DNA of 64,000 nucleotides from Nocardia takedensis NBRC 100417 (lineage in GTDB: Bacteria > Actinomycetota > Actinomycetes > Mycobacteriales > Mycobacteriaceae): assembly GCF_000308695.1 (NCBI RefSeq), contig NZ_BAGG01000093.1:124001-188000 (forward strand). Direction: 5' to 3'. A program made the translations under genes and the position numbers. Shown here piece after piece: positions 1 through 64,000 of the stretch. Position 1 is the first letter of the stretch, and every line of letters starts with the position of its first letter. The notes beneath the pieces were generated by a model that had not been told where the DNA came from, ran no database searches, and saw only the letters and a list, made by a program, of their open reading frames with translations.

Positions 1-1626
1 CGACGCCGACGACGCGTGCTCTGCCCCCGACCGCCCTGAATCTCGCTCTTGTCCAGGCGATCCCGGCGAAGCTTGCTCTGTCCCCCGCCACACTGGCGGA
101 CCTTGCTCCTGCCGAGGCGAACCCTGCGCTACCGGGGGAGCGTACGGCGAACTCTGCGGTACTTGCTGCGGCGGCGGCGATCCCGGCACACCTTGCACTC
201 CCGGGGGAGCATACGGCGGACCCTGCGCTGCTTGCTGCGGCGGAGCCTGCGGCCCCGGTGGAGCACCGTAGTGCGATGGGTGGCCGGCCTGCGGAACCCC
301 GGAACTCGGATCGGGGAAGGGTTGCGGCTGAGGCACTCCCGGTGGCATCGCGGCTCCGGGAGGCAGAGCCGCCGGCGGTAGTCCGGCACCGGAATGCGGT
401 ACCGGCTGCGGGACCGGAACAGGCGGTGAACCTTGCTGTGGCCCTTGCGATCCCGGCGGGGCGGCATAGGACGGCGCGTATCCGGCGGGTGGCATTCCGG
501 AGCCGGGTTCCGGACCGGGAGGCATCGCGGGAGGCGGAGCCGCCGGTGGCAACCCCGCGCCGGAATGGGGAACCGGTTGCGGGAGCGGACCGCCGTGCCT
601 GCCGGGTTGCGGAACCGCTGGTCCGACTTGGCCCGGTTGCGGAACCGGCGATCCGTACGGCCCGACCAGGGCACCGGGTGGACCCGCCTGCGGCGGCATC
701 GCGCCGGGCGGCGCCGACTGCGGTAGCACGCCCGGCGTGGATTGGGGCATGCCCTGGTAGGGCATCTGGGGCGGGGGAAGGCGGGGACCGGACGTCGTGG
801 TGAGTGCGTGGCGGGCGGCGGCGGCGAAATCCGCGCAGGTGGCGTAGCGGTATTCCGGGAGTTTGGCCATGCCCGCCGCGAGGACCGCGTCCAGGGCGGG
901 GTTCAGGCCGGGGCGACGAACGGCCAGCGGCGGAAGGGCCAGGTGCAGGTGGCCCTTGATGATGTCGGCGGGGTTGTCGGCGTCGAACGGGCCGACGCCC
1001 GCCAGCAGCCAGTACAGGGCGCAGGCCAGCGCGTATTGGTCGGTGCGCGGGTCGAGGCGGCCGCCGGTCATCTGTTCCGGGGAGGCGTAGGCGAGGGTGG
1101 CGGTGAACATGCCGGTCTGGGTGAGGTGGGTGGAGTCCTCGCGGAGCCGCGCGATCCCGAAATCGGTGAGGAACACCCGTTCCTTCTGACCGCCCGAAGC
1201 GCGGGCCAACATGATGTTGGCGGGCTTGACGTCGCGGTGCAGCACCCCCATGCCGTGCGCGTAGTCCAACGCGTCGGCGACACCCTCGATGATCTGCACG
1301 GCGCGTTCCGGGGGCAGGGTGAGCGGGTTGACCGCCGCCGCGTCGACGCCGTCGATGTACTGCATGGCGATCCACAACTGACCGTGTTCGGACCCGCGGT
1401 CGTAGACGGTGACGATGGCGGGATGGTCGAGTTGCGCGACCAGGTCGGCTTCGCGTTCGAACCGGGCGCGGACCTCGGCGTCGGTGAACAACTCCGGGTT
1501 GAGCAGTTTCAGCGCGGTCCTGCGGGCGAAACGCGGCTGCCTGGCCAGATAGACCGAGCCCATGCCGCCCTGTCCGAGCAGGCGCTCGACGGTGTATCCG
1601 GCGAACACGTCACCGCTGTTCAGCAA
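1..1626 (-). CDS. Serine/threonine protein kinase, C-terminus cut by window edge
   Basis: Hanks-type kinase that would phosphorylate Ser/Thr of target proteins. The N-terminal domain (about residues 8-270) shows the glycine loop GQGGMG at 18-23, catalytic Lys40 in ALKLL, Glu59, HRDVKPAN from His130, DFG at 155-157 and SPEQ at 182-185. After about residue 285 the protein becomes a Pro/Gln/Gly-rich tail with internal repeats; the segment QPVPHSGAGLPPAA occurs twice. No transmembrane helix is visible before the edge, so membrane anchoring cannot be judged. I chose the TTG start at 1626 because GGAAGGGG lies just upstream and the family typically begins a few residues before the FAGYTVERLLG segment. 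Kinase activity is secure; the target is unknown. Actinobacterial kinases of this layout are often named PknH-like. Confidence 0.9.
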   Translation of the reverse strand, partial: MLNSGDVFAGYTVERLLGQGGMGSVYLARQPRFARRTALKLLNPELFTDAEVRARFEREADLVAQLDHPAIVTVYDRGSEHGQLWIAMQYIDGVDAAAVNPLTLPPERAVQIIEGVADALDYAHGMGVLHRDVKPANIMLARASGGQKERVFLTDFGIARLREDSTHLTQTGMFTATLAYASPEQMTGGRLDPRTDQYALACALYWLLAGVGPFDADNPADIIKGHLHLALPPLAVRRPGLNPALDAVLAAGMAKLPEYRYATCADFAAAARHALTTTSGPRLPPPQMPYQGMPQSTPGVLPQSAPPGAMPPQAGPPGALVGPYGSPVPQPGQVGPAVPQPGRHGGPLPQPVPHSGAGLPPAAPPPAMPPGPEPGSGMPPAGYAPSYAAPPGSQGPQQGSPPVPVPQPVPHSGAGLPPAALPPGAAMPPGVPQPQPFPDPSSGVPQAGHPSHYGAPPGPQAPPQQAAQGPPYAPPGVQGVPGSPPPQQVPQSSPYAPPVAQGSPRQEQGPPVWRGTEQASPGSPGQERDSGRSGAEHASSAS

Positions 1627-1834
1627 CGCCGCCCCCTTCCGTGAACCAGCCTCAGCAACGAGCGTAGCGAGTGTGCGCGCAAACCGGCGTCGCCTTGCCC
1701 GGGTCGGGCGTGTGCGAGCCCGTGCGGCGAGCTTCTGGTGAGGGGATTTCGAATTCCTCGCGACGATCGGCGAAACTGAACGAGAAGGTTGTAGATGTTT
1801 CACCGCCCTCCGGTGGTGGGGGAAAGGCTCGGCG

Positions 1835-2725
1835 GTGAGATTGACCAGCTCGGTATCCGTTCGTTCGATGCTGCGCCTGGTCGCCGTCTCGACATTGTTC
1901 GCCGTGGGTTCGTGCGCGCTGTTGCCCGAACGCGAGGAGCCCGTCTCCGCGCCGACGATCACCATCGGCGTGCGCGACCGCGGCACCGCCACCCCGTCGT
2001 CGCTGGCCGCCGACTTCACCCAGTTGCAGCCGCGGCTGGCCGGGGAGGTCGGGATGGCGATCATGCCCGTCGGCGGTGACCGGATGACGGTGTTCGGCGA
2101 TTGGACCACCGGCATCGCCTGGTCGACGATCAAGGTGCCGCTGGCGATCGCGGCGCTTCGCCACGACCCGGAGGGCGCGTTCGACGCCGCCGAGGCCGCC
2201 ATCACGGTGTCGGACAACTACGCGGCCGAACTGCTGTGGGAATCGCTGGGCGACGGTCTGGAGGCGGCGCGCGCGGTGCAGGAAGTCCTGGACGAGGCGG
2301 GCGATTCCACGACCGGCGTGGCGGGCCCGCGCACCACCCTGGACTACAACTCCTTCGGCTCGACCGAATGGCCGCTGACCGATCAGGTGCGTTTCGCCTC
2401 GCGACTACCGTGCCTGCCGGAGACCGACACGGTGACCCGGCTGATGGGTGAGATCACCCCCGAGCAGGGGTGGGGGCTCGGCATCATCGACGGCGCGGAA
2501 TTCAAGGGCGGCTGGGGGCCCGACGACGACACCGGCGTCTACCTGGTGCGTCAGTTCGGCATCGTGCCGACGGTGTCCGGGCTGGTCGCCGTGGCCTTTG
2601 CGGCGCAAGCGGATTCGGGAACCTACGAGGACGGCACCGCCCTGCTGGACCGGTTGGCCCGCCTGCTGGAACGCCACCTGGACGAACTGCGCGGCGGCAA
2701 ATGCCCGCCGACCATTCCTTCGTGA
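1835..2725 (+). CDS. Beta-lactamase-like serine hydrolase lipoprotein
   Basis: Predicted exported lipoprotein of 296 residues with the fold of class A beta-lactamases and related penicillin-recognising hydrolases. The signal region ends in a lipobox VGSC with Cys27. Motifs in order: SxxK as S97-T-I-K100, SDN at 126-128, and KGG at 224-226 where true class A beta-lactamases have KTG or KSG. The altered third motif and missing canonical omega-loop signature make an antibiotic-degrading role doubtful; a cell-wall or unknown hydrolase role is as likely. It resembles the mycobacterial LppW group. The GTG start at 1835 has a good ribosome site (GGGGAAAGG, 7 bases away) and supplies the positively charged n-region; an ATG at 1868 is the alternative. 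It diverges from the kinase and converges on the response regulator. Confidence 0.8.
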   Translation: MRLTSSVSVRSMLRLVAVSTLFAVGSCALLPEREEPVSAPTITIGVRDRGTATPSSLAADFTQLQPRLAGEVGMAIMPVGGDRMTVFGDWTTGIAWSTIKVPLAIAALRHDPEGAFDAAEAAITVSDNYAAELLWESLGDGLEAARAVQEVLDEAGDSTTGVAGPRTTLDYNSFGSTEWPLTDQVRFASRLPCLPETDTVTRLMGEITPEQGWGLGIIDGAEFKGGWGPDDDTGVYLVRQFGIVPTVSGLVAVAFAAQADSGTYEDGTALLDRLARLLERHLDELRGGKCPPTIPS

Positions 2726-2738
2726 CGCCCCGCACCCG

Positions 2739-3404
2739 TCAGCCCGGCGTGACCAGCCCGGATTCGTAGGCCAACACCACCGCCTGCGCCCTGTCCCGCA
2801 ATCCGAGTTTCGAGAACACCTTCGACACATGGGTTTTCACGGTCTGCTCCGCGACGAACAGCGATTCGGCGATCTCGGTGTTGGACATGCCCTTCGCGAT
2901 GAGTTCGAGCACTTCGCGTTCACGCGGGGTCAGCGCGGCCAATTGCGGGGCGGGCCGGGCGCGGGTCGCGGTGCGGCGGCGGGTGACGTCGGCGATCAGG
3001 CGGCGGGTCACCGTCGGCGCGAGCAGCGCCTGACCGTCGGCCACCACCCGCACCGCGCGCACCAGTTCCTCGGCGGGCGCGTCCTTGAGCAGGAACCCGC
3101 TCGCGCCAAGACTCAGCGCCTCGTAGACGTAATCGTCGATGTCGAAGGTGGTGAGCATGAGCACCCGCACCGGCGGATCGAAACCGGCCGCGAGGATCTC
3201 GCGGGCGGCGTCGAGCCCGTTCATCTGCGGCATCCGCACATCCATCAACACCACGTCCGGCCGCAGCCGCTTGGCCTCGGCCACCGCGATCCTGCCGTCC
3301 GGCGCGTCACCCACGACACTGATATCGGATTGCGCGGCCAGCAGCGCGCCGAAGCCCTGCCGCACCATCGCCTGATCGTCGGCGATCAAAACCGTGATTG
3401 GCAC
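2739..3404 (-). CDS. NarL/LuxR-family two-component response regulator
   Basis: DNA-binding response regulator of 221 residues. The receiver domain (about 1-120) has acidic residues D9-D10, phospho-acceptor D55 in VVLMD and Lys107 in FLLKD. A LuxR-type helix-turn-helix occupies about 150-215 (LTPREREVLELIA, then TVKTHVSKVFSKL). I placed the start at the GTG at 3404, which gives the usual MPITVLIADDQ beginning; the frame stays open further upstream. Its natural partner is the HisKA_3 kinase whose gene ends at 4831, but about 1.4 kb with two unrelated genes lies between them. Target promoters are unknown. Confidence 0.93.
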   Translation of the reverse strand: MPITVLIADDQAMVRQGFGALLAAQSDISVVGDAPDGRIAVAEAKRLRPDVVLMDVRMPQMNGLDAAREILAAGFDPPVRVLMLTTFDIDDYVYEALSLGASGFLLKDAPAEELVRAVRVVADGQALLAPTVTRRLIADVTRRRTATRARPAPQLAALTPREREVLELIAKGMSNTEIAESLFVAEQTVKTHVSKVFSKLGLRDRAQAVVLAYESGLVTPG

Positions 3405-3585
3405 CCGCTCAGCGTACGACCCCCACCCGACCACCGATATCTCTCACCCGTGCGGAGCAACGCGATGTTGAGATTCTCGCCGGACATCAGCACCCGGCGC
3501 TGGGTCGGTCCGGCCGAGTTTCGGGCGTACACCGGCCGCGGAGCCGAGCATGGGACAAGGTAGCTCCCGAAGGCAGTACTCGGCG

Positions 3586-4161
3586 TCAGTCAGCGACCCG
3601 AACCATGGTCGCTTTGCGGAGTTTCCCATGGAAGCTGTCGCCGACCTCGTAGTCGACTCGAACCCCGGGGCTGATCATCGACAGGTCACCGTCGACATCG
3701 TGTTCGGAGAACCACACATCGCCGGCCGGGTCCGCGACCGCTCCGATGAACCAGTAGCCCAACCACCACCGGACGACACCCGCGAGGGAGGTGTTCGGTC
3801 GATGTGCGGTGCCCGCATGCCCGTAGGGCACCACCACCCCGGGCTCGCTCTCCCGGTACCACCCAGCGTCGCCGGGAACCAGCGGCTGGTCCCCACGCCC
3901 ACGATCCTCGGGCCAGATCATCCCGGTCCGCGACAGGATGTCGTCCTGGATATGGCTGGCCAGCTGACAGGCAACGGACTCCGGCGTGATTCCGGCGGCG
4001 GGGCGAAATCCCATCTCGACTCCCAATTCGGGAATCCGTATGCCGATGGAATCACCGAGCCGGTCGTCGGCCCCGGCGTCGATCAATACCCGGAAACCGA
4101 ACGCATTCACCAGGTCGTCGGCCACCAGCTGCGCCCCGGCAACAGCGTTGGACTCGATCAT
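3586..4161 (-). CDS. Hypothetical protein, possibly with a C-terminal cold-shock-like fold
   Basis: Protein of 191 residues that I do not recognise. There is no signal peptide or membrane helix. The last 60 or so residues (GYWFIGAVADP ... GVRVDYEVGD ... MVRVAD) read like the beta-strand pattern of a cold-shock/OB domain, with a hydrophobic-aromatic start and a V-x-Y/F-E-V strand. This is a weak resemblance, not a domain call. The gene sits with the next one between the response regulator and its kinase. Base composition is lower in GC than the flanking two-component genes, which suggests later acquisition. Function unknown. Confidence 0.6.
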   Translation of the reverse strand: MIESNAVAGAQLVADDLVNAFGFRVLIDAGADDRLGDSIGIRIPELGVEMGFRPAAGITPESVACQLASHIQDDILSRTGMIWPEDRGRGDQPLVPGDAGWYRESEPGVVVPYGHAGTAHRPNTSLAGVVRWWLGYWFIGAVADPAGDVWFSEHDVDGDLSMISPGVRVDYEVGDSFHGKLRKATMVRVAD

Positions 4162-4183
4162 TTCTGCGATTTTGCCACACCTG

Positions 4184-4624
4184 CTAGGGGATCCGGCACC
4201 GGTTGAGTGGGGTCACATACAGGTTTCTGCCGCCGGCATGAGCAGCTTCAACATGGAACACGTCACCGGACGCGTACCGATCGACTCCGTCGCGATAGCG
4301 GCGAAACGCCGAATGCAGGTTGTCGTCCTTGACATTCCACTGCGGGCCTTCCGGCGCCGCACCGTTGATGTAGACCGTCCAGTCATAGCGCCCTGGAACG
4401 TCGGCTCGAACCTCGATGAACCACGCCCAGCTGATGATCCCGATCGGGTCACCGTCGTTGGATGGTCTCGTGTCAACCGTCAACCTGCCCCAACTGGTGG
4501 CGACCACATAGTTCCGACAATCCGGAAGGCTCTGCGCCCGTACCGGTGCCGTCTCGAACAGACCTGCGGCAAGAACTCCCAGAACCAACGCACCAGACCG
4601 AACGACTCGACCAGCCCGAATCAT
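4184..4624 (-). CDS. Secreted hypothetical protein
   Basis: Predicted exported protein of 146 residues. The N-terminus MIRAGRVVRSGALVLGVLAA followed by an alanine-rich segment ending APVRAQS looks like a Sec signal peptide cleaved near residue 32. Two cysteines remain in the mature part (CRNY near its start, NRCRIP at its end) and could form one disulfide. The ATG at 4624 has an excellent ribosome site (AGGGGGA, 4 bases away), so it is preferred over an upstream in-frame start. I do not recognise the family. It lies 22 bases upstream of the preceding hypothetical gene and could be co-transcribed with it. Visibly lower GC than neighbours. Confidence 0.65.
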   Translation of the reverse strand: MIRAGRVVRSGALVLGVLAAGLFETAPVRAQSLPDCRNYVVATSWGRLTVDTRPSNDGDPIGIISWAWFIEVRADVPGRYDWTVYINGAAPEGPQWNVKDDNLHSAFRRYRDGVDRYASGDVFHVEAAHAGGRNLYVTPLNRCRIP

Positions 4625-4830
4625 GTTGTCCCCCTGTACTTCGCACGCATCACGGTTTCCGCGCGTCATAAGGTTCTGACGCGACAGTCCCGAAAATGGC
4701 TCCCCCCGAAATCGGTGGTGCCCATCACAGTGAGCTGCGGTTCCGCACAGCAGTCATTCGACCCCGCAGCGGTTCACCTCCGACGGTCGCTGCTCCCGGA
4801 TTCGATTCTGCGACAGTGGAATCGGCCGGG

Positions 4831-6099
4831 TCAAGGGGTGGACGGGCGCGATTGGCCCGCCCCTGGAGCACCGCCGTATCCCAGCGGGACCGAAAGGTGT
4901 CGTGTACCGGTGTCGACACCCGACTCTCGACCGATGGCGCTCGAGAGGGGGAGGTGGGCTTGGACGGTGAAACCGCCGTCGGGCAGCGGAGTCGCTTCGA
5001 CGCGGCCGCCGACGGCGAGGGCGCGGGCCTGCATGCCCGCGATGCCGTGGCCGCCGTTGCCGATCGCGCGGATCGGTTGGGCCGCCGCGCTGTTGGTGAC
5101 GGCCATGTGCAGTTCGGCGCTGCGGGTGATCTCGACGCGCACCGGTGCGCCGGGGGCGTGGCGGGCGGCGTTGGACAGGGATTCCTGGGCGATGCGGTAG
5201 AGGGCGAGGCCGGTGGTCTCGGGGACGGCGTGCAGGTCGCCGTGGACGGTCCAGTCGATCGCGACGCCGGCGCGGCGCGCGCCCTCGAACAAGGCGAGGG
5301 TGTCGGCGGCGGCGGGTTGGGGCGCGTGTTCGGGCAGTTGGCCGTCACTGCGCAGGATGCCGAGCATGCCGCGGATCTCGTTGAGCGCCTCGCGGGCGGT
5401 CGCGCCGATGGAGTCGAACTCCGCGCGCGCCGCCGGGCTGACCTCGGCGACCCGGTAGGGCGCGGTCTGGGCCTGCACCACCACCAGCGACATGTGATGG
5501 GCGACGACGTCGTGCAGGTCGCGGGCGATGCGCGCCTTCTCCTCGAGGATCGCGCGGCGCGCGCGCTCGAGTTCGTTCTGCTCCTCCTGACGGTGTAACT
5601 GGGCGCGCGAGAACACCAGCCAGCGCACCAGCAGGGCCAGCAGCACCACGGCCGCCATCGCGATCGGCCATCCCCAGGCGGCGTTGATGCCTTGGTCGGC
5701 GGTGGTGGTGCCCATGAGCAGCGAGGTCGCGGCCCAGATGACCGCGACGCTGCGCATCGACGCCGTCATGGCCACCGCGAACAGCAGGGTGATCACCGTC
5801 AGCAGGTGCACCACCTGGAAGGGCATGTCACTGCCCGGTTGGTGCGGGATGGCCAGCGCGATGACCAGTGCGGCGCCCGCCGCGATCGCCCACCCCAGCG
5901 CCGGGTTGATGCGCACCAGCACCACCGGGAACGCGGCGAAGGCGGCGATGAACGGCTGTAGCGCGAGCGGCACCACGTGGGTGACGTGCAGCGTGGGCCA
6001 CGCGATCGAGTAGAAGATCAGCGCGAGTGCCACCGCGCTCAGATCTGTCCACAGGTGCACGCGGTTGCGCGAGCGGGGTGTGACGGGACTGGGCTGCAT
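4831..6099 (-). CDS. Sensor histidine kinase, HisKA_3 family
   Basis: Membrane sensor kinase of about 422 residues. Four to five transmembrane segments fill the first 165 residues. They are followed by a dimerisation/phospho-acceptor helix with ARDLHDVVAHH (phospho-His about 196) and an HATPase domain (QESLSNAARHA, then GHGIAGM). This is the DesK/NarX-like type that pairs with NarL regulators, so the regulator ending at 2739 is the probable partner. After the end of the ATPase domain (GFTVQAHLPL) the frame runs on for about 37 residues of Gly/Ser/Pro-rich sequence with no family character, as if the original stop was lost where foreign DNA joined. The ATG at 6099 is preferred; a GTG at 6123 is possible. 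Confidence 0.9.
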   Translation of the reverse strand: MQPSPVTPRSRNRVHLWTDLSAVALALIFYSIAWPTLHVTHVVPLALQPFIAAFAAFPVVLVRINPALGWAIAAGAALVIALAIPHQPGSDMPFQVVHLLTVITLLFAVAMTASMRSVAVIWAATSLLMGTTTADQGINAAWGWPIAMAAVVLLALLVRWLVFSRAQLHRQEEQNELERARRAILEEKARIARDLHDVVAHHMSLVVVQAQTAPYRVAEVSPAARAEFDSIGATAREALNEIRGMLGILRSDGQLPEHAPQPAAADTLALFEGARRAGVAIDWTVHGDLHAVPETTGLALYRIAQESLSNAARHAPGAPVRVEITRSAELHMAVTNSAAAQPIRAIGNGGHGIAGMQARALAVGGRVEATPLPDGGFTVQAHLPLSSAIGRESGVDTGTRHLSVPLGYGGAPGAGQSRPSTP

Positions 6100-6525
6100 G
6101 ACTACGACACTAGGAACTCCCACCCCATCCGCGCCTCATACCGCCGGGTGAATCCGCGCCCCGTACCCCGGGGTGACACCGCACCCCCGCTCCCCCGACG
6201 GCGGGCGCGCGGAACCGGACCGCGGCGGGACGCGGCGGTCGATCTCCGATTCCTAGCGTCGATCGGCATGAGCATCCCGAGCACCGCCCGGTCCCGCGCC
6301 GCAGCCTCGGCCCTGGCGGCACGGCGTACCGGCAACCATGCGGACGCCGCCGACGACACCCCTGCGGCCCGACTCTGGAATACCGCACGCTCGGCCGGAC
6401 TCCCGAAATCCACACACCCAACCGCGCCGCCGCACCCCACCGCCGGCCCTGGCACCGCACGCGCCGTCATCCCGCGCCACCGACGCGGCCTGTCGGTCGG
6501 CACGGGCGTGGAATCTGCTCGGCCC
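6100..6525. other. Intergenic region between divergent genes
   Basis: About 420 bases between the histidine kinase and the phospholipase-like gene. The frame of the downstream gene is open through much of it, with an ATG at 6268. However, the encoded residues are rich in Arg, Pro, Thr and His and third codon positions are less GC-biased than in the real genes, so I read it as non-coding. It presumably carries both divergent promoters. I see no clear operator, RNA element or repeat. Confidence 0.5.
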
Positions 6526-7224
6526 GTGCGTCTTTCCCCGATAAGGATTGCCTCCGTCCGGCGTCCGAGCGCGGTGCTGGCGGCCGCGGCGGTGGCGGCG
6601 TTCGCCCTGGGCGTGGCGGCCGGACCGGGCGCGGCGGCGGGGCGACCGGTCGCCGAGAACGTCTGGGCCGCACGGGCGGTCACCGAACTGACCGGCGAGC
6701 TCACCGGTCCGGTCACGGTGCCACCGGATTTCGAGACGAGTGCCGGGTATCGGCCGGTGACCGTCGACGGCACGGTGCTGAATCCCGACGGGGACTGCTC
6801 CTCGCCCGTACCGCTGCCCGCGGAGTTCGACACCGCGTGCAAGGCCCACGACCTGGGCTACGACCTGTTGCGCTACGCCGACCGCGCCGGGCAGCCACTG
6901 GGACCGTGGGCGCGCCAGGCGGTCGACGCCGCGTTCGACCGTCGTATGCGGCACGCGTGCGCCGCCCGCGTGGGCGCGGCGGGTCGGGCCGGATGCTTCG
7001 CGGCGGCGGAGATCGCGGACACCGTGGTCGACCTGAACTCCCGCCGCCAGGACTACGGAGCGCCGGTCGTGGAGACGCCGATCGCCGCCGGAGTGGTCGC
7101 GGCACTGCTGGGTGTCGCGGCGCTGGGCGGGGTGATCCTGCTGCTCACCCGCGCCGCACGCCCGATATCGCCCGTGTCCGCCGCGCGAACGGTGCTCGCC
7201 GAGCGAAACGGAGTCCCCGCGTGA
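6526..7224 (+). CDS. Phospholipase A2-like exported or membrane-anchored protein
   Basis: Predicted surface protein of about 232 residues. A hydrophobic export signal lies at residues 13-38, and a single C-terminal transmembrane helix (about 187-208) precedes a short basic tail. The middle carries a prokaryotic phospholipase A2 signature: NPDGDCSSP with Cys91, then CKAHDLGYDLLRYADR with Cys105 and the His108-Asp109 pair that is catalytic in this family. That would make it an enzyme cleaving the sn-2 acyl chain of phospholipids outside the membrane, although the Ca-binding loop is not obvious. The GTG at 6526 is the least bad start; no strong ribosome site is visible. Its stop overlaps the next start (GTGA), so the two are translationally coupled. 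Confidence 0.75.
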   Translation: MRLSPIRIASVRRPSAVLAAAAVAAFALGVAAGPGAAAGRPVAENVWAARAVTELTGELTGPVTVPPDFETSAGYRPVTVDGTVLNPDGDCSSPVPLPAEFDTACKAHDLGYDLLRYADRAGQPLGPWARQAVDAAFDRRMRHACAARVGAAGRAGCFAAAEIADTVVDLNSRRQDYGAPVVETPIAAGVVAALLGVAALGGVILLLTRAARPISPVSAARTVLAERNGVPA

Positions 7225-8735
7225 CGGTCCTCGACACCTCCCCAGCCCCCGCGGACGACACATCCCCCGACGGACGGCCCGAATCCCCACCGACAGCCAC
7301 CGGTCACCCGACCTCCACACCGACGACTACAGCCCCGCGCGAGCACCCGGACTGCCCCGATCTACATCCCGCGATCCGGCAGCGAATACCACGCCCGAGT
7401 GCGTTCTTCCGGCGACCACCGCGCCCCGGCACCACGCTCGCGGTCGCGATCGGGACACTGATCTCCTTGGCCCCCAATCTCCTTCCGCGCACCCCCGGCG
7501 CGCAGGCGATCCTGACGGCGTTGCTGGTTCTCCTCGGCCTCGCGGTGGCGGGGGTCTGGCGGTGGGTGTTGGGTCGGCGGATCGACGTGGACGCGCGATT
7601 CGCGGCTTGGCGGGTTCCGCTCGCGGTGCTCTCCGTCGCGCTGATCGCGGTGGCGGCGGTGCGGGCGGGGCATTGGCAGAACGGGTTGCGCGAGGCGATG
7701 GGGACGCCGCCGATCGGTCCGGGGTACTGGGTGCGCTGGGCGGTGGGGGCGACCGTGGTCGTGGCGGCGTGTCTGGGGGCGGCGCGGGGCGTCGGGTGGG
7801 TGGTGCGGGCATTGGGGCGGGTCCGGGCCGGCGCGGTGGGGGTGGCGGCGGCGCTGGCGGTGCACCTGGTGATCGCGCCGGCCGTGGTGGACGGTCGGCG
7901 CGCCGCCTATGCCGCCGCGGACGCCGTGATCGATCCTGGGGTCGACGCGCCGTTGTCGTCGTCGCGGTCGGGCAGTGCCGAGTCGGCGGTGCCGTGGGCG
8001 ACGTTGGGCGCGCAGGGCAGGCGGTTCGTCGCCCAGGCGCCCGCGGGCCCGACGACGGTGTACGTGGGTCTGGGTTCGGCGCCGGACCCGGCGGCGCGGG
8101 TGGCCTTGGCGGTGCGGGAACTGGAACGGTCCGGCGGGTTCGAGCGGGCGGCGCTGGTCCTGGCGATCCCGACGGGGTCGGGGTGGATCGACAGCGCGGC
8201 GAGCGAGGGGTTGGCGCGGCGGTTCGGGTCGGAGGTGGCGGTGGTGGGGGTGCAGTATTCGGCCGCGCCGAGTTGGGTGAGTTTCGTGTTCGGTCGGGCG
8301 GAGGCGATCCGGGTGACGCGCGCGCTGATGGCGGCGGTCGAGCGGGCGTTGGCGGACCGGCCGCACCGGCCGAAACTGTTCGTCTACGGGCAGAGTCTCG
8401 GCGCGACGGCGGGGAGCGCGGTCTTCGCCGACGACGCCGATCAGCGGCGGCGGACCTGCGCGGTGCTGTGGGCGGGTCCGCCGGGCGGGGCGGTGCATCG
8501 CGGGGGCGCGACGGTGTTGGCGAACAGTTCCGATCCGGTGGTGCGCTGGTCGGTGCCGCTGCTGTGGCGGTCGCCGGATCTGCGCGGGGTCCGTCGGGAC
8601 GCGCCGGTCCCGGCCTGGCTGCCGGTGGTCGGGTTCGTGCAGACCACCGCCGACCTGGTGGGGGCGCTGGACGCGCCGCGCGGGCACGGTCACCGGTACG
8701 GCACGGATCAGGGCACGGCCCTCGGGGACTGCTGA
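7221..8735 (+). CDS. Membrane alpha/beta hydrolase (Abhydrolase_9 type)
   Basis: Integral membrane hydrolase of 504 residues. After a Pro/Thr-rich cytoplasmic N-terminus come four to five transmembrane helices (about 70-225). The C-terminal alpha/beta hydrolase domain starts near 240 and has the nucleophile elbow GQSLGA with Ser392. This matches the paired Abhydrolase_9_N/Abhydrolase_9 architecture common in mycobacteria and nocardiae, whose substrate is not established; a lipid or ester is a reasonable guess. The GTG start overlaps the stop of the phospholipase-like gene by 4 bases, arguing that the two products act together on envelope lipids. Confidence is high for the fold, low for the substrate. 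Confidence 0.85.
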   Translation: MTVLDTSPAPADDTSPDGRPESPPTATGHPTSTPTTTAPREHPDCPDLHPAIRQRIPRPSAFFRRPPRPGTTLAVAIGTLISLAPNLLPRTPGAQAILTALLVLLGLAVAGVWRWVLGRRIDVDARFAAWRVPLAVLSVALIAVAAVRAGHWQNGLREAMGTPPIGPGYWVRWAVGATVVVAACLGAARGVGWVVRALGRVRAGAVGVAAALAVHLVIAPAVVDGRRAAYAAADAVIDPGVDAPLSSSRSGSAESAVPWATLGAQGRRFVAQAPAGPTTVYVGLGSAPDPAARVALAVRELERSGGFERAALVLAIPTGSGWIDSAASEGLARRFGSEVAVVGVQYSAAPSWVSFVFGRAEAIRVTRALMAAVERALADRPHRPKLFVYGQSLGATAGSAVFADDADQRRRTCAVLWAGPPGGAVHRGGATVLANSSDPVVRWSVPLLWRSPDLRGVRRDAPVPAWLPVVGFVQTTADLVGALDAPRGHGHRYGTDQGTALGDC

Positions 8736-8750
8736 ACCTTGCGACAGACA

Positions 8751-8764
8751 TAGAACTTGTTCTA
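8751..8764. promoter_or_regulatory. KstR-type operator palindrome
   Basis: TAGAACTTGTTCTA is a perfect 6-base inverted repeat around TT. It fits the published KstR consensus TnnAACnnGTTnnA (the TetR-family repressor of cholesterol catabolism in mycobacteria and rhodococci). It ends 10 bases before the ATG at 8775, so it must overlap the promoter or transcript start of that gene. Confidence 0.7.
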
Positions 8765-8774
8765 GTTTTTCCGC

Positions 8775-9221
8775 ATGGGATTCATCATCGACGAGACCGT
8801 CTACATCGACGCCCCCGCCGAGGTGGTGTGGCAGGTGCTCACCGACCTGCCCAGTTACGGCGAGTGGAATCCCTTCGTCTCGCGCTGCGAGAGCACCCTG
8901 GTCCCCGGCGACCCCATCGACATGCACGTCGCGCTGGTCGGCTCGACTCCGCGCAGGCAGCGCGAGTGGATGCGCAGCAACATCCCCGGCCGGGAACTGA
9001 GCTATTCGATGAAACCGGTCCCGCTCGGCGCGCTGCACAGCCTGCGCTCGCACACGCTCACCGCGGTGAGCGACACCCGCACCCGCTACGAATCGCATTT
9101 CCAGCTCGACGGCTGGCTGCACCCCGTCGTCGCGACCGCGCTCGGCCGACACCTGCGCCGCGGCTTCGACGGGATGACCGCGGGCGTGCAGCGACGGGCC
9201 GAGGCGCTGCGCACCGCCTGA
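8775..9221 (+). CDS. SRPBCC-superfamily protein (START-like)
   Basis: Cytoplasmic protein of 148 residues with the helix-grip SRPBCC fold: an N-terminal beta strand (VYIDAPAEVVWQVLTDLPSYGEWNPF), a central beta sheet and a long C-terminal helix (LGRHLRRGFDGMTAGVQ). Members bind hydrophobic ligands or act as cyclases/hydrolases; nothing here fixes the ligand. There is almost no space for a ribosome site between the KstR-type operator and the ATG, so the message may be leaderless. The operator suggests induction by sterol or a sterol-CoA, hence a hydrophobic steroid intermediate is a plausible ligand (inference). Confidence 0.85.
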   Translation: MGFIIDETVYIDAPAEVVWQVLTDLPSYGEWNPFVSRCESTLVPGDPIDMHVALVGSTPRRQREWMRSNIPGRELSYSMKPVPLGALHSLRSHTLTAVSDTRTRYESHFQLDGWLHPVVATALGRHLRRGFDGMTAGVQRRAEALRTA

Positions 9222-9281
9222 TCCCCAGGAGATCGCGGAGCCGACCGTTTCGCCGCGAGTCGCTCGGGCATCCGACGACAC

Positions 9282-9962
9282 GTGCAAGCGATCACGAGAT
9301 TCGAAGCCCTCGGCACTCTGACCTTCGCGGCCGCGCTCCTGGCGACCGGGACAGCCGCGGCGGACTCCGATCCGCCGCACATCGGCGGCGGGTCGGGCAT
9401 CGTGATCGACGACCAGGTCGGCTGCACGCTCACCACGGTCGGCCACGACGCGGCCGATCGGTTGGTCGGGTTGACCGCGGGCCACTGCGGCGAACCCGGC
9501 GCGGCGGTCTCGACCGAGGCCGATCCGAGCCGCGGCACGGTCGGGCGCATCGTGTATTCCGATCACCGATTGGACTACGCCGTCATCGAATTCGCGCCCG
9601 GCGCGATCGCGCCCACCGACCGGGTGGGCACCGCCGCCATCGTGGAGATCGGCGCGCCCGTGAACTTCCCCACCGTGGTGTGCAAGAAAGGGAGGACCAC
9701 CGGGACCACCTGCGGGGTCACCTGGGGTGATCTGGTCGGTCCCGCCTCCGACACCTGGAACCAACTGTGCGTGCTCGAGGGCGACTCGGGAGCGCCCGTG
9801 CTGGTGGGCGCGACACTGGTCGGGATGGTCAACGCCTACGCGGGCCCCGGCTGTCTGGGGCCGCAGATCGGCACCGACATCCAGGCGGTCGTCGCCGACC
9901 TCGACGCGCGCGCCGACATCGGCGCGGGCTTCCGCCCGATCCGACCCGACGCGGTCCGATGA
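9282..9962 (+). CDS. Secreted trypsin-like serine protease (S1 family)
   Basis: Exported protease of 226 residues. A signal peptide covers about residues 1-27 (ends TGTAAADS). The catalytic triad is readable: His68 in LTAGHCG, Asp98 in LDYAVIEF and Ser169 in GDSGAPV. Cys48/Cys69 and Cys134/Cys144 or Cys163 are placed to form disulfides. It is shorter than streptogrisins and lacks their propeptide, resembling the small secreted S1 proteases common in Nocardia. GTG start at 9282. It stands alone, with no obvious inhibitor or transporter beside it. Confidence 0.88.
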   Translation: MQAITRFEALGTLTFAAALLATGTAAADSDPPHIGGGSGIVIDDQVGCTLTTVGHDAADRLVGLTAGHCGEPGAAVSTEADPSRGTVGRIVYSDHRLDYAVIEFAPGAIAPTDRVGTAAIVEIGAPVNFPTVVCKKGRTTGTTCGVTWGDLVGPASDTWNQLCVLEGDSGAPVLVGATLVGMVNAYAGPGCLGPQIGTDIQAVVADLDARADIGAGFRPIRPDAVR

Positions 9963-10027
9963 CCCCGGGCGCGAACCCCGTCTCGCGCCCCGGGGCGACA
10001 GGGTGCGGTGATTCATCGCGGCGATCC

Positions 10028-10053
10028 GGATTCGATCGAGAATCCCAGGGTAA
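10028..10053 (+). promoter_or_regulatory. Candidate SigF-type promoter
   Basis: GGATT, 15 bases, then GGGTAA. This is close to the mycobacterial SigF consensus GGWWT-N16-17-GGGTAY, with one base shorter spacing. It lies 46 bases upstream of the RsbW-like/MEDS gene. Assignment is by pattern only. Confidence 0.4.
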
Positions 10054-10098
10054 CCGATCCGACATCAATCCCCGCACAGTCAAGGTGGTGACCACGTA

Positions 10099-11793
10099 AT
10101 GCGCTCGCTGTCCGGAACTCTCGCCGACACGACCACCGTGCACGTGCGGCTTCCCGCGCGGCGCGAACAACTCGGTCTGGTCCGCGCGGTCGCCGAAGCC
10201 GTCTCGGTCGACGCGGAGTACGCGCCCGAGGACATCGCCGACATCCGCCTGGCCCTCAACGAAGTAGCCACCGCGCTGATCGTCGAGGCGGTGCCGGGCT
10301 CGACCCTGGACTGCGCATTCGTCTACGACAGCGACCGGCTCACCGTGGAGGTCACCTCGTCCTCCTGGGCCGAGCACGGCATCGCCCACCGCGATATCGG
10401 CTGGCGCATCGTGCAGACGCTGACCACCGCCGCCAGCGCCACCCAGCAACCTTTCGACATCACCGTCTCCGGCTACCCGACCCACGTCGAGTTCGACTGG
10501 CGACGACATGCGCCGCGCCCCCACCACCCGGACTTCCCGGAGTTCGTCCCCGACGGGGACGCCCGGGTAGTGCACAGCGGGGCGTCCGACGACGGCGACC
10601 ACGACGGCGAAACGTCGCGCGAGGCCGTCCGCGATATCCGAGGGGACCGGCTCGAGAGCCGGGACCGCGCACCGCGTACGCATCGCGGTGCGCCGCATCG
10701 TCGGCACCGGGGGAATCACGGTGTCGCGTATCGAGCAGAATCGCCCCTCGGGCGGCCCGGCGAGACCCGCCGCGCCCGCGGAGCGCGCCGCCACGGCGGC
10801 GCGGCGGCGACCTGCGCCACACCACCCCGAGACGAGGGCCACGGAAGCCGCATGACTGCACTGAGCACCGACACCCCCGGTGAACTGGTCCACCCGGCCC
10901 TGTTCTACGACGGTGACGACGAGTACGTGAAGGGTCTGCTCCCGTTCATCCTGGACGGACTCACGCTGGGCGAACCGGTCGCGGTCGCCGCCCCGGAACC
11001 GCGACTGCGGGTGCTGCGCGACGCGCTGGGCTCCTCGGCGGCCGACGTGCACATGGTCGACATGGCCCGCGAGGGCCGCAATCCGGGACGGATCATCCCG
11101 GCGGTGCTCGGCGCGTTCGTCGAAGCCCACCCCGGCAAGCGGGTGCGGATCGTCGCCGAACCGGTCCGTTCCGGGCGCGAGGATCCGGCCTATCCGGCCT
11201 GTGTGCAGCACGAGGCCCTGATCAACACCGTGTTCGCCGGACGGGAGGTGACCATCGTGTGCCCGTACGACGTGTCCGTGGTCGACGAACGATGCCTCGA
11301 GGAAGCGGCGGCGACGCATCCGCTGCTGTGGGAGGGCGAACATCGGCGCACCAGCACCGCCTACGACCCGAACAGCATGGTCGAGCGCTACAACCAGCCG
11401 ATCCCCGAACCGGCCGACGCCGCCGAACTGGTGGTCGCCGAATCCGCCGACATGGCCACCGCGCGCCGCTGGGCCACCGAGCACGCGGGCGCGTGCGGGC
11501 TCGACGCGGGCCGGATCGCCGACCTGGAACTGGTCGTCACCGAACTGGCCACCAACGGCCTGTGCCACGGTGTCGGCCCCGCGCGCATCCGCATGTGGCA
11601 CGACGACGAGCGTCTGTTCTGCGCGGTGCACGATTCAGGTCACATGGCCGATCCGCTGGCCGGACGCAGGCAGCCCGCCGACCCCCGGACACCGGGCGGC
11701 CGCGGACTGCTGCTGGTCCATCAACTCTGCGATCTGGTGCGCACGCACACCGGGCCCGAGGGCACTACCCAGTACACGATGATGGATCTGTGA
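10099..11793 (+). CDS. Fused RsbW-like ATPase / MEDS-domain / ATPase regulator
   Basis: One uninterrupted frame of 564 residues made of two regulatory units. Residues 1-145 are an anti-sigma-type ATPase domain (DIRLALNEVATALI, DIGWRIVQTLT) much like the RsbW encoded at 12603-13028. Residues 146-250 form an Arg/His/Pro-rich linker that looks non-coding. From Met252 (ATG at 10852, with GGAA 5 bases before it) starts a MEDS sensory domain (HPALFYDGDDEYVKGLLPFI) followed by a second HATPase domain (ADLELVVTELATNGLCHG, PGGRGLLLVH). In related genomes I would expect two genes, so a lost stop codon between them, or re-initiation at 10852, is possible. Role: partner switching or serine phosphorylation in the SigF stress circuit (inference). 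Confidence 0.8.
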   Translation: MRSLSGTLADTTTVHVRLPARREQLGLVRAVAEAVSVDAEYAPEDIADIRLALNEVATALIVEAVPGSTLDCAFVYDSDRLTVEVTSSSWAEHGIAHRDIGWRIVQTLTTAASATQQPFDITVSGYPTHVEFDWRRHAPRPHHPDFPEFVPDGDARVVHSGASDDGDHDGETSREAVRDIRGDRLESRDRAPRTHRGAPHRRHRGNHGVAYRAESPLGRPGETRRARGARRHGGAAATCATPPRDEGHGSRMTALSTDTPGELVHPALFYDGDDEYVKGLLPFILDGLTLGEPVAVAAPEPRLRVLRDALGSSAADVHMVDMAREGRNPGRIIPAVLGAFVEAHPGKRVRIVAEPVRSGREDPAYPACVQHEALINTVFAGREVTIVCPYDVSVVDERCLEEAAATHPLLWEGEHRRTSTAYDPNSMVERYNQPIPEPADAAELVVAESADMATARRWATEHAGACGLDAGRIADLELVVTELATNGLCHGVGPARIRMWHDDERLFCAVHDSGHMADPLAGRRQPADPRTPGGRGLLLVHQLCDLVRTHTGPEGTTQYTMMDL

Positions 11794-11797
11794 GGCG

Positions 11798-12613
11798 CTA
11801 GTCGCGCATCGCCTGATCGCGCAGCGAGTTCAGCGTCTTGGTGAGGATGCGCGAGACCTGCATCTGCGAGCACCCGAGCCGTTCGGCGATCTCGCTCTGG
11901 GTCATCGAGTCGAAGAACCGCCAGATCAGCACTTGGCGCTGCCGCTCGGGCAGCGCCGCGATCAACGGACGCACCGCGAGGTAGTCCTCCACCGAGCGGT
12001 AGCTCTCGTCGGGCGCGCCCAGCGTGTCCAGCACCGAGGCGGGCGAGCCGTCCTGATCGTTGTCGGGGGCGGGATCGATCGGCGCGGCCTGGTAGGCGTT
12101 GCGGGCGATCAGCGCCTGGGTGACCTCGTTGAGTTCCGCGCCGATCTCCTCGGCGATCTCGCGCGCCCGGGGCATCCGGCCCAGTTCGTGGGTCAGCTTC
12201 TCGGTGGCGGGGCCGATGGTCTGCTGGATCTCCTTGAGTCGGCGCGGAACCCGCACCGCCCACGTGTGATCGCGGAAATGCCTGCGGACCTCGCCCATGA
12301 TGGTGGGCACCGCGAAGGACAGGAACGACGCGCCGTAACTGGGATCGAACCGATCCACCGCCTGCACCATGCCCATGCGGGCGATCTGGAGCAGGTCGTC
12401 GAAGTTCTCCCCGCGCCCCGAGAACCGCCGCGCGATATTCGCCGCGAGCGGCAGACACCGCTGGATCAAATCCTGACGCAGCGTGGCACGAGCCGGATCG
12501 TCCGGATCGAGTTCGGCCAGCCTGGCGAACTCGGGTTCCAGGTTGTCGTAGGTCTCGTTGCCCGAGTGGCGGCGATTGCCCGATCCGGTGTGCTCGGTGG
12601 AGCTATCGGCCAT
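11798..12613 (-). CDS. sigF: RNA polymerase sigma factor, SigF/SigB stress type
   Basis: Group 3 sigma factor of 271 residues. Region 2 is evident (ARRFSGRGENFDDLLQIARMGMVQAVDRFDP), then region 3 (RVPRRLKEIQQTI), and region 4 with a helix-turn-helix (MTQSEIAERLGCSQMQVSRIL). This type directs general-stress and stationary-phase transcription in actinobacteria and is held inactive by an RsbW/UsfX anti-sigma factor. That factor is encoded immediately upstream and overlaps by 11 bases, as in the mycobacterial usfX-sigF operon. A SigF-like promoter precedes the pair, suggesting autoregulation. It converges on the fused ATPase gene with 4 bases between. Confidence 0.93.
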   Translation of the reverse strand: MADSSTEHTGSGNRRHSGNETYDNLEPEFARLAELDPDDPARATLRQDLIQRCLPLAANIARRFSGRGENFDDLLQIARMGMVQAVDRFDPSYGASFLSFAVPTIMGEVRRHFRDHTWAVRVPRRLKEIQQTIGPATEKLTHELGRMPRAREIAEEIGAELNEVTQALIARNAYQAAPIDPAPDNDQDGSPASVLDTLGAPDESYRSVEDYLAVRPLIAALPERQRQVLIWRFFDSMTQSEIAERLGCSQMQVSRILTKTLNSLRDQAMRD

Positions 12614-13028
12614 CGGTGCCGCCCCGCACCCACTCGAAGTCGACGACGGTGGGATAGCCGTTGCGGGTGGCGTCGAACTCGGTCTGCGTCGCCGCCACCG
12701 AACGGGTCAGCGTCCGCACGATGTGCCAGCCGAAGCTGTCCTGACTCGGCGGGTTCTGCTGGGCCGAGACCGACCGCACGCGCACGTTCATGGACTCGGA
12801 GTCGCTGTAGGTGAACTCGCAGTCCAGGGTGGTGTGCTCGGCGGCGTCCAGGATCAGGCCGGTGGCCACCTCGTCGAGCGCCAGACGGATGTCGGTGACC
12901 TCGTCGACCGCGAAATCGGCCATGAAAGCGACCGTCTCGACCAGAGCGCGCAGCATGGCCAACTGCTCCAACTGCGCGGGCACCCTCACCTCGATCGTGG
13001 TCGGCGCGCCCGTGGTCCACTCTGCCAT
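12603..13028 (-). CDS. rsbW: Anti-sigma factor RsbW/UsfX-like serine kinase
   Basis: Small GHKL-fold ATPase of 141 residues that should bind SigF and phosphorylate an anti-anti-sigma STAS protein. Visible motifs are the N-box region DIRLALDEVATGLI and a later DSFGWHIVRTLTRSV stretch; the ATP lid is short as usual for RsbW. The start ATG at 13028 has GAGG 8 bases upstream. Its stop lies inside the first codons of sigF, so stoichiometry is coupled by translation. The STAS partner starts at 13281 on the opposite strand. The gene is paralogous to the N-terminal domain of the fused protein at 10099. Confidence 0.9.
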   Translation of the reverse strand: MAEWTTGAPTTIEVRVPAQLEQLAMLRALVETVAFMADFAVDEVTDIRLALDEVATGLILDAAEHTTLDCEFTYSDSESMNVRVRSVSAQQNPPSQDSFGWHIVRTLTRSVAATQTEFDATRNGYPTVVDFEWVRGGTDGR

Positions 13029-13074
13029 ACCTACCGCCTCGTCGAGATGTAGAGCCCGTCCGGAGCGGCCAGAA

Positions 13075-13101
13075 TAACCCGACCGGTCACAGGGGTGAAC
13101 C
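13075..13101 (-). promoter_or_regulatory. Candidate SigF-type promoter for rsbW-sigF
   Basis: Read on the minus strand: GGTTC, 16 bases, then GGGTTA. It is close to the SigF consensus and about 47 bases upstream of the rsbW start. Autoregulation of this operon by SigF is established in mycobacteria; here it is inferred from the pattern. Confidence 0.45.
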
Positions 13102-13206
13102 AGGGGCATGTCGGAATGCGAAGTCGGGTAGGTTGACCTCGAAGGCTCATCCTCTGCGCCGCTACCGGATTCGGCAGAGGTTCGACACGCAGCGGAGGTA
13201 AAGCAC

Positions 13207-13284
13207 GTGATGGCGACCCCGAGCGCACCGGAAGTGCGCACAGTCACCGACCGCACGGCCCGCGCCGGGGTGGCGGTCCGATGA
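13207..13284 (+). CDS. Mini-ORF translationally coupled to the STAS gene
   Basis: A 25-codon frame (GTG at 13207, followed directly by ATG) with a perfect Shine-Dalgarno GGAGGT seven bases upstream. Its TGA overlaps the ATG of the STAS gene (ATGA at 13281-13284). The STAS gene itself has only a weak ribosome site, so this ORF probably delivers ribosomes to it. An inverted repeat CCTCTGC/GCAGAGG (13151-13157 and 13174-13180) lies in front of the ribosome site. The peptide has no recognisable motif. Either a regulatory leader or an artefact of a mis-set STAS start. Confidence 0.5.
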   Translation: MMATPSAPEVRTVTDRTARAGVAVR

Positions 13285-13631
13285 GCACGGAAGGCAAGAA
13301 TTTGCTGCTCGATGTCCAGAGCTCCACGGTCGGCTCGACCGCCGTGCTCACCGTCAACGGCGAAGTCGACGTCGCCTCGGCCCCGCAGTTGCAGTCCGCG
13401 ATCGAGGAGGCGCTGAAAGCGCAGCCGCCGGTGCTGGTGGTGGATCTGTCGGGCGTGGGGTTCTTCGGCTCCGCGGGCCTGAGCGTGCTGCTGGTGGCCA
13501 GTGAGGCCGCCCCGGCGGGCGGCCTGCGCGTGGTCGCCTCCGACCAGGTGCGCCGCCCGATCGAGGTGACGGGGCTGGACAAGCTCCTGGCGCTGTTCGA
13601 CGACGTGGATCGGGCCGTCGAGGCCGAGTGA
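13281..13631 (+). CDS. Anti-anti-sigma factor, STAS domain
   Basis: Single STAS domain protein of 116 residues (SpoIIAA/RsbV type). It shows the strand VLTVNGEVDVASAP and the conserved helix start GFFGSAGLSVLL, where Ser64 is the likely phosphorylation site. In partner switching the unphosphorylated form binds RsbW and releases SigF; RsbW phosphorylates it and a PP2C phosphatase reactivates it. All three partners are encoded within 4 kb here. It is divergent from rsbW-sigF and convergent with the regulator operon. Translation is probably coupled to the mini-ORF ending at 13284. Confidence 0.92.
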   Translation: MSTEGKNLLLDVQSSTVGSTAVLTVNGEVDVASAPQLQSAIEEALKAQPPVLVVDLSGVGFFGSAGLSVLLVASEAAPAGGLRVVASDQVRRPIEVTGLDKLLALFDDVDRAVEAE

Positions 13632-13657
13632 CCGCGGTCGCGGCTGTCGCGGCGGGG

Positions 13658-14098
13658 TCACCGCTGCGGCAGCCGGACCACCTGGACGAAGAAGTCGTCG
13701 ATCTGCTTGATGGCCGCGATGAACTGGTCGAGGTCGACCGGTTTGGTCACATACGCGTTGGCGTGCAGTTTGTAGCTGCGCAGGATGTCCTCCTCGGCCG
13801 AGGACGTGGTGAGCACCACCACCGGGATGTGGGCCAGATCCGGATCGGATTTGATCTTCTCCAGCACCTGCCTGCCGTCGTATTTGGGCAGGTTCAGGTC
13901 GAGCAGGATGAGATCGGGCCTGGGCACGTCGGCGTACCGCCCCTGGCGGTACAGGAATTCCAGGGCCTCCTCGCCGTCGTGGGCGACGTGCAGGGTGTTG
14001 CCGATCCGATTGTCCTCGAACGCCTCCCTGGTCATCAGTTCGTCGCCCGGATCGTCCTCGACGAGCAGGATGTCGATGGGTCTGCCGGATACCGTCAC
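13658..14098 (-). CDS. Single-domain response regulator (Rcp1-like)
   Basis: Stand-alone receiver of 146 residues with no output domain. Acidic pocket E14-D15-D16, phospho-acceptor D67 in LILLDLNLP, Thr/Ser in VVLTTSSAEED and Lys in AYVTKPVDL are all present. The insertion YRQGRYADVPRPD before the D67 strand is typical of the Rcp1/phytochrome-associated class. The GTG start at 14098 overlaps the stop of the upstream histidine kinase (GTGA), so it is the last gene of a three-gene operon and the likely phosphate acceptor of that kinase. Confidence 0.92.
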   Translation of the reverse strand: MTVSGRPIDILLVEDDPGDELMTREAFEDNRIGNTLHVAHDGEEALEFLYRQGRYADVPRPDLILLDLNLPKYDGRQVLEKIKSDPDLAHIPVVVLTTSSAEEDILRSYKLHANAYVTKPVDLDQFIAAIKQIDDFFVQVVRLPQR

Positions 14099-15765
14099 GC
14101 GGTGAGCTCCTTGTCGGATGGTCGGTCCGAGACGGCGACGGCCGGGTCGGAGGGTTCGGGGTCGAACAGGGTGAAGACGAAACGGGTGCCGCCCGAACCG
14201 CCGCCGTCGTAGTCCGCGTCGAGCCGGATACGGCCGCCGTGGTATTCGACGATCTTCTTGCACAGGGCCAACCCGATACCTGTCCCACTGTATTCGTCGC
14301 GGCTGTGCAGCCGTTGGAAGATCACGAAGACCTTGTCGGCGAATTCGGGAGCGATGCCGATGCCGTTGTCGCACACCGCGAATCGCCATCCCGGGGTGGG
14401 GGCCGGCTCCGGTTCGCATTCGACGCGCACCACCGGCGCGCGATCCGGGTGCCGGAATTTGACGGCGTTGCCGATCAGGTTCTGCCACAGCATGGTCAGC
14501 AGGGTCGGGTCGCCGGTGAGTTCGGGCAGGCTCTCGGGACGCTCGATGACCGCGCCGGTCTCCTCGATGCTCGAGGCGAGGTTCTGCACCGCCTTGTCCA
14601 GGGTGGCCTCCAGCGCCACCGCCTCGGTGCGGTCGGCCACCCGCCCCACGCGCGAGAAGGTGAGCAGGTCGTTGATCAGCACCTGCATCCGCTTCGCCCC
14701 GTCGACGGCGTAGCCGATGTACTGGGAGGCGCGGTCGTCGAGCTGATCGCCGTAGCGCTTCTCCAGCAACTGACAGAACGAGGCCACCTTGCGCAGCGGC
14801 TCTTGCAGATCGTGGGAGGCCACGTAGGCGAACTGCTCGAGTTCGGCGTTGGAGCGGCGCAGTTCGATGGTCTGGGCGTCCAGGTTGGCGGCCTGTTTCT
14901 CCAAGGTGGCCTCCTGCACGCGCGAGGAGGCCAACTCGGCGACGATCCTGCGTCGCATCCCCTCCACCGCCTCGGCGACGGTGGCCAGATCGGAAGGACC
15001 GTGCGCGGTGATCTCGTGCTCGAAATCACCGCCCGCCACCTTCAGCGAGGAATCCTCGAGGTAGGCCAGCGGCCGGGCCACCAGCCGCCGGACCAGCAAT
15101 GTCAGCACGACGCTGGTGATCAGGAAGGCCACGATCATGCCGGTGAGCACCACGTCGCGGACCAGGCGCACGTGACGCAGTTGGGCGCGATCCTCGGCGG
15201 CGGTCGCGGCGAGTTGGTCGTTCTGTTCGACGGAGCGCGCCCGGATCTGGTCGAAGAGCGTCTTGCCGCGCGCCGCGGCGAAATCGTCGGTGGCCGGGAT
15301 GCCGGGCACGACGTTGCGGGCCAGCGGTTCGGCGTAACCCTCGCGCCAGTTCGCCGCCGCGGTCTCGACCGCTTCCAGGTCCTCGAGCAGCACCGACCGA
15401 TCGGCGAGCAGACTCCGCAGCCGCGTCACCGCCGCGGCCTCGTCCTGTTTGCCTTGCAGGTAGGGCTCGAGGAACTGCTGATCGGCGGTGATCGCGTAGC
15501 CGCGGATGCCGGTCTCCTGGTTGATCAGCGCGGCCTGGAGCCGATACGCCTCGGCGGTGGCGGGCTGCACGTCGTCGATCAAGCGGTCGGCCACCCGATT
15601 GCCCTGGGTGATGAGGGTGGCGCCCGCGATCGCGAACACCAGCAGCAGCAGAGCCATGACGCCCAGCACGATCTGGAACCACGCCTGCACGGTGAAGCGG
15701 CCCGCGAAATCCGCGCGCCGGTCCGAGATCCGTCGCGAGGACGACGGCTGTTGGGTCGATGTCAC
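14095..15765 (-). CDS. CHASE3-HAMP sensor histidine kinase
   Basis: Membrane kinase of 556 residues. TM1 spans about 30-53, an extracytoplasmic CHASE3-like helical domain about 55-203 (NQETGIRGYAITADQQFLEPY), TM2 about 204-227, then HAMP about 228-280. A coiled linker leads to HisKA with FAYVASHDLQEPL (phospho-His318) and HATPase (NLIGNAVKF, DNGIGI, SGTGIGLALCKKIVEYHGG). This layout is the bacteriophytochrome/Rcp1-type kinase that phosphorylates single-domain regulators such as its downstream neighbour. The GTG start at 15765 overlaps the stop of the PP2C gene. The stimulus is unknown; the operon context points to control of SigF. Confidence 0.93.
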   Translation of the reverse strand: MTSTQQPSSSRRISDRRADFAGRFTVQAWFQIVLGVMALLLLVFAIAGATLITQGNRVADRLIDDVQPATAEAYRLQAALINQETGIRGYAITADQQFLEPYLQGKQDEAAAVTRLRSLLADRSVLLEDLEAVETAAANWREGYAEPLARNVVPGIPATDDFAAARGKTLFDQIRARSVEQNDQLAATAAEDRAQLRHVRLVRDVVLTGMIVAFLITSVVLTLLVRRLVARPLAYLEDSSLKVAGGDFEHEITAHGPSDLATVAEAVEGMRRRIVAELASSRVQEATLEKQAANLDAQTIELRRSNAELEQFAYVASHDLQEPLRKVASFCQLLEKRYGDQLDDRASQYIGYAVDGAKRMQVLINDLLTFSRVGRVADRTEAVALEATLDKAVQNLASSIEETGAVIERPESLPELTGDPTLLTMLWQNLIGNAVKFRHPDRAPVVRVECEPEPAPTPGWRFAVCDNGIGIAPEFADKVFVIFQRLHSRDEYSGTGIGLALCKKIVEYHGGRIRLDADYDGGGSGGTRFVFTLFDPEPSDPAVAVSDRPSDKELTA

Positions 15766-17135
15766 CGAAAGCCGCCCCGCTCCGCATCGTTCGTACTCCA
15801 CCGCAGGTACAGCACCGCGACGTCGTCGGCGAGCCCGCCGTGGTCGGCGGCCAGGGTCTCGGCCCGACCGATCAGTTCGTCGACGAACTCCTCGGGCGCG
15901 CGCTCGCACAGCCCGCGGGCCAACCGCAGCAGCCCCGCCTCACCCAACCGCTCGTGCCCCGCGCCGATGTGCCCTTCGAACAGGCCGTCGGTGAACAGCA
16001 GCAGGCCCGCGCCCGGCGGCACGGCTAACTCGTGGGCGGGCCAATCGGCCTGTCCGGGAACGAACCCCAGCGCCGGTCCGCCCGGCACCTCGATCATCTC
16101 CACTCCGCGCGCGTCGCAGACGAACAAGCCGTGGTGCCCCGCGCGGCGGACCGCGGCGGTGCGGCGCAGCGGGTCCAGGACCAGCGTCGTCACCGTGGCG
16201 AAGGTGCGCCGACCGGTCCGTTCGACCCGCAGCACCTCCTCGAGCAGCCGCAACTGCCGCGAATCGGTGATCCCGCTGAGAACCAGTGTGCGCCAGGCCA
16301 ATCGCAGCGCGACCCCGATCGCGGCCTCGTCCGGACCGTGGCCGGAGATATCGCCGATCAACGCGTGCACGGTGCCGTCGGCGTCCTGCACCACATCGTA
16401 GAAATCGCCGCCGAGCAGCGCCTTGACCCGGCCGGGCCGATACCGCGCGACCACATCGATGACGCGTTCCCCGCGCAGCAACGGTGTCGGCAGCAGTCCG
16501 CGCTCGAGGCGGGCGTTCTCCTCCGCGCGCATCTGACTGAGCCGCAGCGCCGCCGAGGCCAATTCGGTGTGCTTTCGCTGGATGGCGTAACGGATTGCGC
16601 GACCGAACAATTCGGGTTCGACACGCCCCTTCACCAGGTAGTCCTGCGCGCCTGCGGCCACCGCCGCCAAACCCGTCCGCTCCTGGTCCAAGCCCGTCAG
16701 CACGACTACCGGAACGTCCTCGGCGAAGGCGTGCACCTGGGCCAACGCGTCCAGACCGTGCGCGTCGGGCAGGTTCAGGTCCAGCAGCACGCAGTCGGGC
16801 AACGCCTCGGACATGCGCGCGTAGGCTTCGGCGATCGAACTGGCCAGGATCAACCGGATGCCGGGTGCGCCGTCGGCGATGAGTTCCTCGACGAGCACCG
16901 CGTCGGCCTCGTCGTCCTCCACGAGCAGCACGATCGGCTCGGGCCGCGGCCACACTCCGGAACCCACGTGCTCCAGTGTCGCCTCCGTCCCGGCCAGACC
17001 GGACAGTTCGGACGACAAACGGCCGATACCGTCACCTCGTCCGGACAGTCTCACACCGATCTCCTTCTCGTCCAGCGATGGGATACTCACCGTCGTGGTA
17101 CGCGGCAGAGCTCGAGGCGTCGCGAATTCCGTCAC
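15762..17135 (-). CDS. Response regulator-PP2C phosphatase fusion (RsbU/RsbP-like)
   Basis: Protein of 457 residues with an N-terminal receiver (about 67-190: LLVEDDEADAV, LLDLNLPD with the phospho-Asp, VVLTGLD, YLVKGR) followed by a SpoIIE-type PP2C phosphatase (about 225-445: GGDFYDVV, IGDISGHGPDEA, TDGLFEG, DDVAVLYLR). Such enzymes dephosphorylate STAS anti-anti-sigma proteins and thereby activate SigF; the STAS gene is at 13281. First gene of an operon in which every junction is a 4-base GTGA overlap. GTG at 17135 is annotated; GTG at 17090 fits equally and neither has a clear ribosome site. A minus-strand TAGGGT at 17160-17165 may be the -10, leaving a very short leader. Confidence 0.9.
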   Translation of the reverse strand: MTEFATPRALPRTTTVSIPSLDEKEIGVRLSGRGDGIGRLSSELSGLAGTEATLEHVGSGVWPRPEPIVLLVEDDEADAVLVEELIADGAPGIRLILASSIAEAYARMSEALPDCVLLDLNLPDAHGLDALAQVHAFAEDVPVVVLTGLDQERTGLAAVAAGAQDYLVKGRVEPELFGRAIRYAIQRKHTELASAALRLSQMRAEENARLERGLLPTPLLRGERVIDVVARYRPGRVKALLGGDFYDVVQDADGTVHALIGDISGHGPDEAAIGVALRLAWRTLVLSGITDSRQLRLLEEVLRVERTGRRTFATVTTLVLDPLRRTAAVRRAGHHGLFVCDARGVEMIEVPGGPALGFVPGQADWPAHELAVPPGAGLLLFTDGLFEGHIGAGHERLGEAGLLRLARGLCERAPEEFVDELIGRAETLAADHGGLADDVAVLYLRWSTNDAERGGFR

Positions 17136-17494
17136 CCGACGGATTCACGCACCACGGCCACCCTAGACGACCGCCGACGGAGGCTGTTCGATCACGCACG
17201 CGAGCGCGGCGCGGCGGCGACCTCGCGCACACCGAGGGCGAGCGGACACCGCGCGGCGACCGGCGCGAGCACGCTGCCCGGTCCGACCGCCTTCGAAACC
17301 GAATCGCTGGTTTCGTTCACCAACACCTGGAGTACCCGGCCTTTCCGGATCAGCGGGGCCCCTCGGAGCTTAGCTCCCGTGAAGGGCTGACGTAGCCTAG
17401 CCTGTCCGCGGCACCACCCGCACCACGTACCCCGCGCATCACGAAGCGACCGGACCCACGAACGCGCGTTCGAGGAATTAGGCATACTCGTCCG
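17136..17494. other. Intergenic region between divergent stress-signalling genes
   Basis: About 360 bases separating the PP2C operon from the PAS-ANTAR gene. It must carry two divergent promoters. On the plus strand a SigF-like signal lies at 17309-17335; on the minus strand TAGGGT (17160-17165) is a possible -10. The small inverted repeat GGAGCTTAGCTCC lies near 17362-17374. No coding frame looks real. Confidence 0.5.
17309..17335 (+). promoter_or_regulatory. Candidate SigF-type promoter
   Basis: GGTTT, 16 bases, then GAGTAC: one mismatch to GGWWT-N16-GGGTAY. It is 160 bases upstream of the PAS-ANTAR gene, so a long leader would be needed. Pattern evidence only. Confidence 0.3.
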
Positions 17495-18184
17495 GTGACC
17501 GAAATCAAGGAAGTCGACGACGCCGACGCCACCGAAGCCGCGGACCAGGTGCTCGGCGGCGGTCTGGCGCTGACGGCGGGCCGGTTCGGCTTCCGCTTCG
17601 CCGACCAGCGGTGGGAGTGGTCCGACGAGGTGGCGGCCATGCACGGCTACGGGGTCGGCGAAGCCGTTCCCACCACCGAGATGCTGCTCTCGCACAAGCA
17701 CCCCGACGACCGGGAATGGGTCGCCTCGGTGATCTCCGACTCGGTCGCCAAGTCGCAGCCCTTCTGCAGCAGGCACCGGATCATCGACACCAAGGGCGAG
17801 CTCCACGAGGTCATCGTGCTCGCCGACGCCCTGATCGAGGACGACGTGGTGGTCGGCACCACGGGCTACTACATCGACCTGACGGCCGCCTTGGACCAGG
17901 AGCGCCGCGACGTCGTCGCCGAGACGCTGCCCGAACTCCAGGAGTCGCGCGCGGCCATCGAACAGGCCAAGGGCGTGCTGCGCTACGTCTACCGCATCAG
18001 CCCGGAGCAGGCGTTCGACGTGCTGCGCTGGCGCTCCCAGGAGACCAATACCAAACTGCGCGACCTCGCCGCGCAGATCATCCGCGACCTGGACACCCTG
18101 CCCGGTCCGGCCGCGCACACCCAGACCCAGTTCGACCACCTGCTGCTCACCGCGCACCTGCGGCTCACCGCCGAGCAGAACTGA
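17495..18184 (+). CDS. PAS-ANTAR antiterminator-type regulator
   Basis: Protein of 229 residues with a PAS domain (about 35-130: WEWSDEVAAMHGYGVGE, HPDDREWV, GTTGYYIDLTAALD) and a C-terminal ANTAR domain (about 135-195: IEQAKGVLRYVYRISPEQAFDVLRWRSQETNTKLRDLA). ANTAR domains bind paired RNA hairpins to prevent transcription termination; PAS domains sense redox, light or small ligands. This combination is common in Nocardia and mycobacteria, with targets mostly undefined. GTG start at 17495. It sits at the edge of the SigF signalling hub and ends at a strong hairpin terminator shared with gatA. Confidence 0.9.
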   Translation: MTEIKEVDDADATEAADQVLGGGLALTAGRFGFRFADQRWEWSDEVAAMHGYGVGEAVPTTEMLLSHKHPDDREWVASVISDSVAKSQPFCSRHRIIDTKGELHEVIVLADALIEDDVVVGTTGYYIDLTAALDQERRDVVAETLPELQESRAAIEQAKGVLRYVYRISPEQAFDVLRWRSQETNTKLRDLAAQIIRDLDTLPGPAAHTQTQFDHLLLTAHLRLTAEQN

Positions 18185-18213
18185 CCTTCGCCCCGCCGCT
18201 CGCGGGGCGAAGG
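18185..18213. terminator. Bidirectional hairpin terminator
   Basis: Perfect 12-base inverted repeat (CCTTCGCCCCGC and its complement) around a 5-base loop. It lies exactly between the convergent stops of the PAS-ANTAR gene and gatA. No T-run, as usual in this GC range. Confidence 0.75.
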
Positions 18214-18220
18214 CACGGGT

Positions 18221-19693
18221 TCAGGCGATCGGACCGCGCGCGGCCTCGTAGGCCGCGCCCACCCGATACAGACGGTCGTCGGCCAGGGCCGGGGCCATGA
18301 TCTGCAAGCCGACCGGCAGGTTGTCGTCGCGGCTGAGCCCCGACGGCACCGACATCGCCGGGTGACCGGCCAGGTTGGTGGGCAGAGTGCACAGGTCCGA
18401 CAGGTACATCGCCAGCGGATCGTCGACCTTCTCGCCCAGCTTCCACGGCGTGAACGGACTGGTCGGCGAGACCAGCACGTCGACCTGTTCGTAGGCGCGG
18501 TCGAAATCGCGGGTGATCAGCGTGCGCACCTTGAGCGCCTGACCGTAGTAGGCGTCGTAGTAGCCGGCCGAGAGCGCGTAGGTGCCGATCATGATGCGGC
18601 GTTTGACCTCGGGACCGAAACCGGCCGCGCGGGTGGCGGCCATCACCTGTTCGGCGCTGTGGTTGCCGTCGTCGTCCACGCGCAGGCCGTAGCGCATCGC
18701 GTCGAAACGGGCCAGGTTGGACGACACCTCACTGGGCATGACCAGGTAGTAGGCCGACAGCGCGTACTCGAAGTTCGGGCAGGACACCTCGACGACCTCG
18801 GCGCCGAGTTCCCGCAGCACCGCCACGGCGGCGTCGAAGGATTCGATGACCCCGGGTTGGTAACTGTCGGAATGCAATTCCTTGACCACGCCGACCTTCA
18901 CACCGCGCAGGTCGCCCGCCGCGCCTTCGCGCGCCGCGGCCACCACCGGTGCGACCGGCACGTCGCGGGAGGTGGAATCGCGCGGGTCGTAGCCGGCGAT
19001 CACCTCGTGCAGCAGCGCGGTGTCGAGCACGGTGCGACCGCACGGCCCGCCCTGGTCCAGCGAGGACGCGCACGCGACCAGGCCGTAGCGCGACACGGTG
19101 CCGTAGGTGGGTTTCGTGCCGACGGTGGCCGTCACCGCGGCGGGCTGCCGGATGGAGCCGCCGGTGTCGGTGCCGATGGCCAGCGGGGCCTGGTAGGAGG
19201 CCAGCGCCGCGGCCGAACCGCCGCCGGACCCGCCCGGGATCCGGGAGGTGTCCCACGGGTTGCGGGTGGGGCCGTAGGCCGAGTTCTCGGTGGACGAACC
19301 CATCGCGAATTCGTCCATGTTGGTCTTGCCGAGGATCGGGATGCCCGCGGCGCGCAACCGCGCGGTGACCGTCGCGTCGTAGGGCGAGACCCAGCCCTCG
19401 AGGATCTTCGACGCGCACGTGGTGGGCGCGTCGACGGTGGTGAACACGTCCTTGAGCGCCAACGGGACGCCGGCCAGCGGCGAAGCGGGCGCGGCCCCCG
19501 ACCCCAGCGTGGCGTCCACGGCGGCCGCGGCGGCCAGCGCCTGCTCGGCGCCGACGTGCAGGAACGCGTGAATCTCCCCGTCCGCCTGCGCGATCCGGTC
19601 CAGATGGGCCTGGGTGACCTCGACGGAGCTGATCTCGCGCGCGTGGATGCGCGCGGCGAGTTCGGCCGCGGTGCTGGTGGTCACATCGCTCAT
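18221..19693 (-). CDS. gatA: Asp/Glu-tRNA amidotransferase subunit A
   Basis: Amidase-signature subunit of 490 residues of the GatCAB complex, which converts Glu-tRNA(Gln) (and Asp-tRNA(Asn)) to the correct amide form by releasing ammonia from glutamine. The Ser-cisSer-Lys triad is readable: Lys81 in LALKDVF, Ser156 in [10 protein letters not shown] and Ser180 in [11 protein letters not shown]. Length and ends match the family. The ATG at 19693 overlaps the gatC stop (ATGA). GatB is not in the window; in mycobacteria it lies a little downstream in the same cluster, but here other genes occupy that side. Confidence 0.96.
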
Positions 19694-19989
19694 TCGCCTT
19701 CTCCCAGGATCTGCGGGACCACGAAACGCTGCTCCTCCACCGCGGGCGCGCCGGACAGCGCCTCGCCGGGGGTCAGACTCGGCCGGACCTCGTCGGGCCT
19801 GGTCACGTTCGTCGCCGGATTCGGCGAGGAGGTGGGCGGCACGTCGGCGGCGGCGACCTCGGAGATGGTGCGCACGTGGCTCAGGATCGAGTCGAGCTGA
19901 CCGGCGAACTGGTCCAGTTCGGCGTCGGACAGCGCGAGCCGGGACAGCCGGGCGAGGTGTGCGACCTCGTCGCGGGAGATGGCGGGCAC
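19690..19989 (-). CDS. gatC: Asp/Glu-tRNA amidotransferase subunit C
   Basis: Small GatCAB subunit of 99 residues that stabilises the GatA-GatB interface. Family features: the start [33 protein letters not shown], then [13 protein letters not shown], and the C-terminal [12 protein letters not shown] chose the GTG at 19989 (AAAGGGG about 8 bases upstream) because it gives the family length; an ATG at 20010 is the alternative. First gene of the gatCA pair, divergent from the ACT-domain gene. Confidence 0.94.
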
Positions 19990-20259
19990 CGCGGGGACCC
20001 CTTTCGGCATGGTCGAGCGTGGTGAGGAATCGGAGAACCCAGCCAGCCTAGCCCCATGGACGACGGCCCCCTCGCGCGCGCCCGGAATGCGACGACACAC
20101 CCACGGAACTAGTGAGACACGCCGGTCTGGCACGAAATTGCCGCGTGGCGTTGCTCACCCGCGCCTATTCGAGTCGATAACAGACGGTCCGGGGTGTAAG
20201 GATTGCCCCACCGGGGTATCCGACGACCACGCTCGGCCGGCAAGAGGAAAGGATCGCGC

Positions 20260-20910
20260 GTGTCATATCTGCTCCGCGTGCAACTTCCGGATCGCCCGGG
20301 AAGCCTCGGCGCACTCGCGCTCGCACTGGGCTCCGTCGGCGCGGACATCCTCTCGCTGGACGTGGTCGAGCGAGGCGCGGGTTTCGCGGTGGACGATCTG
20401 GTCGTGGAGGTTCCGCCCAACGCGCTCCCGGACACGCTCATCACCGCCGCGGAATCCATCGGCGACGTCCACGTGGACTCGATCCGCCCCTATTCCGGCG
20501 TCCTGGACACCCACCGCGAACTCGAACTCATCGACCAGGTCGCCGGCGCGCGCGACGATCGCATGCAGGTCCTGGTCGACGGCGTGCCCCGGGTGCTGCG
20601 GGTCGGCTGGTGCACGATCATCGACGTCGGCCCGCAAGGGGCCTATCGCGTCGTCGGCAGCCAGAGCGCACCCGAGACCCAGGCGGGCTCCGCCCCGTGG
20701 ATGCCGTTGGACAAGCCCACCGTCCTGGATCCCGACGCCGAATGGGTGCCCGAGATCTGGCAGGACATGGACACCAAACTCGCCGCCGCCCCGCTCGGCG
20801 CGAGCGGCCGGGTCCTCATGCTCGGTCGCCCCGGCGGCCCCGACTTCCGCCCCTCCGAGGTCGCGCGCCTGGGCTACCTCGCGGGCATCGTCGCGGGCGT
20901 GCTGGGTTAG
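20260..20910 (+). CDS. ACT-domain protein (Rv3013-like)
   Basis: Cytoplasmic protein of 216 residues. The N-terminal ACT domain (SYLLRVQLPDRPGSLGALALALGSVGADILSLDVVERG) is the amino-acid-binding fold used in allosteric enzymes and regulators; the rest (about 90-216) has no recognised domain. It is conserved beside gatCA in mycobacteria as Rv3013, with no established function. GTG start at 20260 with AGGAAAGGA upstream. Its stop and the stop of the convergent GNAT gene share two bases. Confidence 0.88.
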   Translation: MSYLLRVQLPDRPGSLGALALALGSVGADILSLDVVERGAGFAVDDLVVEVPPNALPDTLITAAESIGDVHVDSIRPYSGVLDTHRELELIDQVAGARDDRMQVLVDGVPRVLRVGWCTIIDVGPQGAYRVVGSQSAPETQAGSAPWMPLDKPTVLDPDAEWVPEIWQDMDTKLAAAPLGASGRVLMLGRPGGPDFRPSEVARLGYLAGIVAGVLG

Positions 20911-21428
20911 TTCCCCCGACTCGCGGCCAACTCCAGGCGCAGGACGGTCAGGGGGTCGCCCGCGTCGGTCTGCCAGTCGCGTTCCGGGACGGCCGCGAAC
21001 CCGAGGCGGTCGTAGATGCGGCGCGCGTCGAGCATCGCGGGCATGGTCGTGAGCACCACCGCGTCGAAATCCTCGGCGCGCGCGATCTCGATCACCTTGT
21101 CCACCAAGGCCGTTCCCACGCCGAGCCCGCGCGCCGCCTTCGACACCGCCAGCATCCGGAACTCCAGTTCTCCCGGGCGCGCGATATCGGCGTACGGGCT
21201 CGCCGGACGCGCCACCGTCAGCGAACCGAGCACCCGGCCCTCGTGCTCGGCGACCAGGATCTGCGCGTGTTCGGCCCGGTGCGGCGTATCGGCCAACTCC
21301 CGCACATACGGGCTGTGGCGGCGGACGTAGCCCTCCCCCACGTACACCTCGAGGGTCAGCTCGCCGACGGCCTCGAAATCCCGCGGACCAGCCGTGCGGA
21401 TCTCCGGTGCGGTCGCGCTGTCACCCAT
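20907..21428 (-). CDS. GNAT-family N-acetyltransferase
   Basis: Protein of 173 residues with the GNAT fold: beta4 strand GELEFRMLAVSKAARGLGVGTALVDKVIEIA contains the acetyl-CoA pyrophosphate loop (R/Q-x-x-G-x-G as ARGLGVGTA), followed by VVLTTMPAMLDARRIYDRLGFAAVPERDW. The substrate cannot be read from the sequence. ATG at 21428 has AGGA about 9 bases upstream; an ATG nine bases earlier has none at the right distance. The convergent stop overlaps the ACT-protein stop. Not part of the M. tuberculosis order I recall, so an insertion in the core. Confidence 0.85.
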   Translation of the reverse strand: MGDSATAPEIRTAGPRDFEAVGELTLEVYVGEGYVRRHSPYVRELADTPHRAEHAQILVAEHEGRVLGSLTVARPASPYADIARPGELEFRMLAVSKAARGLGVGTALVDKVIEIARAEDFDAVVLTTMPAMLDARRIYDRLGFAAVPERDWQTDAGDPLTVLRLELAASRGN

Positions 21429-21502
21429 GTGCGGCATCCTGCCGGCCCCACCGCCCGCCGCGGACCGGCCCGCCCGCGACTGAGAACCACGTCACAGGGC
21501 GC

Positions 21503-21862
21503 TCACTTCCCGAGATCGACACCGCCCTGCCCGTCCGGACGCAGGATCTGCCACCGATCCGGCTTGCCCGAGGGATACACCACCGGGAAATGGTCGCCGA
21601 TCGACGGCCAGCGGTGCACCTCCCACACGAATCGCCCGTAGACCACCCGCTCGGGCACCGTCGGCCCGCTCAACGTCCCGGTGATCGTCACGAACTGCTC
21701 GCCGAGCGCGTCCGGCACGGGACTAACGCCCGTCACGTACAGCGACCCCTGTTCCGGCTGCGCCCCGCCCGCGAACCCGCCGCCGCCCCGCCCCCGCCGG
21801 TACAGCACGATCATGGCGACCAACGTCGTGACCATGATGATCAGCATCGCGATTTCCAGCAT
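21503..21862 (-). CDS. Small membrane-anchored hypothetical protein
   Basis: Protein of 119 residues. A single N-terminal membrane helix (MLEIAMLIIMVTTLVAMIVLY) is followed by a basic/Gly linker (RRGRGGGG) and a soluble domain of about 85 residues. That domain has several beta-type stretches (EQFVTITGTLSGPTVPERVVYGRFVWEV) and ends GGVDLGK. I do not recognise the family. GTGGGG precedes the ATG at 21862 by a few bases. The same strand carries the AAA ATPase 45 bases upstream, so the two may form an operon. Confidence 0.75.
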   Translation of the reverse strand: MLEIAMLIIMVTTLVAMIVLYRRGRGGGGFAGGAQPEQGSLYVTGVSPVPDALGEQFVTITGTLSGPTVPERVVYGRFVWEVHRWPSIGDHFPVVYPSGKPDRWQILRPDGQGGVDLGK

Positions 21863-21906
21863 GAACCCCACTGTATGAGGTGTCGACGAGGGCGCGGGAC
21901 GGCCCG

Positions 21907-23148
21907 CTACACGGCGCTCAGCTCGGAGGTGCCCTGCTCGGTGCGCCGCACCCGCCACGCGGCGGCGCCCGCTCCCGGCCGGCGACCGAGGATCTCGGGG
22001 TCGGCGGTGGTGAAGATCAGTTGCGCGCCGCGGACATTGGCGTCGGGGCTGCGGAACAGGTCGAGCAAGCGGGTGAGCTGCGCGGCGGACAGGCGGGCGT
22101 CGATATCGTCCACGGCCAGCACCCGGCCTTCGTCCAAGGCGTCGTAGACGGTGGGCAGCAGGCGCAGCAGCGCCAGCGCGGAGGCGGATTCGTCGGTGAG
22201 ATCGAACGGCGCGTCGACACCGGCGTGCACGGTGCGCAGCCCCGCCCCGCGCCGGGCCGTCATCCGCGCGTACATCGCCTCGCGGGCCGCGCGCAACGTC
22301 GTGAGCTCGCGTTCGAGCATGAGCGCGGTGACGCCGTGTTCGGCCGCCAGCGCCTCGGCGTGACCGGGTGAACTCGCGCACCGGTCCACCTGCGCGGCGG
22401 TGCCCGCGATATCGGCGTCGAGTTCGCGCAGATAGTCGGCGTAGAGCGGATCCGGTTCGGCGAGCAGCACATCGGTGATGCCGAGCCCCGCCTCGCGCAC
22501 CGCCAGCAGCAGTCGGGCCGCGTTGCGCGAGGAGACCGACAGGTGCGCGCCCAACCGGTGCGCCACGGCCGCGGGCTCCGGCGCGCCCGTGTGCACGTCC
22601 AGCAACGCCGAGAACCACCGGTAGGCGGGCACCAGCGCCTCGGCGTACATCTGGCCCGCCAGACTCAGCAGCAGCGCGTTCGGGCGCACCAGCGGCACCA
22701 ACGCCGCGATCCCGAAACGCGCCGCCTCGAACTGCGGACCGATCCGGATGCCGGACTCGGTGCGCTCGAAGACGATCCGACGCCGCGAACGCGGATGGGT
22801 GTGCAGCCATTCGGCGGTCACGTCGGCGTTGTCGAGACGGAAACCATAGGTGTAGGGCACACCTTCGGCGACGAAGCCCGCCTCGAACTCCGTGGGCCGA
22901 TCCGGGAATCCGAGATGCGGGGTGCGCACCGGACCCGCGTAGGGGTCCCAGCCGGTCACCGAATGCAGGACCGCGTCGCGCATCCGCGCCAGCGCGTCGA
23001 TCACACTCGTCTTCCCGGCGGCCGTCGCCCCGTGGATCGCGGTCACCGGCACCGCCAGCGGGCCGCTCCCCCGCGAGAGCCGCAACTCCTGGGGTTCGGC
23101 CAGCGATCGGTGGTTGGTCACCTGAAAACTCCGCAGCATGGGCGACAT
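21907..23148 (-). CDS. Solitary AAA-type ATPase (OLD/AAA_15-like)
   Basis: ATPase of 413 residues. N-terminal strand FQVTNHRSLAEPQELRL and Walker A GATAAGKT (40-47) are as in the AAA_15/AAA_21/OLD ABC-like ATPases. A Walker B-like VLAVDDIDARLS and a following H-loop-type segment (AQLIFTTADPEIL) lie near the C-terminus. There is no TOPRIM nuclease domain. Members of this broad group include DNA-repair and phage-defence proteins, but also many of unknown role; a small membrane protein gene follows downstream. Start: ATG at 23148 or 23139; GGAAG fits the second somewhat better. Not in the mycobacterial order, so an insertion. Confidence 0.8.
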   Translation of the reverse strand: MSPMLRSFQVTNHRSLAEPQELRLSRGSGPLAVPVTAIHGATAAGKTSVIDALARMRDAVLHSVTGWDPYAGPVRTPHLGFPDRPTEFEAGFVAEGVPYTYGFRLDNADVTAEWLHTHPRSRRRIVFERTESGIRIGPQFEAARFGIAALVPLVRPNALLLSLAGQMYAEALVPAYRWFSALLDVHTGAPEPAAVAHRLGAHLSVSSRNAARLLLAVREAGLGITDVLLAEPDPLYADYLRELDADIAGTAAQVDRCASSPGHAEALAAEHGVTALMLERELTTLRAAREAMYARMTARRGAGLRTVHAGVDAPFDLTDESASALALLRLLPTVYDALDEGRVLAVDDIDARLSAAQLTRLLDLFRSPDANVRGAQLIFTTADPEILGRRPGAGAAAWRVRRTEQGTSELSAV

Positions 23149-23295
23149 ACTTCCGGTCCGCCCCCGCGGCACCCCACAGCGGCCCGTCCTCCGCGCGCCG
23201 CCGGCGCGGCCCACGGATGCGACGCACGCTGCGACAACGCCCGTGATCGGCGTTAGCATGCAGGGGAATTGTCTTCGACGGATGAGGGTTGCGCG

Positions 23296-23646
23296 ATGGG
23301 AAACACGGTGCGTCGTCTGCTGGTTCGCGGGGGCCTCGCCGCGGCGCTCGGCCTCGGTTCGCTGATCGCGCTCGGTCCGCAGGCGGTCGCCGAAGGCTGC
23401 CCCGCGGGCACCGCGCGCGTGTTCTTCAGCAACTCCACCAACACCTGCCAGCCCGCGGGCAGCGCCACCTACGCCAACCCGTGGGCCAGTCGCGTGTGCA
23501 CCACCTCGGGCACCCGGGTCGTCATCGACACCACCGGCAAGCGCAAGGCCGACAAGCGCCACATCGAACTCGAACCGGCCGGCTTCTGCGCCCAACTCGA
23601 CCTCAACGGCCAGCAGAGCGCCACCATCCAGGTCCTCCCCGAATAG
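23296..23646 (+). CDS. Small secreted hypothetical protein
   Basis: Exported protein of 116 residues. The signal peptide (MGNTVRRLLVRGGLAAALGLGSLIALG) is predicted to be cleaved after AVAE near residue 33. The mature protein is about 83 residues with four cysteines (EGCPAG, NTCQPAG, SRVCTTSG, GFCAQL), which could form two disulfides. GAGGG precedes the ATG by 6 bases. I do not recognise the family. It diverges from the AAA ATPase and converges on ligA. Confidence 0.8.
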   Translation: MGNTVRRLLVRGGLAAALGLGSLIALGPQAVAEGCPAGTARVFFSNSTNTCQPAGSATYANPWASRVCTTSGTRVVIDTTGKRKADKRHIELEPAGFCAQLDLNGQQSATIQVLPE

Positions 23647-23652
23647 TCGGAC

Positions 23653-23679
23653 GGCGCGGGGCCTGCGCCCTGCCGCGCC
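23653..23679. terminator. Possible hairpin terminator
   Basis: GGCGCGG and CCGCGCC arms separated by 13 bases, directly after the secreted-protein stop and before the convergent ligA stop. Short stem, no T-run; weak call. Confidence 0.3.
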
Positions 23680-23734
23680 TCCGCCGGGCGCACGCGCGCG
23701 GCCATTCGGCCCACCGGGTGCGGACGGCCGAGAA

Positions 23735-25954
<2,220 letters not shown>

Positions 25955-27007
25955 TCAGTCGAAGGTCAGCGCCTGCGGTTCGTCGGCGTAGACCCGGGCG
26001 ACCTCCCCCGCCAAGGCCAGCGCCCGCCGCGCCCACGACAGCGACGCGTTGCCCAGCCCGCACGCGGGAGACACCGTCACCGACCGCCCCAGCACAGCCC
26101 GATCGAAGCCCAGCCGATCCATGAGACGAACACCCGGTTCGGCGATCGTGCGCCAGTCGACGGGGCCCGCGGGTTCGCTCGTGGGCACCAGACCCAGCAC
26201 CAGATGTTTCCCGGCGTCGAGCAGTTCCCCGACCGAGTCGAGGTCCTTCGTGCCGATCGCGGCGATGTCGAAGCCGATCCCCGCCGCCGCCGTGCCGCGC
26301 AGGAAATCCAAGGCGGGCGGTTCCGCGCAACAGTGCACCAGCACGGGAACGGACTGCGCGGTGATCACCGTGTCCAGCACCGCCTCGGCCTCGGGGGCCG
26401 GCAGCGATCGCACCGTGTTCAGCACGCTCACCCCGCGCAGCGCGCCCTCGAGCACCTCGTTCACCGACGGTTCGTCCAGTTGCAGAACCACCCGCGCGCC
26501 CAGACGCGCGCGGATCTCGGCGACGTGCCGGTCCAAGCCCTCGGCCAGCGACTCCGACAGGTCGCGCACCGCGCCCCGGTCGGTGAGCGCGCGGTGTCCG
26601 CCGGGCAATTCGACCTGCGCCGCCAAGGTCAGCGGCCCGCAGGACTGCACCTTGATCACCCGGTCGGCGCCCGCCGAACCCGACGTCTCCCACACTTCCT
26701 CGAGGGCGTCCAGGTCGGCGCGCAGCAGATCGCGGGCTCGCCGCGACAGCGCGCCCGGACGGGCGGCCAACCGGTAGCCGCGCGGCGTCGTGTCGAAACG
26801 CATGTCGACCAGCAGCGCCGAGGCGCGCCCCACGGTGTCCGCGCCCGCGCCCCGGGCGGGCAGTTCGACCAGATGCGCCAACTCGGTCAGTTCACCGAGG
26901 ATCGTCGCGGCGGCCTCGCGCGGATCGACACCGGGCCAGGAGCCCACCCCGGTCGCGACGCCGCCGCGCAACACCGTCTCGCGTTCCTCGGTTCGACTGT
27001 CGCTCAC
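25955..27007 (-). CDS. MetE-like cobalamin-independent methionine synthase family protein
   Basis: Protein of 350 residues built like the C-terminal barrel of MetE or uroporphyrinogen decarboxylase. Near the N-terminus GVGSWPG, then VQSCGPLTLAAQVELPGG, LQLDEPSVNEVLEGAL, VHCCAEPPALDFL and SPACGLGNASL. The His-Cys pair in VHCC and the Cys in SPACGLG are where MetE keeps zinc ligands. It lacks the N-terminal MetE half, so it may transfer methyl groups to a thiol other than homocysteine-tetrahydrofolate chemistry. Conserved beside ligA in mycobacteria (Rv3015c) without an established reaction. GTG at 27007 has GAGAGGGG upstream. Confidence 0.82.
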   Translation of the reverse strand: MSDSRTEERETVLRGGVATGVGSWPGVDPREAAATILGELTELAHLVELPARGAGADTVGRASALLVDMRFDTTPRGYRLAARPGALSRRARDLLRADLDALEEVWETSGSAGADRVIKVQSCGPLTLAAQVELPGGHRALTDRGAVRDLSESLAEGLDRHVAEIRARLGARVVLQLDEPSVNEVLEGALRGVSVLNTVRSLPAPEAEAVLDTVITAQSVPVLVHCCAEPPALDFLRGTAAAGIGFDIAAIGTKDLDSVGELLDAGKHLVLGLVPTSEPAGPVDWRTIAEPGVRLMDRLGFDRAVLGRSVTVSPACGLGNASLSWARRALALAGEVARVYADEPQALTFD

Positions 27008-27085
27008 CGCGATTCGCCCCTCTCGATCGGACCGCCGCCCCGACGCGACGGCGTCGGACCGGGCCACCGCAGCGGCGCACGCATC

Positions 27086-28201
27086 CTATTCCGCGACGGC
27101 GGCGGCGCTGTCGGTGACCGTGCGCTCGGCATCGGCCGCGCCGATGGTCCCGCTGCCGATCACCTCGTCGCCGACCTCGTCCGGCCGATACAGCACCACG
27201 GCCTGACCGCGCGCGACACCCGTCAACGGCTCGCGCAACCGCACCACGAGCCCGGCGCCGACGGCTTCGGCCACCGCGGACGCGGTGCCGCCGTGCGCGC
27301 GCACCTGCGCCACACACTCCACCGGCCCCTCGGGCGCGCTGCCCGACGTCCACACCGCGCGGTCGGCCTCGATCGTCCAGACCTGCAGATCCTCCGCCGA
27401 CCCCACCCGCACCGTGCCCGTCTCCGGGTCGATCGCGGTGACGTAACGCGGCCTGCCGTCCGCGGCGGGACCGGGCAGCCCCAGCCCCTTGCGCTGACCG
27501 ACCGTGAACCCGTGCACGCCGTCGTGGCGGGCCAGTTCGCGACCGTCGGAATCGACCACCGCACCCGGCCGGACACCGATCTTCGCGCCCAGGAAAGCGC
27601 GGGTGTCGCCGGACGGGATGAAGCAGATGTCGTGGGAGTCGGGCTTGTTCGCCACCGCGAGCCCGCGCTCGGCGGCCTCCGCGCGGATCGCAGGCTTCGG
27701 GGTGTCCCCGACCGGGAACATCGCGCGGGACAACTGCTGGGCGGTCAGCACCGCCAGCACGTAGGACTGATCCTTGTCGGCGTCGACCGCGCGGCGCAGC
27801 ACCCCGTCCTCGAGGCGCGCGTAATGGCCGGTGACCACGGCGTCGAAACCGAGCGCCACCGCCCGATCGGCCAGCGCCGAGAACTTGATCTTCTCGTTGC
27901 AGCGCAGACACGGATTCGGCGTCTCCCCCGCCGCGTAGGAGGCGACGAAATCGTCGATCACGTCCTCCTTGAAGCGGTCCGCGAAATCCCAGACGTAGAA
28001 AGGGATTCCGAGCACGTCGGCGGCGCGCCGGGCGTCACCGGCGTCCTCCTTGGAACAGCAACCGCGCGAACCGGTGCGCAACGTGCCCGGGGTGGCCGAG
28101 AGCGCCAGATGCACGCCCACCACCTCGTGACCGGCGTCGACGGCGCGCGCCGCCGCAACGGCCGAATCCACACCACCGCTCATCGCCGCGAGAACCCGCA
28201 T
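27086..28201 (-). CDS. mnmA: tRNA-specific 2-thiouridylase
   Basis: Enzyme of 371 residues that thiolates U34 of tRNAs for Lys, Glu and Gln, using sulfur from a cysteine desulfurase. PP-loop SGGVDS at 8-13 binds ATP; the catalytic cysteines are Cys98 in NPCLRC and Cys193 in [10 protein letters not shown]-terminal beta-barrel domains follow. Its ATG overlaps the TGA of the desulfurase gene (TGATG), coupling sulfur donor and acceptor. Ortholog of Rv3024c. Confidence 0.96.
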
Positions 28202-29424
28202 CACACACCACCTTTCGCACCGGCGAGACCAGCTGCCCTGGCCCGCTCCACCACCTGCGGGAGCACATCGAGCAGGGCGTCCACGTCGGCAGGGGTCGAC
28301 GTGTGCCCCAGGGAGAAGCGCAGCGAACCCCGCGCTTGCCAGGGCTGCACGCCCATGGCGATCAGAACATGACTGGGCGAGGCCACGCCTGCCGTGCAGG
28401 CCGACCCCGTCGAACATTCGATCCCGGCCGCGTCCAGCAGCATCAGCAACGAGTCGCCCTCGCAGCCGGGGAAGGTGAAATGCAGGTTGCCCGGCAGTCG
28501 CCGGTCGCCGCGCGCGCCGTTGAGCACCGCCTCGGGCACCGCGTCGAGAATCCGCGCGATCATCTGCTCGCGCAGCGCGCGCAGGTCCGCCGAACGCTCG
28601 GGCAGTTCGGCCACCCCCTGACGCAACGCCGCCGCCAGACCGACCGCGCCCGGAATATCCGAGGTGCCCGAGCGCAGGTCACGCTCGTGCCCGCCGCCGT
28701 GCAACAGCGGCATGCACGGCACCTGCCTGCCCAGCAGCAGCACGCCGATCCCGTGCGGACCACCCAGCTTGTGCCCGGTCAGACTCGCCGCGGCCAGACC
28801 ACTCGACCCGAAATCGACCGGGATCTGCGTGACCGCCTGCACCGCGTCGCTGTGCAACGGCACACCGAACTCCTGCGCGATCGCCGCCAACTCCTCGATC
28901 GGCTCGATCGTGCCGACCTCGTTGTTCGCCCACATGACCGTGACCAGCGCCACCTCGTCGGCGTGCTCGGCCAACTCCGCGCGCAGCACTCGCGGCGAGA
29001 CCACCCCTTCGGCGTCGACCGGCAGCCACGTCACCCGGGCGCCGTCGTACTTCTCCAGCCACTCGACCGCGTCGATCACCGCGTGGTGCTCGACCGAACT
29101 CGCCAGAATCCTGACCCGCCGCGGGTCGGCGTCACGCCGCGCCCAGAAGATCCCCTTGACCGCCAGGTTGTCGCTCTCGGTACCGCCCGAGGTGAACACG
29201 ACCTCCGAGGGACGCGCCCCCAGATCCGCCGCTATCGACTCCCGCGCCTCCTCCAACGACCGCCGCGCCGCCCGCCCCGACCCGTGCAGCGACGACGCGT
29301 TACCCGACCGCGAGAACGCGGCCGTCATCGCCTCGACCGCGGCGGACACCATCGGAGTGGTGGCCGCGTGATCGAGGTAGACCGTCTGGGGCGCACCACC
29401 GGAGCCCGAAAATGCCGACTTCAT
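28201..29424 (-). CDS. iscS: Cysteine desulfurase
   Basis: PLP enzyme of 407 residues that removes sulfur from cysteine as a persulfide for tRNA thiolation and Fe-S clusters. YLDHAATTP at the N-terminus, PLP-binding Lys219 in TGHKLGGP, His in SVEHHAV and the persulfide Cys343 in GSACTAG are all present; the short loop after that Cys fits the class I IscS type. Directly upstream of and overlapping mnmA, so its main job here is probably sulfur supply for 2-thiouridine. Ortholog of Rv3025c. Confidence 0.95.
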
Positions 29425-29625
29425 GACCAGTAAAGTCTAGCCGCCCCCTGCCGCCGATTATTCCCCCCTGCTCACAGCCCGCGGACAAGGGCTTTTTCAC
29501 CTCGCGCCCGCTCCTCTTCGATTCCGGACCCGCTCGTGAACGTCGGGACAACAAGGCGCATCGGTCGCATCACACGCGGGCACGATGCGGGGAATTCGGC
29601 AACGAATTGGCTAACCTGCGGGATC

Positions 29626-30393
29626 ATGATGCGGATTCTCCCGATCGCGAGTCTCACCGCCTCGGCGCTGGTCCTGACGCCCGCGCCGACCGCGCATGCC
29701 GACATCATCCTGCTGCCGCCCCACGAGAAGACCTTCGCCTCGGAAGGAGGCAGTTTCACCGTCGGCACCCACGACGAGGCGATCAATCGCATCGTCCCGC
29801 TCAACGGCGCGCCCACCAGCTACGAGGCGTTGGTCTCGAGTGTCGCCTACGGGCGTCTGGACGCGCCCGCCGAAGGCGTGCTCAAGACCGGGTACTCCGT
29901 CGGGTGCGCGGCCAAACTCGACATCGTGGTGCCCGGCATCGATCCGACCACCGAGTTCGGGCTGGAAGGCCCGCAGCAGAACTACGCGACCGAGCAGGTG
30001 GAGCGGCAAGGGTCCGAGCAGGCGCGGTCGCGCACCGTCGAGCGTTCGAGCACCGGGGAGTCGGCGGAGTCGCGGACCCAGGAGTTCGGGCGCTGGCGGG
30101 AATTCGAATCGGGGCAGGTGCAGGAGTTCAACGGCGTCACCCCCTCGATCGCGGTGGACCCCGGCCCGTTCGCCGAACTGGAACTCGCGCCGGGCGACAT
30201 CACCAATATCGATCTCACCGAGGGCAAAGCCCTGATCCCCGGCAAAACCGTCCAGATCATCATCCGCGACTTCCACATCAAGGTGGACAGCTGCGCGGGC
30301 CCGGTCACCATCCGCCAGTACACGTCCATCCAGACCCGCACCCCCGAACTCGACGACAGCGGCGCGGTCTTCGGCGAACCCCTCAAACTCTGA
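29626..30393 (+). CDS. MspA-family porin-like protein with a charged insert
   Basis: Exported protein of 255 residues (signal peptide ending TAHADI near residue 25). The framework matches MspA porins of mycolic-acid bacteria: TVGTHDEAINRIVPLNGAPTSYEALVSSVAYG, TGYSVGCAAKLDIVV, and near the end IRDFHIKVDSCAGPVTIRQYTSIQ, with the two conserved cysteines. Members form octameric outer-membrane (mycomembrane) channels. Unusual is a highly charged, Gln/Glu/Arg/Ser-rich stretch at about 108-165 in place of the usual Gly/Leu strand region, which would be expected to line or cap the pore. Start: tandem ATGs at 29626 and 29629. It diverges from iscS. Confidence 0.82.
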   Translation: MMRILPIASLTASALVLTPAPTAHADIILLPPHEKTFASEGGSFTVGTHDEAINRIVPLNGAPTSYEALVSSVAYGRLDAPAEGVLKTGYSVGCAAKLDIVVPGIDPTTEFGLEGPQQNYATEQVERQGSEQARSRTVERSSTGESAESRTQEFGRWREFESGQVQEFNGVTPSIAVDPGPFAELELAPGDITNIDLTEGKALIPGKTVQIIIRDFHIKVDSCAGPVTIRQYTSIQTRTPELDDSGAVFGEPLKL

Positions 30394-30424
30394 CCGACGC
30401 GGTTCTCTCCTGAATCGACTCGGG

Positions 30425-31492
30425 TCAGTCGGCGGGGATGTGGGGGGTGGCGTCTCGGCTGCGGCCGCGGAAGAGGGGGATGGTGCGGCGGCGGGGGCGG
30501 GGGGTGGGGTCTTCGACTCGGGTGGTGGTGGCTTCGATCCAGGTGGAGTCGGTGCTGTGCAGGGACTGGCCGGTGACGCGGACGGTGCGTTCGCAGCGGG
30601 CGGCGAGGTCGCGGCGGTCCAGGCCGGGGTGTTCGAGGGGTTCGAGGGTGATCTCGGCGACGATGCCGCGCGAGCGCAGGATGCGCAGGGCGGAGGTGGC
30701 GAAGGTGTCGTCGCCGACGAAGCCGGGCACCGAGCAGGGGGCGCCGTGGCGGTCGAGGTAGCGCAGGCGGACGGGCTGGACGTAGGCGCCCGCGTCGATG
30801 GCGGCCTGGAACAGGGCGGGGCGCATGCGGCCGTAGGCGCGGCCGCACCAGGTGGTGCCTTCGGGGAAGGCGGCCACGCGTTCGCCCGCGCTCAGGCGGG
30901 CGGCGATGGTGGCGACGACGCCGGGCAGGGCGCGCAGGCGTTCGCGTTCGATCGGGATGACGCGCACGCGTTCGGCCAGTTTGCCCAGCAGCGGCCATTC
31001 GATGAGGTCGGCGCGGGCGACGAAGCCGAGGGGCTGCACGGCGGCGAGGGCGACCACGTCGGTCCAGCCGATGTGGCCGGTGACGACGAGGACGCCGGTG
31101 TCGGCGGGGGCGAACACGACCGGTTCGCCGTCCTGCGCGCCGCGGTCGTCGCGGCGCAGGGCGGCGCCGATGTGGGTGACCAGGTCGGGCTGCGCGGGTT
31201 CGGTGACGGTCCGCGCCGCGACGCGGTTGTCGATCACGCGCACCTTGATGCCGAGGGTGCCGAGCAGGGCGCGGGAGAACTCGCGCTGCACGGCTTCGCG
31301 GCGGCCGCGCGGGGTGAGCGCGTTGACGATCGGGAAGCCGATCATCAGCCCGGCGATCTGGGTGACGCGGGCGGCCAGGCGGGCGGCGCCGACCCGGTCG
31401 GTGGTCTCGATGCAGCCGGAACCGCAGGAGCTGGACGGCATCCAGGCGTGTACGGGCTGTGCGGGTGGCGCGTCGAACACCATCGGGCTCAC
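30425..31492 (-). CDS. 1-acyl-glycerol-phosphate/lyso-ornithine-lipid-type acyltransferase (PlsC domain)
   Basis: Acyltransferase of 355 residues (Rv3026c-like). The PlsC motif HX4D is His140-IGWT-Asp145; the second-substrate motif appears as FPEGTTW, and a proline-containing motif follows (YVQPVRLRYLD). It would add a fatty acyl chain from acyl-ACP/CoA to a lysolipid at the membrane. The GTG start overlaps the stop of the upstream GNAT gene (GTGA). That pair resembles olsB-olsA of ornithine lipid synthesis, so lyso-ornithine lipid is a candidate acceptor (inference). An ATG nine bases later is the alternative start. Confidence 0.85.
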   Translation of the reverse strand: MSPMVFDAPPAQPVHAWMPSSSCGSGCIETTDRVGAARLAARVTQIAGLMIGFPIVNALTPRGRREAVQREFSRALLGTLGIKVRVIDNRVAARTVTEPAQPDLVTHIGAALRRDDRGAQDGEPVVFAPADTGVLVVTGHIGWTDVVALAAVQPLGFVARADLIEWPLLGKLAERVRVIPIERERLRALPGVVATIAARLSAGERVAAFPEGTTWCGRAYGRMRPALFQAAIDAGAYVQPVRLRYLDRHGAPCSVPGFVGDDTFATSALRILRSRGIVAEITLEPLEHPGLDRRDLAARCERTVRVTGQSLHSTDSTWIEATTTRVEDPTPRPRRRTIPLFRGRSRDATPHIPAD

Positions 31493-32316
31493 CGTCCTCC
31501 GTCGAAGCTCGCGGCCGATTCCTGGAGGCGATTCAGGTACCGCGTGTTGATGGTGTCCAGGCCGAGCAGGACGACGAAGTCGGCGACTTCGAAGTCGGGG
31601 TCGTGGGCGGGTTCGCCGCAGATCTCCGCGCCCAGACGCAGGTAGCCGCGCAGCAGCGGGGGCAGTTTGGGGCGCGAGGGGGCGGGCAGTTCGTCGAGGG
31701 TCTTGCCGTCGACGACGACCGGATTGTGCGGGTGCACGCGACGTTCCGGGTCGCTGCCGTGACTGCCGAGCAGCAGGTCGCGCACGCCGCGCACGTTCAC
31801 GCCGACCGGGTCGGCGGCGTTCTCGCGCATCGGGACCGACGCGCAGCCCATCACCCAGTCGTATCCGGTGAGCTGGATGTAGTGCAGGATGCCCGCCCAC
31901 ATCAGCGTGACGACCGACCCGTTGCGGTGGTCGGGGACGACGCAGGCGCGGCCCATCTCGACGATGCGGCGACCGACGGGGTCCATGCGCTCGAGGTCGA
32001 ATTCGGTGGCGGTGTAGTAGCCGCCCGCCGCGGTGACCTTGTCCGGGGGGAGCATCCGGTAGCAGCCGACGAAGGTGTCGGTGGCGTCGTCACGGACCAG
32101 CAGGTGGTCGCAGTGCGCGTCGAAGCGGTCGGCGTCGAGCCCGGTGCCGTTGTCGGGCATGTTGAAGCCCGGTTCGGCGGCGAACACGTCGTAGCGCAAC
32201 CGCTGGGCGGCTTCGCGGTGCTCGGCGTCGGAGGACACGACCAGCGAGTACCGAGACCGTTCCACCCCTGAATCCGTCGACCTGGCCGGGGCTGTCAACA
32301 CGGACGAAATAGTCAT
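31489..32316 (-). CDS. GNAT acyltransferase, hemolysin/OlsB-like
   Basis: Protein of 275 residues of the Acetyltransf_5 (OlsB-like) group: REAAQRLRYDVFAAEPGFNMP, VGCYRMLPPDKVTAAGGYYTATEFD, EMGRACVVPDHRNGSVVTLMWAGI. This group includes the ornithine N-acyltransferase that makes lyso-ornithine lipid from 3-hydroxyacyl-ACP. Together with the overlapping downstream PlsC-type gene it forms the two-step pathway arrangement. Rv3027c of M. tuberculosis is the equivalent. ATG at 32316 is preferred because homology begins shortly after; an earlier ATG at 32403 is possible, and neither has a strong ribosome site. Confidence 0.83.
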   Translation of the reverse strand: MTISSVLTAPARSTDSGVERSRYSLVVSSDAEHREAAQRLRYDVFAAEPGFNMPDNGTGLDADRFDAHCDHLLVRDDATDTFVGCYRMLPPDKVTAAGGYYTATEFDLERMDPVGRRIVEMGRACVVPDHRNGSVVTLMWAGILHYIQLTGYDWVMGCASVPMRENAADPVGVNVRGVRDLLLGSHGSDPERRVHPHNPVVVDGKTLDELPAPSRPKLPPLLRGYLRLGAEICGEPAHDPDFEVADFVVLLGLDTINTRYLNRLQESAASFDGGR

Positions 32317-32481
32317 ATCCGTGATGAAGCCAGCCCGAGACAGCGGTGGGGCGACCTCGAAGTAACCCCGCGATGCCGGTTCGGTGAACGAGACGATGGT
32401 CACACCGCCCGTTCACCGACCTGTGGTTTCGCGTTCGCGCCGAGGCGAAGTGGTGGCCGCTTTCGGCCTGATCCGGGCGGT

Positions 32482-33818
32482 TCAGGCGGCCAATCGCTCC
32501 GCGACGGGCCTGGATTCCTCGGTGGCGGGGTCGACCTCGTCGAAGCCCGGTCGGCCCGTGCCGATGAAGGCGACCAGCCAGGACGCGACCGCGGCGAAGC
32601 GGTTGCGGAACCCGACCAGATAGAACAGGTGCACCGCCAGCCAGGCGACCCAGGCGAGCACGCCGCGGAAGCTGATGCGCTCGTTGAGTTTCGCGACGGC
32701 GCTGAAGCGGCTGATGACCGCCATGCTGCCCTTGTCCCAGTAGACGAAGGGGGTACCGGGCTGTTTCACGCGCCGGACGATGTCGGCGGCGTGCCTGCCC
32801 TCCTGCATGGCCACCGGGGACTGGCCGGGGTAGCCGTTGAGCGAGGTCATGTCGCCGATGGCGTAGATGTCGGCGTGACCGCCCACGGTCAGGTCGGGGT
32901 TGATCAACAGCCTTCCCGCGCGGTCGGTTTCGCAGCCGGTGGCCTCGGCGAGGATCTTCGCGAAGCCGCCCGCCTGCACGCCCGCCGACCAGACCACCGT
33001 CTCGGCGGCGATGCCGCGCTCCACGCCCGCCTTGTCCTTGACGGTCACCTTGCCCGCGTCGATATCGGTGACGAAGGTGTCGACCAGGACCTCGACGCCG
33101 CCGTCGGTGAGCGATTTCTTCGCGTATTCCGACAGTCCGCCGCCGAACGGGGGCAGCACCGTGCCCGCGCCCTCGACCAGCGTGACCGAAACCTCTTGGT
33201 GGTAGTAGCGTTTCGACAGCTCTTTGAGCTGGCCCGCGACCTCGACGCCCGTCGCGCCCGCGCCGACGACCACGAAGCTGAGCAGTCGCCGCTTGCTCTG
33301 CTCGTCGGCTCCGGCGGCCTCGGCGAAGACCCGTTGGATCTGCGCGCGCAGGGTGCGAGCATCCTCGACGGTCTTGAGCGAGAACGTCTTGTCCGCGAAA
33401 TCGTCACGCCCGAAATAGGATTGCGACGCGCCGGTGGCGGCGATCAGCGATCCGTAGCGGATCCGCTCGCGCCCGCCCGCGTGTTCGTAGGTGAGTTCGC
33501 CGCGGTCGGCGTCGACGGCCACGACGGTGCCGAGGCGGACCCGCGCGCCGCGATGCTTGCGCAGGATGGTCGCGATCGGCGGGGCGATCTCCTCCGCGCC
33601 GAGGACACCGGTGGCGACCTGGTAGAGCAACGGCTGGAACAGATGCTCGGGCGTGCTGGAGATCAGCACGTAGTCGACTCCGGATTTCGACAGTTGCTTG
33701 GCCGCGGCCAACCCCCCGAACCCGATCCGACGATGACGACGTCCGCGTGGTCCATCTGTGTTCCTCCCCCGGCCGCGCTCTGCGCGACGGCCCCTTGCTC
33801 CAGTACCGGTCGTTCCAT
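32482..33818 (-). pseudogene. ndh: Type II NADH dehydrogenase, apparent single-base frameshift
   Basis: Membrane-bound NADH:quinone oxidoreductase (NDH-2) by content. From about 33711 downward the frame encodes FAD/NADH domains (VVVGAGATGVEVAGQLKEL, AIGDMTSLNGYPGQSPVAMQEGRHAA) and the C-terminal amphipathic anchor. The true beginning is in another frame: ATG at 33755 (SD GGGGAGGA) or at 33818 (SD AGGAGG) encodes MDHADVVIVGSGS, then runs out of frame. One base is missing inside the first GxGxxG motif (GSGFGGLAAAKQL expected), near 33719-33727, beside a run of six C. Either a real null allele or a sequencing error. Divergent from the LysR gene, its likely regulator. Confidence 0.75.
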
Positions 33819-33931
33819 GACAGCCTCCTAACTCTTATTGACAACCGTCATTCGGAACGCAGATATTTCATGTGTTCAGGCGCATAATAGAGATCACTCT
33901 TATCTCGATCATTCATGAATGGGAGCTTGTC

Positions 33932-34789
33932 GTGGAGCTTCGCCAGCTGACATACTTCGTCGCCGTCTGCGAGGAACTGAGCTTCAGCCGGGCGGCGAAC
34001 CGGTGCTACATCTCGCAGTCGGCGATCAGTCACCAGATCGCCCGGCTCGAACGCGACCTCGGGGTCTCGCTGTTCGAGCGCTCCACCAGGGCCGTCGTGC
34101 CCACCGACGCGACCACCCGCCTGCTACCGCTGGCCAAACAGATGCTGAGTCTGGAATCGGCGATCCGCGCGGCCGTGCGCAGCACCGGACACCGTATCCG
34201 ATTGGCCGCCAACATGTCCTTCGCGTCCCGGTCGCTGTCGGCCATCGCCGCCGCGCGCGCGGCGCACCCCGACGCGGAGATCGAATTCGTGATCAAGCCG
34301 TTCCGGCAACGCATCACCGCCGTCGCCGACGGGGACTGCGATCTGGCCCTGATCCGCGGCAGCGTCGCCCAACCGGGGCTCACGGTGGAACAGCTGTGGG
34401 TCGAGGACCTGGTCATCGCCACCACCGACGGCCATCCGCTGGCCGAACGCGACACCGTCACCCTCGCCGAACTCAGCCCCTACCCGCTGCTGCTGCCCCC
34501 GGAACAGGAACAGGTGCTGCTGCACACCGTGATCCGCACCGCGTTCGCCGACCTGCCCGTCGGCCCCACTTTCGGCCCGCCGATCCCGCCCGACCACACG
34601 GCCACGATGGAACTGATCAACCGCCCCGACGCGTGGACGGTCCTCTACGCCGACAGTCCCACCGAGGGCCTGGTGGTCCTGCGCCTGACCGAACACCGGT
34701 TGCGCATCCCCGTCTCGGCCATCGTCCGCGACGACGCCCGCCCCTCCCCCATCCTGAGCACGCTGCTGCGCACCCTGCACCGCGCGTAA
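33932..34789 (+). CDS. LysR-family transcriptional regulator
   Basis: Regulator of 285 residues: N-terminal winged helix (MELRQLTYFVAVCEELSFSRAANRCYISQSAISHQIARLERDLGVSLFER) and a C-terminal periplasmic-binding-like effector domain. GTG start at 33932 with GGGAG 7 bases upstream. It is divergent from ndh with an AT-rich 113-base intergenic region holding the direct repeat ACTCTTAT at 33831-33838 and 33896-33903, which is where LysR proteins usually bind. Likely controls ndh and itself; the effector is unknown. Confidence 0.9.
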   Translation: MELRQLTYFVAVCEELSFSRAANRCYISQSAISHQIARLERDLGVSLFERSTRAVVPTDATTRLLPLAKQMLSLESAIRAAVRSTGHRIRLAANMSFASRSLSAIAAARAAHPDAEIEFVIKPFRQRITAVADGDCDLALIRGSVAQPGLTVEQLWVEDLVIATTDGHPLAERDTVTLAELSPYPLLLPPEQEQVLLHTVIRTAFADLPVGPTFGPPIPPDHTATMELINRPDAWTVLYADSPTEGLVVLRLTEHRLRIPVSAIVRDDARPSPILSTLLRTLHRA

Positions 34790-34790
34790 C

Positions 34791-34832
34791 ACGAGTACGG
34801 CCCCGGACCTACTGGTCCGGGGCCGTACTCGT
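34791..34832. terminator. Strong bidirectional hairpin terminator
   Basis: Perfect 19-base inverted repeat with a 4-base loop (TACT), beginning 2 bases after the LysR stop and ending 15 bases before the convergent etfA stop. Arms start ACGAGTACGG and end CCGTACTCGT. Confidence 0.85.
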
Positions 34833-34847
34833 GGGTGATGACCGGGG

Positions 34848-35804
34848 TCAGCCCTTGTGGTTCTTCACCGCTTCGGTCAGCTGCGGGGCGACGTTGAACA
34901 GGTCGCCGACGATGCCGTAGTCCGCGATCTCGAAGATCGGGGCTTCCTCGTCCTTGTTGACCGCGACGATGGTCTTCGAGGTCTGCATGCCCGCGCGGTG
35001 CTGGATCGCGCCGGAGATGCCCAGGGCGACGTAGAGCTGCGGGGAGACCGTCTTACCGGTCTGACCGACCTGGAACTGGCCCGGGTAGTAGCCCGAGTCG
35101 ACGGCCGCGCGGGACGCGCCCACGGCCGCGCCGAGGGAGTCGGCCAGCGCCTCGACCACCGAGAAGTTGTCGGCGGAACCGACACCGCGGCCACCGGAGA
35201 CGACGATGCCCGCCTCGGTGAGCTCCGGACGGTCACCGGCCACGACCGGTTCGCGCGAGGTCACCTTGACCACGCCGTCTTCCTGGGCGGGCACCTCGAC
35301 GGTGACCTTCTCGCCCGCGCCCGCCGAGGCGTTGGCCTCGATCGCGCCGGGGCGCACCGAGATCACCGGCACGTCGCCGGTGGCCTTGGCGTCGACGGTG
35401 AACGCGCCGCCGAAGATGGAGTGCACGGCGGTGCCGTCCTCCTTGACGTCGATGACGTCGACGAGCAGGCCGGAACCGATGCGCGCGGCGAGGCGGCCCG
35501 ACACCTCCTTGCCCTCGGCGGTGGCGGCGACGATGACCGCGGCGGGGGCCGCGGACTCGACCAGGCCGGCGAGCACGTCGACGGTCGGGGTCACCAGGTA
35601 GTTCTCCACATCGTCGGATTCGGCGATGTAGATCTTCTCGGCGCCCGCGGCGGCCAGCGCGTCGGCCAGCTTCTCACCGGTGCCGGCCGTGCCGAGCACG
35701 ACGGCGGCCGGGGAGCCGAGAGCCTTGGCGGCGGTGAGCAGTTCGGCGCTGACCTTCTTGATCGCACCTTCGGCGTGCTCGACGAGCACGAGTACTTCTG
35801 CCAT
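34848..35804 (-). CDS. etfA: Electron transfer flavoprotein, alpha subunit
   Basis: FAD-binding alpha subunit of 318 residues. It passes electrons from acyl-CoA dehydrogenases to the quinone pool during fatty-acid and sterol degradation. The C-terminal FAD domain is clear: [93 protein letters not shown] precedes the ATG at 35804 by 8 bases. 35 bases downstream of etfB in one operon. Ortholog of Rv3028c. Confidence 0.96.
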
Positions 35805-35839
35805 GTGTGTTCTCTCCTGAGCAGTGGCGGTCGTGGGGG

Positions 35840-36625
35840 TCAGATGATCTTCTGGCCGATGAGGTACTGGGCGATCTTGGTGCCGCCGTCCCCTTCGTCC
35901 GCGATCTTCTCGCCCGCGGTGCGCGGCGGCTTCGGGGTGGAGGCGGTGACCGCGGTGCCCGCGTTGCCCACGCCCACGGTGGACGGGTCCACGCCCAGGT
36001 CGGCCAGGGTGAAGGTCTGCACTTCCTTCTTCTTGGCGGCCATGATGCCCTTGAAGGACGGGAAGCGCGGCTCGTTGATCTTCTCGGTGACCGAGACGAT
36101 CGCGGGCAGGGTGGCCTCCAGCTTGAACACGCCCTCGTCGGTCTCGCGCTCGCCGGTGATCTTCTCGCCGTCGACGGTGAGCTTGCGCAGGTGGGTCAGC
36201 TGGGGCAGGCCCAGGTACTCGGCGATGATCGCCGGGACCGCGCCCGCGCGGCCGTCGGTGGCCTCGTTGCCCGCGATGACCAGTTCCACGCCCTCGACCT
36301 GGCCGAGCGCCGAGGCCAGCACCCACGCGGTCTGCACCGCGTCGGAGCCGTGGATGGCCGGGTCGTTGATGTGGATGGCCTTGTCCGCGCCCATGGACAG
36401 GGCCTTGCGGATGGCCTCGGTGGCGCGATCGGGGCCCGCGGCCAGCACGGTGACCTCGCCGCCCTGGGCTTCCTTGATCAGCAGCGCTTCTTCGACGGCG
36501 CGCTCGTTGATCTCGTCGAGGACGGCGTCGGCGGCTTCGCGATCGAGGGTGTAGTCCCCGTCTGTCAGCTTGCGCTCGGACCAGGTATCGGGAACCTGCT
36601 TGATGAGTACGACGATGTTCGGCAT
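35840..36625 (-). CDS. etfB: Electron transfer flavoprotein, beta subunit
   Basis: AMP-binding beta subunit of 261 residues forming the heterodimer with EtfA. Characteristic segments: IVVLIKQVPDTW at the N-terminus, INERAVEEALLIKE, MGADKAIHINDPAIHGSDA, VIAGNEATDGRAGAVPAIIAEYLGLPQLTHL and EPRFPSFKGIMAAKKKEV (the signature loop). First gene of etfBA; a strong inverted repeat about 100 bases upstream may control it. Ortholog of Rv3029c. Confidence 0.96.
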   Translation of the reverse strand: MPNIVVLIKQVPDTWSERKLTDGDYTLDREAADAVLDEINERAVEEALLIKEAQGGEVTVLAAGPDRATEAIRKALSMGADKAIHINDPAIHGSDAVQTAWVLASALGQVEGVELVIAGNEATDGRAGAVPAIIAEYLGLPQLTHLRKLTVDGEKITGERETDEGVFKLEATLPAIVSVTEKINEPRFPSFKGIMAAKKKEVQTFTLADLGVDPSTVGVGNAGTAVTASTPKPPRTAGEKIADEGDGGTKIAQYLIGQKII

Positions 36626-36726
36626 CGGTCTTCGTCGACCTCCTGTTCTGGGGGCGTGTATCCGGTGGTCGCACGAGCTGTGCCGTACGTCCGTGTGAGT
36701 AGCTCGGGCGTGACACTACCCTACGT

Positions 36727-36751
36727 TAAGTTACTCGTGGGTAACTTACCC
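36727..36751. promoter_or_regulatory. Inverted repeat, candidate operator between etfBA and the methyltransferase gene
   Basis: TAAGTTAC and GTAACTTA arms (36727-36734, 36741-36748) around TCGTGG, plus an overlapping palindrome GGGTAACTTACCC (36739-36751). Size and symmetry suit a TetR-type repressor. It lies about 100 bases from etfB and 65 bases from the divergent gene, so either could be controlled. Confidence 0.5.
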
Positions 36752-36816
36752 GCTTCTCTCTCACAACACCGGTCCGGCCGATATCGTGCGCGGGCCCTAC
36801 CAGTAACGTCGGAACG

Positions 36817-37638
36817 ATGAGCGAGGCTGTGATCCCTGCCGCACTTGGCGACCCGACGGTCATGACCGCACCGGCGGACGCGAGCGGAACGCCGTCGATC
36901 GACCCGCTGCCGCTGACCGGCGAGCGGACCGTCCCCGGCATCGCCGAGGAGAACTACTGGTTCCGCAGGCACGAGATCGTCTACGCCCGACTGCTCGACC
37001 GCTGCGCCGGAAAGACCGTGCTGGAAGCGGGTTCCGGCGAAGGGTACGGCGCGGACATGATCGCGGGCGTCGCGCACCGCGTCACCGGCGTCGACTACGA
37101 CGCGAGCGCGGTCGCCCACGTGCGCGCCCGCTACCCGCGCGTGGAGATGATCCAGGGCAACCTGGCCGAACTCCCGATCGAGGACGCCTCGGTCGACGTC
37201 GTGGTGAATTTCCAGGTCATCGAACACCTCTGGGATCAGGGCCAGTTCCTGCGCGAATGCCTGCGCGTGCTGCGCCCCGGCGGCGAACTGCTGATCAGCA
37301 CGCCCAACCGGATCACCTTCTCCCCCGGCCGCGACACCCCGCTCAACCCCTTCCACACCCGTGAACTCAACGCGGCCGAACTCACCGAACTGCTGGTCGA
37401 GGCCGGTTTCACGGTGTCGCTGATGACCGGCGTGCACCACGGGCCGACCCTGAAAGCGTTGGACGCCAAGCACGGCGGCTCGTTCATCGACGCGCAGATC
37501 GAGCGCGCGCTCGCGGGCGAGGCGTGGCCCGCCGAACTCACCGCCGACGTCGCGGCCGTCGGCATCGACGATTTCGCCCTGCGTCCGGAGGACATCGACG
37601 CCAGCCTCGATCTCGTCGCCATCGCGGTGAAACCTTGA
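36817..37638 (+). CDS. SAM-dependent methyltransferase of the methylglucose polysaccharide locus
   Basis: Class I methyltransferase of 273 residues: SAM-binding loop VLEAGSGEGYGADMI, acidic strand TGVDYDASA, QGNLAELPIEDASVDVVVNFQVIEHL and the HTRELNAAELTELLVEAGF tail motif. It corresponds to Rv3030, assigned in mycobacteria to 6-O-methylglucose lipopolysaccharide (MGLP) synthesis. Its stop overlaps the TTG start of the branching enzyme (TTGA), and the third gene overlaps in turn, so the three are translated as a unit. Nocardiae are known to make MGLP-type polysaccharides. Confidence 0.9.
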   Translation: MSEAVIPAALGDPTVMTAPADASGTPSIDPLPLTGERTVPGIAEENYWFRRHEIVYARLLDRCAGKTVLEAGSGEGYGADMIAGVAHRVTGVDYDASAVAHVRARYPRVEMIQGNLAELPIEDASVDVVVNFQVIEHLWDQGQFLRECLRVLRPGGELLISTPNRITFSPGRDTPLNPFHTRELNAAELTELLVEAGFTVSLMTGVHHGPTLKALDAKHGGSFIDAQIERALAGEAWPAELTADVAAVGIDDFALRPEDIDASLDLVAIAVKP

Positions 37639-39230
37639 CCGAGTCCGTCCCCGGCCAGTTCACCCTGGTCCTGCACTCCCATCTCCCCTGGCTGGCCCAC
37701 CACGGGCGCTGGCCGGTCGGCGAGGAATGGCTCTACCAGTCCTGGGCCGCCTCCTACCTGCCGGTGGTCGAGGTGCTGCGAACCCTTGCCGCCGAAGGGC
37801 GTTCGCATCTGCTCAGCCTGGGCATCACCCCCGTGCTGGCGGCCCAGTTGGACGATCCGCACTGCCTGGCGGGCATGCACCACTGGCTGGGCAACTGGCA
37901 GTTGCGCGCCGACGAGGCCGCGATGGCGGGCAATCGCGCGCTGGGCGGCCACGAACACCGCTCGGCCGCCGCCGCGCTGGCCGATTTCGAGCGCACCTGG
38001 CGGCACGGCGCCTCCCCGGTCTGGCGGCAACTCATCGATGCCGGGACCATCGAATTGCTCGGCGGCCCACTGGCGCACCCGTTCCAACCGCTGCTCGATC
38101 GTCGCCTGCGCCGGTTCCAGTTGGCCGAAGGGTTGGCCGACGCGCGACTGCGCTGGGGTCACACGCCCGCGGGCATCTGGGCGCCGGAATGCGGCTACAC
38201 CCCCGGCATGGAGGTCGACTACGCCGACGCGGGCGTGACGCATTTCATGGTCGACGGCCCCGCCCTGCGCGGGGACAGCAGTCTCGGCCGACCCGTGCGC
38301 GACTCCGACGTGGTCGCCTTCGGACGGGATCTGCATGTCAGCTACCGGGTCTGGTCACCCAAATCCGGGTACCCCGGACAGGCCGCCTACCGTGATTTTC
38401 ATCACTACGATCACGCGACCGGTCTCAAACCGTCACGGGTGACCGGCAAATCCGTGGCCGGACCCGACAAGGCCCCCTACGACCCCGACCTCGCCGCGAC
38501 GGCCGTCACCCGCGACGTCGAGGATTTCGTGCGCACCGTGCGCGAGCGACTGCGCGACGAATCCGCCCGCATCGGCCGCCCGGCCCTGGTCGTGGCCGCT
38601 TTCGACACCGAACTGTTCGGCCACTGGTGGCACGAAGGGCCGCAGTGGCTGGCCCAGGTGCTGCGCGCGCTGCCCGAAGCGGGCGTCACCGTCGGCACCC
38701 TGACCGACGCCAGGGCCAACGGCTACGTGGGCGAACCCGTCCCGCTGGCCGACTCGTCCTGGGGTTCGGGCAAGGACTGGCGGGTCTGGGCGGGAGAACA
38801 GGTCCGCGACCTGGTCGAACTCAACGACGACGTCGTTCGGCTCGCCTTGGACACCCTCGACAAATCCCGCGAGAGCGCGGGCGGAGGCCCCGCCCTGCGC
38901 GACCCCGTCGCCGATCAACTCCTGCGCGAAGCCATCCTGACCGTCTCCAGCGACTGGGCCTTCATGGTCAGCAAGGACTCCGCGGCCGGGTACGCCCGCG
39001 AACGCGCGCACGGACACGCCCACGCCGTGCGGGAGATCGCCGCCGCCGTCGGCACCGGCCAAGTCGCCAAAACCCGGCAGCTGGCGGCAGGATGGAACGC
39101 GGCCGACGGACTGTTCCCGGCACTGGACGCCCGACGGCTCGGGCAACGGTACGCCGCGCCGCACGGAACGGACGCCCCCGCGGACCCCGAGTCCGCCCAC
39201 GACGGCCCGGTTGGAGAAGGACGCGTATGA
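37635..39230 (+). CDS. GH57 1,4-alpha-glucan branching enzyme
   Basis: Enzyme of 531 residues that creates alpha-1,6 branches in alpha-1,4 glucan. GH57 motif 1 HSHLPWL (His14, His16), nucleophile Glu186 in GIWAPECGYTPGM, acid/base Asp325 in FDTELFGHWWHEG, and the C-terminal helical domain with VSSDWAFMVSKDSAAGYARERAHGHA. The TTG at 37635 overlaps the previous stop and places the HSHLPW motif at the usual distance. Equivalent of Rv3031. Middle gene of a tightly coupled operon for MGLP or capsule-type glucan. Confidence 0.93.
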   Translation: MTESVPGQFTLVLHSHLPWLAHHGRWPVGEEWLYQSWAASYLPVVEVLRTLAAEGRSHLLSLGITPVLAAQLDDPHCLAGMHHWLGNWQLRADEAAMAGNRALGGHEHRSAAAALADFERTWRHGASPVWRQLIDAGTIELLGGPLAHPFQPLLDRRLRRFQLAEGLADARLRWGHTPAGIWAPECGYTPGMEVDYADAGVTHFMVDGPALRGDSSLGRPVRDSDVVAFGRDLHVSYRVWSPKSGYPGQAAYRDFHHYDHATGLKPSRVTGKSVAGPDKAPYDPDLAATAVTRDVEDFVRTVRERLRDESARIGRPALVVAAFDTELFGHWWHEGPQWLAQVLRALPEAGVTVGTLTDARANGYVGEPVPLADSSWGSGKDWRVWAGEQVRDLVELNDDVVRLALDTLDKSRESAGGGPALRDPVADQLLREAILTVSSDWAFMVSKDSAAGYARERAHGHAHAVREIAAAVGTGQVAKTRQLAAGWNAADGLFPALDARRLGQRYAAPHGTDAPADPESAHDGPVGEGRV

Positions 39231-40489
39231 AGATACTGATGGTGTCGTGGGAATACCCGCCGGTCGTCGTCGGTGGACTCGGACGCCACGTCCACCACCT
39301 CGCCACCGAACTCGCCGCCGCGGGCCACGAAGTCGTCGTCCTCGCGCGCAGGCCCTCGGGCACCGACTCCACCACCCACCCCACCCACTCGTTCATCAGC
39401 GAAGGCGTGCTCGTCGTCGCCGTGGCCGAGGACCCGCCCTGCTTCGACTTCGGCGAGGACATGCTCGCCTGGACCCTGGCCATGGGCCACGCCATGGTGC
39501 GCGCCGGCGTCGGCCTCAACAAGCCCGGCATCGGCGAGGGCTGGACCCCGGACGTCGTGCACGCCCACGACTGGCTCGTCGCCCACCCCGCCATCACCCT
39601 CGCCGAGTACTTCGACGTTCCCCTGGTCTCCACCATCCACGCCACCGAAGCGGGCAGGCACAGCGGCTGGGTCGCGGGCAAGGTCAACAAGCAGGTCCAC
39701 TCCGTGGAGTGGTGGCTGGCCAACGAATCCGACGCGCTCATCACCTGTTCGGCCTCCATGCGCGACGAAGTCGAACGCCTCTACGGCCCCGAACGCATCC
39801 CGATGACGGTGATCCGCAACGGAATCGACGTCGGCGCGTGGACCTTCCGCCCCCGCGCCCCGCGCTCGGGCCCGCCGCGCCTGCTCTATGTCGGCCGCCT
39901 GGAATACGAGAAGGGCGTCCAGGACGCCATCGCCGCGCTGCCGCGCATCCGGCGCGCCCACCCCGGCACCACACTCACCGTCGCGGGCATCGGCACCCAA
40001 TTCGAATGGCTGCGCGAACGCGCCCGCGTGCACCGCGTCGCCCGCGCCGTCACCTTCGCGGGCCAACTCGACCACGCCGGACTGCTCGGCTGGCTGCACG
40101 GGGCCGACGCCATCCTGCTGCCCAGCCGCTACGAACCCTTCGGCATCGTCGCCCTGGAGGCCGCCGCCGCGGGCACCCCGCTCATCACCTCCACGGCGGG
40201 CGGACTCGGCGAAGCGGTCATCGACGGCGTCACCGGCGCGTCCTTCGAACCCGCCGACGTCGACGGACTCGTCGAGGCCGTGCGCGCCACCCTGGACGAC
40301 CCGGCCGCCACCCAGGAACGGGCCTACGCGGCTCGCGAACGGCTCACCGCCGACTTCGCCTGGGACGTCGTCGCCGCCGAGACCGCGCTGGTCTACTCGG
40401 CCGCCAAACGGCGCGTCCGCAACCCGCTCGGGCGACCCTCGATCGTGGAACGCCCACTGCCCGAACGCGACCCGGCCAAACCGGTCTGA
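39227..40489 (+). CDS. GT4 alpha-(1-4)-glucosyltransferase (Rv3032-like)
   Basis: Retaining glycosyltransferase of 420 residues with two Rossmann domains: MVSWEYPPVVVGGLGRHVHHLATELA at the start, DVVHAHDWLVAHPA, LYVGRLEYEKGVQDAIAALP, and the nucleotide-sugar EX7E region in SRYEPFGIVALEAAAAGTPLI. In mycobacteria Rv3032 elongates the alpha-1,4 glucan of MGLP and contributes to glycogen. GGAGAAGG lies 6 bases before the ATG, and ATGA overlaps the branching enzyme stop. Last gene of the operon; it converges on the beta-propeller lipoprotein gene. Confidence 0.92.
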   Translation: MKILMVSWEYPPVVVGGLGRHVHHLATELAAAGHEVVVLARRPSGTDSTTHPTHSFISEGVLVVAVAEDPPCFDFGEDMLAWTLAMGHAMVRAGVGLNKPGIGEGWTPDVVHAHDWLVAHPAITLAEYFDVPLVSTIHATEAGRHSGWVAGKVNKQVHSVEWWLANESDALITCSASMRDEVERLYGPERIPMTVIRNGIDVGAWTFRPRAPRSGPPRLLYVGRLEYEKGVQDAIAALPRIRRAHPGTTLTVAGIGTQFEWLRERARVHRVARAVTFAGQLDHAGLLGWLHGADAILLPSRYEPFGIVALEAAAAGTPLITSTAGGLGEAVIDGVTGASFEPADVDGLVEAVRATLDDPAATQERAYAARERLTADFAWDVVAAETALVYSAAKRRVRNPLGRPSIVERPLPERDPAKPV

Positions 40490-40493
40490 GCGC

Positions 40494-41825
40494 TCAGCGT
40501 TCCGGCTCGAACGCGAACACCTCGCCGATCCTGGTCGCGACCACCACGTCGCCCTCGGCGCTCACCGACGTCCCCGTCGTCACGCCCTGCGCGTTCGGCA
40601 GCACATCGGAATCGATCGTCCCGCCGGTCTCGGTGTCGAAGGTGATCAGGCTCAGGCCCGCGCCGATCGCGGCCACCGTGTAGCCGACGCCGCCCGCCGC
40701 CTGCACCGGAGCGCCACGCAACATCAGATCCTTGCGCTCCCAGACGATCTCGGAGGTGTCACCGTTGTCGCGCACCGCCAGCAGATAGCCCTGCTCACCC
40801 GCCGGGAGGATCAACCCGTCGGCCGACACCGACAGCACCCCGCGCGGGGTGAACCCCAACTGCCGCACCCACTTCGGGCGACCGTCCGCGGCGTCCAGCG
40901 CGATCAGCCGGTCGGTGTTGTCCCCCACGTAGATCGTGCCGCCGTCCGCCGACACCGTCGGACTCGTGCCGCTGCCCTGCGCCAACACCTCGGCGCTCCA
41001 CAGCCGCTTCACCTCGCCGTCCCCGTAGCTCAACGCCACCAACGACGCCGCGGGCCGCCCCGGCTCCCACACCGTCACGAAGAAACGGCCCGAATCCGCG
41101 TCCACCGCCGAGATGTTCGCCACCGCGCAGCGCGGGCCGCCCGACAGGCAATCGTCGAGCCCCTGCCCCGAAGCGGGCCGCGTCAACCCCGGATAAGCCA
41201 GGAAGTCCGCGTCGCCCAACAGTTGCAGCGTCGGCACTTCACGCGCGCCCGTCTGCCTGCTCAGGATGTCGATCTGACCCGACTGCGTCACCGACAGCAC
41301 CCGACCGTCGCCGGTGAACTGCACCGACACCGGCACACCCGCCACCGGCGTGCGCCACCGCGGCTGCCCCAGATAGTTGAACGAATTCACCGCACCGTCG
41401 TCGCCGACATAGGAATTCGACATGCCGTCCACCACCGTGGGCGAGGACACCGCGTTCGGCCCCAACTGATTACAGAACCGCTTGCGCCCCGTCGGCATCT
41501 GCAACGACAGGATCGCGCACCCGCTCTGCGTGCGCGTCGTCAGGAACATCTGCCCGTCACGGCCGATCGCCACCGGCATCTCCACCGGACCGCCCACCGG
41601 CCGCGACCAGTTCAACGTCATCCGCCGCGCCCCCTCCACCGGGGTCACCGCGCTGTTGCGCAGATCGTGATACGCCGCGGGCCATCCCGCGCCGGGACCG
41701 ACGGTGATGTCATCGACCGCGGTGCCGCACCCCGTCACCATCACCCCCGCCACCGACGCGACCAGCACGACCAGCGCCGCGCGCCGCGCACGCCCGGATC
41801 CAGCCCGCACGCTGCCGGTTCGCAC
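40494..41825 (-). CDS. PQQ-like beta-propeller lipoprotein
   Basis: Predicted surface lipoprotein of 443 residues: basic n-region, hydrophobic stretch and lipobox VTGC with Cys33. The body contains repeated W-docking propeller blades of the PQQ type (PRWRTPVAGVPV, GGTIYVGDNTDRLIALDAADGRPKWVRQLG, VVATRIGEVFAFEPE), but no quinoprotein active-site residues that I can point to. It probably acts as a scaffold or binding protein. Equivalent of Rv3035, which also neighbours the MGLP genes. The gap to the convergent glucosyltransferase is 4 bases. Confidence 0.85.
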   Translation of the reverse strand: MRTGSVRAGSGRARRAALVVLVASVAGVMVTGCGTAVDDITVGPGAGWPAAYHDLRNSAVTPVEGARRMTLNWSRPVGGPVEMPVAIGRDGQMFLTTRTQSGCAILSLQMPTGRKRFCNQLGPNAVSSPTVVDGMSNSYVGDDGAVNSFNYLGQPRWRTPVAGVPVSVQFTGDGRVLSVTQSGQIDILSRQTGAREVPTLQLLGDADFLAYPGLTRPASGQGLDDCLSGGPRCAVANISAVDADSGRFFVTVWEPGRPAASLVALSYGDGEVKRLWSAEVLAQGSGTSPTVSADGGTIYVGDNTDRLIALDAADGRPKWVRQLGFTPRGVLSVSADGLILPAGEQGYLLAVRDNGDTSEIVWERKDLMLRGAPVQAAGGVGYTVAAIGAGLSLITFDTETGGTIDSDVLPNAQGVTTGTSVSAEGDVVVATRIGEVFAFEPER

Positions 41826-41870
41826 CTGAGTTCTCCTCTGCGTCCGATTTGCCGCGACTCCGTCGCGGCG

Positions 41871-41965
41871 GGTTCGCGGCCCCTTGTGTCTCGCGGCTCA
41901 GCGGTCGAGACTCGCGCCTGCGGCGCATGCGCTTCGACCGCTGAGCCGCGAGACGGCCGCGAACC
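41871..41965. repeat. Long interrupted inverted repeat in a divergent intergenic region
   Basis: Two nested perfect arm pairs: 11 bases (GGTTCGCGGCC at 41871-41881 and its complement at 41955-41965) and 20 bases (41889-41908 and 41934-41953), with a 25-base loop. Left and right halves between the arm pairs are unequal (7 bases versus 1). It lies in the 458-base region 41826-42283 between the divergent beta-propeller and hexapeptide-acetyltransferase genes, where I see no other gene. Confidence 0.85.
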
Positions 41966-42283
41966 GGTCGCTCGTAAGACTCGCTCCGTCGTGGTTCAGT
42001 GCGCTGGGATAGTAACGGGGGTGGGGTACCCGCGGGGACTTCGGGGGGATGTTTGCGGGAGGTCGGGTGTGGTGAACACCAGTGGGGCCGCGCGTCGGAA
42101 TCGGCGCGATCCGCCGCTCGCGATCACGGACAGCGGGTTCGCGCCGCGGCTCGGGGAGGCGAATCCCGGCGGCGGCTCCTCTCGCGAATGTGGTCCCGTT
42201 CTCACCGCGGGGGTACGCGGAAGTACTCTTGTCTGCTGAACAGGCAGTGGCCCCGAGGGCGGGGTTTACGACGGGAGACGATC

Positions 42284-43033
42284 GTGACGAGCATGTGGGG
42301 CGCGCCGTTGCGCTCGCGGTGGCGGGGTTCGCGTCGCCGGGATCCGCAGCAGGCCCGGTTCCTGACGACCGCGTCCTTGCGCTGGGTGCTCGCCAATCGG
42401 GCCTACACGCCCTGGTACCTGGTCCGTTACTACCGCCTGTTCAAATTCAAGGCCGCCAATCCGCACATCGTGCTGCGGGGAATGGTCTTTCTCGGCAAGA
42501 ACGTCGAGATCCACGCGACGCCGGAACTGAGCCGCATGGAGATCGGCCGCTGGGTGCACATCGGCGACGGCAACGCCATCCGGTGTCACGAGGGGTCGCT
42601 GCGGATCGGCGACAAGGTCGTCTTCGGCAAGGACAACGTGGTCAACACCTATCTCGACATCGAGATCGGCGAATCCACCCTGGTCGCGGACTGGTGCTAC
42701 ATCTGCGATTTCGACCACCGCATGGACGACATCACCATGCCGATCAAGGATCAGGGCATCGTGAAGAGCCCGGTGCGGATCGGACCCGACACCTGGATCG
42801 CGGCCAAAGTGACGGTGCTGCGGGAGACGCGGGTCGGTCGTGGGTGCGTGCTCGGCGCGCACGCGGTGGTCAAGGGCGAGATCCCGGATTACGGCATCGC
42901 GGTCGGCGCGCCCGCGAAAGTGGTCAAGAACCGCAAGGCGGCTTGGGAGGCGGGCGCGGCGGCGCGCGCCGAATACGTCGCCGCGCTCGAGGACATCGAA
43001 CGCAAGAAGAACGGCGTCGCGCAGCAAGCCTGA
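42284..43033 (+). CDS. Left-handed beta-helix acetyltransferase (Rv3034c-like)
   Basis: Protein of 249 residues with hexapeptide repeats: HIGDGNAIRCHEGSLRIGDKVVFGKDNVV, LVADWCYICDFDHRMDD (with the catalytic-type His), VRIGPDTWIAAKVTVLRETRVGRGCVLGAHAVVKGEIPDYGIAVGAPAKVVKNR. It would transfer acetyl or another acyl group to a sugar; in mycobacteria the equivalent belongs to the MGLP locus. The GTG at 42284 has GGGAG 7 bases upstream. A basic, Arg-rich N-terminus (RSRWRGSRRRD) precedes the helix domain. Confidence 0.88.
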   Translation: MTSMWGAPLRSRWRGSRRRDPQQARFLTTASLRWVLANRAYTPWYLVRYYRLFKFKAANPHIVLRGMVFLGKNVEIHATPELSRMEIGRWVHIGDGNAIRCHEGSLRIGDKVVFGKDNVVNTYLDIEIGESTLVADWCYICDFDHRMDDITMPIKDQGIVKSPVRIGPDTWIAAKVTVLRETRVGRGCVLGAHAVVKGEIPDYGIAVGAPAKVVKNRKAAWEAGAAARAEYVAALEDIERKKNGVAQQA

Positions 43034-43082
43034 GGTGGCAGCCAAGCCCGAGGTGTCAGGGGCATCGGCTACGGTTCGCGCT

Positions 43083-43622
43083 ATGAACAGCTACGCGGCG
43101 CTGCTGCGCGGGATCATGCCGAGCAACCCGAACATGCGCAATGAGAAGTTGCGCGCGGTCTTCGAGGGTCTCGGATACGAGCGCGTGGCGACGATCCTGT
43201 CCAGCGGCAATGTGGTCTTCTCCTGCGCCGAGACCGACGAGGCCGCGCTCGAGGACGCCATCCAGTGCGCGCTGAACAGTGAACTCGGCATCCCGGGCGG
43301 CACCATCGTGCGCAGCCACGAGACCTTGCGCGACCTGCTCGACCGCGACCCGTTCGAGGGCTTGGCCCACACCCGCGAGAACTACCTGACCGTCACCTTC
43401 TTCAAGGCGCAGACCCCCGAGGTGGGCGACCCGGTGAACACCGACGACCTCACCCGCATCGTCGGCTACGACGAGCCCTCGCGCGCCTTCCTCAGCGTCA
43501 TCGACAACCGCGTGCCCGGGACCAGCGATTTCATGTCCTGGCTCGACCGCAGCTACGGCAAGGACATCACCACGCGCACCTGGCTGACGGTGCAGAAGGT
43601 GGTCGCCAAGATCGAGCGTTGA
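43083..43622 (+). CDS. DUF1697-family protein
   Basis: Soluble protein of 179 residues matching the DUF1697 pattern: YAALLRGIMPSNPNMRNEKLRAVFEGLGYERVATILSSGNVVF at the N-terminus and a C-terminal TTRTWLTVQKVVAKI. No function has been established for this family. ATG at 43083, 49 bases after the acetyltransferase stop; the stops of this gene and the next converge 4 bases apart. Not part of the mycobacterial order I recall. Confidence 0.88.
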   Translation: MNSYAALLRGIMPSNPNMRNEKLRAVFEGLGYERVATILSSGNVVFSCAETDEAALEDAIQCALNSELGIPGGTIVRSHETLRDLLDRDPFEGLAHTRENYLTVTFFKAQTPEVGDPVNTDDLTRIVGYDEPSRAFLSVIDNRVPGTSDFMSWLDRSYGKDITTRTWLTVQKVVAKIER

Positions 43623-43626
43623 CGCC

Positions 43627-44799
43627 TCAGCCCGCCGGGCGGTGGGCGACGCAGACGAAGACCGTCGCCGTGCGCTCGATGCGAGTGATCACCAGGGAGT
43701 AGGGCGTGCCGCCGCGAGATTTCAAACGGGCGCGCAGCGCGTCCGGGTCGACGTCCACGCCGCGCACGAGGATTTCCAGCGCGCCCGCGTCCAGGCGGGC
43801 CAGTTCGCGACGCAAGGTCTTCTCGCGCAGGTCGGTGCGCGCGACTACCCGGAAACCGCGCAGACCGGGCGGCACCGCGTCGCCGGTGAGGTAGGCGATG
43901 CGCGGATCGAGTTGCCAGAGACCGTGGGCGGCGGCGTAGTGGCGCACCAGACCGGCGCGCACGATCGCGCCGTCCGGGTCGATGATCCACTCGCCGGGCG
44001 GGCGGTCCGGGATGTCGTCGGGGTCCGCGTCGGTCACCTCGACCGGGTCACCGGTGCTGGAGAGCACGCTCGCGCGGCGCGTCACCCCGGGCGCGGCGAA
44101 TCCGGGTGACCACAGGCAGGCTTCGCGGACCGCGCCGTCCAGGGAGACCACCTCGATCTCGCCCGGCCAGTCGAGTCGGTCGAAGTCCAGCCCGGGGGCG
44201 CATTTCACGGCCAAGTCCCGGCCCGCGTAGGACTCCAGCAGATCCGGGAGCGGGGGTTGCAGGCGGGCGGGGTCGTGGGTGCGGCGTCCGTCGGCGCGCC
44301 GGGCGGGATCGGCGATGACAGCCGTTCCCGTCGAGACCGGGCGCAGCGCGTCGGCCCGCGCCAGCAGGACCGGAGCCGCGGCCAGGTTGTGCGCGGCGAT
44401 GTCCAGGCGGACCGGGTCCAGGTCGCTGCCGAGGACCGCCGGGCACACCCGGGCCAGTTCGGCCAGTTCCGCGCCGATCGAGCAGGTGACGTCGTGCACC
44501 GCCCGCCCCGCCAACCGCGTGGCCCGATGCCGGGCGACCAGGGTGGGGGTGGCCTGTTGCAGGGCGTCGTCGGTGAACAGCCAGCCGTCGGCGTCGCGCA
44601 ACTTCGCGCCCGCCTTGCGACGCAACCGCGTCGTCTCCACGACGGCGGGGGCGTGCTCGCCGAACGCCCGCCGCGCCCGCTCCAGGTCACGCAGGTGGGT
44701 GGCGGCGGTCAGCTCCAGCCCGTCCGCCTCGGCGAGCGCGGCACGGCCGTCCGCGCCGCCGAGGAACGCGACGTCCGCCCGGCTGAAGCCGTAGCCCAC
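43627..44799 (-). CDS. Class I methyltransferase with THUMP-like domain (Rv3037c-like)
   Basis: Protein of 390 residues. The central SAM-binding fold reads VHDVTCSIGAELAELARVCPAVLGSDLDPVRLDIAAHNL, then IADPARRADGRRTHDPA in the catalytic-loop position. A C-terminal THUMP-like domain follows (RVVARTDLREKTLRRELARLDAGALEILVRGVDVDPDALR). Such proteins resemble RNA methyltransferases, although the mycobacterial ortholog has been listed with MGLP genes because of its position. GTG start at 44799 abuts the stop of the preceding methyltransferase gene with no gap. Confidence 0.82.
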   Translation of the reverse strand: MGYGFSRADVAFLGGADGRAALAEADGLELTAATHLRDLERARRAFGEHAPAVVETTRLRRKAGAKLRDADGWLFTDDALQQATPTLVARHRATRLAGRAVHDVTCSIGAELAELARVCPAVLGSDLDPVRLDIAAHNLAAAPVLLARADALRPVSTGTAVIADPARRADGRRTHDPARLQPPLPDLLESYAGRDLAVKCAPGLDFDRLDWPGEIEVVSLDGAVREACLWSPGFAAPGVTRRASVLSSTGDPVEVTDADPDDIPDRPPGEWIIDPDGAIVRAGLVRHYAAAHGLWQLDPRIAYLTGDAVPPGLRGFRVVARTDLREKTLRRELARLDAGALEILVRGVDVDPDALRARLKSRGGTPYSLVITRIERTATVFVCVAHRPAG

Positions 44800-45777
44800 C
44801 TACTTCGCGGCCGCGCCCGGCTTCACGCCGGTGATCATGGCGTTGTAGAAGAACTGACGCGGCACCACGCGGCGCATGACATTCTCGTCGAGCCAGCTCA
44901 GCCGCAACCACGCCTTGTACATCGCCAGGCGGTAGCCCATGGTCAGCTTCTCCGCGGGCACGGCGGCCTCGAAGGTGCGCACCGGCCAACCCCACAGGGC
45001 GGCGGCGAACTCCTCGGTGGTCGCCTTGACCTCGACGGCACCGGCCGACCGCGACATCGCCTCGAGGTCGCGCGGGTCGAAGGTGTGCAGGTCGACGACC
45101 GCTTCCAGGGCCGCGGCGCGCGAGGACTCGTCCAACTCCTCCTGCGGGCGACGCCAGCCCGCCAGCGGCGCGAGCTTGGTGACCGTCGTGGTGGCCTTCC
45201 AGGTGATGCGTCCCAGCCAGCGCGCGTAGAAATTGCCGACGGTGGTGGGCTCGCCCGCGAAGACGAAACGACCGCCCGGCTTGAGCACCCGCAGGCACTC
45301 CTTCAGGGCGAGTTCCACATCGGGGATGTGGTGCAGCACGGCGTGGCCGACGACCAGATCGAAGGTGTCGTCGTCGTAGGGGATGGTCTCGGCGTCGGCG
45401 ACCCGGCCGTCGACGTCCAGGCCCAGGTGTTCGGCGTTGCGCAGCGCGACCTTCACCATGCCGGGCGACAGGTCGGTGACCGACCCCGATTTCGCGATGC
45501 CGCCCTGCATGAGGTTCAGCAGGAAGAACCCGGTTCCACAGCCCAGTTCCAGCGCGCGCCCGTAGGGCAGCGGCGCGGGGCCGACGGCGGCATCGAAGCG
45601 GCCGCGGGCGTAGTCGATACAGCGCTCGTCGTAGGAGATCGACCACTTGTCGTCGTAGGTCTCGGCTTCCCAGTCGTGGTAGAGGACCTGGGCGAGCTTC
45701 GTATCCTTGAGCGCGGCTTCGACCTCGGCCTCGGTGGCGTGCGGGTTCGGCGCGGGGTCGTCGGGGTGGACCGTCAT
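44800..45777 (-). CDS. SAM-dependent methyltransferase (Rv3038c-like)
   Basis: Class I methyltransferase of 325 residues: SAM loop ALELGCGTGFFLLNLMQGG, VTDLSPGMVKVALRNAEHLGLDVDGRVADAETIPYDDDTFDLVVGHAVLHHI. The N-terminal YHDWEAETYDDKWSISYDERCIDYARGRF is characteristic of a mycobacterial group of large UbiE-like enzymes. The substrate is unknown. ATG at 45777; upstream lies a perfect 14-base palindrome. It forms a likely operon with the following THUMP-type methyltransferase. Confidence 0.87.
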   Translation of the reverse strand: MTVHPDDPAPNPHATEAEVEAALKDTKLAQVLYHDWEAETYDDKWSISYDERCIDYARGRFDAAVGPAPLPYGRALELGCGTGFFLLNLMQGGIAKSGSVTDLSPGMVKVALRNAEHLGLDVDGRVADAETIPYDDDTFDLVVGHAVLHHIPDVELALKECLRVLKPGGRFVFAGEPTTVGNFYARWLGRITWKATTTVTKLAPLAGWRRPQEELDESSRAAALEAVVDLHTFDPRDLEAMSRSAGAVEVKATTEEFAAALWGWPVRTFEAAVPAEKLTMGYRLAMYKAWLRLSWLDENVMRRVVPRQFFYNAMITGVKPGAAAK

Positions 45778-45816
45778 GGATGCGTAGCCTATCTTCCCTT
45801 CCGGCCCCCTCGTGAA

Positions 45817-45830
45817 TGGGACCGGTCCCA
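45817..45830. promoter_or_regulatory. Perfect 14-base palindrome, possible operator
   Basis: TGGGACCGGTCCCA, 40 bases upstream of the methyltransferase start and 80 bases after the echA stop. Could be an operator; no regulator is assigned. Confidence 0.3.
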
Positions 45831-45909
45831 ACCGGACATCCGTCCCGTTCGGCGACCGGACGCCGGTACGGTTCGGTCCCGCCCGGTAGACGTACCAGGC
45901 GTCGCGGGC

Positions 45910-46692
45910 TCAGCGCCCGACGAAGACCGCCGACCCGGGACCGTCGGCCAGTACCGACTCGGTCCCCGTACGCCGGTCCTCGGTGTCGAACAGCGCGGCC
46001 CACCGCGCGCGCGCCGACGCACCGGCCTCCGCGGTATCGGCCGCCTCGAAGACCGCCTTCGCCGCCGCCAGGGCGCGCGCGGGACCGTCGACGAACTGCC
46101 GCGCCCAGCGCAGCGCCGCCGCGAACACCTCGTCGGGCGCGACCACCTCGTCCACCAACCCGAGCGACAGCGCCTCGGCATGTTCGACGAACCGGCCCGT
46201 GTAGACCAGGTCACGGGCCGCGCCGGCCCCGATCAGCCGCGTCAACCGCGCCAGGCCCGCGAGCGGGATCAGCCCGGCCTTGATCTGCGGGAGGCCGAGT
46301 TTGACGTTGTCGCCGATGATCCGCCGGTCCGCCCCCAACGCCAGTTCCAGTCCGCCGCCGAGCGCGTACCCGGTGATCGCGGCGACCGTGGGCTGCGGAA
46401 CCCGCGCCAACGCGCCCAACGCGGCCTGGATGTCGGCGGCCATCGCCTCGGCCCCCGCGCGATCGAGCGCGGCCAGTTCAGCGAGGTCGTCCCCCGCGCT
46501 GAAGACGCGCTCGTCGCCGTAGACCACCAAGGCGGCGATCCGCTCGTCGGCCGCCGCCCGTTCGGCCGCCGCGCGGATCTCGCGCAGGACATCCGTGCTC
46601 AGCAGATTCAGGGGCGCGCGGTCGATCCGCAGCACCGCGACATCGCGGGCGGCGTCGCCCTCCACCACATCCAAGGTCACGAATTCGGCCAT
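45910..46692 (-). CDS. echA17: Enoyl-CoA hydratase/isomerase family protein (EchA17-like)
   Basis: Crotonase-fold enzyme of 260 residues, expected to hydrate trans-2-enoyl-CoA in beta-oxidation. Oxyanion-hole segments ERVFSAGDDLAELAALDRAGA and ALGGGLELALGADRRI are present, and the catalytic-Glu region LGLPQIKAGLIPLAGLARLTRL is recognisable, although one of the two classical Glu positions is not obvious. Equivalent of Rv3039c. Monocistronic by spacing. Confidence 0.88.
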   Translation of the reverse strand: MAEFVTLDVVEGDAARDVAVLRIDRAPLNLLSTDVLREIRAAAERAAADERIAALVVYGDERVFSAGDDLAELAALDRAGAEAMAADIQAALGALARVPQPTVAAITGYALGGGLELALGADRRIIGDNVKLGLPQIKAGLIPLAGLARLTRLIGAGAARDLVYTGRFVEHAEALSLGLVDEVVAPDEVFAAALRWARQFVDGPARALAAAKAVFEAADTAEAGASARARWAALFDTEDRRTGTESVLADGPGSAVFVGR

Positions 46693-46749
46693 GCGGGCAC
46701 GCTACCGCGCGGACGCGCGCTCTCCGTCCCCGAGTGTGCTCCCCCGGCC

Positions 46750-47583
46750 TCAGTTCCGGGCGGTCCCCTTCAACTGCCCCCGATCGGGCAGGTCGGCGAA
46801 ATAGCGGTCCGCGGCGGGGAAGGCGAGGCGGTAGGGGTCCTCGTCGCCGCCGAGACCGGGCATGATCGGGTCGATGACCGGGTCGGCGGCCAGGATCAGC
46901 GCGGTGGAGTCGAAGCCGGCGAGCGCGTCCAGTTGCGACCACGTCGGCGGCAACAGGATGTCGGTGCCCGCGCGCCAGCGCTTCAGCGCCTCGGCGGGGG
47001 TGCGCCACTGCACGTCGTCGGCTTCGGAGGTCGCGCCGTCGGCCAGTTGCCCGGACGGCAGCACCGCGACGAAGAAGCGCGTGTCGTAGCGGCGCGGTTC
47101 GATGGTGGGGGTGATCCAGTTCGCCCAGGGCCGCAGCAGATCCGCGCGCAACACCAACTTCTCGCGGGCCAGGAAGTCGGCCAGCGACAGTTCCCGGCGC
47201 TCGAGGCGACCGCGCGCCTCGCGGTATCCGGTGGTGTCGGAGACCACGCTGTCGGCGGTCGGTCCCGCGAGCAGCACGCCGCACTCCTCGAAGGTCTCCC
47301 GGACGGCCGCGCACACCAGTGCTTTCGCGCGTTCCTCGGTGGTGGCGAACTTCTGCGCCCACCACGCGGGCGCGGGGCCCGCCCAGTCGATCTCGGCGGT
47401 GCCGTCGGAGGGGTCGACGCCGCCGCCGGGGAACACCGTCATCCCGGCGGCGAAGGCCATCGCCCCGACCCGGCGCTGCAAGAAGACCTCGGGACCGGTG
47501 GCGCCGTCGCGCACCAGCATGACCGTGGAGGCGTCGCGGATCGGCGGTTCCGGCGCGACGGCCGGGGAATCAGTCTCACTCAC
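46750..47583 (-). CDS. Nudix hydrolase
   Basis: Protein of 277 residues. The N-terminal half has the strand MLVRDGATGPEVFLQRRVGAMAFAAGMTVFPGGGVDPSDG and a Nudix helix with RETFEECGV; the loop between GGG and the REXXEE helix is longer than standard, as in the NUDT7/19 or CoA-pyrophosphatase-like group. A diphosphate linked to CoA or a nucleotide is a likely substrate. GTG at 47583. Equivalent of Rv3040c. It follows the ABC ATPase gene by 31 bases. Confidence 0.86.
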   Translation of the reverse strand: MSETDSPAVAPEPPIRDASTVMLVRDGATGPEVFLQRRVGAMAFAAGMTVFPGGGVDPSDGTAEIDWAGPAPAWWAQKFATTEERAKALVCAAVRETFEECGVLLAGPTADSVVSDTTGYREARGRLERRELSLADFLAREKLVLRADLLRPWANWITPTIEPRRYDTRFFVAVLPSGQLADGATSEADDVQWRTPAEALKRWRAGTDILLPPTWSQLDALAGFDSTALILAADPVIDPIMPGLGGDEDPYRLAFPAADRYFADLPDRGQLKGTARN

Positions 47584-47614
47584 CCCTGCACCATAACGCT
47601 GTAAGAATCCGCGC

Positions 47615-48448
47615 CTACCGGGAGCGGTGCTTCCCCGCGCGACGACTGCGCCGGGCGAAGTAACGACCGTCCACCCGGTCCAGCCGGATCGACTGGCGGA
47701 ACGCGTCGCTGAGATTCTCGGAGGTGAGCACATCCGAGAGCAGCCCCTGCGCGACCACCTGGCCCTCGTTGAGCAGCAGACCGTGGGTGAACCCCGGCGG
47801 GATCTCCTCCACGTGATGGGTCACCAGCACCATCGCGGGCGCGTCCGGATCGGCCGCCAGATCGCCGAGACGCTCGACCAGTTCCTCCCGGCCGCCCAGA
47901 TCGAGACCGGCCGCGGGCTCGTCGAGCAGCAACAGTTCCGGATCGGTCATCAGCGCGCGGGCGATCAGCACCCGCTTGCGTTCCCCCTCCGAGAGCGTGC
48001 CGTAGGTGCGGTCGGACAGGTGTTCGGCGCCCAGGCTCTCCAACATGTCGATGGCGCGGTCGGTGTCCATGTCGTCGTAGCGTTCGCGCCACCGGCCCAG
48101 CACCGCATATCCCGCCGACACCACCAGATCCCCGACCTTCTCGTCGCGGGGCACCCGATTGGCCACCGCGGCCGAGGACAAGCCGATGCGCGGACGCAGT
48201 TCGGTGACATCGGTCTTGCCGAGTGTCTCCCCGAGTAGGTGCGCCACGCCCGAGGTCGGATGCACCTCGGCGGCGGCCATGCGGAGCAGGGAGGTCTTGC
48301 CCGCGCCGTTGGGTCCGAGAACGACCCAACGTTCGTCGAGCTCGACCTGCCAGGTGACCGGGCCGACCAGGGTATGCCCGGAACGTCGGACGGTCACATC
48401 GGTGAAATCAATGAGCAGATCGGGATCCGGTTGCGGCACGCGCTCCAT
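47615..48448 (-). CDS. ABC transporter ATP-binding protein (Rv3041c-like)
   Basis: Single ATPase of 277 residues: Walker A GPNGAGKTS, Q-loop region RIGLSSAAV, signature LSEGERKRV (variant of LSGGQ), Walker B LLLLDEPAAGLD and switch His in LVTHHVEEI. It resembles stand-alone ABC ATPases of the ModF/PhrA type; no permease is next to it, so transport is unproven. Start at the ATG 48448; an ATG at 48460 is possible. The small membrane gene upstream overlaps its beginning. Confidence 0.87.
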   Translation of the reverse strand: MERVPQPDPDLLIDFTDVTVRRSGHTLVGPVTWQVELDERWVVLGPNGAGKTSLLRMAAAEVHPTSGVAHLLGETLGKTDVTELRPRIGLSSAAVANRVPRDEKVGDLVVSAGYAVLGRWRERYDDMDTDRAIDMLESLGAEHLSDRTYGTLSEGERKRVLIARALMTDPELLLLDEPAAGLDLGGREELVERLGDLAADPDAPAMVLVTHHVEEIPPGFTHGLLLNEGQVVAQGLLSDVLTSENLSDAFRQSIRLDRVDGRYFARRSRRAGKHRSR

Positions 48449-48653
48449 CTTGGCCCACATGGGCCGTGGATGCCCGACCGACCCACGAGGCTCGCGACAA
48501 TCGGCCACGCGAGTGCCGACGGGCGCGCGGCGTGCGGAGGAGGGCCCGTTCGGCGGGCGGATCGTCCGGCTTTCGGAACATCCGGGCGACCAACAGCGCC
48601 AGGGGAATCGAGACGACGAACCAGATGGCGAGAATCAGCAACACTGTAAACAT
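48408..48653 (-). CDS. Small membrane protein overlapping the ABC ATPase gene
   Basis: Frame of 81 residues beginning with a convincing membrane helix (MFTVLLILAIWFVVSIPLALLVARMF) and then the motif RKPDDPPAERALL. GGAGG lies 10 bases before the ATG at 48653. Its end reaches about 40 bases into the ABC ATPase gene in another frame, which would couple their translation. After about residue 40 the sequence is Arg/Ser/Ala-rich and may be unconstrained. I consider the N-terminal half a likely real gene. Confidence 0.5.
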   Translation of the reverse strand: MFTVLLILAIWFVVSIPLALLVARMFRKPDDPPAERALLRTPRARRHSRGRLSRASWVGRASTAHVGQDGARAATGSRSAH

Positions 48654-48886
48654 GGCGTGAGGTCCTCCACAACAGTTGGGGGTAGTCCTCTGAGGGGACG
48701 AGTACCCGAATGTCGCCGAGGCCACACGCGTGACCCCGGGTCGAACGGAAACCGCCTGCTGCCTCCTCTCTCGCGTTCGTCGTGCTCCTGTCACTCCTGC
48801 GTATATCTCCCGCAACCGCCGAAACGCAGCGGCTTCCGCCGGTTCCGGGTGTCGCCGCACCGCCGCACCGCCGCACCGCACCACCC

Positions 48887-49765
48887 TCACCACGAGGCGG
48901 GTGGCACCGCGATCACCGTCAGCGAACCCGGCGCGATCTCGGTGAAACCCGCGTCCCGTACCGCCACCGCCGTGCCCGCGGACACCAGGTCGGTCAGCGC
49001 GCGCCACCGGTCACCGTCGGCGTCGCGGACCGCGCAGGCGAAATCCGCTGCCGCCCACCGCCAGGCCGCCTCCGCCGAGACCGCGCCCGCCAGCAGCATG
49101 CTCGCGTGCCCGACCTGCGCGGCGGTCTTGCCCAACGTCATCCCCAATGCGGCGTTCACCCACAGCACCGGCAGGTCGGAGGCGGGTGGCCCGGGTTCGT
49201 CGTGTTCCAGATCGGTGCCGCCGATCTGCAACCGCTTGATCCGCGGGTCCACCGCGCCGACCGGGCCGGGCACCAGAGCCCGGGCCTGCGCGCCGTCGAC
49301 TTCGACCGTCACCCCGTCCACCTCGTTGGCCGCCACCCACTGCGCACCCCGCGCCCGCCGCGCGACCTTGCGGATGCGCGACCGCTTCCAGCGCAGGTAG
49401 CCCGCCGCCCAGACACCGCCGGGACCGACCCGCTCGTCCAGGCACAGAGCGACCACCGACGACGCCGCCGCGGCCAGCAGCGCACTGCGCGCGGGCGGGT
49501 CCGCCTTGGGCAGATGCAACACCATCGGCATGGCCAACACCGCCGCCGGATCCGCGGGATCGCCCAATCCACCGTAACCGCGCGCCAATTCGGCGTGCCG
49601 CACCCGGAACCCCGCCGCCCGATCCGCCTCTGTCATCGCCGCCGCGCCGCCCTCGACACCGCTGTCCTCGCCGCTCACGCACTCCACCTCGATCATCACC
49701 GGGAACCACCGCGCGAACCCCTGCCGCGCACCCACCATCACAAGCGGACCCATCCTCCGCCGCAT
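48887..49765 (-). CDS. Pth2-like peptidyl-tRNA hydrolase family protein
   Basis: Protein of 292 residues. The C-terminal third is the archaeal/eukaryal-type PTH2 fold (GMTLGKTAAQVGHASMLLAGAVSAEAAWRWAAADFACAVRDA, then VRDAGFTEIAPGSLTVIAV), which elsewhere cleaves peptidyl-tRNA. The N-terminal 190 residues have no recognised domain. Bacterial PTH2-like proteins coexist with the essential Pth1 and their role is unclear. Start: ATG at 49765 with a GGGGG-type site 6-7 bases upstream; ATG at 49753 is possible. The short tandem repeat GCCGCACC (three copies, 48854-48877) lies just after the stop. Confidence 0.78.
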   Translation of the reverse strand: MRRRMGPLVMVGARQGFARWFPVMIEVECVSGEDSGVEGGAAAMTEADRAAGFRVRHAELARGYGGLGDPADPAAVLAMPMVLHLPKADPPARSALLAAAASSVVALCLDERVGPGGVWAAGYLRWKRSRIRKVARRARGAQWVAANEVDGVTVEVDGAQARALVPGPVGAVDPRIKRLQIGGTDLEHDEPGPPASDLPVLWVNAALGMTLGKTAAQVGHASMLLAGAVSAEAAWRWAAADFACAVRDADGDRWRALTDLVSAGTAVAVRDAGFTEIAPGSLTVIAVPPASW

Positions 49766-49881
49766 TCCCAGCCCCCACCCCGCCCCTCCCCTCGAGTCAC
49801 CATCGCGCGGCCACGGGTAATCATGGAGCAACCGCGCGGGACGCGGGGCGGTTTCGCCGCCGAAAGTCCGCGAAACGCCGC

Positions 49882-50355
49882 CTACGACGCGCGAACGTTC
49901 ACCGTCAGCTCGTAGCGCGGAGTCGCGCCGTCGGGCTTCGCACCCGGCCGGAGCTCGGTCAACACCAGTTCGGTGGTGCCGTTGCGGGCGGCGCGGAAGG
50001 CCCATTCGGAGACGCCGGGCTCGCCTTGCGTCGGCTCCGGTCGGTAGTACGGGTCGCCGACCTGGGTCAGAATCCCGACGTCCACCCGCTCGATCCCCCA
50101 CACCGCCCCCGTCGAGGGATCAGCGGGCAAACGCACCACGAGCCGTTGGTTCACCACCATGTCCAGGGCGGTGCCGTCGGCGAAATAGTCGACCGTGACG
50201 CCCGCGGGCGGTTCCACCGGACCGCCGGTCCTCGCCTCGGGACCGCTCTCGACGGAACTGAGCACCGACTCCGCCCGCGAGGCGGAATCCGAGTCGTCGT
50301 TCCCGCAGCCGAGCACCGTCGCGCCGACCAGCATCACCAGCAGGACTTTCCGCAT
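49882..50355 (-). CDS. Chagasin-type (I42) protease-inhibitor lipoprotein
   Basis: Lipoprotein of 157 residues: signal MRKVLLVMLVGATVLGC with lipidated Cys17. The mature domain follows the chagasin pattern: LVVRLPADPSTGAVW (NPTTG-type loop), then GEPGVSEWAFRAARNGTTELVLTELRP (GxxG loop and the F-x-A/x-G-x-x-x-L strand). I42 proteins inhibit papain-like cysteine proteases. The lipid anchor would display it on the outer face of the cell membrane. No cysteine protease gene lies nearby, so it may act on self or host proteases (inference). 81 bases upstream of serB's stop, no operon evident. Confidence 0.8.
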   Translation of the reverse strand: MRKVLLVMLVGATVLGCGNDDSDSASRAESVLSSVESGPEARTGGPVEPPAGVTVDYFADGTALDMVVNQRLVVRLPADPSTGAVWGIERVDVGILTQVGDPYYRPEPTQGEPGVSEWAFRAARNGTTELVLTELRPGAKPDGATPRYELTVNVRAS

Positions 50356-50436
50356 CGCGCCTCCGATCGCCGGACCTTCGCTCGTAATGTCCGAGCACAG
50401 CAGGTCCCGACCGTCACCGGCGGGGCGACACGCCGA

Positions 50437-51735
<1,299 letters not shown>

Positions 51736-51744
51736 TCATCACAT

Positions 51745-51782
51745 GAGTGTGCACCCGCCGGATGACCAGCGGGTGCACACTC
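51745..51782 (-). terminator. Hairpin terminator after ctaD
   Basis: 14-base perfect inverted repeat (GAGTGTGCACCCGC and its complement) with a 10-base loop, starting 27 bases beyond the ctaD stop and ending 70 bases before serB. Confidence 0.8.
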
Positions 51783-51808
51783 GTCGCGAGAATCCTAGTG
51801 GGCGTGCC

Positions 51809-53545
51809 CTACTTGGCGGCGACCGCCTTCTCCTCGGGCGCGTGCGCCTTGGTGCCCCAGCCCACGTGCGCCTCGGCGCGCATGCGCTCGACCATGTGCG
51901 GGTAGTGCAACTCGAAGGCAGGCCGCTCGGAGCGGATCCGCGGCAGTTCGTAGAAGTTGTGCCGCGGCGGCGGGCAGGTGGTGGCCCATTCCAGCGAGTT
52001 GCCGTAACCCCACGGGTCGTCCACGGTGACCACTTCGCCGTAGCGGTAGCTCTTGAAGATGTTCCAGATGAACGGCAGCATCGAGGCGCCGAGCACGAAC
52101 GCGCCGATGGTGGACACCGTGTTCAGCGTGGTGAACCCGTCGGAGGGCAGGTAGTCGGCGTAGCGGCGCGGCATACCTTCCGCACCCAGCCAGTGCTGCA
52201 CCAGGAACGTGGTGTGGAAGCCGATGAAGGTGGCCCAGAAGTGCCACTTGGCCAGGCGTTCGTCGACCATGCGCCCGGTGATCTTCGGGAACCAGAAGTA
52301 GATGCCCGCGAAGGTGGCGAACACGATGGTGCCGAAGAGCACGTAGTGGAAGTGGGCGACCACGAAGTAGGAGTCGGTGACGTGGAAGTCCAGCGGCGGG
52401 GAGGCCAGGATGACGCCGGACAGACCGCCGAAGAGGAAGGTCACCAGGAAGCCCAGCGACCACAGCATCGGTGACTCGAAGGTCAGCTGGCCGCGCCACA
52501 TCGTGCCGATCCAGTTGAAGAACTTCACGCCGGTCGGCACCGCGATGAGGAAGGTCATGAACGAGAAGTAGGGCAGCAGCACCGCGCCGGTGGCGTACAT
52601 GTGGTGCGCCCACACCGCGATCGAGAGCGCCGCGATGCCCAGCGTCGCGTAGACCAGGGTGGTGTAGCCGAAGATCGGCTTGCGGGAGAAGACCGGGAAG
52701 ATCTCCGAGACGATGCCGAAGAACGGCAGCGCGATGATGTAGACCTCGGGATGGCCGAAGAACCAGAACAGGTGCTGGTAGAGCAGGATGCCGCCGGTGG
52801 CCGGGTCGTAGATGTGGCCGCCCAGGTGACGGTCGTAGGCCAGGCCGAACAACGCGGCGGTCAGCAGCGGGAACGCCAGCAGCACCAGCACGCTGGTGAC
52901 GGCGATGTTCCAGGTGAAGATCGGCATGCGGAACATGGTCATACCGGGCGCGCGCAGGCAGACCACGGTGGTGAGCATGTTGACGCCGCCGAGGATGGTG
53001 CCCAGACCGGAGACCGCCAGGCCCAGGATCCACAGGTCGGTGCCCACGCCCGGGGAGTGCAGGATGTCGGTCAGCGGCACGTAGGCCGTCCAGCCGAAGT
53101 CCGCGGCGCCGCCGGGGGTGACGAAGCCCGCGGTCGCCATGCTCGCGCCGAACAGGTACAGCCAGTAGCTGAAGGCGTTCAGGCGCGGGAAGGCGACGTC
53201 GGGTGCGCCGATCTGCAACGGCAGCACGATGTTGGCGAAGCCGAAGACGATCGCGGTCGCGTAGAACAGCAGCATGATCGTGCCGTGCATGGTGAACAGC
53301 TGGTTGAACTGCTCGGGCGAGAGGAACTGCAGGCCCGGACGCGCCAGTTCGGCGCGCATCAGCAGCGCCATCAGGCCGCCGATGAGGAAGAAGCTCGTCG
53401 CGGTCACCAGGTACATGACGCCCAGGACCTTGGGGTCGGTGGTGGTCACCATCTTGTAGAGGAACGAGCCCTTCGGCCCGGTGCGGGCCGGATACGGTCG
53501 AGTCGCTTCCAACTGAGGGACTGGTCTGGGCTCTACCGCAGTCAC
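51809..53545 (-). CDS. ctaD: Cytochrome c oxidase subunit I
   Basis: Catalytic subunit of the aa3 oxidase, 578 residues with twelve membrane helices. Haem/copper ligands are visible: His in [10 protein letters not shown] (haem a), [15 protein letters not shown] (Cu-B His and the cross-linked Tyr), IAVWAHHM-type His pair, and [15 protein letters not shown] with the haem a/a3 histidines. It couples oxygen reduction by the cytochrome bcc complex to proton pumping. Equivalent of Rv3043c. The other oxidase subunits are not in the window. Followed by a strong hairpin terminator. Confidence 0.97.
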
Positions 53546-53833
53546 TGATCCTCCTGAAGATGCCTGTAGGTCACTCCGCAGGCTCCGCTGATCGGATCCG
53601 TTCCGTGACCGGAACAGACGACAGTTCGCTTGCGCTGTCTGTGATCGTAAACCGTGCGACCTCGACGGTCCGCACTGGTCCTACTCTCTGTCGTATTTCG
53701 TTGATGCCACCACGGTATCGGTTCGTGGGCCGATCCGGGCGCGGGCACCGATGAGTTCCGGTGCGCTCGGCCGTCTCCACCGGTAGCAGTACCCCACCAC
53801 CTGCGAGGAGACAACCCCCATGAGGAGACAGCG

Positions 53834-54628
53834 ATGACGCGACCGCAGCCCGGCGACCCGGTCTGGGTGGAATTGTTCACGGGCGATGTCGAGGAGAGCA
53901 TCGCCTTCTACACCGAACTGTTCGGGTGGACCGTCGAACGCGGCGGCCCCGAATTCGGCGGCTACCTCACCTTCCGCGAGGGCGGCAAGGTAGTCGCGGG
54001 CGGCATGGGCAAGACGCCCGAGAACACCGACGGCCCCGAGCAGTGGACGGTCTACCTCGCCGCCGAGGACGCGAGTCGGACCGTGAGCGCGGCCGAGCGG
54101 GCGGGGGCGCAGGTCGTGGTGCCCGCCATGCAGGTCGGGGACCTCGGCGTGATGGCGATCCTGGGCGATCCGGGCGGTGCGGGCGTGGGCGTGTGGCAGG
54201 CGCTGGACTTCGGCGGCATCGAGACCGAAGCCCTGGTCGAGGGCGGTCAGTGGCGCGATCACGACGGCGCGCCGTCCTGGTTCGAGTTGCATTCGCGCGA
54301 CTACGACCGGGTGCTGACCTTCTACAAGGAGGTCTTCGGCTGGCAGGACACCTTCGCCATGCCCGAGCAGGACGGCTTCCGCTACACCACCATCCACTCG
54401 ACGAGTCCGATGCGGGGCGGGGTCTTCGACGCCTCGGTCCTGCCCGCCGACGCACCGGGCGGGTGGACGGTCTACTTCGGCGCGGACGACGTCGACAAGT
54501 CCGTGGCCAGGGTGGTCGAACTCGGCGGTTCGGTCATCGCACCGGCCGAGAACACCCCGTACGGCCGGATGGCCACCGTGGCCGATCCGCGCGGCGTGCG
54601 CTTCAGCCTCGGCGGCGATCCCTCCTGA
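53834..54628 (+). CDS. Two-domain VOC (glyoxalase-fold) protein
   Basis: Protein of 264 residues with two vicinal-oxygen-chelate modules: VWVELFTGDVEESIAFYTELFGWTVER and WFELHSRDYDRVLTFYKEVFGWQDTF. It resembles the mycobacterial Rv0577/CFP32 group, whose enzymatic role is not settled. Metal ligands are only partly evident, so it could be a binding protein rather than an enzyme. It diverges from ctaD across 288 bases in which I see no gene. Confidence 0.85.
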   Translation: MTRPQPGDPVWVELFTGDVEESIAFYTELFGWTVERGGPEFGGYLTFREGGKVVAGGMGKTPENTDGPEQWTVYLAAEDASRTVSAAERAGAQVVVPAMQVGDLGVMAILGDPGGAGVGVWQALDFGGIETEALVEGGQWRDHDGAPSWFELHSRDYDRVLTFYKEVFGWQDTFAMPEQDGFRYTTIHSTSPMRGGVFDASVLPADAPGGWTVYFGADDVDKSVARVVELGGSVIAPAENTPYGRMATVADPRGVRFSLGGDPS

Positions 54629-54637
54629 TCCCGCGGA

Positions 54638-54718
54638 CCCGCGGGCGCGTGACCTGGCGGGCGGGTGCGGCCTCGGCCGGCACCGCCCTGGTCGCGAGCC
54701 CGCGGGCGCGTGACCTGG
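54638..54718. repeat. Direct repeat, two 20-base copies
   Basis: CCCGCGGGCGCGTGACCTGG at 54638-54657 and again at 54699-54718, 61 bases apart, in the 206-base gap between the VOC and fecB genes. No gene or mobile element is associated. Confidence 0.7.
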
Positions 54719-54834
54719 TGTGCCCGCGGGTTGCCCGGTGGTCGACGCGGCCCGAGCCCCGGCACGCGTCCGCCGGGATGCTCGCCCCGTAGGGCACGCC
54801 GGGCGGTGCGCGGCGGCAATGTACCCTCTCCCGC

Positions 54835-55899
54835 ATGTCGGTGAGCGCGCGCGTCCGCATCCGAAACATCTCCTGCGCCTTCCGCCACGGCGCCGCCGTG
54901 GCGACAGCGGTCTGCACCGCGCTGCTGGTCACCGGATGCGGTGACCGCCACGACGACGCGAGCACCATCGTGCGCACCACGACGACGATCGCGGGCGCGG
55001 GCGTGGTCGGTCTGGAACGCGACACCGCGCTGGCCTGCCCGCTGCCCAGCGCGCCCGATCCGGCGGGCCAGACCAGCGTCACCCACACCGCGGGCGTCAC
55101 CGAGGTGCCCGCCGACCCGCGCCGGGTCGTCGTGTTGACCACGTCCGCGCTCGACGCGGCCTGTGCGCTGGGGTTGTGGGAGCGCGTGGTCGGCGCGGTG
55201 AGCTCCGACGGCCCGCGTCCGCATCCGATGTATCTCGGCTACGGCGTGACGACCATCCCGAGCGTCGGCGTCGGGGCGCCCGATCCGGCGCGCATCGCGG
55301 ATCTGCGCCCCGACCTGATCCTCGGCGAGACGGCCACGGGCGCGGCGGATTTCGCGACCTTGCAGGCGATCGCGCCGACCGTGCTGGTCGGCACGTCGAC
55401 CAGTTGGCAGGCCCAGTTCACCGCGTTCGCCGCGGGAATGAACCGCCGCGACGCCGCCGCGACCGCCCTGGCCGGCTACCGCGAACAGGCCCGCGACGTC
55501 GGCATCGCGATCGCCGCGAGTCAGAGTCAGGCGTCGGTGCTTCGCTTCACCCCCGACGTGATCCGCATCCAGGGCGAGGACAGTTTCGCGGGCCAGATCC
55601 TCGCCGACACCGGGGTGCGCCGCCCCACGGCCCAGCGCGGGCCGTCCACCGACATCGATATCGAGGACCTGGCCACCGAGGCCGAGGGCGACATCATCTA
55701 CGTCGACTTCGCGGGCGAGGACGGCAAGGAATACGGCGAGCAGGTGCTGCGCGGGGACGACTGGAAGGCACTCGGCGCGGCCTCGGACCGCCGCGTGTTC
55801 GCCGTCGAGGACTCGGTCTGGCACGGCAACGGCCTGACCGCCGCCCGTGCCCTGCTGGTCGACCTGCAGGGCACGCTCAACGGCTACGTCACCGACTAG
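54835..55899 (+). CDS. fecB: Periplasmic iron-siderophore-binding lipoprotein FecB-like
   Basis: Substrate-binding lipoprotein of 354 residues; lipobox VTGC with Cys35. Class III (helical-backbone) binding fold: RVVVLTTSALDAACALGLWERVVGAV, IADLRPDLILGETATGAADFATLQAIAPTVLV, GQILADTGVRRPTAQRG, DIIYVDFAGEDGKEYGEQVL. It should bind a ferric siderophore or haem outside the membrane. No permease or ATPase gene is adjacent; in mycobacteria FecB (Rv3044) also stands alone. Its stop overlaps the convergent MMPL stop by 2 bases. Confidence 0.9.
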   Translation: MSVSARVRIRNISCAFRHGAAVATAVCTALLVTGCGDRHDDASTIVRTTTTIAGAGVVGLERDTALACPLPSAPDPAGQTSVTHTAGVTEVPADPRRVVVLTTSALDAACALGLWERVVGAVSSDGPRPHPMYLGYGVTTIPSVGVGAPDPARIADLRPDLILGETATGAADFATLQAIAPTVLVGTSTSWQAQFTAFAAGMNRRDAAATALAGYREQARDVGIAIAASQSQASVLRFTPDVIRIQGEDSFAGQILADTGVRRPTAQRGPSTDIDIEDLATEAEGDIIYVDFAGEDGKEYGEQVLRGDDWKALGAASDRRVFAVEDSVWHGNGLTAARALLVDLQGTLNGYVTD

Positions 55900-58016
55900 A
55901 CCGGCACCGCGGGCTTCGACTGCTCGTCCTGTTCGGTGCGCGGGCGCGCCAGCGCGCTGGGCCACCAGATCCGGTCGCCCACGTCCAGGGTCAACGCCGT
56001 CACCAGAATCGCGCGCACGATGATGGTGTCGAGCAGCACGCCCACCGCGATCACGATGCCCATCTGCGCGAAGGCCACCACCGGCAGGGTCGCGAACACC
56101 GCGAAGGTGCCCGCCAGCACCAGACCGGCCGAGGTGATCACCCCGCCGGTCGCCGCGAGCCCGATCAGCGCGCCCGCCTTGGTGCGGTGCTTGGCCGCTT
56201 CCTCGTGGACCCGCGACATCAGGAAGATGTTGTAGTCGATGCCGAGGGCCACCAGGAAGACGAACGCCAGCAGCGGGAGTCCGGCGTCCGCGCCACGGAA
56301 GCCGAGCAGGTCGAAGATCCACCGGCTCAGGCCGAGGGCGGCGAAGAACGACAGCACCACCGTGGCGGTGAGCAGGATCGGGGCCAGGATCGAACGCAAC
56401 AGGATCATCAGGATCACCATGACGATCGCCAGCACCAACGGCACGATGATCCGGTTGTCGTGCGACACCGCGCGTTCCACGTCGAGCAGCACCGCGGTCT
56501 GCCCGCCGACCCGCGCGCCTGCGTCCACCTCGTGCACCGCCGCGCGCACCCGGTCGATGGTGGCGTCCGCGGCGGCGCTGTCGGGCGGATCGGACAGCAT
56601 GCCCTCGAAATAGACCAAGCCCTCGCGCGGGACCGGCGGTGTCACCGAGGCGATGCCCTGGCTGCCGCGCACCGCCGCCACCAGCGCCTCGGTGCGGGCG
56701 GCCGAGCCGATGACGATCACCGGGTTGCCCGTGCCCGCGTCGAAATGCCGTTCCAAGACTTCGGTTCCGTCGACCGCCTCGGACTGTCCGACGAAGGAGT
56801 CCTTGTTCGCGATGCCGTCGGATTCCAGGCCCACCGCGCCCAGGGTGAGCGCGCCGAGCACGACGGCGGTGACGATCCAGACGGTGCGCGGCCTGCGGGC
56901 CACGCCGAAGCCGATCCGCGCCCACACACCGGATTCGGTGTGGTCGGCGGTGCCGAGGCGGGGGTGGCGCGGCCAGAAGATCCAGCGTCCGGCGATGACG
57001 AGCAGTGCGGGCAGCAGGGTCAGCATCGCCAACAGCGCGATCGAGATGCCGATGGCGCAGACCGGCCCGATGCCCCTGGTGGAGTTCATCTCCGCGACCA
57101 GCAGCGCCAGCATCGCCACGATGACGGTGACGCCGCTGGCCAGCACGGCGGGGCCCGCCCGGTGCAGCGCGACGGCCATCGCCTCGTGTTTGTCGTCGTG
57201 GCGGCGCAGTTCTTCCCGATACCGCGCGACCAGCAGCAGCGCGTAGTCGGTGCCGGCGCCGAAGACCAGGACGGTGAGGATCGCCTGGCTCTGGGCGTTC
57301 ATGGTGAGCCCGAGTTTCGTCGCGCCGTAGACCGCGCTCTGCGCGACCACCAGCGCGAATCCGGCCGCCAGCAGCGGCAGCACCCACAGCATGGGGCCGT
57401 AGGTGATCACCAGGATCACCACGACGACACCGGCGGCGGCGTAGAGCAGCAGACCGTCGATCCCCTCGAACGCCTCGCCGAATTCGGCGGCGAAGCCCGC
57501 GGGGCCGGTGGCGTGGAAGGACAGTCCCTCGGGTCGTTCCCCGGCGGCGGCGCGGATCTCGGCGACGACCTCGGCGAGCCGATCCCACCCGTCCGAACCC
57601 ATCTCGATGGGCGCGACGATCTCCACGGCCTGCCCGTCGTCGGACTGCACCGGGCCGAGCACCTGATCGGCGACGACGTGGTCGACCTGTTTCAAGCGCG
57701 TCGCGTCGGCGGCCACGGCGAGGCGGTCGGCGTCGGTGATGCCGCCGGGACGTTCGTAGACCAGCACGACGGGCACGTGGTCGCTGTTGCCGAAGGATTC
57801 GGCGAGTTTGTAGGCCTGGGTGGATTCGGCGCTGTCCGGCAGCCAGTTGACGCTGTCGTTCTCCTGCGCGCCGCTGAGGCTGCCCGCGAAGGAACCCAGC
57901 GCGACCAGCGCGAGGACCCACACGACGAGCACGACCCACTTGCCGCGCCTGCCGGTCAGGGCGCGGGCCGCGCGGCCGAGCGGATGGGTCATGTCGGGAT
58001 CGGTTGGTGCGGACAT
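55896..58016 (-). CDS. MMPL-family transporter
   Basis: RND-type membrane protein of 706 residues with twelve predicted helices in two halves of six, each half preceded by an extracytoplasmic domain. The proton-relay GxxxDY motifs appear as GAGTDYALLLVARYREEL and GIDYNIFLMSRVHEEA. Actinobacterial MMPLs export lipids or drugs; at this length (no C-terminal tail) it resembles the shorter YdfJ/ActII-3-like members rather than MmpL3. No lipid synthase genes are beside it, so the substrate is open. Confidence 0.9.
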   Translation of the reverse strand: MSAPTDPDMTHPLGRAARALTGRRGKWVVLVVWVLALVALGSFAGSLSGAQENDSVNWLPDSAESTQAYKLAESFGNSDHVPVVLVYERPGGITDADRLAVAADATRLKQVDHVVADQVLGPVQSDDGQAVEIVAPIEMGSDGWDRLAEVVAEIRAAAGERPEGLSFHATGPAGFAAEFGEAFEGIDGLLLYAAAGVVVVILVITYGPMLWVLPLLAAGFALVVAQSAVYGATKLGLTMNAQSQAILTVLVFGAGTDYALLLVARYREELRRHDDKHEAMAVALHRAGPAVLASGVTVIVAMLALLVAEMNSTRGIGPVCAIGISIALLAMLTLLPALLVIAGRWIFWPRHPRLGTADHTESGVWARIGFGVARRPRTVWIVTAVVLGALTLGAVGLESDGIANKDSFVGQSEAVDGTEVLERHFDAGTGNPVIVIGSAARTEALVAAVRGSQGIASVTPPVPREGLVYFEGMLSDPPDSAAADATIDRVRAAVHEVDAGARVGGQTAVLLDVERAVSHDNRIIVPLVLAIVMVILMILLRSILAPILLTATVVLSFFAALGLSRWIFDLLGFRGADAGLPLLAFVFLVALGIDYNIFLMSRVHEEAAKHRTKAGALIGLAATGGVITSAGLVLAGTFAVFATLPVVAFAQMGIVIAVGVLLDTIIVRAILVTALTLDVGDRIWWPSALARPRTEQDEQSKPAVPV

Positions 58017-58262
58017 CGCCTTGCCCCCTCGTGCTGATGCGGTACGGCGGTATCGTACGTGCGCGCGCGGCCGGAAGGGTGAGTGAAGTCGAGAGTGTGA
58101 GGTAGCCCTTACTCAGGTGGGGGCGCATCGTTTTCGGCAAACTTCGGGCGATCCGCGGACACGGCCGGTCCCGCGCGCGCCGAGCCGAACCCCGTGGCGC
58201 ACAATGGGTTGCCCCGAGCACCTCGACGCACCGCTGTCGACGGGGGTTTGCCCCGGGCGTCA

Positions 58263-59378
<1,116 letters not shown>

Positions 59379-59390
59379 GTCGGCGCCGGC

Positions 59391-59426
59391 GTCCGGGCGG
59401 CAGGCCGCCGGGTCCGCCGCCCGGAC
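59391..59426. terminator. Hairpin terminator after nrdF
   Basis: GTCCGGGCGGC and its complement (11 bases each) around a 14-base loop, 13 bases after the nrdF stop. No T-run. Confidence 0.55.
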
Positions 59427-59547
59427 GAACGCCACCGCCCGGACCGGACGGCGGACTGCCGGCCGAACCGCTCGCGGACCGCTCCCGACGCCGAGGGTGA
59501 GATCCACCGCGAGATCGCTGTGAGGTCGCAGGCCGCCCGGGATCGGG

Positions 59548-60912
59548 TCAGATGCCGAGGACGATCTTGGCGGTGGTGAAGTAGATGATCAGGCCGGTGG
59601 CGTCGACCAGGGTGGTCACCATCGGGGCCGACACCACGGCCGGATCGATGCGGAACTTCTTGGCCAGCAACGGCATCGTGCCGCCGATGGTGGCGGCCCA
59701 CCCGCAGATCAGCACCAAGGTGATGCCGACGACGACGGCGATGCGCGGCCCGACGAACAGCGCGCCGATCAACACCCCCGCCGAGGCCAGCATCGCGCCC
59801 AGCACCAGACCGACCCGACATTCCCGCCAGATGACCCGGAACAGGTCCGACCCGCGGACCTCGCCGACCGCGACCGCGCGCACACAGGCCGTGGCGGCCT
59901 GCGCGCCCGCGTTGCCGCCCGCGCCGATCAGCAGCGGAATGAACAACGCCAGGTGCGCGGCCTGTTCCAGGGTGCCCTGGAAGAAGTCGGTGACGCTGAC
60001 GGTGAGGGTGGCCGCGAGCAGCAGCAACAGCAGCCACAGCGCCCGGTAGCGGGCCAACTGGAACACGCCCGCCGCCATGTAGTGCCCGGCCCACGGCGCC
60101 GAACCCGCCTGCTTGGCGACGTCCTCGCTGTCGGCGGCCTCGATGACCTCCACCGCGTCGTCGATGGTGAGCAACCCGACCAACCTGTCCTCGCTGTCGA
60201 CCACCGGCAGGTTGAGGTCGTTGGTCTCGCGCATCAACCGCGCGGCGCGCTCGGCCGAATCGGTGGCGCGCGCGAAAGCCGGTGCGGTGACCACCAATTC
60301 GGACACCCCGGTCTCGGGCGTGCTCAGGACCAGTTCGCGCAGTTCCACCACGCCGATGAGCCTGCGTCCGGCGTCGACCACCGGCAGGGTGTAGACCGTC
60401 TCGGCGTTGCCGCCCTTGGCGCGCACCGTGAGCAGCGCGTCGGCCACCGTCAGATTGCGTGGCAGCGCAACGACTTCCGGCGTCATGTAGAGCCCGACCG
60501 AGCCCTCGGGGTAGCCGAGCAGCGCGGCCGTCATCCGGCGTTCGCGCGGGCTCAGCCCGGCCAGCACCTTCTTGGCGACCTTGGCGGGGGCCTCGTGCAG
60601 CATGCGTGCCCGGTCGTCGGGGGCCATGCCCTCCACGAGGTCGCGAAAAGTCTGGTCCCGCAAGCCTTCCAGAATCTGCTGCTGGTCGATGGGTTCGAGT
60701 TCCTCGAACACCGCCAGCGCTTTGTCCTTGGGCAGCAGACGGAAGGCCACCCCGGCGCTAACCGCGTCCATGCGGGCCAGTTGATCGGCGATGACGTGCG
60801 GCGCGCGGTCGCCGAGCCAGTCCAGCGCGGCGTCGACACGATGGGTTTCGACGATGTCGCGCAGCGATTCGGACAGCGTCGGACGTACTTCGATGAGATC
60901 GGTCTGCGACAT
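59548..60912 (-). CDS. mgtE: MgtE-type magnesium channel/transporter
   Basis: Protein of 454 residues with the MgtE layout: a cytoplasmic N domain (HVIADQLARMDAVSAGVAFRLLPKDKALAVFEEL), two CBS domains (PRNLTVADALLTVRAKG, DRLVGLLTIDDAVEVIEAADSEDVAKQAG) and five C-terminal membrane helices with the selectivity segment GGNAGAQAATACVRAVA. Magnesium binding to the N and CBS domains gates the channel. ATG at 60912. The 5' region holds a short proline-rich ORF with a strong ribosome site (61022-61075). Confidence 0.94.
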   Translation of the reverse strand: MSQTDLIEVRPTLSESLRDIVETHRVDAALDWLGDRAPHVIADQLARMDAVSAGVAFRLLPKDKALAVFEELEPIDQQQILEGLRDQTFRDLVEGMAPDDRARMLHEAPAKVAKKVLAGLSPRERRMTAALLGYPEGSVGLYMTPEVVALPRNLTVADALLTVRAKGGNAETVYTLPVVDAGRRLIGVVELRELVLSTPETGVSELVVTAPAFARATDSAERAARLMRETNDLNLPVVDSEDRLVGLLTIDDAVEVIEAADSEDVAKQAGSAPWAGHYMAAGVFQLARYRALWLLLLLLAATLTVSVTDFFQGTLEQAAHLALFIPLLIGAGGNAGAQAATACVRAVAVGEVRGSDLFRVIWRECRVGLVLGAMLASAGVLIGALFVGPRIAVVVGITLVLICGWAATIGGTMPLLAKKFRIDPAVVSAPMVTTLVDATGLIIYFTTAKIVLGI

Positions 60913-61021
60913 GGGTGATCCTCAGCACACGGCGGGTGAACAGGGGTGATCGATGACGACGTCACACCGCGAGGCACCACTCGGGACCGGCCGCGACCAC
61001 GGGCGCGGGAGGAGGAATCGG

Positions 61022-61075
61022 TCAGGACGAAGGAGCGGTGCCGCGCGGCCTTCGACTGGGAGGTTCACTGCGCAT
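61022..61075 (-). CDS. Proline/arginine-rich leader mini-ORF upstream of mgtE
   Basis: A 17-codon [20 protein letters not shown], with AGGAGGT and 8 bases before the ATG: a better ribosome site than most genes here. It ends 109 bases before mgtE. Four prolines and four arginines in 17 residues recall the proline-containing leader peptides that regulate mgtA/mgtC magnesium genes in enterobacteria. Another ATG five bases earlier opens a longer frame but is too close to the ribosome site. Function is inferred. Confidence 0.4.
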   Translation of the reverse strand: MRSEPPSRRPRGTAPSS

Positions 61076-61481
61076 GGCATCCACCTCCTGATCACCGCTG
61101 GACGGGCACACCGCCGCAGACTTCCGAATGCGCGCTTCCGGACCCGGGCGCACAACTTCCTCGTGCAGGATACATGCCTACCGGCCACGATTCACACACG
61201 CGGGAGCCACGAACCGATTCCGGGGCCGATCTTCATCCCCCGTGCACCCGCCCGACACCCCGCACCGGAACCGCCGCCACCTCGGCCCGCACACCGGGCG
61301 CGGCGATCGGTCCGAACGGCAACGGCGTCGGCTCGCGATGTCCACGACCACCGCCCAGGCACCGCGCGCAGGTGTGCAGGAGGGTTACACGCAGCGGGCG
61401 TCGAACCGTTGTCCGCGGCGACCGGAGACGGAACAGTTCAGCCCGAGGACGCACGAACCGAGGGAATGCGAGGACGACGAG
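61076..61481. other. Intergenic region between divergent mgtE and sulfur-transport leader
   Basis: About 405 bases with both divergent promoters. Frames are open on both strands but their composition is not gene-like. I looked for an M-box magnesium riboswitch ahead of mgtE and for a SAM riboswitch ahead of the transporter and could recognise neither. Confidence 0.4.
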
Positions 61482-61625
61482 ATGGACACCACCGATCAGT
61501 CCCGTTCCGGTTCGCAGGCCGTCCACCGAGCCCGGCGGGTCGAGCACCTGTTGATTCACACCGCGCTGGTTCGTCGCCGCGCGATCGACCTGATGCGGAT
61601 TCCGCACGGGATCTGTCGCCGCTGA
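61482..61625 (+). CDS. Short leader peptide of the sulfur-uptake operon
   Basis: ORF of 47 residues ending HTALVRRRAIDLMRIPHGICRR. The pattern L-V-x-R-R-x-x-D-L-x-R ... C-R at the very C-terminus is that of the short putative leader peptides found ahead of sulfate/sulfonate ABC operons and other sulfur genes in Streptomyces and mycobacteria. Conservation of the last residues suggests ribosome behaviour near the stop controls downstream expression. AGGA precedes the ATG at 61482; a later TTG could be the true start. Two hairpins follow its stop. Confidence 0.65.
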   Translation: MDTTDQSRSGSQAVHRARRVEHLLIHTALVRRRAIDLMRIPHGICRR

Positions 61626-61631
61626 ATCCGT

Positions 61632-61675
61632 GACGCGCGCTCGCGCGTCGTCGAGTACCTCGCGTCGAACGCGAG
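61632..61675 (+). promoter_or_regulatory. Two hairpins after the leader peptide, possible attenuator
   Basis: GACGCGCG/CGCGCGTC (61632-61649) and CTCGCGT/ACGCGAG (61659-61675) follow the leader stop by 6 bases. They lie 82 bases before the ABC binding-protein gene. A termination or ribosome-hiding role is inferred from position. Confidence 0.45.
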
Positions 61676-61757
61676 TCCCCCACCGGGAAATCGTTCCCCA
61701 CGCTCGTTCCGGCGTCGGCCGCGGCTGTCCGCGGCGCGCCTTCTCGAAGGAAGATCC

Positions 61758-62837
61758 ATGTCCCCCACCGCATCCACGCGGCGTTTCCACCGTATCGCCG
61801 CCGCGGCGCTGTCCGTCCTCGCCGGCCTGTCCGTGCTCACCGCCTGCGGCAATTCCGGCACGACCACCACCGCCGACGGCAAGACCGTGCTGCGCTACCA
61901 GGGCACCACCGGTCAGGTCACCCCCGTCGAACTGGCCGAGGACCTCGGCTACTTCAGCAAGATCGCGCTGCACTGGGAAGGCGACACCACCAGCGGTCCG
62001 GCCAACATCCAGGCCGCCGCCACCAACCAGGTCGAATTCGGCAGCGCCTTCAACGGGGCGGTGGTCAAACTGATCTCCGGTGGCGCGAAGGTGACCTCGG
62101 TCCTGAGCTCCTACGGCGCCGACGAACTGTCCTACACGGGCTACTTCGTCCTGGACGGTTCGCCCATCAAGAGCGCGCGCGACCTGATCGGCAAGAAGAT
62201 CGCGGTCAACACCCTCGGCGCGCACCACGAGTTCATCACCCGCGAATGGCTGCACCAGCAGGGCCTGAGCGAGGACGAGATCAAGCAGGTCCAACTCGTC
62301 GTGGTGCCGCCCGCCAACACCGAGGACGCGCTGCGCAAGGGACAGGTCGACGTGGGCACCCTCGGGTCGGTCTTCCGCGAGACCGCCGTCGAGCGCGGCG
62401 GCATCCACCCGCTCTACACCGACAAGGCGATCTTCGGCGAATTCGACTACGGCACCTACGTCTTCCGCGACGACTTCCTGGCGAAGAACAAGGACGCGGT
62501 GGCCGATTTCGTGCAGGGCACCGCGCGGGCGACGCGCTGGTTGCAGGTGACGCCGCGTGAGGAGGTGGTGGCCCGTTTCCGCACCATCATCGAGAAGCGG
62601 CAGCGCAACGAGAACCAGGACCTGCTGAAGTACTGGCGCAGCCCGGGCATCCCGGTGCCGGGAGCCGTGGTCGCGGACAAGGAATTGCAGATCTGGATCG
62701 ACTGGCTGGTGCGCAACGGCGAGCTGAAGCCCGACCAGTTGAAGGCGGCCGACCTGTTCACCAACGAATTCAACCCCTACGCCAACGGCACCTATCCTCC
62801 CGCCGGCGGCCCGAGCGGTGAGGCGGTCGCGAAATGA
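61758..62837 (+). CDS. ABC transporter substrate-binding lipoprotein, sulfonate/taurine type
   Basis: SsuA/TauA/NMT1-like lipoprotein of 359 residues: lipobox LTAC with Cys30, then LRYQGTTGQVTPVELAEDLGYF, GPANIQAAATNQVEFGSAFNGAVVKLISGGAKV, KSARDLIGKKIAVNTLGAHHEFITREWL. These proteins capture aliphatic sulfonates, taurine or related compounds. GAAGGAAG precedes the ATG. First structural gene of an ABC operon; the leader peptide upstream favours a sulfur compound as substrate, although nitrate- or pyrimidine-type ligands share this fold. Confidence 0.88.
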   Translation: MSPTASTRRFHRIAAAALSVLAGLSVLTACGNSGTTTTADGKTVLRYQGTTGQVTPVELAEDLGYFSKIALHWEGDTTSGPANIQAAATNQVEFGSAFNGAVVKLISGGAKVTSVLSSYGADELSYTGYFVLDGSPIKSARDLIGKKIAVNTLGAHHEFITREWLHQQGLSEDEIKQVQLVVVPPANTEDALRKGQVDVGTLGSVFRETAVERGGIHPLYTDKAIFGEFDYGTYVFRDDFLAKNKDAVADFVQGTARATRWLQVTPREEVVARFRTIIEKRQRNENQDLLKYWRSPGIPVPGAVVADKELQIWIDWLVRNGELKPDQLKAADLFTNEFNPYANGTYPPAGGPSGEAVAK

Positions 62838-63691
62838 GCACCACGACGGCGAAACTGGCCCTGAACGGGGTGCGTAAACAGTTCTCCGTGCGCGGCTCCG
62901 ACGAGCGGTTCACCGCGTTGGACGACATCACCATCGACGTCCGCGAGGGCGAATTCCTGGTGCTGGTCGGCCCCAGCGGTTCCGGCAAGTCGACGCTGCT
63001 GGACCTGCTCGGCGGGCTCAGCGAACCCACTGCCGGGCAGATTTTGCTCGACGGCGCGCCGATCACCGGCCCCGGCCTCGACCGCGGCATCGTCTTCCAG
63101 CAGTACGCGCTGTTCCCGTGGCGGACCGCACGGGCCAACATCGAGTTCGGCCTGGAAGCCAAGAAGGTGCGGCGCAAGCAGCGCCGCGAGATCGCCGACC
63201 GATACCTGGATCTGGTGGGGCTCAGCGGTTTCGGCGACCGCTACCCGCGCGAGCTGTCCGGCGGCATGAAGCAGCGCGTCGCGATCGCGCGCAGCCTGGC
63301 CTACGACCCCGAGGTCCTGCTGATGGACGAACCGTTCGCCGCGCTGGACGCCCAGACCAGGGAGTCGCTGCAGGACGAACTGCTGCGCATCTGGCGGGCC
63401 ACCGGCAAGACCATCCTGTTCATCACCCACGGCATCGACGAAGCGGTCTACCTCGGGCAGCGCGTGGCGGTGCTGACCTCGCGACCGGGCCGCGTCAAAG
63501 CGGTCCTCGACGTCGACATCGACCGGGACGGCGGCGTCGACATCCGCTCCACCGAGACCTTCCGCGCCTACCGGCACGAGATCTGGACCCTGCTGCGCTC
63601 CGAGGTCGAGCGCGCGCAGGGCCTGGAACGCGCCGCGCTCACCGATCCGTCCGCCGTCGAATCCCGCACCGAGAGGCCGGTCCATGTCTAG
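62834..63691 (+). CDS. ABC transporter ATP-binding protein, SsuB/TauB-like
   Basis: ATPase of 285 residues: Walker A GPSGSGKST at 46-54, Q-loop VFQQYALFPW, signature LSGGMKQRV, Walker B VLLMDEPFAALD and switch His in FITHGIDEAVYLG. The FPWRT segment after the Q-loop and overall length are typical of sulfonate/taurine/nitrate importers. ATGA overlap with the binding-protein gene and an 8-base overlap with the permease gene show one operon. Confidence 0.92.
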   Translation: MSTTTAKLALNGVRKQFSVRGSDERFTALDDITIDVREGEFLVLVGPSGSGKSTLLDLLGGLSEPTAGQILLDGAPITGPGLDRGIVFQQYALFPWRTARANIEFGLEAKKVRRKQRREIADRYLDLVGLSGFGDRYPRELSGGMKQRVAIARSLAYDPEVLLMDEPFAALDAQTRESLQDELLRIWRATGKTILFITHGIDEAVYLGQRVAVLTSRPGRVKAVLDVDIDRDGGVDIRSTETFRAYRHEIWTLLRSEVERAQGLERAALTDPSAVESRTERPVHV

Positions 63692-64000
63692 CGCAGTGGA
63701 ACTCATCGACAAGCCCGCACCCGCGATCCTCCGGAAGCCCGAAACGCACACTCCCCCAGTGGAATCAGTGCCACGGTCGCCGGTCGCTGGCCGATACGCG
63801 GCCCTCGCCGTCCGGGTCGCCTGGCGAGTGGTCAAACCGCTGATCGCCATCGCCGCCTTCCTCGCGCTGTGGGAGGTCGCACCGAAGATCGGCCTGGTGG
63901 ACGAGGTGTTCCTGCCGCCGTTCTCCACCGTCGCGCAGGCATTCGCCGACCTGGTCGCCAGTGGCGAGATGTGGACCCACGTCTCGGCGAGCCTGAGCCG
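63684..64000 (+). CDS. ABC transporter permease, SsuC/TauC-like (3' end beyond window)
   Basis: The first 105 residues are visible. A Pro-rich cytoplasmic start is followed by a membrane helix (VVKPLIAIAAFLALWEVAPKIGL) and the family's typical FLPPFSTVAQAFADLVASGEMWTHVSASLSR, which leads into the BPD_transp_1 domain beyond the edge. It completes the binding protein-ATPase-permease set. The ATG at 63684 overlaps the ATPase stop by 8 bases. Confidence 0.9.
   Translation, partial: MSSAVELIDKPAPAILRKPETHTPPVESVPRSPVAGRYAALAVRVAWRVVKPLIAIAAFLALWEVAPKIGLVDEVFLPPFSTVAQAFADLVASGEMWTHVSASLS

Follow-up and report, generated by a model that had tools for sequence, protein, structure and literature searches.

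The window, by which we mean the whole 64 kb stretch of Nocardia DNA that was analysed, carries on its forward strand a gene at positions 8775 to 9221 (stop codon included) that encodes a 148-residue SRPBCC protein, assigned from its open reading frame, from a Pfam match to Polyketide_cyc2 (PF10604; 63.7 bits, cut-off 27.4) and from a structural model with a helix-grip, or START-like, fold. The gene upstream encodes an Abhydrolase_9 protein. The next open reading frame downstream (9282-9962) shows a weak likeness to the Rv1815 serine proteinase family (29.9 bits, cut-off 175), and the frames at 10099-14488 give, on inspection by eye, the impression of a group of stress sigma-factor, anti-sigma and response-regulator genes. 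In actinobacteria, cholesterol breakdown is switched chiefly by the repressor KstR. Directly before the SRPBCC gene, at 8751-8764, lies a putative KstR-type operator, TAGAACTTGTTCTA, which reads on the forward strand and fits TnnAACnnGTTnnA, the pattern that derives from the KstR consensus of Kendall 2007 (PMC1995591). Ten bases separate its end from the ATG at 8775, so that the match and the spacing described in a sequence-only reading of this DNA are both confirmed.

An exact TNNAACNNGTTNNA occurs once in the window, at 8751-8764, and 100 dinucleotide shuffles of the window yielded a mean of 0.08 matches, with at least one match in eight of them. In the genome-wide motif scan that had been proposed as a check, the 8.03 Mb genome holds 60 matches to TNNAACNNGTTNNA as against 25 for the reversed control. 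Roughly half of the exact matches in the genome may be noise, and 23 of the 45 that fall in fetched loci lie within open reading frames called by a simple script. The stricter pattern TAGAACNNGTTNNA gave 19 forward and 17 reverse rows genome-wide, against 3 and 0 for the controls; with each site counted once these rows represent 30 places, six of which are perfect TAGAACNNGTTCTA sites, the window box and the kstR box among them. On a weight matrix built from the 47 sites of Table 3 in Kendall 2007 (PMC1995591), the window box scores 20.9 bits, within a range for the source sites of 12.7 to 26.3 bits and a median of 23.3. It is a good site and not a top-ranking one, since 35 of the 47 published sites outscore it. 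The runner-up in the window reaches 11.7 bits on the same matrix.

One KstR is encoded in the genome, at 93815-94360 on contig C258 of G000, and its score of 335 bits exceeds the NCBIfam cut-off of 280. A perfect box is present on the same contig at position 94545, where it separates kstR from an oppositely oriented gene, and this resembles the kstR/fadE34 box arrangement described for mycobacteria and Nocardia farcinica (PMC1995591). Another box lies 117 bases upstream of hsaA, and both HsaA (698 bits, cut-off 450) and HsaD (504 bits, cut-off 400) pass their family thresholds. On contig C257 a cyp125 homologue, which matches steroid C26-monooxygenase with 642 bits, has a box next to its start, and start-proximal boxes occur in this genome also at acetoacetate-decarboxylase-like, wax-ester-synthase-like, thioesterase-like and F420-linked oxidoreductase genes. 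Nocardia is one of the genera predicted to be steroid degraders in PMC4810484. The sterol genes that were found thus sit on contigs C257 and C258, in agreement with the earlier statement that the box is far from any sterol cluster in the window, with the qualification that the contigs are unordered and the window is annotated in part.

There are many TetR paralogues, and one that is located next to a box in this genome has a weak likeness to KstR (45.4 bits against a cut-off of 280). It could therefore be argued that a TetR regulator other than KstR uses the box, but the second-best match to the KstR model in the genome scores 54.7 bits and the same box stands at kstR itself, at hsaA and at cyp125. 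We consider this explanation very improbable. KstR was found above the cut-off in all 36 of the genus genomes searched and in two genomes of other families, amounting to 38 of the 60 searched.

Within Nocardia the SRPBCC gene appears universal. Orthologs were detected in 35 of 35 relatives in a first search of the genus and subsequently in 150 of 150 genus genomes, the window's own included, with a best E-value of 7.6e-45 or lower in each. The upstream region was read in 43 of these 150 genomes, and some of the other 107 are possibly represented among the named loci described below. Of the own genome and the 35 relatives, 32 have an exact proximal box, three have one with a single mismatch and one (G006) has none, and the box is exact in all seven of the further genus genomes. 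A scan of named genomes, for which the best 80 of 367 loci were taken, comprised 72 loci from Nocardia, five from Mycolicibacterium or Mycobacterium and three from Nevskia metagenome-assembled genomes (MAGs). The 72 Nocardia loci within these best 80 carry 66 exact boxes and six with one mismatch, and just two further exact boxes occur elsewhere in their total of 384,931 bases. For 65 of the 66 exact boxes, 7-15 bases lie between the box and the start of the protein match; the remaining box is 21 bases away.

When the upstream stretches of the window and of all 72 Nocardia loci were aligned (73 rows), the AAC and GT columns of the box were conserved in every row. The outer T is shared by 70 rows, the outer A by 72, and the final T of GTT by 71; most of the columns at 8736-8750 are conserved at 23-53%. 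A chance match would account for a box whose score is under the median for published sites in a genome where even the reversed control finds its 25 matches, but chance would hardly place the box, with at most one mismatch, at 72 of 72 named Nocardia loci among the best 80 of 367 and again in a second genus (g51, see below). This conservation upstream of orthologs effectively rules the explanation out. We consider it highly probable, on comparative evidence, that the box serves as a true operator for KstR and is predicted to repress the lone SRPBCC gene, and this uncharacterised gene is very probably a new member of the KstR regulon.

The genome without a proximal box, G006 (locus L090), shows a pair of imperfect GGAACGCGTTCC units further from the start, at a distance of about 80-100 bases upstream, and these are perhaps a relocated operator. 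A conserved neighbour of the gene in Nocardia was also sought, and no candidate was retained; the commonest, an upstream same-strand family, occurs at just 36 of the 72 loci.

Beyond Nocardia, nine genomes of the genus designated g51 have orthologs that are 47-52% identical to the window protein. The box is exact in all nine, and its first base precedes the match by 24-25 bases. The upstream region of Tsukamurella tyrosinosolvens is nearly identical to that of one of these genomes and has the exact box TGGAACATGTTCTA; g51 is therefore probably Tsukamurella. Eight of the nine genomes pass the KstR cut-off and the ninth (G182) matches the model in two pieces. The kstR site of g51 is itself a one-mismatch form, and TNGAACNNGTTCNA occurs 11, 14, 14 and 16 times in four g51 genomes as against 1, 1, 0 and 0 times for the controls. 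One genome of a further genus, g30 (L104), has a one-mismatch box. In G182 (L135/L136) the kstR frame is broken, the two model pieces overlapping, and the SRPBCC box is intact; the broken frame reflects either an error in the sequence or a loss of recent date.

Conservation of the box at orthologs, another check that had been suggested, thus holds for Nocardia and g51 and fails at the five Mycolicibacterium or Mycobacterium loci and the three Nevskia loci within the best 80 of 367, as well as in G006 and in G073 (below). KstR is above the cut-off in all four of the Mycolicibacterium or Mycobacterium genomes tested (Mycobacterium sp. ST-F2, L212, was left out), and none was found in the Nevskia genomes that carry an ortholog. 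In a tree in which 19 of the 55 inner branches are open, and from which the Tsukamurella tyrosinosolvens record was left out, Nocardia niigatensis is the companion of the five Mycolicibacterium rows (96/82), and the three Nevskia rows are placed with one group of Nocardia (93/94, below star). Because these rows fall within Nocardia groups, the tree suggests that the Mycolicibacterium and Nevskia copies were acquired horizontally from Nocardia and came under new promoters.

The five mycobacterial loci (L206, L208, L212, L216 and L217) share a common leader that differs from that of Nocardia and carries no KstR box. The SRPBCC proteins of the three Nevskia MAGs (Pseudomonadota; L177, L197 and L205) are 61-63% identical to the Nocardia protein and represent either a transfer or a binning error. 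No SRPBCC ortholog was found in two genomes that have KstR (G046 and G059), and the gene is therefore not general to KstR users. In G043, from another family and with 37% identity, no box is present near the SRPBCC gene.

A different kind of evidence comes from G073, a genome of genus g36 that is 66% complete. Its ortholog starts two bases after the stop codon of a MaoC-type hydratase gene, which is itself preceded by a gene for a PaaE-like reductase (243.7 bits, below the cut-off) that we read as a candidate KshB. Still further upstream, in the same orientation, is a kstD gene (902 bits, cut-off 788), and about 1.2 kb of the region has no called gene. No KstR box was detected on the G073 contig, where the best site scores 6.2 bits. 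The presence of kstD and a hydratase gene near the SRPBCC ortholog recalls the kstD3-hsd4B-choG transcript of Rhodococcus ruber (PMC5348764), which has KstR boxes and for which a leaderless start near the promoter has been put forward; the available part of that paper does not name an SRPBCC gene, and the Nocardia SRPBCC gene, unlike the G073 ortholog, stands alone. With KstR present, the box kept across Nocardia and a second genus, and the ortholog of a third genus lying among steroid genes, the proposed placement of the gene in the cholesterol regulon has gained strong support at the sequence level.

As regards the promoter, a weak -35-like hexamer, TTGCGA, can be read on the forward strand at 8739-8744 and a -10-like hexamer, TAGTTT, at 8763-8768. 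They are 18 bases apart; the box occupies most of the gap and its last two bases are the TA of TAGTTT. T8766 is kept in 71 and T8768 in 61 of the 73 aligned upstream stretches. Some orthologs have TTGACG or TTGATC at the -35-like position, and some have TAATTT at the -10-like position while in others TATTGT occurs slightly further down. The promoter is proposed with some reserve, because the -35-like columns are poorly conserved (32-52% of the 73 rows) and a scan of 8600-9400 for consensus promoters and terminators found none. The putative layout would resemble one in the mycobacterial KstR regulon, for which Kendall 2007 (PMC1995591) described a kstR box that overlaps the -10 element in part; the 14-base palindrome and a KstR above the family cut-off are shared with that regulon, and the difference lies in the Mycolicibacterium orthologs of the SRPBCC gene, which lack the box. 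Since the usual spacing would put the transcription start about at the ATG, and no Shine-Dalgarno sequence was seen upstream of it, the SRPBCC mRNA is likely to be leaderless. The authors of PMC5348764 likewise propose a leaderless start for the Rhodococcus ruber gene kstD3, which also has KstR boxes.

The mechanism that we infer, from KstR binding at 8751-8764 through repression, induction and a leaderless start to a steroid ligand, would be a simple one. Bound KstR would cover the region between the -35-like and -10-like elements together with the first -10 bases, and block polymerase from starting, such that the lone SRPBCC gene is repressed. Early catabolites of cholesterol, 3-oxo-4-cholestenoic acid or a CoA thioester, which are given as the compounds that release KstR in PMC5348764, would then bind the repressor and remove it from the DNA, and the probably leaderless mRNA would be made along with the remaining sterol regulon. 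The protein made from it would most probably act on, bind or carry a hydrophobic intermediate, either a steroid or a steroid-CoA, with an accessory enzyme as one of the possible roles.

The START-like fold that had been assigned to the protein is borne out by a confident AlphaFold2 model (pLDDT 94.6, from 42 sequences) of the helix-grip type, the structural neighbours of which are helix-grip structures with Z-scores of 14-17. The closest is ZhuI (Z 17.1, rmsd 2.4, 142 residues aligned), followed by MSMEG_5634 (16.1), TcmN (15.9) and MSMEG_0129 (15.8), the last of which is, by sequence too, the top PDB match (E 4.4e-05). For the polyketide aromatase/cyclases ZhuI and TcmN the modelled likeness extends over the whole chain at about 15-20% identity, and for the START-like MSMEG_0129 and MSMEG_5634 of Mycobacterium smegmatis it is again one of fold, at 14-16% identity. 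Seven polar residues (N32, E64, Y77, S89, R91, Y105 and S107) do not vary in either of the two protein alignments and could line the pocket. Arg69 of TcmN is catalytically important. It pairs with Asn69 of the window protein, albeit in a weak alignment of about 23 bits (the structure of the TcmN R69A mutant is 2res), and a polyketide cyclase function was rejected on this ground.

The steroid link of the protein derives from its regulation and from one gene neighbourhood, that of G073, and we put the chance of a steroid-related ligand or substrate at about even. Equally balanced, in our judgement, is the fuller proposal that a genus-wide protein with a START-like pocket, switched on through KstR in Nocardia and Tsukamurella, is an unrecognised part of bacterial cholesterol breakdown, in which it would carry, shield or convert an intermediate of steroid or steroid-CoA type. 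The operator could also be real and the protein an enzyme acting on a sterol intermediate (a hydrolase, isomerase, cyclase or thioester-acting enzyme) and not a binder or carrier. The nearest helix-grip structures, ZhuI and TcmN, are enzymes, the invariant polar residues would suit such a role and the G073 gene adjoins enzyme genes, but the unmatched catalytic arginine of TcmN, within the limits of that weak alignment, speaks against it; we regard this as a possible, if somewhat less probable, account.

KstR has, in addition, been viewed as a wider, more general lipid regulator (PMC3388012), and membership of its regulon is for this reason no proof of a sterol role. KstR control could thus be real and the job of the gene lie in general lipid or envelope handling and not in sterol breakdown itself. 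Such a role would fit the box near the wax-ester-synthase-like gene of the same genome and the START fold of the structural neighbour MSMEG_0129, and the START protein Mtsp17 has been proposed to act in transcriptional regulation (PMC8049324). However, the sole steroid-type neighbourhood found, in G073, is of the ring-degradation type, and we judge general lipid handling to be unlikely.

A literature search linking KstR with SRPBCC, polyketide cyclase or START domains gave no match among sources other than subscription papers and supplementary gene lists, and as far as searched a KstR-controlled START-fold protein is undescribed so far. The "KstR" of a paper on brasilicardin in Nocardia terpenica was set aside since it is described beside nitrogen-metabolism genes and is seemingly a different TetR protein. 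All Nocardia genomes searched have the gene, its KstR-type operator is conserved in two genera and its function is undescribed, which hints that a step or a carrier is still missing from a pathway of importance both to steroid biotechnology and to bacterial growth on sterols, and one small soluble protein with one promoter offers a simple target.

Two further boxes of the same genome lie close to genes of potential interest. On contig C174 (locus L044) the perfect box TAGAACATGTTCTA at 349346 is located 59 bases before a gene for a membrane protein of the steroid 5-alpha-reductase type (PF02544, 141.7 bits), and on contig C235 a SnoaL-like gene (L056, 6205-6579), which is possibly ketosteroid-isomerase-like, has the box TGGAACCTGTTCTA 18 bases before its start.
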